Positions 1 through 34,165 of a stretch of 34,165 nt of DNA are shown here, one piece after another. The position numbers and the translations under genes are program-made. The notes under the pieces were generated by a model. It was not told where the DNA came from, ran no database searches, and saw only the letters and a program-made list of their open reading frames with translations. Source of the stretch: Alphaproteobacteria bacterium (GTDB lineage Bacteria; Pseudomonadota; Alphaproteobacteria; Bin95); NCBI GenBank assembly GCA_022827685.1, contig JAJEIH010000126.1:1-34165 (forward strand), written 5' to 3'. Position 1 is the stretch's first letter. The number at the start of each line of letters is the position of its first letter.

Positions 1-99
1 TGGGGGCCTGCCGTGTATTTACACCCCGGTTTGCGGCCGCGCGCGGCGGGGGGGCCGATCACCCTCCGCCCCCCCCGCGCCCGCTGCCGAAGCGCCCGC

Positions 100-1092
100 C
101 TAGTTGGCGAGGGCGTTGATCGCCTCGATCAGTTCGACATATTCGGCGCCGCGTTCGGCCGCGAAGGCCTCATGCACCTTGGCGGCCGCCTCGATGAAGG
201 GCTTGGTGTCCGGGGTGGTGAACATCACGCCGGACTCCTTGAGCTTTTGCGTAAACCCTTCGTTGCCGATCCTGATATGCGCGCGCGCCGCCGCCGCCGC
301 GATATCGGCGGCCATGTAGAGCGCCTCCTTCTGTTCGTCGGTCAGCTTGTCCATGAACTTGGCGCTGACGAAGAACGGCGGCGTCAGGGCAAAATGGCCC
401 GTCAGCGCGATATGCTTGGCGACCTCGTGGAACTTCTGGGTGTAAATGCCGTCAAGCGGCAGGTCGCCGCCATCGACGGTTCCGGTCTGCACGGCGGTCA
501 GGGTTTCCGACCAGGCCATCGGCACGGGATCGGAGCCGAACGCTTTGTAGGTGTCCACCATCACGACATTCTTGGGGACCCGGTATTTCAGCGGCCTGAA
601 ATCCTCGATGGAGTTGATCGCCTGCTTCGAGTTGTAGAGGTGCCGGAACGAGACCAAGACGATCTTGACCAGGTGGACGCCCGCTTCTTCCGGCATGGCG
701 CCCCAGATCTTCTGGCCGGCCTCGCCATCGACCACCTTGTAGGCATGTTCGAGGTTCTGCAGCATGTAGGGCAGGACCAGCAGGTCGATCTTGGGATAGA
801 ACGGACCGGCATTGTTCTGCGCGATCAGCGTGGCGTCGAGCGTTCCGAGCTGCAGCTTCTTGAACATGTCCTGCTCGCCGCCCATCTTGAAGCAGCAATG
901 GACCTTGACCCGGACTTCGCCGCCGGTGAGCTTGTTCAGGCGGTCGGCGAAGGTGTTCATGAACGTGCCATAGGGATTCACTTCGGCGGTTGCGTAGCCG
1001 ATGTTCATCAATGTCGCTGCGAGCGATGAGCCCGTCGAAATTGCCGTGACGACAGCCATCATGGCGGCTGCCAGAAGCATTCGCTTGATCAT
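100..1092 (-). CDS. TRAP transporter substrate-binding protein (DctP family)
   Basis: Periplasmic solute-binding protein of a TRAP (tripartite ATP-independent periplasmic) transporter, 330 aa, the usual length for DctP. Residues 1-26 form a signal peptide (basic MIKRM, hydrophobic core, SLA-A cleavage region). The mature part has the family features: the segment following GGEQDMFKKLQLGTLDA (about 71-87), which lines the binding cleft, and the conserved FYPKIDLLVLPYML stretch. Two adjacent cysteines (C66, C67) are unusual at a position normally hydrophobic or polar. The ligand is probably an organic acid but cannot be named. The membrane subunits (DctQ and DctM) would be expected downstream, to the left of the window start, and are not seen. 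The gene is divergent from uvrA. Family call is sure; substrate is unknown. Confidence 0.93.
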   Translation of the reverse strand: MIKRMLLAAAMMAVVTAISTGSSLAATLMNIGYATAEVNPYGTFMNTFADRLNKLTGGEVRVKVHCCFKMGGEQDMFKKLQLGTLDATLIAQNNAGPFYPKIDLLVLPYMLQNLEHAYKVVDGEAGQKIWGAMPEEAGVHLVKIVLVSFRHLYNSKQAINSIEDFRPLKYRVPKNVVMVDTYKAFGSDPVPMAWSETLTAVQTGTVDGGDLPLDGIYTQKFHEVAKHIALTGHFALTPPFFVSAKFMDKLTDEQKEALYMAADIAAAAARAHIRIGNEGFTQKLKESGVMFTTPDTKPFIEAAAKVHEAFAAERGAEYVELIEAINALAN

Positions 1093-1398
1093 CTTTTTCC
1101 TCCCGGTTCCGGAAACGGAGTCCTCTTGGCTACGGCGCAGGGAACGATCTCTCCCCCCATATCCGTGACGCGCCGGCGGCGCCCGACAGGCGCCGCCGGT
1201 TGCTCAGGCCGCCATGTCGGGCAGACCTGACGAGCCGAGTGTCGCACGGCGCCCCGACAGATACCAGCGTCATGCGTCGCGCTCTGCGGACATTCCGTCC
1301 GGCGTCCTGCGCGACGGGGACCGCGCCGCCCGGGCGATGCGGCGCAACCGCGCCCGGGCTTCTATGCCCGGGCGGTTCGGCCTAAAATCGCGGCCATC
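1093..1398. other. Divergent intergenic region with two strong hairpins
   Basis: This 306-bp gap separates the divergent TRAP binding-protein gene and uvrA, so both promoters should lie here. It holds an 11-bp perfect stem (1173-1183 with 1189-1199, loop CGACA) with no T-run on either side, and an 8-bp stem (1352-1359 with 1366-1373, loop TTCTAT) just before uvrA. TAAAAT at 1382-1387 is a possible -10 box but lies only 11 bp before the uvrA start. I see no alphaproteobacterial LexA site (GTTC-N7-GTTC). The reading frames in this gap look like GC-rich noise. Confidence 0.5.
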
Positions 1399-4257
1399 AT
1401 GACAGGCTTGTCCCAGACCCGCCGGATCGTCGTTCGCGGCGCCCGGGAGCACAATCTGAAATCCGTCGATGTCTCGCTGCCGCGCGGCAGCCTTGTGGTC
1501 GTCACGGGGCTCTCCGGCTCGGGCAAGTCGTCGCTCGCCTTCGACACCATCTACGCCGAAGGCCAGCGCCGCTATGTGGAAAGCCTCTCCGCCTATGCGC
1601 GGCAGTTCCTGGAGCTGATGCGCAAGCCCGATGTCGACTCGATAGAGGGCCTCTCGCCGGCCATCTCCATCGAGCAGAAGACCACCTCGCGCAATCCGCG
1701 CTCGACCGTCGCCACCGTCACCGAGATCTACGATTACATGCGCCTGTTGTGGGCGCGGGTCGGCATCCCCTACTCGCCCGCTACGGGACTGCCCATCGAG
1801 AACCAGAGCGTCGCCCAGATGGCGGACCGGATCGAAGCCCTGCCGGAAGGCTCGCGGCTGCTGCTGATGGCGCCGGTCGTCCGGGGCCGCAAGGGCGAAT
1901 ACCGCAAGGAACTCAGGGAATACCAGCGCCGCGGGTTCCAGAGGGTCAAGATCGACGGGGAACTCTACGACATCGAGGACGCGCCGGCGCTCGGGAAGAA
2001 TTTCAAGCACGACATCTCCATCGTCGTGGACCGGATCGCGGTCCGCCCCGGACTCGGCAACCGGCTGGCGGACAGCCTCGAGACGGCGCTCGAGCTCTCC
2101 GACGGGCTGGCCTCGGTCGAGGATGTGCGCACAGGCGAGAGCATCCTGTTCTCCGCCCGCTTCGCCTGCCCCGTCTCGGGCTTCACGATCGAGGAGATCG
2201 AGCCGCGCCTCTTTTCGTTCAACAACCCGGCGGGCGCCTGCCCGGCCTGCGACGGCCTCGGCAGCCGGCGTCATGTCGATGCGGCGCTCGTGGTGCCGGA
2301 CGAGGGGCTGAGCATGCGCCGGGGCGCCGTCGCGCCCTGGAAGAACACCACCGCGAAATACTACCAGCAGACGCTCAGGAGCCTCGCGCGCCATTACGAG
2401 GTGGATGTCGACACGCCCTGGCGCGACCTGCCGGAAGAGGTGCGCCGCGCGGTGCTCTACGGCTCGGGCAGCGAGCCCGTGACCATGGCCTATAACGACG
2501 GCATCCGGAACTACCGCGTGACCAAGCCGTTCGAGGGGGTCGTCAACAATCTGGAGCGCCGCCTCAGGGAGACGGACAGCGCCTGGGTCCGCGAGGAGCT
2601 GTCGAAATATCTCGCGTCCCGGCCCTGCGAGACCTGCGCCGGAAAGCGGCTCCGGCCCGAAGCGCTAGCCGTCAGGATCGACGGGCACGACATTTCCGAT
2701 GTCGCAGCGCTCTCCATCGGCAGGGCGGGACAGTGGTTCGCCGGGCTGGAAGAGGCGCTGACGCCCAAGCAGCTCGAAATCGGCGCCCGCATCCTCCGCG
2801 AAATCAACGACCGGCTGGGATTCCTGAACGATGTCGGGCTCGAATACCTGACCCTGGACCGGTCCTCCGGCACGCTCTCCGGCGGGGAGAGCCAGCGCAT
2901 AAGGCTCGCCTCGCAGATCGGCTCGGGCCTGACCGGCGTGCTGTATGTGCTGGACGAGCCCTCGATCGGCCTCCACCAGCGCGACAATGCCCGCCTGCTG
3001 GGGACCTTGCGGCGCCTGCGCGACCTCGACAACACGGTCATCGTCGTCGAGCACGACGAGGAGGCGATCCGCAGCGCCGACTACCTGGTGGACATGGGCC
3101 CCGGCGCCGGCGTGCATGGCGGCCATGTCGTGGCCGAGGGCCTGCCGGAGGAAGTGGTCGGGCGCGGAGAGGGGCTGACGGCGCAATACCTCACCGGCCG
3201 CAGGCAGATCGCGATTCCCGAGTGGCGGCGGCCGGGCAACGGGCACCAGCTGGTCGTCCGGGGCGCGGGCGGCCACAACCTCCGGCATATCGACGCCGCC
3301 TTCCCGCTCGGCGTGTTCGCCTGCGTCACCGGCGTTTCGGGGGGCGGCAAGTCCACCCTGGTCGTGGAGACGCTCTACAAGGCGCTGGCGCGGTCGATCC
3401 ACGGCGCGCGCGGCGCGGCCGCCCCGCATGAGCGGATCGAGGGCGCCGACTTCATCGACAAGGTGATCGACATCGACCAGTCGCCCATCGGGCGCACACC
3501 GCGCTCGAACCCGGCCACCTATACCGGCGCGTTCACGCCGATACGCGACTGGTTCACCGGGCTGCCGGAAGCGAAGGCGCGCGGCTACAAGCCCGGGCGC
3601 TTCTCCTTCAACGTCAAGGGCGGGCGCTGCGAGACCTGCCAGGGCGACGGCGTCATCAAGATCGAGATGCACTTCCTGCCGGACGTCTATGTCGAATGCG
3701 AGACCTGCAGGGGCCGGCGCTACAACCGCGAGACGCTGGAAGTGCGCTTCCGAGGCAAGTCCATCGCCGATGTGCTGGACCTGACGGTGGAGGAAGGCGT
3801 CGAACTGTTCCGGGCGGTGCCCGCGGTTTACAACAAGCTGGAGACGCTGCGCCGGGTCGGCCTCGGCTACATCAGGATCGGACAGCAGGCGACGACGCTT
3901 TCCGGCGGCGAGGCGCAGCGCGTCAAGCTCGCGAAGGAGCTTTCCCGGCGCTCGACCGGGCGCACGCTCTATATTCTTGACGAGCCGACCACGGGGCTGC
4001 ATTTCGAGGATGTGCGCAAGCTGCTCGAAGTGCTGCACGCGCTCGTGGACGCCGGCAACACGGTGATCGTCATCGAGCACAATCTCGAAGTCATCAAGAC
4101 GGCGGACTGGATCGTCGATCTCGGGCCGGAGGGCGGCGCGGGCGGCGGGCGCATCGTCGCCGCCGGCACGCCGGAAGAGGTGGCGGACGCGCCCGAAAGC
4201 CACACGGCGCGCTATCTGGCGGCCTCTCTGGGCCGGGCGGAGCGGCTGGCGGGGTAG
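1399..4257 (+). CDS. uvrA: Excinuclease ABC subunit UvrA
   Basis: ATP-dependent damage-recognition subunit of nucleotide excision repair; it acts as a dimer that loads UvrB on damaged DNA. Length is 952 aa, normal for UvrA. The first Walker A is GLSGSGKSS (37-45), the first ABC signature is [12 protein letters not shown] and its Walker B ends [11 protein letters not shown]. The second nucleotide-binding domain has [21 protein letters not shown] and [11 protein letters not shown]. The C-terminal zinc module is intact, with CETC and CETC separated by about 20 residues. The first zinc site is degenerate: one pair reads CPVS instead of CPxC, which I recall as common in alphaproteobacteria. The ATG at 1399 fits the conserved N-terminus. 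It ends 3 bp from the convergent pgeF gene with no room for a terminator between them. Confidence 0.99.
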
Positions 4258-4260
4258 TGC

Positions 4261-5013
4261 TCAGCGCCGCAGCGCTATCAGCGACAATTGGCGACCGTAG
4301 TCCGTCTCGCCCCGCAGGCAGGCGCGGCGGTAGCTGAAGAAGCGTTCCTCTTCCGCGCAGGTATCGGCCCGAACCGCCGTGACCGTCGCGAGGCCGGCCC
4401 GCTCCAGCCGCACGGCGACATAGCCCGCGAGGTCGAAGCGGAAGTGGCTAGGCCGCTCGGCTACGACAAACCAGCGGCCGTTGTCCGGGTCGGCCGCCTC
4501 GAACGCCGCCCGGAATTCCGGCCCGACCTCGTAGGACGCCTGTCCGATGCAGGGGCCGACGACGGCGACCGTTCGCCCTGCCCGCGCGCCCAGTTCTTCC
4601 ATGCGCTCCAGCACCGTTTCGGCGATGCCGGCGAGCGCGCCGCGCCAGCCGCAATGGGCGGCCCCGACGACGCCTGCGCTCCCGTCCGCGAACAGCACCG
4701 GCGCGCAATCCGCCGTCAATATGCCGAGCGCCAGACCCGGACGGTCCGTCGCCATGCCGTCCGCCCTGAGGCGCTTTGGCGGCTCCGTCAGCGTCACGGC
4801 TTCGGCGCTGTGGATCTGGTAGAGCGTCGCCAGACGGTCCGCGTCCACTGCGGCGAGCGCGCGGCGGCGGTTCTCGCTCACCGCGTCCCGGTCGTCACGG
4901 GAGCCGAAGCCGCAATTGAGGCCGGCATAGATGCCCGTACTGACGCCGCCGCCGCGCTCCAGAAAAGCGTGCGCGACGCCTGCAAGGCCGGACAGCGCGT
5001 CTCCTTTCATCAT
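4261..5013 (-). CDS. pgeF: Peptidoglycan editing factor PgeF (laccase-domain, YfiH/DUF152)
   Basis: Cytoplasmic zinc enzyme of the YfiH/LACC1 fold, 250 aa. In E. coli, PgeF removes wrongly incorporated L-Ser from UDP-MurNAc peptide precursors; older annotations call the family polyphenol oxidase or laccase. The metal and catalytic residues are present: H68 in QIHS, C103 in TADC and H120 in AAHCGWRG, matching the His-Cys-His set of the family. GPCIG and the C-terminal FFSYRR motif are also present. The start at 5013 overlaps the upstream methyltransferase stop as ATGATG/TGA, so translation is probably coupled. It is the third gene of the lgt-midA-pgeF operon, an arrangement common in alphaproteobacteria. 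Family assignment is sure; the exact reaction here is taken from family knowledge. Confidence 0.95.
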   Translation of the reverse strand: MMKGDALSGLAGVAHAFLERGGGVSTGIYAGLNCGFGSRDDRDAVSENRRRALAAVDADRLATLYQIHSAEAVTLTEPPKRLRADGMATDRPGLALGILTADCAPVLFADGSAGVVGAAHCGWRGALAGIAETVLERMEELGARAGRTVAVVGPCIGQASYEVGPEFRAAFEAADPDNGRWFVVAERPSHFRFDLAGYVAVRLERAGLATVTAVRADTCAEEERFFSYRRACLRGETDYGRQLSLIALRR

Positions 5014-6017
5014 CCCCCTTCCCCGTCGAGGAACCCCGCGGGCGCCGGCGCGCCGGCGGGCCCGAAGGCCAGCACCCGGAACAGCCTGCCCATGGCGTCC
5101 CCGCCGGTCAGCCGCGCCAGCGCCTCCTCCTGGCCGCCGAGGCGGGCGGCGCGGGCCTCGATGCCGAGGCGGCGGAGCCACTCGCCCTGCGGCGCCGGGC
5201 CCCAGACCGCCGCGCCCGCTTCGCGGCCTGCGCGCATCAGCGCCGCGAAATCCACATGCGCGCTCATATCCGCTTCGCCGGGCCGGGACAACGGATCGAC
5301 CCGCCCATGCCCGCTCACCGCCTGCACGGTAGGCCGTCCGGGCGGCTCGACATAGCCGTAATCGATGGCGAGGCCGTAGCCCGGACGCGCCGCCAGCACC
5401 GCCGCGATGCCGCCCGCCGCCGGGCAGACTTCGGTCACGTCGCCGTCCCCGCCCGCTCCCGCATGGCGGAGCGCCGGGCCGGCGACGAAGCGCAAGCCGT
5501 CCCCGCCCAGGTCCACCAGGCGTTCGTGCCAGCTTCCGCCGATCCGCACGAACTGGCGGACCGGCAGCGCGTCGAAGAACTCGTTGGCAAGCCAGATGGA
5601 AGGGCCGTCCGGTATCGTGTCCGGGCGGTCGTGCCAGACCGCGTCGAAGCCCTGCGCGCGCTGGAGCGAGCGGAGCGCCGGCGAGGTCTCCACGAGATGC
5701 ACTTCGGGGCGGAACGCCGGCTCCAGCCGGGCGGCGCGCAGCGCATCCGCCATCAGCACGCCGCGCCCGGGCCCGAGCTCGACGAGGCGGAATTCCGCCG
5801 GGCGCTCCATCCGCTCCCACGCATCCACGCACCACAACCCCACGATCTCGCCGAACATCTGGCTGACCTCGGGCGCGGTGATGAAATCCCCGCCGCGCCC
5901 GAACGGGTCTCCGCCGGCATAGTAGGCGGCGTTGTTGAGCGCCATGAACTCGGCGAGCGAAACCGGCCCGTCGCGCTCGATGCGCCGGGCCAGCCTTGCC
6001 GCCAGACCGCCCGTCAC
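5010..6017 (-). CDS. Class I SAM-dependent methyltransferase, MidA/NDUFAF7 family
   Basis: 335-aa protein of the COG1565/MidA family. Its mitochondrial member NDUFAF7 methylates an arginine of a complex I subunit (NDUFS2); the bacterial target is usually unproven. The family N-terminus is clear: ISLAEFMALNNAAYYAGGDPFGRGGDFITAPEV-like sequence from about residue 19 (DGPVSLAEFM, then YYAGGDPFG, then GDFITAPEVSQMFGE). The SAM-binding glycine motif ELGPGRG is at 80-86 and the acidic LVE/HLVETSP segment follows. FDALPVRQF and IDYGY are also family marks. The GTG start at 6017 overlaps the lgt stop (GTGA), which selects it over the much longer open frame upstream, since that frame only overlays lgt. 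The stop overlaps pgeF by 4 bp. Confidence 0.93.
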   Translation of the reverse strand: MTGGLAARLARRIERDGPVSLAEFMALNNAAYYAGGDPFGRGGDFITAPEVSQMFGEIVGLWCVDAWERMERPAEFRLVELGPGRGVLMADALRAARLEPAFRPEVHLVETSPALRSLQRAQGFDAVWHDRPDTIPDGPSIWLANEFFDALPVRQFVRIGGSWHERLVDLGGDGLRFVAGPALRHAGAGGDGDVTEVCPAAGGIAAVLAARPGYGLAIDYGYVEPPGRPTVQAVSGHGRVDPLSRPGEADMSAHVDFAALMRAGREAGAAVWGPAPQGEWLRRLGIEARAARLGGQEEALARLTGGDAMGRLFRVLAFGPAGAPAPAGFLDGEGG

Positions 6018-6805
6018 GGGCGGCGGACCGCGAGCGCAAGGCCGATGGCGATGAGCGGCAGGGAAAGAAGCTGCCCCATCGTCACCGGCCCCAGTACGAA
6101 TCCCAGATGGGCATCCGGTTCCCGGAACAACTCGGCGACGGACCGCGCCAGCCCGTAACCGAGAAAGAAGACGCCCGCCAACAGGCCGGGCCGCGCCCGC
6201 ACCCGCTCCCGCGAGGCCAGCGCCAGCATGACGACCCCCAGCAACAGGCCCTCCAGGGCCGCTTCGTAAAGCTGGCTCGGATGGCGCGGCACCTGCGCCG
6301 GGTCCGAGGGGAACACCATCGCCCAGGAAACGTCCGTTGCCCGGCCGTAGAGCTCCCCGTTCACGAAATTGGCGAGGCGGCCGAGCAACAGCCCGACCGG
6401 GGCGACCGCCGCCACGACATCGCCCACGCGCAGGAACGGCAGGTCGCGGCGGCGCGCGAACAGGAAGGCCGCCAGCGCGACCCCTGCGAGCCCGCCATGG
6501 AACGACATGCCGCCCTGCCAGAGGAACAGCGCCTCCAGCGGGTTCAGGAGATAGTATCCGGGCTTGTAGAACAGCACATAGCCGAGCCGACCTCCGGCCA
6601 CCACGCCCAGCACCATCCAGGCCAGCAGGTCGTCCACCCGTTCGGCGCGCATGAGGTAGGGCGGCAGCACGGCAAGGCGCCGCGCCAGCCGCCAGCCGAT
6701 CACCAGGCCGGCGAGATAGGCAAGCGCATACCAGCGTATGCCCACCGGCCCGAGCTCGATCGCCACCGGGTCGATGACGGGAAACGGGATGACGGGAAGA
6801 ATCAC
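6014..6805 (-). CDS. lgt: Prolipoprotein diacylglyceryl transferase Lgt
   Basis: Inner-membrane enzyme that moves diacylglycerol from phosphatidylglycerol to the lipobox cysteine of prolipoproteins, the first step of lipoprotein maturation. It is 263 aa with seven predicted membrane segments. The Lgt signature is at 142-155 (GRLANFVNGELYGR) and keeps R143, N146 and G154 in the same places as the essential E. coli residues. The SFHGG motif is at 101-105. The N-terminal FPVIDPVAIELGPVGIRWY block is typical. It heads the overlapping lgt-midA-pgeF operon. The promoter would lie in 6806-6914, shared with the divergent ubiK operon; I see no clear consensus boxes there. Confidence 0.98.
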   Translation of the reverse strand: MILPVIPFPVIDPVAIELGPVGIRWYALAYLAGLVIGWRLARRLAVLPPYLMRAERVDDLLAWMVLGVVAGGRLGYVLFYKPGYYLLNPLEALFLWQGGMSFHGGLAGVALAAFLFARRRDLPFLRVGDVVAAVAPVGLLLGRLANFVNGELYGRATDVSWAMVFPSDPAQVPRHPSQLYEAALEGLLLGVVMLALASRERVRARPGLLAGVFFLGYGLARSVAELFREPDAHLGFVLGPVTMGQLLSLPLIAIGLALAVRRP

Positions 6806-6914
6806 GGCCGGCGCGTCGCCGGCCCGGGCCGGCCGGCACGAACTCCCGTGACAAGCATCATTTCATGGCCCATCCTGTCGGCGCGGTCGAGAAGCTATGC
6901 CCGGAGTCGAACCC

Positions 6915-7172
6915 ATGCAAACCGGAAAGCGTGTCCTGGACGATCTGGCCCGCATGGCCTCAGGCGCGGCCGGCGCGGCAGGCGCCGTCCGCGACGAGAT
7001 GGAGTCGATGGTTCGCGACCGGCTGCAGCAATTGCTCGATTCGATGGACCTTGTGCGGCGCGAGGATTTCGAGGCCGTGCAGGAAATGGCGCAGAACGCG
7101 CGCATGGAGCAGGAGCGGCTCGAAGCGCGCGTGGCCGCCCTGGAGGCCCGGCTGGCAGAAACCGGCAAGTGA
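6915..7172 (+). CDS. ubiK: Ubiquinone biosynthesis accessory factor UbiK (BMFP family)
   Basis: Small coiled-coil protein (85 aa from this start) of the BMFP/YqiC family. UbiK binds UbiJ and aids the late steps of aerobic ubiquinone synthesis. The opening MQTGKRVLDDLARMASGAAG is typical, followed by an amphipathic DEMESMVRDRLQQLLDSMDLVRREDFEAVQEMA helix region and a C-terminal coiled coil rich in Arg, Glu and Leu. An in-frame ATG also exists at 6897, but GGAG at 6902-6905 is well placed (9 nt) for the ATG at 6915, and the family starts there. The stop overlaps the next gene by 4 bp (GTGA), making a three-gene unit with a hydrolase and an acyl-CoA synthetase-like enzyme. Confidence 0.92.
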   Translation: MQTGKRVLDDLARMASGAAGAAGAVRDEMESMVRDRLQQLLDSMDLVRREDFEAVQEMAQNARMEQERLEARVAALEARLAETGK

Positions 7173-8197
7173 GCGACATCGTCGTCGAGTATCCCTATGA
7201 CGAGCCGCCGCCGGAGGGCGCGGCGCGCCAGGTGGCCGAGGGAATCTGGTGGGTGCGGATGCCGCTTCCCTTCGTGCTCGACCACATCAACCTCTATCTG
7301 CTGGAAGACGGGGACGGCTGGACCGTCGTCGATTGCGGGCTGAACAAGGACGGCGTGCGCGACCTCTGGGAGACGCTGATCCGCACGCTGCTCGCAGGGC
7401 GCCCGGTCCGTCGCGTGCTGGTCACGCATTTCCACCCGGACCATATGGGCCTGGCCCAATGGCTGCTTGCGCGCTTTCCCGACGCGGAACTCTGGATGAG
7501 CCTCTCGGAATGGCTCTGGTCGCATTTCGCCTTCGATGCGCGCGAACGCAACATGGAGGAGATGCTGCGCTTCTGGCGGCGCAACGGCATGGCCACCACG
7601 ACCGTGGACGCCATGCGCGGGCGCGGCAATTTCTACGCCCAGAACGTGGTCCGCCCGCCCATCGTCTATCGCCGTATCCGGCATGGCGACCGCATCCGCA
7701 TCGGCGAGCGGGAGTGGCAGGCGATCACAGGCTCCGGCCATTCGCCCGAGCATGTCTGCCTCGCCTGCCCGGAGTCGAAGCTGCTGATCTCCGGCGACCA
7801 GGTGCTGCCACGCATCACGACCAATGTCTCGGTGCATTTCGTCGAACCCGACGGCGACCCGCTGCAGCAGTTCCTCGACAGCACCCGCGCCTTCGCCCAC
7901 CTGCCGGACGACACCTTCACGCTCTGCAGCCACGACCGGCCGTTCTACGGCCTGCATGAACGGCTGGCCCAGCTTCGCGACCACCACCAGGTCCGGCTCG
8001 ACGACGGCTGCGAGGCACTGGCCGAACCGCGACACGCCATCGACCTGCTGCCGGTCTTCTTCCACCGCCCGCTCGACCTGCACCAGCAGTCCTTCGCCAT
8101 CGGCGAGGCCATCGCGCACCTCCACAATCTCTGGCGCACGGGCCGCGTCGAGCGCGAGCAGGGCGCCGATGGCGTTTTCCGTTTCGTGCAGGCGTGA
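7169..8197 (+). CDS. MBL-fold metallo-hydrolase
   Basis: 342-aa metallo-beta-lactamase-fold hydrolase. The zinc-binding HFHPDH motif is at 87-92, preceded by the VVDCGL strand, and followed by GSGHSPEHVCL (third metal His), LLISGDQVLPRI (bridging Asp) and LCSHDRPFYG (last His). The C-terminal region after about 270 resembles the extra helical domain found in LACTB2-like and related enzymes. The substrate is unknown; thioesters or glutathione thiolesters are possible, and the neighbouring acyl-CoA synthetase would fit an acyl thioester. The GTG start at 7169 is chosen because it overlaps the ubiK stop (GTGA); the frame is open far upstream but only over other genes. It overlaps the next gene by 4 bp. 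Confidence 0.9.
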   Translation: MSDIVVEYPYDEPPPEGAARQVAEGIWWVRMPLPFVLDHINLYLLEDGDGWTVVDCGLNKDGVRDLWETLIRTLLAGRPVRRVLVTHFHPDHMGLAQWLLARFPDAELWMSLSEWLWSHFAFDARERNMEEMLRFWRRNGMATTTVDAMRGRGNFYAQNVVRPPIVYRRIRHGDRIRIGEREWQAITGSGHSPEHVCLACPESKLLISGDQVLPRITTNVSVHFVEPDGDPLQQFLDSTRAFAHLPDDTFTLCSHDRPFYGLHERLAQLRDHHQVRLDDGCEALAEPRHAIDLLPVFFHRPLDLHQQSFAIGEAIAHLHNLWRTGRVEREQGADGVFRFVQA

Positions 8198-9819
8198 GGG
8201 ACGTGCGGGAGACCCTGTCCGCCCTGCTCGAGCGCGTCGCGGAAGAAGCCGGGGATGCGCCGGCGCTCATCTATGGCGAAGAGATATGGAGCTACGGCGA
8301 ACTGCTGGACCGCTCGCGCCGGGCGGCCTCCGCTTTGGCGGCGCTCGGCGTCGGCCGCGGCGACAAGGTCGCGCTCTGGCTGCCGAACGTGCCGGCCTGG
8401 CTCGTGCTCTATTTCGCGCTCGGGCGCCTCGGCGCGGTCGGGGTTGCGGTCAACACCCGCTTCCGGGCGCTTGAGGTCGCGGACATCCTGGCCCGCTCCG
8501 GCGCGAAGGCGCTCGCCATGTGGCCGGGCTTCAAGGATATCGACTTCGCCGGACTGCTGGCCGAGATCGGCGAAGACGCGCTCGCCGGCCTTGAGCGGGT
8601 GCTGGTCCATGACGAGGGCGAGGCGCCGGTCCCGGAGCGGGTGGCCGGCAAGCCGGTCACGGCGGTCCGGGCGCTGTTCGAGGCCTCGCCCCTGGCCGAC
8701 GACCGGGCCGCGCCGGGCGACCCCTGCAACATCTTCACCACCTCCGGCACCACCTCGAAGCCCAAATTCGTGCTGCATGGCCAGCAGCCCGTGACGCGCC
8801 ATGCCCGCGACTGCGTGTCCGCCTTCGGCTGGGACCGGCCGGGCGCGGTCAGCTACCAGGCGACACCGCTCTGCGGTGTGTTCGGCTTCTCGACCATGAT
8901 GGCGACGCTTGCCGCCGGCGCGCCGAATGTATTGACGCCGCTCTTCACGCCCGGCGCGGCCGCCGATGCGGTGCGCCGCCACCGGGTCACGCATTTCATG
9001 GGCACGGACGACATGTATGCGGGCATGCTGGCGCTCTGCGAGGAGCCGGAGCCCTTCCCGAGCCTCCGCCTCTGCGGCTACGCGCTCTTCAACCCGACGC
9101 TGGAGGATTTCGAGGCGAAGACGCTCGCCCGCGGCGTGCCTCTGATCGGCCTCTACGGCATGAGCGAGGTGGGCGCTCTGATGGCCGTGCAGAAGATCGA
9201 CGCGCCGCTGGAGGACCGCCTTGCCGGCGGCGGCTATCCGGTGGCTCCGGAAGCCGTGGTGCGGGTGCGCAATGTCGAGACCGGCGAACTCTGTCCGCCC
9301 GGCGTCTCCGGCGAGGTCGAGATGCGCTGCCCCAGCCTCTTCCTCCGCTATGAGGGCAACCCGGAGGCAACGGCCGCCGCGATGACCGAAGACGGGTTCC
9401 TGCGCACGGGCGATGCCGGGCGGATGCGCGCCGACGGCAGCTTCGTCTATGAGGCGCGCATGGGCGACACGCTGCGCCTCGCCGGGTTTCTGACAGCCCC
9501 GAGCGAGATCGAGGCGCATATCGAGACGCATCCCTCGGTAGCCGGTTGCCAGGTCGTTGGCGTCGCCGCGCCGCGAGGCCCGCGCGCCTTCGCCTTCGTG
9601 CGCCCGGCAGGCGAGGCCGTTTACGACGAAACCGCCCTCCTCGCCTGGTGCCGCGAGACCATGGCCAACTACAAAGTGCCCGTCCGCGCCGTCCCGATAG
9701 ATGCCTTCCCCGTCACCCACAGCGCCAACGGCACCAAGATCCAGAAAGCGGAACTGCGCCGCATGGCCGAAGCCATGGAAGCGGATGCAACGTCGGCGCA
9801 AGGCGCTGTGGCACTGTGA
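8194..9819 (+). CDS. AMP-binding acyl-CoA synthetase/ligase-like enzyme
   Basis: 541-aa member of the ANL (acyl-CoA synthetase, NRPS adenylation domain, luciferase) superfamily, which activates a carboxylic acid as an acyl-AMP. The P-loop is at about 182-191 (TTSGTTSKPK). The LYGMSEVG motif, GDAGRM hinge region and a C-terminal NGTKIQKAELR with the adenylation lysine are present. The hinge motif reads GDTLRLAGF, departing from the usual D-x-K/I-x-x-G-G/E. The acid is not predictable; medium- or long-chain or aromatic acids are all possible. The GTG start at 8194 overlaps the hydrolase stop (GTGA). No clear terminator follows in 9820-9904, where it meets the convergent higA. Confidence 0.92.
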   Translation: MRDVRETLSALLERVAEEAGDAPALIYGEEIWSYGELLDRSRRAASALAALGVGRGDKVALWLPNVPAWLVLYFALGRLGAVGVAVNTRFRALEVADILARSGAKALAMWPGFKDIDFAGLLAEIGEDALAGLERVLVHDEGEAPVPERVAGKPVTAVRALFEASPLADDRAAPGDPCNIFTTSGTTSKPKFVLHGQQPVTRHARDCVSAFGWDRPGAVSYQATPLCGVFGFSTMMATLAAGAPNVLTPLFTPGAAADAVRRHRVTHFMGTDDMYAGMLALCEEPEPFPSLRLCGYALFNPTLEDFEAKTLARGVPLIGLYGMSEVGALMAVQKIDAPLEDRLAGGGYPVAPEAVVRVRNVETGELCPPGVSGEVEMRCPSLFLRYEGNPEATAAAMTEDGFLRTGDAGRMRADGSFVYEARMGDTLRLAGFLTAPSEIEAHIETHPSVAGCQVVGVAAPRGPRAFAFVRPAGEAVYDETALLAWCRETMANYKVPVRAVPIDAFPVTHSANGTKIQKAELRRMAEAMEADATSAQGAVAL

Positions 9820-9904
9820 ACAACGGGCCGGGAGGTGACAGCCTCGATACGGCCTGAAATTATCCGAATTTCCCTATTGGGGCGCTCGCCGCAAATTCCA
9901 CTTG

Positions 9905-10177
9905 TCACGCCGCCCTTGTGCTTTCGCGCAACCTTGCCTGCGCCAGGTCCCAGGAGGCCTGCCGCCGCATCCAGAAACCGGCATTGCTCCAGCCGGTCCG
10001 CTCCAGGGCCAGCGCCATCGACGGCGAAACGCCCGAATGGCCGTTGAGCAGGCGCGAGAGGGTATGCCGCGCCACGCCCAACTGTCCGGCGGCATAGGTC
10101 ACCGTCCATCCCATTTCTTCGATGCAATCGCGGATCGTCTCTCCCGGATGGGACGGGTTCAGCATCGCGTCGGTCAT
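9905..10177 (-). CDS. higA: HigA-family antitoxin
   Basis: 90-aa helix-turn-helix antitoxin of the HigA/VapI type. The PSHPGETIRDCIEEMGW opening, the GQLGVARHTLSRLLNGHSGVSPSMAL-like HTH (about residues 30-55; the helix pair is AAGQLGVARHTLSRLLNG) and the FWMRRQASWDLAQAR tail are all diagnostic. It neutralises the HigB toxin and normally represses its own operon. It lies 12 bp downstream of higB, in the toxin-first order typical of higBA. A second in-frame ATG (MLNPSHPGE) four codons on is also possible as the start. Confidence 0.93.
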   Translation of the reverse strand: MTDAMLNPSHPGETIRDCIEEMGWTVTYAAGQLGVARHTLSRLLNGHSGVSPSMALALERTGWSNAGFWMRRQASWDLAQARLRESTRAA

Positions 10178-10189
10178 TGGCGTCTCTCC

Positions 10190-10462
10190 CTAATGGTAGT
10201 CGACCAGATCAACATCGACGGCCTCACCTTCGACGAAGCGGCAGGTGACGCGCCAATTACCGGACACGCGGATGCTCCACTGGCCCCGCCGATCGCCCTT
10301 TAGGGCATGGAGACGGTATCCGGGCAGGTCGATGTCCTCCGGTTGGCGCGCGTCGGCGAGATCGGACAGGATACGCCGAAGCCTCGAAACGAGAGGTCCG
10401 GGCAGCCGCCGAGCGTCGTCCCGCTCGAAAAATGCTTGTAGCCCTTTGTGTCGAAACTTCAC
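10190..10462 (-). CDS. higB: HigB-family mRNA interferase toxin (RelE/ParE superfamily)
   Basis: Toxin of a type II toxin-antitoxin pair; HigB cleaves mRNA at the ribosome. From GTG at 10462 the protein is 90 aa and begins VKFRHKGLQAFFERDD, matching the family start (FRHKGL...FFE). The core LPGYRLHALKGDRRGQWSIRVSGNWRV and the ending VDLVDYH are classical HigB. A longer frame starts at 10513, but its extra 17 residues do not resemble HigB and would cover the operator-like palindrome. No good Shine-Dalgarno is seen before the GTG; GTG at 10474 is another option. Confidence 0.92.
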   Translation of the reverse strand: MKFRHKGLQAFFERDDARRLPGPLVSRLRRILSDLADARQPEDIDLPGYRLHALKGDRRGQWSIRVSGNWRVTCRFVEGEAVDVDLVDYH

Positions 10463-10499
10463 GCAACCGGACACTGTGGAATTCGCCTCAATGCGTACC

Positions 10500-10513
10500 G
10501 TGTACAGATACAC
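10500..10513. promoter_or_regulatory. Candidate HigA operator palindrome
   Basis: GTGTACAGATACAC is an inverted repeat with 5-bp arms (GTGTA/TACAC) around CAGA. It lies 38 bp upstream of the chosen higB start, and a TTGCCA resembling a -35 box sits just upstream of it on the minus strand. HigA-type repressors bind such TA-rich palindromes. Assignment is by position and form only. Confidence 0.4.
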
Positions 10514-10604
10514 TTGGCAAGCGCTTCGTCAAAGCGACGGGCGAAAATTGGAGTCCGGTGCGGATTCCGTGCAGACTGCGCACATCGCAAACGGAGGCGG
10601 ATGA

Positions 10605-12053
10605 TTGACAGGCTGGCGCGACGCACTTCCTTCCGACGGCCTGCTTGCGGTGGTCAAGCGGGACTGCCCGACCTGTGTCCTCGTTGAGCCGGTCCTGGCG
10701 GAATTGGCGGCGGCGGGCGCCGTGGCGGTCACGCAGGACGACCCCGCCTTTCCCGAGGGCGCCGCACCCCGTCACGACAGCGATCTCGAACTCTCCTACC
10801 GCCTCGACATCGAGACCGTGCCGACCCTGATCCGTTTCAGCGGCGGCAGCGAGACCGAACGCGCGATCGGCTGGAACAAGGCCGAGTGGCGCGCATTGAC
10901 AGGCCGCGCGGACCTCGGCGAGAACCTGCCGGAGAATCAGCCCGGTTGCGGGTCGCTGTCGGTCGAGTTCGGGATGCCGGAAAGGCTGGCGGTGCGCTTC
11001 GGCGACATCCCGCTTTCCTCGCGGCGGATTGTCGTGGAGGACCATGACGACCCGATGGAGGCGGCGTTCGACCGGGGCTGGACAGACGGCCTGCCGATCG
11101 TGCCCCCGACCGACCTGCGCGTCGCCCGGATGCTTGCCGGCACGACGCGGGCGGCCGACGAGGTCATCGGGGAAATCCCGCCCAACCTTGTCCCCTGCAC
11201 CGTGGAGAAGGCGGCCATCAACGCCGTCATGGCCGGTTGCCGGCCCGAATATTTCCCGACCGTGCTGGCGGCGGTCGAAGCTGCGCTGATACCGGGCTTC
11301 TCCATGCACGGCCTGCTCTGCACGACCCATTTCGCAGGCCCCGTCATCGTCGTGAACGGCCCCGTTGCGCGGCGTATCGGCATGAACTGGGGCCTGAACG
11401 CGCTCGGCCAGGGCAACCGTGCCAACGCCACCATCGGCCGGGCGTTCCAGCTCATCATCCGCAATGTCGGCGGCGGCAGGCCCGGCGAGATCGACCGCGC
11501 GATGCAGGGCAATCCGGGCAAATACACCTTCTGCTTCGCGGAGGACGAGACCGACCCGGACTGGACGCCGCTTTCGGTCTCCCGCGGCATCCGGCCGGGC
11601 GCGTCGGCCGTCACCCTGTTCCACGGCGAGGGCGTGAGCGGGTTCGTCGACCAGAAGAGCCGCACGGCGGCGGAGCTGACGACCTCGCTCGCGCATTATC
11701 TCTGGCATGTGAACCACCCGAAGCTCTGCGAGTTCGGGGGCGCGCTGCTGGTGCTCTCGCCGGAGCATTACGCCATCTACAAGGCCGAGGGCTGGGGCCG
11801 CACGGAAATCCACGAGGCGCTGTGGACCGCGCTGAAACGGCCGGGGCGCGACGTCGTGCGCGGCGCCGGCGGTCTTGCCGAGGGGATGGAGCCCGGACGG
11901 GAGCACGAAGTCATCGACAAGTTCCGCGAACCCACCTTCCTGATCGCCCGCGCGGGCGGGCCGGCCGGCCTGTTCTCGGCGGTCATCGGCGGGTGGACCG
12001 GAATGCGGATGACCGGAGAAGTCGATCCTGTAACAAAGGAGATCGGTACATGA
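10605..12053 (+). CDS. Thioredoxin-like domain fused to DGLPIVPPT-family protein
   Basis: 482-aa two-domain protein. Residues 1-100 look like a thioredoxin fold: a CPTC active site (21-24) after a beta strand (LLAVVKRD) and the cis-proline turn TVPT (71-74). From about 145 follows a conserved domain of unknown function marked by GWTDGLPIVPPT (158-169), INAVMAGCRPEYFP (C212) and NATIGRAFQLIIRNVGGGRPGE. The same domain occurs twice more in this window (30213-31355 and the C-terminal part of 31363-33087). The TTG start at 10605 is supported by GGAGG at 10593-10597 and by the lack of an in-frame ATG before the CPTC. The stop overlaps the UGSC selenoprotein by 4 bp (ATGA). The inferred role is to supply or accept electrons for that selenoprotein. 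The fold call for the first domain is from motifs only. Confidence 0.82.
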   Translation: MTGWRDALPSDGLLAVVKRDCPTCVLVEPVLAELAAAGAVAVTQDDPAFPEGAAPRHDSDLELSYRLDIETVPTLIRFSGGSETERAIGWNKAEWRALTGRADLGENLPENQPGCGSLSVEFGMPERLAVRFGDIPLSSRRIVVEDHDDPMEAAFDRGWTDGLPIVPPTDLRVARMLAGTTRAADEVIGEIPPNLVPCTVEKAAINAVMAGCRPEYFPTVLAAVEAALIPGFSMHGLLCTTHFAGPVIVVNGPVARRIGMNWGLNALGQGNRANATIGRAFQLIIRNVGGGRPGEIDRAMQGNPGKYTFCFAEDETDPDWTPLSVSRGIRPGASAVTLFHGEGVSGFVDQKSRTAAELTTSLAHYLWHVNHPKLCEFGGALLVLSPEHYAIYKAEGWGRTEIHEALWTALKRPGRDVVRGAGGLAEGMEPGREHEVIDKFREPTFLIARAGGPAGLFSAVIGGWTGMRMTGEVDPVTKEIGT

Positions 12054-12574
12054 CGGAACCCTATGCGATGCGGGACCCGACGGCGGAGACGGAGCCGGCG
12101 ATGCGCCAGCCCGTCGTTCCGCCGACGAACCTCGACGGGCTGACCATCGGCCTGCTTTCCATCGGCAAGGAGCGCTCGGTGGAGTTCCTCGATTCCGTCG
12201 AGGACCGGCTGGCGGCGCAGGGCCTGAAGGTGCTGCGCTTCGCGAAGCCGACGCACACCAAGCCCGCGCCGCGCGGCGTCATCCAGGACCTCGTGGAGCG
12301 CTGCGACATCGTTGTCGAAGGGCTGGCGGACTGAGGCTCCTGCACGTCGTGCAGTTTGCATGACATGAGCGAGCTCGACCGCCTGGGAATGCCCGGCTGC
12401 GCGATAGCGACCGTCGAGTTCCGGGACGCCGCGGCCGCGCAGGCCGACGCCATGGGCGTGCGTCCGGCCGTGGTGTTCGTGGACCACCCGATCCAGAACC
12501 GCACGCCGGAAGAGCTGGCGGACATCGCCGACCGCGCCATCGCGCCGATCCTGGCGGCAATCCGAAGCGGGTAG
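12050..12574 (+). CDS. UGSC-family selenoprotein (Sec95, UGA at 12332-12334)
   Basis: 174-aa protein when the in-frame UGA at 12332-12334 is read as selenocysteine. Residues 1-94 end VVEGLAD, then U95-G-S-C-T-S-C, then LHDMSELDRLGMPGCAIATVEF and on to a TAG stop. The two halves are in the same frame and both resemble the UGSC half of the selenoprotein at 31363-33087: LDGLTIGLL matches LEGKRVAFL, and EGLADUGSC matches SGMGCUGSC. A SECIS-like hairpin starts right after the UGA. The start has AGGAG at 12037-12041 and overlaps the upstream stop by 4 bp. The fold looks like alternating alpha/beta (Rossmann-like). Function is unknown; the Sec-x-x-Cys spacing (U95, C98) suggests a redox centre. Standard callers would stop at residue 94 and call a second ORF from 12356. 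Confidence 0.88.
12335..12367 (+). promoter_or_regulatory. Bacterial SECIS-like element for Sec95
   Basis: Within the coding sequence, 12346-12353 (GTCGTGCA) pairs with 12357-12364 (TGCATGAC), 8 bp with one G-U, closing a GTT loop at 12354-12356. After one C-A mismatch, two more pairs form (12343-12344 with 12366-12367). The loop begins 20 nt after the UGA and its first base is G, as expected for SelB-binding bacterial SECIS elements. Confidence 0.75.
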
Positions 12575-12613
12575 CGAAGCGGCATCGGACAAACAACCGG
12601 GACCCGGATTGTC

Positions 12614-12943
12614 ATGAACGCACGGCAGACAGCGAATCGGGAAATCATCGACGACATTGTCCGACGGATCGTCGAAGCCGCCGCCCCTGAAAAGGTAATT
12701 CTTTTCGGGTCGGCGGCCAGGGGAGATTTGGGCGCCGACAGCGATCTGGACATTCTGGTCGTCAAGGACGATCCCGACACTCTGGGCTTGCTGGGACGCA
12801 TATACCGGAGCTTGTACGGAGCCGGCGCCGCAGTGGATGCAGTCGTTGCGGCGCCGAAGGACCTGGAACGGTTCAAGGACAGTCACGCCCTGGTCTTCAA
12901 GTCTGCCCTTCTGGAAGGGCAGGTGCTTTATGACTCCTCCTGA
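12614..12943 (+). CDS. MNT-type nucleotidyltransferase domain protein
   Basis: 109-aa minimal nucleotidyltransferase. The G-S motif is at 32-37 (GSAARG), the paired metal aspartates at D44 and D46 (SDLDILVV), and the third acidic residue is probably D75 (AVDAVV). Proteins of this size usually pair with a HEPN partner, as seen next to it; in MntA-HepT systems the transferase AMPylates and silences the HEPN RNase. The HEPN partner overlaps by 14 bp but is frameshifted, so this gene may be an orphan. No strong Shine-Dalgarno is visible before the ATG. Confidence 0.85.
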   Translation: MNARQTANREIIDDIVRRIVEAAAPEKVILFGSAARGDLGADSDLDILVVKDDPDTLGLLGRIYRSLYGAGAAVDAVVAAPKDLERFKDSHALVFKSALLEGQVLYDSS

Positions 12944-13333
12944 GCGCTTCTCTCCGGACGATCCCCGCGAATGGCTGAACCGGGCGAAAAGCAGCCTGGC
13001 CCTGGCCCGCAACCGGGTTCCCGAAGCCTATATCTGGAGGACTTGTGCTTTCTCGCTCAACAGGCCGCGGAGAAGGCGGTCAAGGCATCGTTGATCGAAC
13101 GATGCATCGACTTCCCGTATGTGCATGATCTGGGACGTCTGTTGTTCCTGCTGAACGAGGAGGGAGAAGAGGTACCGGAAGAGATCCGCGCTGCCGCCGA
13201 ACTGACTCTTTACGCCCCCGTTACGCGTTATCCCGGTGTCATGCGCCCGGTGACCGTCGAAGAATATTCGGAAGCTACAGAAATCGCTGAAGCGGTCGTC
13301 CGGTGGGTCGAACAACGCTTGTCAATCCGGTGA
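12930..13333 (+). pseudogene. HEPN-domain protein, frameshifted
   Basis: A HEPN-domain gene broken by a 2-nt insertion. The ATG at 12930 opens MTPPERFSPDDPREWLNRAKSS-like sequence that reads to EAY at 13029-13031. The continuation LEDLCFLAQQAAEKAVKA is in another frame from 13034. Removing two bases of the TATAT run at 13029-13033 joins the two into one protein of about 133 aa. The joined sequence fits HEPN proteins (AKSSLALAR, CFLAQQAAEKAVKA, PYVHDLGRLL). If the sequence is correct, the product ends early in the first frame at 13094, or only the part from 12971 would be made out of frame at its N-terminus. A sequencing or assembly error is equally possible. Confidence 0.8.
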
Positions 13334-13421
13334 ACCCGCACGATTCCGACTTCCATGCGCCGTAGTCGGCAGCCGAAAGCGCATTGCAGGAAAAGGCCGC
13401 AAGCGTGCTGCCCGGCCCGGG

Positions 13422-14501
13422 CTACCGGGCGATGAAGCTGCGGTGGACCCAGAGGCCCTGCGAGCGGCGTATCTCGGTGTAGAACGCCGTGTCCGATGCG
13501 CGGGTTTCGACGGTCATCCGCCCCGGCATGGCCCGGCTTGAGGGCCGGCCGCCGCGCGCGGCGTCGATGAAGGCCGCGGCCTCGGCAAGCGTCGGTTCCG
13601 GTCCTCCCGTCGCGTCCTGCGATGCCAGCGCCTCCGTCGCCGCCGCCGTCAATTGCCGCGCCCAGAGCTTCCGGAACAGGCCGGCGCTGGCGAACTCGTC
13701 GCCGCCGTCGAGCCTGCCGCCCGTGGCGAAGAGGTAGCCGACCGCGTCCGGATGGTCTTGCGCCAGCCGCCCCAGCGCTTCCTCATAGCCTTCCAGCGCC
13801 GACGCCAGGGCGGCGTTCTCCAGCGACAGTTGCAGGCTTGTGCGCGAGCGCCCGTCGGCGACGGACTGCCTCACGGCTCCGCCCAGGCCCGACTGCGTCG
13901 CGACGACCGAGGCCCATACCCGGCCCTGAAGGTCGTCCCGGCCCGATGAACGCTCCGTCGTCCGTGCCCGCCCGCCATCGGCGGCGCGGGAGCCTTCCTG
14001 CGCCCGGTAGTAGAGCGCCATCCTGCCGGCCTTCGACGGCAGGCGCGCCGTGGAGGCCGAGAACTCGCGCTCCTCCTCGGAGCCGCGCCCTTCCCATCGG
14101 CCCTGCTCCACGCAGAACGCGCCGACGGGAATGTCTCCGGACCCCGGCGGCACGACCATGCTGACGGTCAGCACGCGGTCCTGCTTGCCGCCCTTGACGA
14201 TATCGCCCGCCTGGATGAAGACCTCGCGGTCCCCGAGATTGCGAACGACAAGCTCCTCGACATCGCCGGTTTCCAGAACCTTGACGATTTCCTGCTCCAT
14301 CGCCTCGGCAAGCGTGAGCGGCTCCGGGCCGCTGTCTTCGGCCTCGCGGTGGATCAGGTAGATCGCGAGAGCGTCGTGAGTGTAGGGGCCGGTGAGGCGG
14401 TAGGCATTGTCGGCGGCGGATGCCGGGGCGGTCGCCGTTGCCGCCAGTGCGGCAAGGCCCGCGGCCACGATTGCGGTTCCTGGAAAGCTGAAGCGGCGCA
14501 T
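13422..14501 (-). CDS. Secreted ARPP-1-domain protein
   Basis: 359-aa protein with a signal peptide (residues 1-30, MRRFSF, Ala-rich core, ASA-AD cleavage region). The body carries the ARPP-1 hallmark VRNLGDREVFIQAGDIVKGG followed by KQDRVLTVSMVVPP and FCVEQGRWEGRG. ARPP-1 proteins (named from association with rhodanese and phosphatase genes) are of unknown function. The C-terminal 150 residues look helical and then end in a basic, aromatic stretch (RRSQGLWVHRSFIAR). The start at 14501 is chosen because GAAGGA lies just upstream and it gives a clean signal peptide; the frame stays open to 14810 without signs of coding. It diverges from the LysR gene across a 511-bp gap. Confidence 0.85.
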   Translation of the reverse strand: MRRFSFPGTAIVAAGLAALAATATAPASAADNAYRLTGPYTHDALAIYLIHREAEDSGPEPLTLAEAMEQEIVKVLETGDVEELVVRNLGDREVFIQAGDIVKGGKQDRVLTVSMVVPPGSGDIPVGAFCVEQGRWEGRGSEEEREFSASTARLPSKAGRMALYYRAQEGSRAADGGRARTTERSSGRDDLQGRVWASVVATQSGLGGAVRQSVADGRSRTSLQLSLENAALASALEGYEEALGRLAQDHPDAVGYLFATGGRLDGGDEFASAGLFRKLWARQLTAAATEALASQDATGGPEPTLAEAAAFIDAARGGRPSSRAMPGRMTVETRASDTAFYTEIRRSQGLWVHRSFIAR

Positions 14502-15012
14502 CTTGTGAAATCCTTCTTCGGGAACAGCCCGTCTCCGGGAAGGATTGAAGACCGGATGCGGCGCCCCTGCGGCGGAATTGCGGCAGTTTTGGGAACGCCG
14601 CCCCCACCGCCGGCGCATCGTCAGCGGCACGGCGGGTACCGGGCTGGCCGTTCGTCCTGAGCAGCACCTGGCGAAACCCGATGCCACGCTCTTGAGACGG
14701 CCGTATAAACCGGGAAAATATATCCCCGAGCCACCGCCAGGATTTTTTGATCGAGAAATGCCGATTGAGAAAATTCCATGCGTGGCACGCATAAAGTAAG
14801 TATCAAACAAGAATACAGGGCAGGAACGGATTCCCGGAATTCAAAGAAAAACTAATCGGACACCAAAGTTAATGTTATGGACATGGAAAGCAATCACGAA
14901 ATTGTGTTCATATTTGTGAATTTTTGATAATTGCGGCCTTAAACATCTGGAATAATGTGCCTAAGTTAATGTCAAAACCTCCTCCCGGGCTGCCGCAAGG
15001 AGAAAAACCGGC
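14502..15012. other. Intergenic region, AT-rich in its right half
   Basis: This 511-bp gap lies between the divergent ARPP-1 and lysR genes. From about 14700 to 14980 the base composition falls well below the surrounding GC level, which suggests promoters. An imperfect dyad TTCATATTTGTGAA at 14907-14920 is the only LysR-box-like motif I see. TTGATA at 14924-14929 could be a -35, but no well-spaced -10 follows. No RNA gene or conserved ORF was recognised. Confidence 0.5.
14907..14920. promoter_or_regulatory. Possible LysR-type operator dyad
   Basis: TTCA and TGAA arms separated by 6 bp, about 93 bp upstream of the lysR start, in the AT-rich part of the divergent gap. LysR regulators often bind their own divergent promoter at such dyads. 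The arms are short and the call rests on position. Confidence 0.25.
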
Positions 15013-15963
15013 ATGTTCGAAAAGCGCAGCGACCTCAAGAAATTCCTCGCCGTCGCGGAAACCGGCACGGTTCTGGGCGCGGCGGACCGGATTGCGATGA
15101 CGCAGCCGGCCCTCTCGCGCGCCATCGCCCGGCTCGAGACCTCATTTGGCGGGAAGCTCTTCGAACGGCTCCCGACGGGCGTCCGCCTTACCGAATTCGG
15201 CGCTACGGTCGCCGAGCAGGCCCGCCACATCCTGCGCGAGATGGAAACCGCCGAAGGATCGATCAAATCGGCTCTGACAGGCCATACCAACGGCCTGCGG
15301 GTGACGGCCGGCCCGACATGGATGCAGGCCGTCCTGCCCGAGGCCGTCGCCAGGTTTCACGACGCCTTTCCGGATGTCGAACTGAGGCTGCACGCCATGA
15401 CGTTCCTGGAGGGCATCCGGCTGCTCGTGAACGGCGAAAGCGACCTTCATTGCGGCCGTATCGATATCGACCAGCAACTTCCGGCAATCCTTCGGCGCGA
15501 GAGCTTTCTCGACATGACGTCGCGGATCGTCGCCCGCGCGGACCATCCTCTTCACGCCGGCGAGGTGTCCTGCAGCGACCTGACGGAGTGGCCCTGGATC
15601 GATTGCGAAGCGCCGGCCAGGACGCAGGACGACGAAGACCGTTCGCCGCTCGTCGAACTTCTCGACGAAATCTTCGCCAGCACCGGCAAACATGTGCGCA
15701 CGGTCGTCCGCGCCGGCCCTGCGGGTCTGGCCCTGATGGGCGCGGGGCCCTACCTGTCCCGGCTCCCGGTCACCTTTCTCGACAGGCTTCCGGGACTTCG
15801 CCTCAAGCCCCTGCCACTCGAGTTCGGGACGACCCGGTTTCGCGCCGGGCTGGTTTCCCGCGTTTCGGCCTGGGACTTTTCCGCCTTCCGGTATTTCGCG
15901 GAAACCGTTCGCGAGCTGGCCCGCGGGCAACGCCGGCGGCTGCCGTCCATCACTGCCGCGTAG
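15013..15963 (+). CDS. LysR-family transcriptional regulator
   Basis: 316-aa LysR regulator. The N-terminal winged HTH spans about residues 6-65 (FLAVAETGTVLGAADRI, then TQPALSRAIARLE, then GKLFERLPTGVRLTEFG). The effector domain from about 95 begins LRVTAGPTWMQAVLPEAVARFH, in the usual position. AAGGAG at 14996-15001 lies about 11 nt before the ATG. It is divergent from the ARPP-1 gene, its most likely target by position, and converges with the metal permease gene, overlapping it by 14 bp. Effector is unknown. Confidence 0.93.
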   Translation: MFEKRSDLKKFLAVAETGTVLGAADRIAMTQPALSRAIARLETSFGGKLFERLPTGVRLTEFGATVAEQARHILREMETAEGSIKSALTGHTNGLRVTAGPTWMQAVLPEAVARFHDAFPDVELRLHAMTFLEGIRLLVNGESDLHCGRIDIDQQLPAILRRESFLDMTSRIVARADHPLHAGEVSCSDLTEWPWIDCEAPARTQDDEDRSPLVELLDEIFASTGKHVRTVVRAGPAGLALMGAGPYLSRLPVTFLDRLPGLRLKPLPLEFGTTRFRAGLVSRVSAWDFSAFRYFAETVRELARGQRRRLPSITAA

Positions 15964-16663
15964 CGCGCAGCATCGGTTCGCTGCGGCAGAGCAGGCGCGT
16001 TGCGGCTGCCGACACGGCAAAGCAGACGACCAGGAGAGGGCCTGCGGGCAGGTCGGAGACCGCCGATATGAGGATGCCCGCAACGACGGCCAGACCGCCG
16101 CTCGCGAAGGCGCGCCGATGGATATAGCCCCCGCCGGCGCGGGCCGCGAGAGCCGGGAGGATGAGGCTTGCGAACACCAGATAGACGCCGACCAGCTGCA
16201 TCGAGGCCGTGACGACAAGGGCGAACAGCACGAAGAAGCCCACGCCGGCGCGCAGACGCGGCGCGGCGAGCCAGAGAACCGCGAAGAGGCCGTAGATCGG
16301 CAGGAAAGCCGCAATGTCGTGCCATGACGCGAACAGGATCTGGCCGGACAGCACATGGCGCAGCGCCTCGCCGCCATGGGGGTCGTTGGCAAGCGCCAGC
16401 AGGGCCACCGAGGCGGCGACGATGAAGCTGCTGCCGATCACCGCTTCCTGCTCGTCCGGCGATTTGTGTTCGACCCAGCGGAAGAACAGCGCGATGGCGA
16501 TGCCGGCCGCGAAAGCCGCCCCCTGCTTCACGATCCAGGACGGTTCCTCCAGCCAGAGGTCGAGCAGGATGACGGCGAGCCCGACGACCTGTGCGGTCGC
16601 CAGGTCGATGAACACGATCCCGCGCTTGAGGACCTCGATACCCAGCGGCGCATGGGCCGCCAC
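15950..16663 (-). CDS. ZnuB-like metal ABC transporter permease (start uncertain)
   Basis: 237-aa inner-membrane permease of the ABC-3 family, which imports Zn2+ or Mn2+. It has about seven hydrophobic segments and the family block APLGIEVLKRGIVFIDLATAQ at its start, with the SMQLVGVYLVFASLILPALAA region later. From GTG at 16663 it lacks part of the first membrane helix. In-frame coding continues upstream as DPDLLDILAPGLVVGLLVV, but no ATG, GTG or TTG lies between 16664 and the end of the upstream gene, so the true start may be a rare codon (ATC near 16718 or CTG) coupled to the binding-protein stop at 16710. No ATPase gene is present in this operon. Confidence 0.85.
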   Translation of the reverse strand: MAAHAPLGIEVLKRGIVFIDLATAQVVGLAVILLDLWLEEPSWIVKQGAAFAAGIAIALFFRWVEHKSPDEQEAVIGSSFIVAASVALLALANDPHGGEALRHVLSGQILFASWHDIAAFLPIYGLFAVLWLAAPRLRAGVGFFVLFALVVTASMQLVGVYLVFASLILPALAARAGGGYIHRRAFASGGLAVVAGILISAVSDLPAGPLLVVCFAVSAAATRLLCRSEPMLRATRQ

Positions 16664-16709
16664 GACCAGCAGCCCGACGACAAGGCCCGGCGCCAGGATA
16701 TCGAGCAGG

Positions 16710-17621
16710 TCAGGATCGATCTTTGGCCTCCTCGAGCAGGGCCAGCGTGCTGTCGAACAGCGAGAAGAGGTCGGTCGCCTCCGGGCGGCCGCCTACCGTG
16801 AACGGAAGCTCGACCGCCGGAATTCCCGTTTTCCCGGAGAGCCACTCCGCAGCGTCCTCGGGATCGAAGGGCGCGCGGAGAATGGCCCTGGCGCCGCTGT
16901 CCCGCACCCGGTCGAGAACCTCGACGAGATGGGACGCGGTCGGCGGAACGCCCGAAACCCGCTCCAGCACCGCAATCCGGTCCAGACCCGTCCAGTGAAG
17001 CAGATAGACCCAAGCCTTGTGATAGACGATCACCTTCATGCCGCGCAGGGCCGCTATGCGCTCCCGCCAGCCGGCCATGGCTTCGGCCCAGCGGGCCTGG
17101 AAGGATGCCAGGCGCTGCCGGTAGACTTCCGCGCGCTCCGGGTCGATTTGCTCCAGCCGCCCCGCCAACACGTCTGCGAGGATGGCGATATTGCGCGGGT
17201 CGAGATGGACATGCGGATTCCCGCCCGGATGGATGTCGCCCAGGCTGCGGTCCAGGACTGCGGGCCGCTCCAGCACCTCGACATGGTCCGCCGCCATGAT
17301 GTGCCCCGGCTGGCCGGGCTGCAGGATGCGTCCGGCGCCCCGTTCCAGAAGCACCGGCAGCCAGCCGACTTCGAGGTCCGCGCCGGAGCAGAGCAGTATC
17401 TTCGCGCGGCGCACCTTCGCGATCAGGCTGGGGCGGGCGCGTATGTAGTGCGCGTCCTGCCGGCCGTGGGTCGCCGAGTGGACGGTGACATCATCGCCGC
17501 CGATTTCCTCCGCCAGCGCCGCCCATTCCGGTTCGCAGGCGAGGATCCGGACTTCTGCGTCCGCCGCCGCCGGCGCCAGCAGGGCGGCCGCGAACGCAGC
17601 CGCCAGAGCCGTCCGCTTCAT
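16710..17621 (-). CDS. ZnuA-like periplasmic metal-binding protein
   Basis: 303-aa solute-binding protein of the cluster A-I (ZnuA/TroA) family. A signal peptide covers about the first 22 residues (MKRTALAAAF, then ALLAPAAADA). Putative metal ligands are the His of QDAHYI, the His pair of NPHVHLDP and the His of VIVYHKAW. It lacks the long His/Asp-rich loop typical of many ZnuA proteins. ATG at 17621 is preferred over ATG at 17630 because GGAG lies 9 nt before the former and touches the latter. It lies 18 bp from the porin gene, in the same operon. Zinc is the likely ligand from context; manganese is not excluded. Confidence 0.88.
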   Translation of the reverse strand: MKRTALAAAFAAALLAPAAADAEVRILACEPEWAALAEEIGGDDVTVHSATHGRQDAHYIRARPSLIAKVRRAKILLCSGADLEVGWLPVLLERGAGRILQPGQPGHIMAADHVEVLERPAVLDRSLGDIHPGGNPHVHLDPRNIAILADVLAGRLEQIDPERAEVYRQRLASFQARWAEAMAGWRERIAALRGMKVIVYHKAWVYLLHWTGLDRIAVLERVSGVPPTASHLVEVLDRVRDSGARAILRAPFDPEDAAEWLSGKTGIPAVELPFTVGGRPEATDLFSLFDSTLALLEEAKDRS

Positions 17622-17639
17622 CCGTTCCATCTCCGGGGC

Positions 17640-19139
17640 TCAGAAGCTGTGGGCGCCGTGGGCGCCGAGGCTCATGACATATTGCAGGATGAGCTGGTTG
17701 TCGCGCACATCGCCGAAGGTTTCGCGGTTGTACTGGAGCCGGACGCGCCCGAACTCGCTGTTGGTCCAGTCCAGCATGGTGCTGAATGTGGAGATGTCGT
17801 TGTCCAGTTCCGCATCGCTCGGCGGCGACAGCCGCGCATACCGGGCGCCGACCCGCCACTGGGGCAGGAATTTGTATACCGCCTGCGCATACCAGCCATT
17901 GGCATCCCCGTTGAGGCGCTCGAATTCAGCCTCCATTTCGCAGACCTCATGGCCGTGGGTTTCCTCTGTGCCGTCAATTTCGCCGCTGTTGTCTACGTCC
18001 CCAGGGTCTACGCAGTGCTCCTCTTCCAGCGTGTACACACCCGACTCGCTGCGGCGGAAATATTCGCCCTGGAGGATCAGTTCCTGCTCCCGCGCATTGC
18101 CTGTCGGAGCCAGGGTGTAGCGGAAATCGACGCCGAAAAGCCGCGTGTCGCCTGCGAACGAACCCTCGGAGAAGTACTCGGCATGGCCGGGCTCGTCTTC
18201 ATGGTCATTACCTGCTTCTCCCTCGTGCTCGTCCTCCTCCCCGTGCCCGTGCTCGTCCTCATGCGGGGCGCCGGCGCGGCCATGGGCTTCGCCGTCCAGC
18301 ACATAGGCCCCGAGCCGCAGCGCCGAGTTGAGGCCGACATCGCCGCCGACGCGCGCATAGGCGGACCAGGCTTCGCGGCCGGACTCGGAGCCGCCGAAGG
18401 GCGTGTCGCCGCCGCGGAAGAGGCCGCCGCCGATCTCGCTGTAAATGTCGCCCGGAATCACGACCGAAAGCTCGGCGCCGTCATCGTTGTAGGCCCCGTC
18501 CAGAAACGCCCGGTAGGGAAGCGGCCGGTCGCTGAAATCGTCGGCGTGGGCGTGCTGCTCGTTCAGGTAGCCGAAGGTCCAGAGCGCCCGGCCCGCCTTG
18601 AGCCGGACCCCGTCCGGCAGGCCCGAGCCGGCCAGGGTCTGGATATAGGCCTCCTCGAGCTCGACCTCCGTCTCGCCGTCATGGGCGCCGAGGCCGAGTG
18701 TCAGGCCCCCGCGGAACTTGTCGTCGATATTGCCCGACATCGATACTTCGCTGTGGCCGAGCGAGAAGCCCTTTTCCGGGCGTTCGGACTCATGGCCGAG
18801 CTGGAAGCCGGGAAGCCCCACCTCCTCGTCGGAGCGGTCCACGAACATGGCGTTGAGGACGACGCCGAGGGCCGGATTGAAGGCGTTGTCTCCGGTCCGC
18901 ATGGTCGGCTTCGAGGCCGGGGCGGCCTGCCCGTCGGCGGCCGGAGGCTTGGCCTTCATCGCGGCGATCTGGGCCTCCAGCGCCGCAATGCGCTTTTCGT
19001 AGTCCTGCTTCAGCGCGTCGATCTGCGCGGCCAGTTCTTCCGCCGTGGGCGGCCCCGACTGCGCCTCGGCCAGCGAGACGGCGAACAGGACCGGCAGCCC
19101 CATGGCCGCCATTCTCACAAACCCGGCAATTTTACGCAT
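17640..19139 (-). CDS. Outer-membrane porin-like protein with His/acidic metal loop
   Basis: 499-aa outer-membrane protein, first gene of the metal-uptake operon. Residues 1-27 form a signal peptide (SLAEAQ). A coiled coil follows (about 32-64), as in trimeric porins. The rest alternates in beta-strand fashion and ends in Phe (GAHGAHSF), the usual outer-membrane sorting signal. Residues 286-320 hold a run of His, Asp and Glu (PHEDEHGHG, EEDEHEGEAG, NDHEDEPGHA), and a second acidic patch with two Cys follows (HCVDPGDVDNSGEIDG, HGHEVCEME). These look like surface loops that gather metal. Together with the ZnuA-like gene and the Zur-like box, zinc uptake is the likely role. It is not a TonB receptor, since no plug domain is seen. 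Confidence 0.8.
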   Translation of the reverse strand: MRKIAGFVRMAAMGLPVLFAVSLAEAQSGPPTAEELAAQIDALKQDYEKRIAALEAQIAAMKAKPPAADGQAAPASKPTMRTGDNAFNPALGVVLNAMFVDRSDEEVGLPGFQLGHESERPEKGFSLGHSEVSMSGNIDDKFRGGLTLGLGAHDGETEVELEEAYIQTLAGSGLPDGVRLKAGRALWTFGYLNEQHAHADDFSDRPLPYRAFLDGAYNDDGAELSVVIPGDIYSEIGGGLFRGGDTPFGGSESGREAWSAYARVGGDVGLNSALRLGAYVLDGEAHGRAGAPHEDEHGHGEEDEHEGEAGNDHEDEPGHAEYFSEGSFAGDTRLFGVDFRYTLAPTGNAREQELILQGEYFRRSESGVYTLEEEHCVDPGDVDNSGEIDGTEETHGHEVCEMEAEFERLNGDANGWYAQAVYKFLPQWRVGARYARLSPPSDAELDNDISTFSTMLDWTNSEFGRVRLQYNRETFGDVRDNQLILQYVMSLGAHGAHSF

Positions 19140-19193
19140 CGACGTTCCTCCGACAGCCTCTCCTCGCGAAAGGCCTCCCCAAGCACGCAGTCA

Positions 19194-19218
19194 GTGATAC
19201 TGTATAACATAACATTTC
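19194..19218 (-). promoter_or_regulatory. Zur-like operator at the metal operon promoter
   Basis: On the minus strand this reads GAAATGTTATGTTATACAGT and on to ATCAC. The first ten bases equal one half of the E. coli Zur consensus; the second half is a poorer match. A perfect TTGACA (-35) lies just upstream at 19220-19225, so a bound repressor would block the promoter. It is 55-79 bp before the porin start. The assignment fits the gene content but is by motif only. Confidence 0.55.
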
Positions 19219-19219
19219 T

Positions 19220-19225
19220 TGTCAA
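19220..19225 (-). promoter_or_regulatory. -35 box of the metal-uptake operon promoter
   Basis: TTGACA on the minus strand is a perfect sigma70 -35 hexamer. TACAGT, 15 bp downstream, matches four of six -10 bases. The box abuts the Zur-like site. Confidence 0.5.
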
Positions 19226-19271
19226 CAGCGGCCCGGGCTCGGGCCTGGCGGCGGCGCCGGCCGCCCGGAAG

Positions 19272-19404
19272 CCCCTCCCCCGCTTGCGGGGGAGGACGGG
19301 TGGGGGCCCGCTTCCGCGCCAGCGGAAGCGGCGGTCGAAGCCCGGCAACCGTCCGTCGCGCCGAGGGACCCTCTCCCGGCCTCTCCCGCCCAGCGGGAGA
19401 GGGG
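19272..19404. repeat. Palindromic intergenic repeat, copy 1
   Basis: 133 bp, similar by eye to copy 2 at 19450-19581 over its full length. It begins with a hairpin (CCTCCCCCGC / GCGGGGGAGG, TT loop) and ends with another (CTCTCCCGC / GCGGGAGAG, CCA loop). The middle holds the shared GCCCGGCAACCGTCC and CCGAGGGACCCTCTCCC blocks. It resembles mobile intergenic repeats of high-GC bacteria and may also end transcription. Confidence 0.8.
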
Positions 19405-19449
19405 TTTCATGGGAGCCGTCCAAGAGCCTTCTCCCGCCTGCCTTCTCTT

Positions 19450-19581
19450 CCCCTCCCCCGTTTGCGGGAGGACGGGTGGGGGGCCGCTTTCGCGGCAGCG
19501 GAAGCGGCGGGCGGAGCCCGGCAACCGTCCGCGCGCGCCGAGGGACCCTCTCCCGACCTCTCCCGCCCAGCGGGAGAGGGG
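19450..19581. repeat. Palindromic intergenic repeat, copy 2
   Basis: 132 bp, same orientation as copy 1, with the same two end hairpins and internal blocks and scattered substitutions or single-base gaps. The copies are 45 bp apart, so they form a tandem pair. Confidence 0.8.
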
Positions 19582-19665
19582 AATGGAGGAAGGCGGGAGG
19601 GGAGAAACGCCGAACGCCGTTAATAGGAGTCCCGCATCGCGCGCCCTGGCGTTCGGCGGCGGGGA

Positions 19666-21807
19666 CTATGCGAGGGCGGCGGCGCGCACTTCTTCGGGCG
19701 TGAAGGGAATTCGCCGCAGCCTGAGCCCGGTCGCGGCATGAACGGCATTGGCGATCGCGGCTGCGGTGGGGCCAGCCGTTGCTTCCCCGGCACCGAGGAA
19801 CGGCTGCCGACCGGGGTCGATCAGCACGGTCTCGAAGGAAGGCGCATTGTCGAAGCCCAGGATCGGGTAGGCGTCCCAGTCCCGGCTGGTGATGCCCTCC
19901 CGGTCGAATGCCACCGCTTCGTGCAGCGTCCAGCTTGCCGCCTGGATGACCCCGCCTTCGAGCTGCGCGGCGAGGCCGGCGCGGTCCACGATCTCGCCCG
20001 CATCGGCGGCGATGACGCAGCGTTCGAGCCGGATTTCGGCCGCATCGCTCACCGAGACTTCCATGACGACCGCGGCATAGGCGGCGCTGTTCTTGTATTG
20101 CGCGAATCCGAGCCCGCGCCCCCGGCCTTCCGGGCAGTCCGCGCCCGAAGGATCGAGGCGCGCCGCCGCCGCCTCGATGACGGCGCGGCCGCGCGGGTCC
20201 GAAAGGTGGCGGAGCCGGAAGGATACCGGGTCGCAGCCTGCTTCCCCCGCCAGCTCGTCCATGAAGGATTCGATGGCGAAGACATTGGCGTAGGCGCCGA
20301 GCGAGCGCAGCGCCGAGACCCGGAGCGGCATGTCCCGCACCAGATGCTTCACAAGGCGCTTCTGCGGCAGGTCGTAGAGCGGGTCGAGATTGCGGTGGAT
20401 GCCCATATGGCGCCCCATCGCCGGGCCCATGACGGGCGGGGCCAGCGGCTCGGCGAGGAAGCGGGCGGAGAGCAGCCGCGCCGCGCCCATCCTGCCGGGG
20501 CCGGGGCGGGGCCGCATGGAATAGGTGTCGCTGTATGTCTCATGCGACCAGGCGGCGATCCTGCCATCGCCGTCGAGGCTCGCGCGCAGGTCCATCGAGG
20601 CGCAGGACCCGTAGGGCTCCCAGGCATGCTCCTCCCCCCGCATCCATTTGAGCATCACCGGCCCGCCGGGCAGCGCGCGGGCAATGAGCGCCGCATCGAA
20701 GGCGGCGTCGTCCGCGCCGTTATGGCCGTAGCAGCCGGCCCCCGGCGCATGGACGGTGCGGACCGCCCCGGGCTCCATGCCGAACGCCTCCGCCAGCGCG
20801 GCGCGCAGGACATAGACGCCCTGGCTGTGGGTATGGATGGTCAACAGGCCGTCGGCGAAGTTCGCCATAGCCGCCGACGGGCCGAGCGAGCCGTGCATCT
20901 GGTAGGGCCGTTCGTAGCGCGCTTCGAGCGTGGCGGCGCCATCGGCCGGCGGCGGGACCGGCGCCTCGACCGGAGTGCCGTCGACAACCGGCAGGCTCAC
21001 CCGTTCGTTGGCGCGTAGGCTTTCGTATATGTCGCGGGTCTCAAGCCCGCCGCCTATATCCCAGGACGCGGCGGCGGCAAGCCTCTCGGCCGCCCTGACC
21101 GCCGCATATTCGTCGGCTGCCGCGACCGCAAGGAAACTGCCGTCGCGCACGACCTCGACGCCTTCCGCAGCAAGGCGCCCGACCACGGCTTCGTCCAGGG
21201 CCGCGAGCCGCGCATGGTAATGCGGCGGGCGCACCATGCGCGCATGCAGCATGCCGGGCAGGCTCATGTCATGGAGGAAATAAGGCCGCCCCCGGACCAG
21301 CGCCTCCATCGCCCGCGCCGTCGCGGCGGTCCCGACATGGCCGAGGGCCTCGCGCGGCCTGAGCGGCGCAGCCGGATCGACGTCGATCCCGAACGGCCTG
21401 CCGGCGGCGAGTTCCCAATAGCTCGTCTTCCGGTTAGTGGCGCGCGAGTGGATCGCCCCGTCATCGACCTCCAGAGCCGCAACATCCACATCGAGCATCC
21501 GCGCGGCCCGCTCCAGCAGATGCCGCCGCGCCGTCGCCGCCGCCAGCCGGACCGCATTGCCCGTCCGGGCCATCGACTGGCTGCCCGAGGTAAAGCCCTC
21601 GTCCGGCGAGCGACCGGTCTCCACCCGCGCGACCTCCACCCGGCCGGGGTCGATATCGAGCTCGTCCGCAACCAGCAGGGCGACGGCCGTGGAGATGCGC
21701 TGGCCGATATCGACCTTGCCGCTGCGGACGGTGACGGTCCCGCCGGCATCGAAGGCCAGCCAGTCGTCCAGCGCGGGATTGCTCAGGAGGCTGGGGTTAG
21801 CCGCCAT
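19666..21807 (-). CDS. Molybdenum hydroxylase large subunit (xanthine oxidase family)
   Basis: 713-aa molybdopterin-binding subunit related to IorB and aldehyde oxidases; it hydroxylates a carbon next to N or oxidises an aldehyde with water as oxygen donor. The active-site glutamate is E675 in GAGEATAGPTAAAIANAV. Early residues VTVRSGKVDIGQRISTAV and TSGSQSMARTG are typical of the IorB type. No Tat signal is seen, so it is probably cytoplasmic. ATG at 21807 overlaps the small-subunit gene by 11 bp; the longer open frame upstream only overlays that gene. There is no FAD (medium) subunit gene nearby, as in IorAB-type two-subunit enzymes. Substrate is unknown. Confidence 0.93.
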   Translation of the reverse strand: MAANPSLLSNPALDDWLAFDAGGTVTVRSGKVDIGQRISTAVALLVADELDIDPGRVEVARVETGRSPDEGFTSGSQSMARTGNAVRLAAATARRHLLERAARMLDVDVAALEVDDGAIHSRATNRKTSYWELAAGRPFGIDVDPAAPLRPREALGHVGTAATARAMEALVRGRPYFLHDMSLPGMLHARMVRPPHYHARLAALDEAVVGRLAAEGVEVVRDGSFLAVAAADEYAAVRAAERLAAAASWDIGGGLETRDIYESLRANERVSLPVVDGTPVEAPVPPPADGAATLEARYERPYQMHGSLGPSAAMANFADGLLTIHTHSQGVYVLRAALAEAFGMEPGAVRTVHAPGAGCYGHNGADDAAFDAALIARALPGGPVMLKWMRGEEHAWEPYGSCASMDLRASLDGDGRIAAWSHETYSDTYSMRPRPGPGRMGAARLLSARFLAEPLAPPVMGPAMGRHMGIHRNLDPLYDLPQKRLVKHLVRDMPLRVSALRSLGAYANVFAIESFMDELAGEAGCDPVSFRLRHLSDPRGRAVIEAAAARLDPSGADCPEGRGRGLGFAQYKNSAAYAAVVMEVSVSDAAEIRLERCVIAADAGEIVDRAGLAAQLEGGVIQAASWTLHEAVAFDREGITSRDWDAYPILGFDNAPSFETVLIDPGRQPFLGAGEATAGPTAAAIANAVHAATGLRLRRIPFTPEEVRAAALA

Positions 21808-22270
21808 CGGCCGCCCCGGCCACGAGCCGGTCCACCGCCCGCAGCACGTCGGCATGCGCGCCGCAGCGGCAGAGATGGCCCTCCAGCGCCTCGACCGCGC
21901 CCCGCCGGTCCGGGCGCTCCGCCGCCTCAAGATAGGCGGTCAGCGCGACGACCAGCCCGCTCGTGCAGTAGCCGCATTGGGCCGCGCCGGCCTCCAGGAA
22001 GGCGCGCTGCACCGGGTTGAAGTCCCCGTCATCCGCCAGGCCCTCGACGGTCGTAATCGCGCGCGCCTCGAATTCGGAGACGGCGCGGACGCAACTCAGC
22101 ACCTTCTCGCCGTCGGCCATCACGGCGCAGGCCCCGCACTGCTCCAGCCCGCAACCGAGCTTCGCGCCCATCAGGCCGAGTTCGTTGCGCAGCACGAAGA
22201 TCAGCGGCGTCGCCGGGTCCGCCTCGACGTCGCTGACCGCGCCGTTAACATTGAGGACGACCCTGCCCAT
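21797..22270 (-). CDS. (2Fe-2S) small subunit of molybdenum hydroxylase
   Basis: 157-aa electron-transfer subunit with two [2Fe-2S] clusters. The plant-ferredoxin-type cluster uses C40, C45, C48 and C60 (CGLEQCGAC then C). The second uses C99, C102, C134 and C136 (QCGYC and HLCRC). Residues LNVNG near the start and the GLADDGDFNPVQRAF linker are family marks. It is the usual partner of the large subunit and overlaps it by 11 bp; it lies 20 bp after the HdrD-like Fe-S gene. IorA is the closest named type. Confidence 0.95.
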   Translation of the reverse strand: MGRVVLNVNGAVSDVEADPATPLIFVLRNELGLMGAKLGCGLEQCGACAVMADGEKVLSCVRAVSEFEARAITTVEGLADDGDFNPVQRAFLEAGAAQCGYCTSGLVVALTAYLEAAERPDRRGAVEALEGHLCRCGAHADVLRAVDRLVAGAADGG

Positions 22271-22290
22271 TCACGAACGGCGCCGGCGGT

Positions 22291-23595
22291 TCAGCGCGGC
22301 CGGGCCAGCTCGTCGAGGCCGCCGGCGAATTCCCTGCTCGCCAGCATGTCCGGGAGCAGCGAGGCGAGCCACTCGGAGTCGACCGACACGCCGTTCCACT
22401 CCAGCGAGGGCATGGACCTGTCCGCCAGCGCCTGCCAGTCGCCGGCCATCCGCCAGCCCGACAGCAGGTCCTCGCGCGGCTCGCCGCCAAGGGCGCGCAC
22501 GAGGAAATCGGTGAAATTGACGACCGGCGGCCCCTGCGTCTCGGCCCCGGCGGACAGCTGCGCATGGCAGCCGTGGTAGAGCGAGACCAGCGCGTCCACC
22601 TGCTTATCTTCCGCCATCGCATAGGTCGCCTTGCGCCGCTCCGCCTTCAGGCCGGGAGAGCGGTCCTGGCCGGAGCCGCCGCAGGTATATCCCGACTCCC
22701 ACGCGATGCCGGCGATTTCCAGCCCCGGCACATCGCCCAGCAGGCGGGCGACATTCTCTCCGAGGTCGGCCATGCCCTCATGCGCGTGGAGGAGCACCCG
22801 CATCGGCACTTCCGTCGTGTAGAGGCCGCGCAGCCGCTCCTCGTGCTCGACCAGGTAGCCGGTCACATGCTCGAAGGCGAAGGCCGCCTCCCCGTAGCCT
22901 TCCACCGTCTCCCCGATATGCAGCTGGCAGGACGGGCACCAGCTCAGTACGCGCTCGGGCTGGAAGTCCCCGAACCGTTTCAGCGTCCCGTCGGTCACGC
23001 GGCCGCCGGCCTCCGTCTCGCCTTCCCACTTGGTGTGGATGATGCCGCAGCAGGCCGCCGGCCCGCCGAGGACCTCGTAATCGACCTCTATGGCGTCGAG
23101 CACATACATGGCGTTGAACAGCAGGTGCGGCGTGCGCACCGCATTGCAGCCGACATAGAAGACCACCGGGACGGACCGCGGCTTCGGCGGCTGCAACAGC
23201 CTTGCAAGGTCGGCCGGGGCAAGCTGCATCGCCGCCATCAGCCGGATGGCGCGCGCCATCTTGCGGAAGAGCTGCGGCGTGTCGGAATGCGTTTCGGCGG
23301 ATTTGCCGGCGGCGAGCATCACCATGTTGCGCGGGTTGACGCCCTCGGGACAGGCGGGGATGCACGCGCCGCAGCCATTGCACTGATGCGCCCAGGCGGC
23401 CGCCGGCCCGTCCAGCCGCCCGCCGTCCCGCAACACCTGCAACACGCCGCCCGCAACCGCCCCCGGCTCCGCGTCCGAAATCCCCGCATGGGGCACCACG
23501 GGGCAGGCCTCGACACAGGCGCCGCAGCTTGTGCAGGCCGAGACGATCTCCTCCGCCCGCGCGGCCATGAAGGATGTCAGCGAACCGTCCGGCAT
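22291..23595 (-). CDS. HdrD/GlpC-like Fe-S oxidoreductase with two CCG domains
   Basis: 434-aa iron-sulfur protein. Two [4Fe-4S] clusters are marked by C21-C24-C27-C31 and C72-C75-C78-C82 (CTSCGAC...CP and CNGCGAC...CP). The C-terminal part carries CCG-type repeats (YVGCN then GGPAACCG; then YTCGGSG and YHGCHAQL), as in HdrB, HdrD and GlpC. Such proteins move electrons between thiols, quinones and flavoproteins. A role in passing electrons from the molybdenum hydroxylase, which has no FAD subunit, is inferred from the operon. No membrane anchor is seen. It starts 39 bp after the LLM gene. Confidence 0.9.
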   Translation of the reverse strand: MPDGSLTSFMAARAEEIVSACTSCGACVEACPVVPHAGISDAEPGAVAGGVLQVLRDGGRLDGPAAAWAHQCNGCGACIPACPEGVNPRNMVMLAAGKSAETHSDTPQLFRKMARAIRLMAAMQLAPADLARLLQPPKPRSVPVVFYVGCNAVRTPHLLFNAMYVLDAIEVDYEVLGGPAACCGIIHTKWEGETEAGGRVTDGTLKRFGDFQPERVLSWCPSCQLHIGETVEGYGEAAFAFEHVTGYLVEHEERLRGLYTTEVPMRVLLHAHEGMADLGENVARLLGDVPGLEIAGIAWESGYTCGGSGQDRSPGLKAERRKATYAMAEDKQVDALVSLYHGCHAQLSAGAETQGPPVVNFTDFLVRALGGEPREDLLSGWRMAGDWQALADRSMPSLEWNGVSVDSEWLASLLPDMLASREFAGGLDELARPR

Positions 23596-23634
23596 CGAAG
23601 CCTCCTCATATACGGCGCCGGCCGCCCTGCCCGC

Positions 23635-24672
23635 TCAGGCTGCGGCCTCGGCCACCGTGCGGACCGCCTCCGGCGTCGCGCCCGTCAGCGCGATGCCGGC
23701 GACGCGGCCGGCGGCGATGGCGTCCTTCCACGCGCCCAGCCGGTCGCGGATGCGGGCCTTGTCGCCAAGCAGCGCCACGCTGTCCACCAGCTCGTCCGGC
23801 AGCGCGGCGCTCGCTTCCTTGCGCTGGCCGGAGAGGAACAGGTCCTGCACCTTGCGCGCCTCGTCCTCGTAACCCATGCGGGCGACATAATCGTTGTAGA
23901 AGTTCTTGTCGCGCGCGCCCATGCCGCCGACATAGAACGCCAGATGGTCGCGCACCGGGGCCCGGCAGGCCTCCAGGTCGTCGCCGACGCGGACCGGCAC
24001 GAAGGGCACGACCTCGAAATCGTCGGCCGTCTTGCCGTTGCCGGCCCTGGCGAGGCCGTCCGCGATCGGCTCCGCGAAGACATCGCTCTCAGGGTCCATG
24101 AAGACCGGGATCACCCCGTCGGCCACCTCCGCGGCGGTGCGCACGCCGGCCGGCGTGATCGCGGCGGTGTAGATCGTGAGGTCCGGGTCGGGATGCAGGA
24201 TGGTCTTGAGCGGCTTACCGAGGCCGGTGGCGCCCGGCCCGTGATAGGGGATGTCGTAATGCTCGCCGTGATGCTCCAGCACGCCCTCGCGCCGCAGGAT
24301 CTGGCGGATGATCGAGATATATTCGCGGGTGCGCGCCAGCGGCTTGCCGAAGGGCACGCCATGCCAGCCCTCGATCACCTGCGGCCCCGACGGGCCGATG
24401 CCGAGCACAAAGCGCCCGCCTGACATCTCCTGCAGGGTCATCGAGGTCATGGCCGCCAGCGCCGGCGAGCGCGACTGCATCTGGACGATGGCCGTGCCGA
24501 CCTTGATGCGCGAGGTCTGCGCCAGCAGCCAGGCGGCGGGCGTGATCGCGTCCGTGCCCCAGGCCTCCGAGGTCCAGCACATCTCGTAGCCGAGGCGCTC
24601 GGCCTCCTGCACGAGCGCCACCTTGTCCGCCATGTCGCCGCCGCTGTAGCCGAGCGTGATGCCGAGCCGCAT
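23635..24672 (-). CDS. LLM-class flavin/F420-type oxidoreductase
   Basis: 345-aa luciferase-like monooxygenase-fold protein. It begins MRLGITLGYSGGDMADKVAL and has the barrel marks AERLGYEMCWTSEAWGTDAI, TAIVQMQSRSPALAAMT and FVLGIGPSGPQVIEGWHG. These most resemble the actinobacterial-type F420-dependent LLM group, but the cofactor (F420 or FMN) cannot be decided from sequence. GGGGGAGA sits just before the ATG. It is the first gene of the operon with the Fe-S protein and molybdenum hydroxylase, which suggests a joint catabolic path for a substrate not identifiable here. Confidence 0.9.
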   Translation of the reverse strand: MRLGITLGYSGGDMADKVALVQEAERLGYEMCWTSEAWGTDAITPAAWLLAQTSRIKVGTAIVQMQSRSPALAAMTSMTLQEMSGGRFVLGIGPSGPQVIEGWHGVPFGKPLARTREYISIIRQILRREGVLEHHGEHYDIPYHGPGATGLGKPLKTILHPDPDLTIYTAAITPAGVRTAAEVADGVIPVFMDPESDVFAEPIADGLARAGNGKTADDFEVVPFVPVRVGDDLEACRAPVRDHLAFYVGGMGARDKNFYNDYVARMGYEDEARKVQDLFLSGQRKEASAALPDELVDSVALLGDKARIRDRLGAWKDAIAAGRVAGIALTGATPEAVRTVAEAAA

Positions 24673-24761
24673 CGCGTTTCTCCCCCGAAATCGTCGCCGG
24701 CGACCTTAGCGGCAAACCGGCTTCCCCGCTATCCTTGGCCGTCGGCACAGAGGACAGCGGC

Positions 24762-25493
24762 ATGGCCAGCGAACGGGAACGGGCAAGCGCGGCGGGGCGG
24801 CGGCCCATCGGCAGTGCGGAGGTGGCGCAGCGCCATTGGGAGGGCTTCGAGGGCAGCACCCTCACCGGCCCGGGAACGGTCGTGGAGCCGGTGGACCCGG
24901 ACCGGGACGCCGCCGGCCTCCACAAGGCCGGGATCGCGGGCGAGGAGCCGGACCGCATCTGGGACTGGCTCGGCTACGGCCCCTTCGCCGGCGCGGACGC
25001 CGTGCATGAATGGCTCACCGGCTGCGCCGCGTCGAAGGACCCGCTCTTCATGGTCTATCGCGACCGGGCCACGGGCGTTCCGGGCGGCATGGGCAGCTTC
25101 ATGGAGATCAGGCAGGCCGCCGGCGTCGGCGAGATCGGCAATATCTGGTTCGGCCGCGGCTGGCAGCGCGACATCCGCGCGACGGAAGTGCTCTCGCTGA
25201 TGATGCACCATGTGCTGGAGACGCGCGGCTACCGGCGGCTGGAATGGAAGTGCAACGCGCTGAACGCCGGCTCGCGCTCGGCGGCGCTCCGCCTCGGCTT
25301 CCGCTACGAGGGCCTCTTCCTCAACCACCTGATCGTCAAGGGCCGCAGCCGCGACACCGCCTGGTTCTCCCTGACCGCCGAGGAATGGCCCGCCGTCCGC
25401 GACGCCCACGCCCGCTGGTTCGCGCCGGAGAATTTCGACGCCGACGGACGGCAGAAGGTGTCGCTGAGCGAGCTTACGCGGGCGCTCTGGTGA
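24762..25493 (+). CDS. GNAT-family N-acetyltransferase (RimJ/RimL-like)
   Basis: 243-aa acetyltransferase of the RimJ/RimL-type GNAT group. The N-terminal block PLTGPGTVVEPVD-like sequence (STLTGPGTVVEPVD) and the core VGEIGNIWFGRGWQRDIRATE, RRLEWKCNALNAGSRSAALRLGFRYEG are typical; the latter is the acetyl-CoA-binding stretch. ATG at 24762 with AGAGGA at 24749-24754 is chosen over TTG at 24735. It is divergent from the LLM operon (89-bp gap) and converges with uvrC 9 bp on. Target is unknown. Confidence 0.9.
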   Translation: MASERERASAAGRRPIGSAEVAQRHWEGFEGSTLTGPGTVVEPVDPDRDAAGLHKAGIAGEEPDRIWDWLGYGPFAGADAVHEWLTGCAASKDPLFMVYRDRATGVPGGMGSFMEIRQAAGVGEIGNIWFGRGWQRDIRATEVLSLMMHHVLETRGYRRLEWKCNALNAGSRSAALRLGFRYEGLFLNHLIVKGRSRDTAWFSLTAEEWPAVRDAHARWFAPENFDADGRQKVSLSELTRALW

Positions 25494-25502
25494 GGCGGCG
25501 CC

Positions 25503-27383
25503 CTACCCCTCCGGGTGGAAGTGGTCGTAGAGGCGCTTTGCGACCGTTTTCGAGATGCCGGGCACGGCCAGCAGGTCTTCGAAGCCTGCGCCCTCGACGC
25601 CGCGCGCGGAGCCGAAATGGTGCAGCAGCGCGCGCTTGCGGGCCGCGCCGATGCCGGCCACCTCGTCGAGCGGCGACTGCCGGACGGCCCTGGCCCGGCG
25701 GGCGCGGTGGGTGCCGATGGCGAAGCGGTGCGCCTCGTCTCTCAGGCGTTGCAGGAAGTGCAGGGCGGGGTCGTGCTCCGGCAGCGAGAAGGGCGGCTTC
25801 TCCGCCGTGAAGAAGCGCTCGCGCCCGGCATTGCGCTCCGGCCCCTTGGCGATGGCGGCGAGCGGCAGGTCCTCGATGCCGAGTTCCGCCAGGACGCTCT
25901 GCGCCGAAGAAAGCTGGCCCGCGCCGCCGTCGATGAGCACGAGGTCCGGCCATGAGCCGCCGGCGCGCTCCGGGTCCTCCTTCAGCGCGCGCGAGAACCG
26001 CCGGCGCAGCACCTCGCGCATCATGGCGAAATCGTCGCCGGGGGCGGCGTCGCCCTTGATGTTGAACTTGCGGTAGGCGTTGCGGACCAAGCCTTCCGGC
26101 CCGGCGACGATCATGCCGCCGACCGCGTTCCGGCCCTGTATATGGCTGTTGTCATAGACCTCGATCCGCTCCGGCGGGCCTTCGAGGTCGAACAGCTCGG
26201 CCACGCGTCCGAGCAGGTCGCGCTGGGTCGCGTTCTCCGCCGAGCGGCGGGTGAGCGCGTCGCGGGCGTTGGCGAGCGCGTGATCAACCAGCTTGCGCTT
26301 GGCCCCGCGCATCGGCCAGCGCAGGTCTATGCGGCGGCCCGCCTTGAGGCTCAGCGCCTCGGCGAGCAGCGCGTCCTCGGCCGGGCGCGCGCTCAGCAGG
26401 ATGCGGCGCGGCGGCGGCTTGTTGGAGTAGAACTGGCCGACGAACGCCGCGAGGAATTGCGCCGGGTCGTGGTGCCGGCTGCCGGTCGGGAAATAGGCGC
26501 GGTTGCCGAAATTCTGCCCGGCGCGGAAGAAGAACACCTGGATGCAGGCCTGCCCGCCGTCGAAATGGGCCGCGATCACGTCCGCATCGCCGACCCCCTC
26601 GACGTTTATGTCCTGATGCGCCTGCACGCGGGTCAGCGCCCGGATGCGGTCGCGGTAGAGCGCCGCGGTCTCGAACTCCAGCGAATCGCTCGCCGCCTGC
26701 ATGCGCTCCGAGAACGCCTGCTGCACCGACTGGCTCTGGCCGGAGAGGAAGGCGCGCGCCTCCGCGATGGCCGCCTCGTAGTCCTCCGATGACACGCGCC
26801 CGACGCAGGGCGCCGAGCAGCGCTTGATCTGGTGGAGCAGACAGGGCCGGGTGCGGCTGCGGAACACCGCGTCGGAACAGGACCTGAGCAGGAAGGCGCG
26901 CTGGAGCGCGGTCAGGGTCCGGTTCACCGCGCCCGCCGAGGCGAAGGGGCCGAAATACTCGCCCGGCCGCGAGCGCGCGCCGCGGTGCTTGAGGATGCGG
27001 GGCCATTCGTGGTCGCGCGCGATCAGGATATGCGGGAAGCTCTTGTCGTCCCGCAGCAGCACGTTGTAGCGGGGGCGCAACTCCTTGATGAGATTGATCT
27101 CGAGGAGCAGCGCCTCGACCTCCGTGTGCGTGGTCACCACCTCCATGGAGGCGGTCTCGGAGATCATGCGGCGGATGCGGTAGGGCTGGTTGTCAGGCCG
27201 GACATAGGCCGTGACGCGCCGGCGCAGCGAGCGCGCCTTGCCGACATAGAGCACCTGCCCGCGCCGGTCGATCATCCGATAAACGCCCGGCGTGAGCGGC
27301 ATGACGCGCAGATGCCGGCGGATAGCCTCGACGCCTCCGGCCAGCCGCTGCGGGGCCTCCAGTTCGATCTGCTCTTCCGCCAT
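25503..27383 (-). CDS. uvrC: Excinuclease ABC subunit UvrC
   Basis: Nuclease subunit of nucleotide excision repair, 626 aa from ATG at 27383. The GIY-YIG domain that makes the 3' cut is at the N-terminus (GVYRM at 33-37, YVGKA at 46-50). Next come the Cys-rich motif ([19 protein letters not shown]), the UVR segment, the RNase H-like half with the 5' nuclease ([10 protein letters not shown] and [11 protein letters not shown]), and a C-terminal HhH pair ([20 protein letters not shown] and [19 protein letters not shown]). The start lies 4 bp after the exchanger stop; the frame runs open to 27437 but would overlap that gene. It is separated from uvrA by 21 kb. Confidence 0.98.
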
Positions 27384-27387
27384 GCGC

Positions 27388-28332
27388 CTATCCCGCGCCG
27401 GCCGACGGTCCATACTCGACGACAACATAGGCGGCATAGACCGCCAGGAACAGGAGACCCGCCGGGCGCCCGAACCGGCCCCGGAACATCAGCCAGGACA
27501 CGAGCGCGACCGTCGCGGCCAGCATCACCCATACGGCGAGGTCCAGCAGGCGCCCCGGAATGTCGAGCGGGTGGACGGTCGCCACCACGCCGCCAATGGC
27601 CAGCAGGTTGAAGATATTTGCGCCCAGCACATTGCCGACAGCCACCTCAGGGTGGCGTCGATAGGCGGAGACGACCGCCGTGGCGAGCTCCGGCAGCGAG
27701 GTGCCGACGGCGACCACCGTGACGCCGATCACGGCTTCCGAAACGCCGATCACGCGGGCGAGGCCGATGGCGCCCTCGACCAGCAGGTTCGAGCCCGCGA
27801 TGACGCAGCCGAGGCCGATGGCGAGCGTGCCGAGCACCATCCAGAGCGGCTTCTCCGTCGCCGTCTCCTCCACCTCGGGCGCGCCGTGCCCGCTCCGGGC
27901 GCGCCGGTAGGAGATCACCGTGAACGCTGCGAGGCAGACCAGCAGCAGCACGCCGTCGAACAGGCTCAGGCTGCCGGTCAATGCGAGCCCGAGGAACAGG
28001 AGCGTCACGCCCATGACCGCGCAGCCCTCGAAGCGGACTTCGCGCGGCTCGACCGCCAGCGGATAGACGCAGGCCGCCGCGCCCAGGATCAGGAGCAGGT
28101 TGCAGATATTGCTGCCGACGATGTTGCCGATGGCGATGCCCGGCGCGCCCCGGAACGCCGCCTCAAGGCTCACGAACAGCTCCGGCATGGTGGTGCAATA
28201 AGCGACCACGGTAAGACCGACGATCAGCGGCGAGACCCCGAGCCGGGCCGCAAGCTGCACCGCGCCCCGCACCAGGAATTCCGCCCCGCCGAGGAGAAGC
28301 ACGAAACCGCCGAGCAGTTGAAGGTAGATCAT
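27388..28332 (-). CDS. Calcium/sodium antiporter (YrbG/CaCA family)
   Basis: 314-aa inner-membrane Na+/Ca2+ exchanger with about ten helices and two alpha-repeats. Repeat 1 (about 40-80) reads [15 protein letters not shown] with E51, then [10 protein letters not shown]. Repeat 2 (about 205-240) reads [34 protein letters not shown]. The first repeat has C-T-T-M in place of the usual G-T-S-A/L before PE, so it departs from the family while keeping the cation-binding Glu. ATG at 28332 is chosen because it starts at the first helix ([10 protein letters not shown]); no good Shine-Dalgarno is seen there. It shares a transcript with uvrC. Confidence 0.93.
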
Positions 28333-28460
28333 GGAGAGGTCTGCTTGGCCTGAAACGGGGAAGGAAGAAGCGCGGACACAGCGGCCGGCCACTACGCCAC
28401 GTCGCGGACAGGGTTTATCATGGCGTCGGGCGTCGCGCGAATGACGCGGACGAGGAGGGA

Positions 28461-29405
28461 ATGACGACGATGAGCCTGCCGCTGGACGACCGGACGCGCT
28501 TCGGGCTGATGACGCGCCTGCCGACGCCGGAGCTTGCCCGCAAGACGGTCGGGCTGCTGGACCGGCTGGAGTTCGATTCGATCTGGGTCGGCGACCATCT
28601 GGCCTTCACCTCGCCGATTCTGGACCCGTTCGTGCAGCTTTCCTATGCGGCCGCCCTGTCGCCGCGCCTCACTGTCGGAAGCGCCGTCTATCTGTTGCCG
28701 ATGCGCCATCCGGCGGGGGTGGCGAAACAGGCGGCCTCGCTCGACCATCTGGCGGGAGGCCGCTTCGTCTTCGGCATCGGTGTCGGCGGCGAGTTCCCGC
28801 CCGAATGGGAGCTTGCCGGCGTGCCGCACGGCGAACGCGGCGCGCGCATGACCGAGTCCATAGAGGTGCTGCGGAAACTCTGGACCGGCGAGCCGGTCTC
28901 CCACGAAGGGCGGTTCTTTCCCTTCTCGGAAGTGCATATGCAGCCGGCCGCCTTCACGCCCGGCGGCCCGCCGATCTGGTGCGGCGGGCGCCAGCCGGCG
29001 GCGCTCCGGCGCGCGGGCCGCATGGCGGACGGCTACATGTCCTATGTCATCACGCCGGAGATGTTCTCGGACGCGCTCGGCACGATAGCCGCGGCCGCCG
29101 AGGAGGCGGGCCGGGAGATCGAGGCCTTCGGCACCTCCCACCTGCTGTTCTGCTGCATCGACGAGACCTACGAAAAGGCGCTCGACCGGGCGGCGGCGCT
29201 GCTCTCGAAACGCTATGCGATGGATTTCCGCAGGGCGGCGCAACGGTATGCGGCGCTCGGCACGCCCGCCGACATCGCGGAGAAGATCACCGCCTTCCAC
29301 GAGGCCGGCGTGCGCCACTTCAACCTCGACTTCATCGGCGAACAGCCCATGCGCATCGAAGGCCTGCACCGCTTCGCCGAGGAGGTCCGCCCGCTCATCG
29401 CCTGA
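28461..29405 (+). CDS. LLM-class flavin-dependent oxidoreductase
   Basis: 314-aa luciferase-like monooxygenase-fold protein. It has RFGLMTRLP near the start, EFDSIWVGDHLAF, the SAVYLLPMRHPAGVAKQ barrel strand, GGRFVFGIGVGGEFPPEW and PPIWCGGRQPAALRRAGRMADGY. FMN or F420 use cannot be told apart. The ATG at 28461 sits 2 nt after AGGAGG and the ATG at 28470 lies 11 nt after it, so either may be used; the longer form is given. The 3' end overlaps the convergent TrxR-like gene by 11 bp. Confidence 0.9.
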   Translation: MTTMSLPLDDRTRFGLMTRLPTPELARKTVGLLDRLEFDSIWVGDHLAFTSPILDPFVQLSYAAALSPRLTVGSAVYLLPMRHPAGVAKQAASLDHLAGGRFVFGIGVGGEFPPEWELAGVPHGERGARMTESIEVLRKLWTGEPVSHEGRFFPFSEVHMQPAAFTPGGPPIWCGGRQPAALRRAGRMADGYMSYVITPEMFSDALGTIAAAAEEAGREIEAFGTSHLLFCCIDETYEKALDRAAALLSKRYAMDFRRAAQRYAALGTPADIAEKITAFHEAGVRHFNLDFIGEQPMRIEGLHRFAEEVRPLIA

Positions 29406-30216
29406 GCGCGGCGGCGGCCTCCCGCGCAGCGCGCTGGCCGTCCGCCACGGCCTCCGCGAGCGAACCGGCGCGGCGGGCGGCGCCGGCGGCGAACGCGCCC
29501 TCGCCCGCCAGCGCCGTTACGGGCTCGAGGCCGATGAAGACGAACACGCCCGAGACCTCCAGCCGCCGCCCGTCCGCGAGCGTGACGCCCTCGACGCCGC
29601 CTTCGCCCTCGATGGAAGCAACCTCGCTGTTCCAGTGGAAGCTGAACTTCGGGTCGGCCGCCGCCCGCGCCCCGTAACCCGGCCTGGCCCGCAGCCGCCC
29701 GCCGCGCACGATCATGGAAATCGAGCGCGCATAACCGGCCAGGTGCAACGCCTCCTGCAGGGCCGCGTCGCCGCCGCCCACCACCGCCACATCGGCATCC
29801 CTGAAGAAGCCGGCGTCGCAGAAAGCGCATTGCGACACGCCGCGCCCGGTCAGCGCCTCCTCGCCCGGCACGCCCAGCCGGCGGAGCCTTGCGCCGGTCG
29901 CCGCCACGACCGCCTTCGCCCGGTAGCGGCCGCGGTCCGTTTTGACGATCCGGCGGCGGCCCTGCGCGCGGACGGCCTCCACATGCTCCTCGTGGAAGCG
30001 CACGCCCGCGGCCGCGAGCCTGTCCTTCCAGCCATGGGCCAGCTCGGAGCCGCTGACGGCGGCCGGCCAGCCGTCGAGCGCGCCCACATTGGAAACGAGG
30101 CCGCCATAGAGCCCCGACTCGAACAGCGCCACCGCGAGCCCCTGCGAAACCGCCTCGTCCGCCGCCGCGAGCCCCGCGACGCCGCCGCCGACCACGACAA
30201 GGTCGAGCGGCCTCAC
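29395..30216 (-). CDS. Thioredoxin reductase-like FAD/NAD(P)H flavoprotein, short
   Basis: 273-aa pyridine nucleotide-disulfide oxidoreductase of the TrxB type. FAD-binding GGGVAG starts at 10; GLYGGLVSNV follows; the redox pair is C130-AF-C133; the NAD(P)H motif VVGGGDAALQEALHLAG begins at 145. In the NADPH pocket, E. coli TrxB has HRR...R, here VRG...R, so one Arg is lost. TrxB is usually 310-320 aa; this protein lacks about 20-30 residues near the C-terminus, and the FAD-holding G-D of the VFAAGDV motif reads G-A (GAFAAGAAR). GTG at 30216 overlaps the upstream DGLPIVPPT gene by 4 bp (GTGA). It is the last gene of the selenoprotein operon and its probable electron donor. Confidence 0.87.
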   Translation of the reverse strand: MRPLDLVVVGGGVAGLAAADEAVSQGLAVALFESGLYGGLVSNVGALDGWPAAVSGSELAHGWKDRLAAAGVRFHEEHVEAVRAQGRRRIVKTDRGRYRAKAVVAATGARLRRLGVPGEEALTGRGVSQCAFCDAGFFRDADVAVVGGGDAALQEALHLAGYARSISMIVRGGRLRARPGYGARAAADPKFSFHWNSEVASIEGEGGVEGVTLADGRRLEVSGVFVFIGLEPVTALAGEGAFAAGAARRAGSLAEAVADGQRAAREAAAALRR

Positions 30217-31355
30217 GCGGCGATCTCCTTCACGATGCAGCAGGGCGGGAAGCCCCAGGACGGGAACCAGGCGCATTGCGGGATCGGGATGTCGCCGCCC
30301 GCGACGACCAGCACGATGTCCTCCGGCCGCGCAACGGCCGGCACCGCGCCCTCGCCCTGCGTCCATTCGGGCCAGCGCTCGCCGTCGATGAGGCGGGTGC
30401 GCAGCCAGAGCGTTTCGAACGCGGCGCGCGGCATCCGTCCCCGCCGCCAGAGCGCCTCCTTCGCGTCCGCCTTCGACCAGCCCTGCCCCGCCAGCTCCTG
30501 CGCGACGAAGGGCGCCATCACGACTACGGCCTTGCCCTCCCACGCCATGTTGAAGGCCGAGGCGGCGGAGCCCATCACGCTTGCAAGGTCGTCCAGCCCG
30601 CCGGTCACATTGACCGCCGTCTCCGCCCGCATCAGCGCCAGCACGTTTTCGCCGCCCAGTTCCTCATGCAGCGGCTCCCAGGGGTTGGCGGCGGCGTTCT
30701 CGGCCAGCACCAGGGTGTAGCGGCCCGGCTGGCCGAGCCCGGCAAAGGAGACGGCCTCCGGCCAGCCGCCGCCGATATTGTTCATCACGAAGCGGACCGC
30801 GCGCCCGATGGCGGCATTGGCCTGCCAGCCCGGCCCCAGCATGCCGAAGCCGGCATTCACCTCCAGCCGCTCCACGACCGGCCCGCTCAGCAGGATGAGC
30901 GGCGCCACATTCTCGTCCGTGGTCTGCACGCCGCGCAGGTTGAATGCGGGGTCGGCCAGCGCCTCCACGGCAGCCACGACGACCGGGAAATGCTCCGGCG
31001 CGCAGCCCGCCATGACGGCGTTGGCGGCCACGCGCTCGACCGTCGCCACGCCTTTCAGCGGGTCGAGCTCGCCGAGGCTTTCGTTGCGCCCCCGCCCGCA
31101 GCCGCGAAGCATCGCGTCCACCCGGTCGAGCGTCGGCGGCACGATGGGCAGGCCGTCTGTCCAGCCGCGGCGGTAGTAGAGCGCGTTCGCATCCCCGCCG
31201 CGCAGCACCTCCACCCGCTGCCGGGGAAACCGTCCGGCCTCCGTCAGCCGGGCGGTCATGCCCTTCTCGCGCGCCCGCTGAACGAGCGTGTCGTCGATCC
31301 ACGCCCCGTTCGCCCTCTGGCCCGCCGGTATCAGCAGCCAGAGCGCCTCACCCAC
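30213..31355 (-). CDS. DGLPIVPPT-family protein with C-terminal Cys cluster
   Basis: 380-aa protein of the same unknown family as the main domain of the 10605-12053 product and the C-terminal part of the 31363-33087 selenoprotein. The family marks are RGWTDGLPIVPPT (63-75), ANAVMAGCAPEHFP (C118) and NAAIGRAVRFVMNNIGGGWPE. Its C-terminus has an extra Cys motif, PQCAWFPSWGFPPCCIVKEIAA (C361, C372, C373), not seen in the others. GTG at 31355 lies 7 bp after the upstream stop and is the only start there; ATG at 31259 would drop the first 32 residues. It overlaps the TrxR-like gene by 4 bp. A redox role with Cys as relay is inferred. Confidence 0.85.
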   Translation of the reverse strand: MGEALWLLIPAGQRANGAWIDDTLVQRAREKGMTARLTEAGRFPRQRVEVLRGGDANALYYRRGWTDGLPIVPPTLDRVDAMLRGCGRGRNESLGELDPLKGVATVERVAANAVMAGCAPEHFPVVVAAVEALADPAFNLRGVQTTDENVAPLILLSGPVVERLEVNAGFGMLGPGWQANAAIGRAVRFVMNNIGGGWPEAVSFAGLGQPGRYTLVLAENAAANPWEPLHEELGGENVLALMRAETAVNVTGGLDDLASVMGSAASAFNMAWEGKAVVVMAPFVAQELAGQGWSKADAKEALWRRGRMPRAAFETLWLRTRLIDGERWPEWTQGEGAVPAVARPEDIVLVVAGGDIPIPQCAWFPSWGFPPCCIVKEIAA

Positions 31356-31362
31356 GCCGCGT

Positions 31363-33087
31363 TCAGCCGGCAACTGCCAGCCGGGCCTCCCAGTCCGCCG
31401 GCAGTTCGATCTCGCGGGTGACGGGGAAGCCGAGTATGCCGTTATGCGCGAAGACGTAGGCGTTGGTGCGCAGCGGGTCGCCCGCGACCGCAATCCCGAA
31501 ATCGTCGGGCTCGCAGACGATGGGCACCATCCGCTCCGGATCTTCGGATTCCGCGAAGACCTCCGGCGCCTTGCCGAGCGCCACGAGCTCCGCCAGCGAG
31601 CGGTGGCCCGGCACCAGGTTGGTCCAGCCCGAGATATACTGCTCGAACTTCCGGGCCGGCATCCGCGCATGCTCGTACAGCCAGTCGCGCATGTCATCCT
31701 TGGAGAGCCCCGATCCGGCGATGGTCTCGGCCAGGATCGGCGACAGCACCAGCAGCGGCCGGTAGGTGCCGGTCGCCATGCCGACGGTGAACACGAGTTC
31801 CCAGCCCGACTGCTTGACCAGCGCATCGGCCAGATAGGGCAGCATTTCCTCCGCCCGGCGGCCGAAGACGGACGTCACCACATCACCGCCGGTATAGCGG
31901 GAGACGGTGACGGCGTTGGCGCCTTCCGGCAGGCCCATGTCGGTCGCCGTGTTCGGCCAGCCGATCCGCTGGAGCACATCCTCGTTCTCGGCGAGCGCCA
32001 CCCGCCAGGTGTTGCCGAAAGTGCCCTTGTCGGTCTCGTGCGGAATGAAGCCCGCGACATTGCGCAGGTAGAGCCGCCAGAAGCGTCCGACCGAGGTGTT
32101 GGCCTGGAAGCCGTCCCTGAGCGCGCCCTGCTCATAGTTGAAGCCGAGCGCCTTCGCGATCGGGCCGTTGACGGTAATCAGCGTCTCCGCCCCCGGCGTG
32201 TTGCCGGAATGCTCGACGCCGTATTCCGGGTCCGCCATCGCCTCGGCGAGCGCCACCAGCACCGGCATGTATTCCGGCCGGCAGCCGGCCATGACGCCGT
32301 TCGCGGCGACATTCCAGACCGTCGCCGCCCGGTTGTCCGGCGGCAGCTTGCCGAGCACGGCATCCGCAGGCCGGTCCGAGAAGGCGAGGAAACGCTCGAT
32401 CTTCTCCACCGAGGGCGGCACCACGGGCAGCCCGTCGGACCAGCGGTTCTCGTAGAAGAGGCGGTTCACCTCCTCGAAGCTGCCCTCGAACACGATGTCG
32501 CGCGCCTCGGGCTCGACGGTCTCCACGGCCTCGTCCGGCGGCTCGGTCAGATTCGCGACCACCGCATCCAGCGTCTCGCCCAGCACATTGGAGCGGAGCT
32601 CGTTGTCGGTCTGCGTATCGACATGGCCGGCCACCGGCGCCAGCGGCAGGTTCGGCATGCCGAGCCCGACGGCCGTGGTGCCCGCCTGGCCGACAAAGCC
32701 CTCGCAGACCAGGGAAGAGGACGGCACGCCCGCCGCTTCGGCCACTGCGCTCACCCGCAACACGGCGGGAGTGCAGGAGCCTCAGCAGCCCATCCCGGAG
32801 ATAATGGCGTCGGCCTTGAGCTCCCTCAGCCGGTCCGGCAGGGAGGCGATGATCTCGCGCTCCTCGTCGCCATGCGTGGAGCCGAAGGCGTCGTAGCCGA
32901 TGAAATCGACGCCGGGATAGCGCTCGGACAACCCGTCCGCCAGCATCGGGAAGATCTCGTCGCCGCGGAACAGGTAGTCCCAGAGGAAGGCGACGCGCTT
33001 GCCCTCAAGGCTGTCGAGGCGCGGCGCCGGCGCCTGCAGCTCCTGCGCCTTCTCGCCCCGGGGCCAGACGACCGCATAGTCGGCCAT
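31363..33087 (-). CDS. UGSC-DGLPIVPPT fusion selenoprotein (Sec102, UGA at 32784-32782)
   Basis: 574-aa selenoprotein if the in-frame UGA at 32784-32782 is read through. Residues 1-101 (to SGMGC) are followed by U102-G-S-C-T-P, then a second half of the UGSC domain (to about 180), and then the DGLPIVPPT domain: RWSDGLPVVPPS (215-226), NGVMAGCRPEYMP (C269), NTSVGRFWRLYLRNVAGF. The UGSC half is paralogous to the 174-aa protein at 12050-12574. Fourteen bases, TGAGGCTCCTGCAC, are identical at the two UGA sites. A SECIS-like stem-loop lies 17 nt after the UGA. Standard callers would give a 101-aa ORF (33087-32782) and a 466-aa ORF from TTG at 32763. It heads an operon with a second DGLPIVPPT gene and a TrxR-like gene. 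Function is unknown; redox chemistry is inferred. Confidence 0.9.
32748..32781 (-). promoter_or_regulatory. Bacterial SECIS-like element for Sec102
   Basis: On the minus strand CCCGC (32769-32765) pairs with GCGGG (32758-32754), closing a 6-nt loop CGTGTT (32764-32759). Further pairs continue below with two mismatches (32771 with 32752, and 32775-32773 with 32748-32750). The loop starts 18 nt after the UGA and has G in its second position, fitting bacterial SECIS rules. Confidence 0.75.
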
Positions 33088-33246
33088 GGGTTCGTTCTCC
33101 CGCTTGAATTGCCGTCGCCGCGAGGCTGCGACCGGGGGCCTCCCGCGTCAAGAGCCCTGCTGCATGCCCGCGCGTCCGCTATGCCTGTGGCGCCCTCCGC
33201 CAGGGCCGGGGGACGGCCGGGGGACCGGCGGAAGTGTCATGGCATG
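33088..33246. other. Upstream region of the selenoprotein operon
   Basis: This 159-bp gap should carry the promoter of the 33087-29395 operon. GGGAGAACG (33102-33094) before the ATG is a fair Shine-Dalgarno. I see no clear -10/-35 pair. The left part of a 10-bp repeat array begins at 33235. Confidence 0.4.
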
Positions 33247-33274
33247 TCATGGAATGTCATGTTTTGTCATGGGG
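33235..33274. repeat. Four 10-bp TGTCATG repeats
   Basis: Four consecutive 10-bp units each begin TGTCATG: TGTCATGGCA, TGTCATGGAA, TGTCATGTTT, TGTCATGGGG. The period equals one DNA turn. A similar but weaker array is at 33437-33476. It overlaps the end of the unknown gene 33247-33930 and the upstream region of the selenoprotein operon. Confidence 0.75.
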
Positions 33275-33930
33275 CCGGTCTCCGCCCCGGCCGTTTGCAA
33301 GGCATCGCAACCTCCTTGCCGGTCCGCGGCCCCGGCCGCCCCGTTGCCGGAGGGGCGTGCCTCGCCCGCGCATAATGCGCGCCCGTCTGCGCGCGCGTCC
33401 GCCTGCGCGGGGCGGCGGGCGGGACCCCTGCCGGAGTGTCGCGGCATGTCATGATATGTCATGGTTTCGTCATCGAGGCCCGCCGCGGCGCCTTGCTCCC
33501 CGCCGCCGCCGTCTTCGCCTCCGCCGGCCTGTGCGGCCAGGGCTTTCTTCTTCGCCTTCCTCTCCCTCCTTTCCTTCTTTTCCCTCTTCCTCCTGCGCCT
33601 TTCGCGGCGGTCCTGCTGCTCGACCCAGGCGTAGAACCCGGGCGTGTCCTGTCTGCCGGTCCAGACCGCGCCGAGGTAATGGACCTCTTCGGGTTCGGGT
33701 TCCGGTTCGGGCAGGTGTCCGGCGCTCCAGTCGATCACGGCGAGGAGCTGGCGCAGATGGGCGAGCCCGGCGCGTGCGGCGCGGTGGTAATCGGCGCGGG
33801 CGCGGTCGTCCTCCGGCGGCGGGCCGGCGTTCATGTCCCCGGCACAGGCGGCAGCGAGGGCTTCGGCGGCCGGGGCAAGCCGCTCCAGCAGCGCGGCCGC
33901 CAGTCGGGGTCGGGGGTCGGTTGCGGTCAT
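33247..33930 (-). CDS. Hypothetical protein, basic middle region, low-complexity tail
   Basis: 227-aa protein I do not recognise. A strong AAAGGAGG (33944-33937) lies 6 nt before the ATG, which supports a real gene. Residues 1-70 are helical with LAAALLERLAPAAEALAAA and RAARAGLAHLRQLLAVIDW. A PEPEPEPEE stretch and HYLGAVWTGRQDTPGFYAWVEQQ follow. A very basic run (RRERRRRKREKKERRERKAKKK) spans about 109-130. From about 150 the sequence is low-complexity and crosses two repeat arrays (MTYHDM, MTKHDIP), so the true coding end may be earlier or the tail may not be selected. A DNA- or RNA-binding role is possible from charge only. Confidence 0.6.
   Translation of the reverse strand: MTATDPRPRLAAALLERLAPAAEALAAACAGDMNAGPPPEDDRARADYHRAARAGLAHLRQLLAVIDWSAGHLPEPEPEPEEVHYLGAVWTGRQDTPGFYAWVEQQDRRERRRRKREKKERRERKAKKKALAAQAGGGEDGGGGEQGAAAGLDDETMTYHDMPRHSGRGPARRPAQADARADGRALCAGEARPSGNGAAGAADRQGGCDALQTAGAETGPMTKHDIP
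33367..33381. repeat. GCGC palindrome, copy 1
   Basis: CGCGCATAATGCGCG is a 7-bp-arm palindrome with one central A. A near copy (CGCGCGTAATGCGCG) is at 33976-33990. They flank the unknown gene's coding region on either side of its N-terminal half. Confidence 0.6.
33437..33476. repeat. Degenerate 10-bp TGTCATG repeats, second array
   Basis: Units TGTCGCGGCA, TGTCATGATA, TGTCATGGTT and TCGTCATCGA continue the 10-bp period. Both arrays follow a similar CCGGxGGAG-type leader (33224-33234 and 33431-33436), which suggests duplication of one element. Confidence 0.6.
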
Positions 33931-33975
33931 CCATGCCTCCTTTCAGGCCAGGGGCGGAACGGGGTGTCCCTGTTT

Positions 33976-33990
33976 CGCGCGTAATGCGCG
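33976..33990. repeat. GCGC palindrome, copy 2
   Basis: CGCGCGTAATGCGCG, with one G-T pair in the arms, resembles the copy at 33367-33381. Confidence 0.6.
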
Positions 33991-34131
33991 GGGGTGTGCG
34001 CGGGCGGGCGGGCGTATCGCGGCAGCGCGGCTCGCGCGCCTGATTGCGCGCGCGAGACGCAGGGCGCACCTTCCCCGTCCGCTCTCGCCGGGGGGTTGCG
34101 GCCCCCGGCCATGCTTTCTGCAGAAAAGCCG

Positions 34132-34156
34132 AAAGGCGGCCCCGGGAGCCGCCTTT
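34132..34156. terminator. Rho-independent terminator-like hairpin
   Basis: AAAGGCGGC and GCCGCCTTT form a 9-bp perfect stem with a 7-nt loop. The A/T ends make it usable in either direction. On the minus strand CGGCTTTTC follows, so it could end a transcript entering from the right before the 33930 gene. Confidence 0.65.
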
Positions 34157-34165
34157 CTCTCATGC

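Follow-up and report, generated by a model that had tools for sequence, protein, structure and literature searches.

The gene at positions 31363-33087 on the minus strand of the window (the whole stretch of 34,165 nt analysed here) almost certainly encodes, on the strength of sequence comparison, a genuine selenoprotein fusion in which an in-frame UGA is read as selenocysteine (Sec) and a UGSC domain continues into a DGLP domain. Overall, we favour a model in which this Sec-inserted 574-aa fusion forms the catalytic part of a thioredoxin-driven reductase resembling the glycine and proline reductases. The gene and its parts are as follows.

31363..33087, minus strand: UGSC-DGLP fusion selenoprotein, 574 aa, Sec at residue 102, stop codon TGA included
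32782..32784, minus strand: in-frame UGA for selenocysteine 102, with UGA in 77 and Cys in 4 of the 81 fusions, window gene counted
32754..32769, minus strand: bacterial-type SECIS stem-loop CCCGC-CGUGUU-GCGGG, with conserved stem
32545..33072, minus strand: UGSC domain (PF24696), residues 6-181, by Pfam match
31366..32496, minus strand: DGLP domain, about residues 198-574, motif SDGLPVVPP, invariant Cys269 in NGVMAGC
33097..33101, minus strand: probable ribosome-binding site GGGAG 5' of the fusion ATG, from sequence

Further upstream, four CATGAC units lie at 33230-33272 with a spacing of exactly 10 bp, 184 to 154 bp before the fusion ATG; two of them are retained in the nearest relative and none in the remaining close relatives, and the array is possibly an operator or due to chance.

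The in-frame UGA as a selenocysteine codon

A sequence-only reading of this DNA had located an in-frame UGA at 32784-32782 on the minus strand and proposed that read-through joins both domains in one 574-aa protein. Both points are borne out: with TGA taken as Sec, the frame at 31363-33087 holds 574 residues, a single interrupting UGA and zero further stops. An open frame alone is weak evidence here because the DNA is 69% GC and the opposite strand over the fusion is likewise open, for 695 aa. A search of 84,980 species genomes for relatives of the full-length fusion protein yielded 136, of which the best 80 were retained; all counts of 77 UGA genes or 81 fusions given below refer to these best 80 of 136 relatives together with the window gene. 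The frame is continuous through both domains in 80/80 of these best relatives, and position 102, in named genomes, reads UGA in 76 of the 80 and Cys in the other 4. The Cys forms (Bradyrhizobium sp. NFR13, Tardiphaga sp. P9-11, an Azospirillaceae MAG and a Pseudomonadota MAG) are fused homologues with a single uninterrupted ORF, which the sequence-only reading had itself named as the check on its proposal. The [UC]GSC motif that characterises the UGSC family has its Sec or Cys in all 81 fusions, the window counted. Homologues split at the Sec site, which that reading took to speak against it, are not what we find: where the two domains are encoded separately, the genes are adjacent and the break falls between the domains, near residue 190. 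These split UGSC/DGLP pairs, from haloarchaea, Arthrobacter and Roseovarius, have Cys at the Sec position.

The window fusion aligns over its full length with eight relatives of its own family, with protein identities of 96-98% to members of its genus and 63-64% to those of the next one. Across these eight, conservation flanks the UGA on both sides, including the stretch GSCTPAVLR that follows it. Nucleotide differences fall mainly at third codon positions, and do so alike before the UGA, from the UGA to residue 190 and in the DGLP part, as expected of one coding frame.

The stem-loop past the UGA conforms to what is required of a bacterial SECIS element, a stem-loop a short way past the UGA whose first loop bases include a G, and to its earlier description: its 5' arm begins 12 nt past the UGA and its 6-nt loop, CGUGUU, 17 nt past, with G in second position. 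The stem is intact in 77/77 UGA genes and lost in 4/4 Cys genes among the best 80 of 136 relatives plus the window; one UGA gene has a CCUGC arm in which G-U pairing preserves the stem. Synonymous codons within the stem are fixed in the UGA genes: Arg is CGG in 77/77 vs 29% elsewhere in the same genes, Ala is GCC in 77/77 vs 46%, and Pro is CCC in 76/77 vs 31%, while the Cys genes use CGC or AGG, GCG or GCT, and mostly CCG at these respective codons. The pair flanking the stem is mostly G-C and in other genes A-U; 42/47 distinct rows are paired, a number that 0/10000 shuffles reach, although the shuffle is generous in that the rows are related. In the window the core stem has five pairs and the outer flanking pair is a U-U mismatch. 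Rfam gave no match at gathering score. The sequence-only reading had also pointed to the 11 bases after the UGA, which recur at a second UGSC gene in the window (locus 1, UGA at 12332 on the plus strand). The identity is real, but its reading as a nucleic-acid signal was rejected: the 11 bases encode Gly-Ser-Cys-(Thr) and the codons differ among relatives, Ser being AGC in 54/77 and TCC in 11/77 UGA fusions, so that the identity, as judged from these sequences, is an effect of protein sequence and codon usage.

The source genome, about 99% complete, has the full selA/selB/selC/selD set that marks a bacterium making selenoproteins: a tRNA-Sec gene (selC) with anticodon UCA, selB (435 bits) with selA (538 bits) immediately before it, and selD (275 bits). 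It holds six UGSC genes, with one in-frame TGA in each of the six matches. SelB scores above cut-off in 20/21 other genomes with a Sec fusion and is in pieces in the remaining one, and was found in only 2/4 genomes with a Cys fusion. No contig encoding the fusion was present among the viral contigs searched for a viral origin.

If the UGA were instead an ordinary stop, the locus would yield two proteins, an N-terminal piece of 101 aa and, from GTG 32763, a protein of 466 aa. Both open reading frames do exist, and such pieces are annotated in public records, for example in Acidovorax sp. T1 and Paracoccus ferrooxidans. Yet GTG 32763 sits within the UGSC domain, the residues GSCTPAVLR past the UGA are conserved, the stem is present in every UGA gene and missing from every Cys gene, and the Cys homologues run uninterrupted; we therefore regard termination at this codon as extremely improbable. 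In the public records in question, UGSC genes are cut at the UGA on Acidovorax sp. T1 plasmid p2-T1 (L162, 7929-8219) and on Paracoccus ferrooxidans pFER4 (L174, 6372-6941), the latter close to selB; annotations that end UGSC genes in this way are mis-annotations.

Partnership of the two domains and proposed electron supply

The fusion is the first gene of a tight operon, with two further genes behind it on the same strand, and locus 1 carries a related pair.

30213..31355, minus strand: second DGLP-family protein with DGLPIVPPT motif, GTG start 7 nt past the fusion stop
29395..30216, minus strand: thioredoxin-reductase-like flavoprotein with CAFC redox motif, start overlapping the stop of the preceding DGLP gene
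10605..12053, plus strand: locus 1 DGLP protein with N-terminal thioredoxin-like domain (CPTC ... VPTL)
12050..12574, plus strand: locus 1 separate UGSC selenoprotein, UGA at 12332-12334, start overlapping the DGLP stop (ATGA)

The DGLPIVPPT domain thus has its own gene at locus 1 (10605-12053), as had been reported from the letters alone, and several observations support the further proposal of a joint function: at least two changes between the fused and the split state on a tree, the partnering of all six UGSC genes of the source genome with DGLP, and shared operons with thioredoxin reductase (TrxR). In the source genome, UGSC is fused to DGLP twice and placed after a DGLP gene four times (6/6 partnered). 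On a tree of 61 UGSC domains, window-type fusions form one clade (support 100/99), and the fused/split label changes about five times, of which at least two changes are forced by well-supported branches; the change counts are unsure owing to long branches. UGSC-DGLP pairs are adjacent in Natrinema, Halorientalis and Halalkalicoccus, Haloterrigena has the order UGSC-DGLP-FAD oxidoreductase, the last with a CAKC motif, an Arthrobacter isolate has trxB-trxA-DGLP-UGSC and Roseovarius has DGLP-UGSC-trxB. Within about 8 kb, one Burkholderiales contig holds two window-type fusions, a UGSC gene on its own and a further free-standing DGLP gene. More distant fusions in Sporomusa termitida (L165, 7980-9704) and Vibrio europaeus (L172, 6374-8059) adjoin aconitase X and DUF126; both have DMGTS for DUGSC, with loss of both redox residues, which are accordingly not universal.

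In profile searches of the 69 fusion loci with enough flanking sequence, a DGLP paralogue lies downstream of the fusion in 34, a DGLP gene followed by TrxR in 23, and both downstream partners are missing in 34. The operon flavoprotein matches thioredoxin reductase (TIGR01292) at 195 bits and has the CAFC motif, but stays under the 343-bit family cut-off, and it is a divergent TrxR relative, probably specialised. For a paralogue of the locus 1 DGLP protein, the best PDB sequence matches are all thioredoxins, although weak (E 0.034); Pfam does not recognise the thioredoxin-like domain of locus 1. With the trx and TrxR genes and this domain taken together, thioredoxin and thioredoxin reductase both recur as partners. 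In isolates, the neighbourhoods contain CoA transferases, enoyl-CoA hydratases, and tricarboxylate or TRAP transporters and resemble catabolic islands, which suggests the use of imported organic acids; no single pathway recurs among them that would name the substrate, and the literature on Acidovorax sp. T1 gave no lead. Elsewhere in the window, at 19666-24672 on the minus strand, a molybdenum hydroxylase large subunit, an Fe-S/CCG protein and a luciferase-like monooxygenase are encoded in a row, a possible catabolic operon.

Domain families, predicted structure and the probable link to GrdB/PrdB

The N-terminal 181 residues of the fusion match the UGSC family PF24696 at 96.3 bits over residues 6-181, above the Pfam gathering score of 25 bits, and contain the UxxC motif with Sec. 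Against the NCBIfam equivalog NF041046, the fusion scores 41.5 bits, below the cut-off of 125, and locus 1 scores 121.5. The fusion differs from the family in its extra 380-aa domain and in the context of the motif, CUGSCTPAV in place of DUGSC. From about residue 198 onwards, in the DGLP domain, no Pfam or NCBIfam family matched, and neither the fusion nor its profile brought up a meaningful hit when searched against PDB sequences. Cys269 (NGVMAGC) is invariant in fusion, free and thioredoxin-linked DGLP proteins. AlphaFold2 (59 rows) modelled the whole fusion with pLDDT 93.1 and pTM 0.92, with the same values for DGLP alone. The UGSC model is a Rossmann-like alpha/beta domain, similar to PurE (Z about 9-11), with Sec between a strand and a helix; the structural matches listed for it are Rossmann-like, and the lack of thioredoxin from that list does not exclude a thioredoxin fold. 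The DGLP model has no clear fold match in the PDB by Foldseek or VIA-align. The top Foldseek candidate, class I fumarate hydratase, was rejected as a relative (TM about 0.2, rmsd near 18 Å; VIA-align Z at most 5.3 over 93 residues). Fe-S fumarases have three cysteines, and the DGLP domain has one invariant Cys, not three.

In GrdB and PrdB, a UxxC selenolate takes part in the reductive cleavage of a substrate bond, and in the glycine reductase system the electrons are supplied by thioredoxin and thioredoxin reductase. Compared by hhalign, the profile of the UGSC domains and that of small GrdB/PrdB-like relatives of PF07355 align over 65-76 columns at a probability of 93-95%, which places Sec against Sec and Cys against Cys. 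With only the fusion rows the value is 91% and with only the standalone UGSC rows 80%; 40 column shuffles give at most 6%, reversed rows 0.4%, and the TrxR and DGLP controls under 1%. PF07355 (the GrdB family) does not match the fusion itself, for which hmmscan reports only PF24696, even at E 10. These sequence comparisons make it likely that the UGSC and GrdB/PrdB active-site domains are remote homologues, as distinct from members of one family. The two share Sec in UxxC between strand and helix in an alignable register, and the fusion has thioredoxin and TrxR partners as does, from established knowledge, the grd operon; unlike GrdB and PrdB, the fusion escapes PF07355 and has the DGLP domain as its partner. 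Small PF07355 relatives occur in the source genome and in 13/141 others of the class, many with a [UC]PxC motif, and across the class both U forms and C forms of these PrdB/GrdB-like relatives are present. The source genome itself encodes two short selenoproteins of the PrdB/GrdB kind, one with UPNC and one with UPVC.

A model for the fusion and its alternatives

In our model, SelB, directed by the stem-loop past the UGA, would insert Sec at residue 102 and the ribosome would go on into the DGLP domain to give one 574-aa protein. Electrons from NAD(P)H would pass to the TrxR-like flavoprotein, from there to thioredoxin or a fused thioredoxin-like domain, and on to a selenenylsulfide in C101-U102-G-S-C105, formed by U102 with C101 or C105. 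The freed selenolate would then attack a small substrate bound by the DGLP domain, with a possible role for the invariant C269 of that domain. A small imported organic acid or a related compound is the probable substrate. Counting against the model are the DMGTS fusions of Sporomusa and Vibrio, the many fusion loci that lack a TrxR gene and the failure of Pfam to assign the fusion to the GrdB family. By analogy with the known reductases, we give about even chances to the fusion being part of a thioredoxin-driven reductase, and put forward more tentatively that it may perform a GrdB-like bond cleavage. With similar reserve, we speculate that UGSC and DGLP together might represent a new class of thioredoxin-dependent reductive cleavage, in which GrdB/PrdB-like selenoenzymes use an undescribed substrate-binding fold, in Proteobacteria, Actinobacteria and, as Cys forms, haloarchaea.

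A different function for a real selenoprotein has to be weighed against this model, namely that of a peroxidase or thiol-repair enzyme of the thioredoxin or peroxiredoxin kind that cleaves no substrate. The UxxC motif and the thioredoxin and TrxR neighbours would suit such an enzyme, and a 2008 survey assumed a thioredoxin-like fold for UGSC (PMC2398784). We nevertheless consider this function rather unlikely, since the predicted UGSC structure is Rossmann-like, with PurE as an example (Z about 9-11), the profile link goes to GrdB/PrdB, and the isolates have the catabolic-island neighbours described above. Somewhat less probable still is an arrangement in which the DGLP domain is the enzyme and the UGSC domain only an electron donor or regulator. 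DGLP copies do outnumber UGSC copies at the window locus, with a free DGLP gene after the fusion, and in some fusions the UGSC part no longer has Sec or Cys; against this, Sec or Cys is retained in 81/81 of the window clade (best 80 of 136 relatives, window counted), and every UGSC gene of the source genome has a DGLP partner.

As a selenoprotein family, UGSC is already known (PMC2398784, PMC9312934, PMC13188914), and according to the 2008 survey its members rank with the most abundant selenoproteins of the Global Ocean Sampling metagenomes (PMC2398784). Neither the family nor a UGSC fusion is new, as the same survey makes clear: it lists a 'UGSC/Unknown_1' fusion (Fig. S1A) alongside its guess at the fold (PMC2398784). 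Like the fusion studied here, that protein joins a UGSC selenoprotein to a conserved, functionally uncharacterised domain, with conserved Cys, and Unknown_1 is, as far as this account goes, likely to be the DGLP domain; unlike the present analysis, the main text of the survey offers neither operon nor mechanism (PMC2398784). In the open-access literature we found no description of the DGLP domain, the TrxR operon or the GrdB link, and the DGLP-thioredoxin module and the GrdB link appear to be undescribed there.

The analysis ties the UGSC family, which has had no assigned function, to one partner domain, to thioredoxin reductase and to the active site of the glycine and proline reductases, and shows a type of gene that is halved in some public annotation. 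The model offers a concrete activity to assay, also in the isolates with Cys forms, whose proteins can be expressed without selenium.
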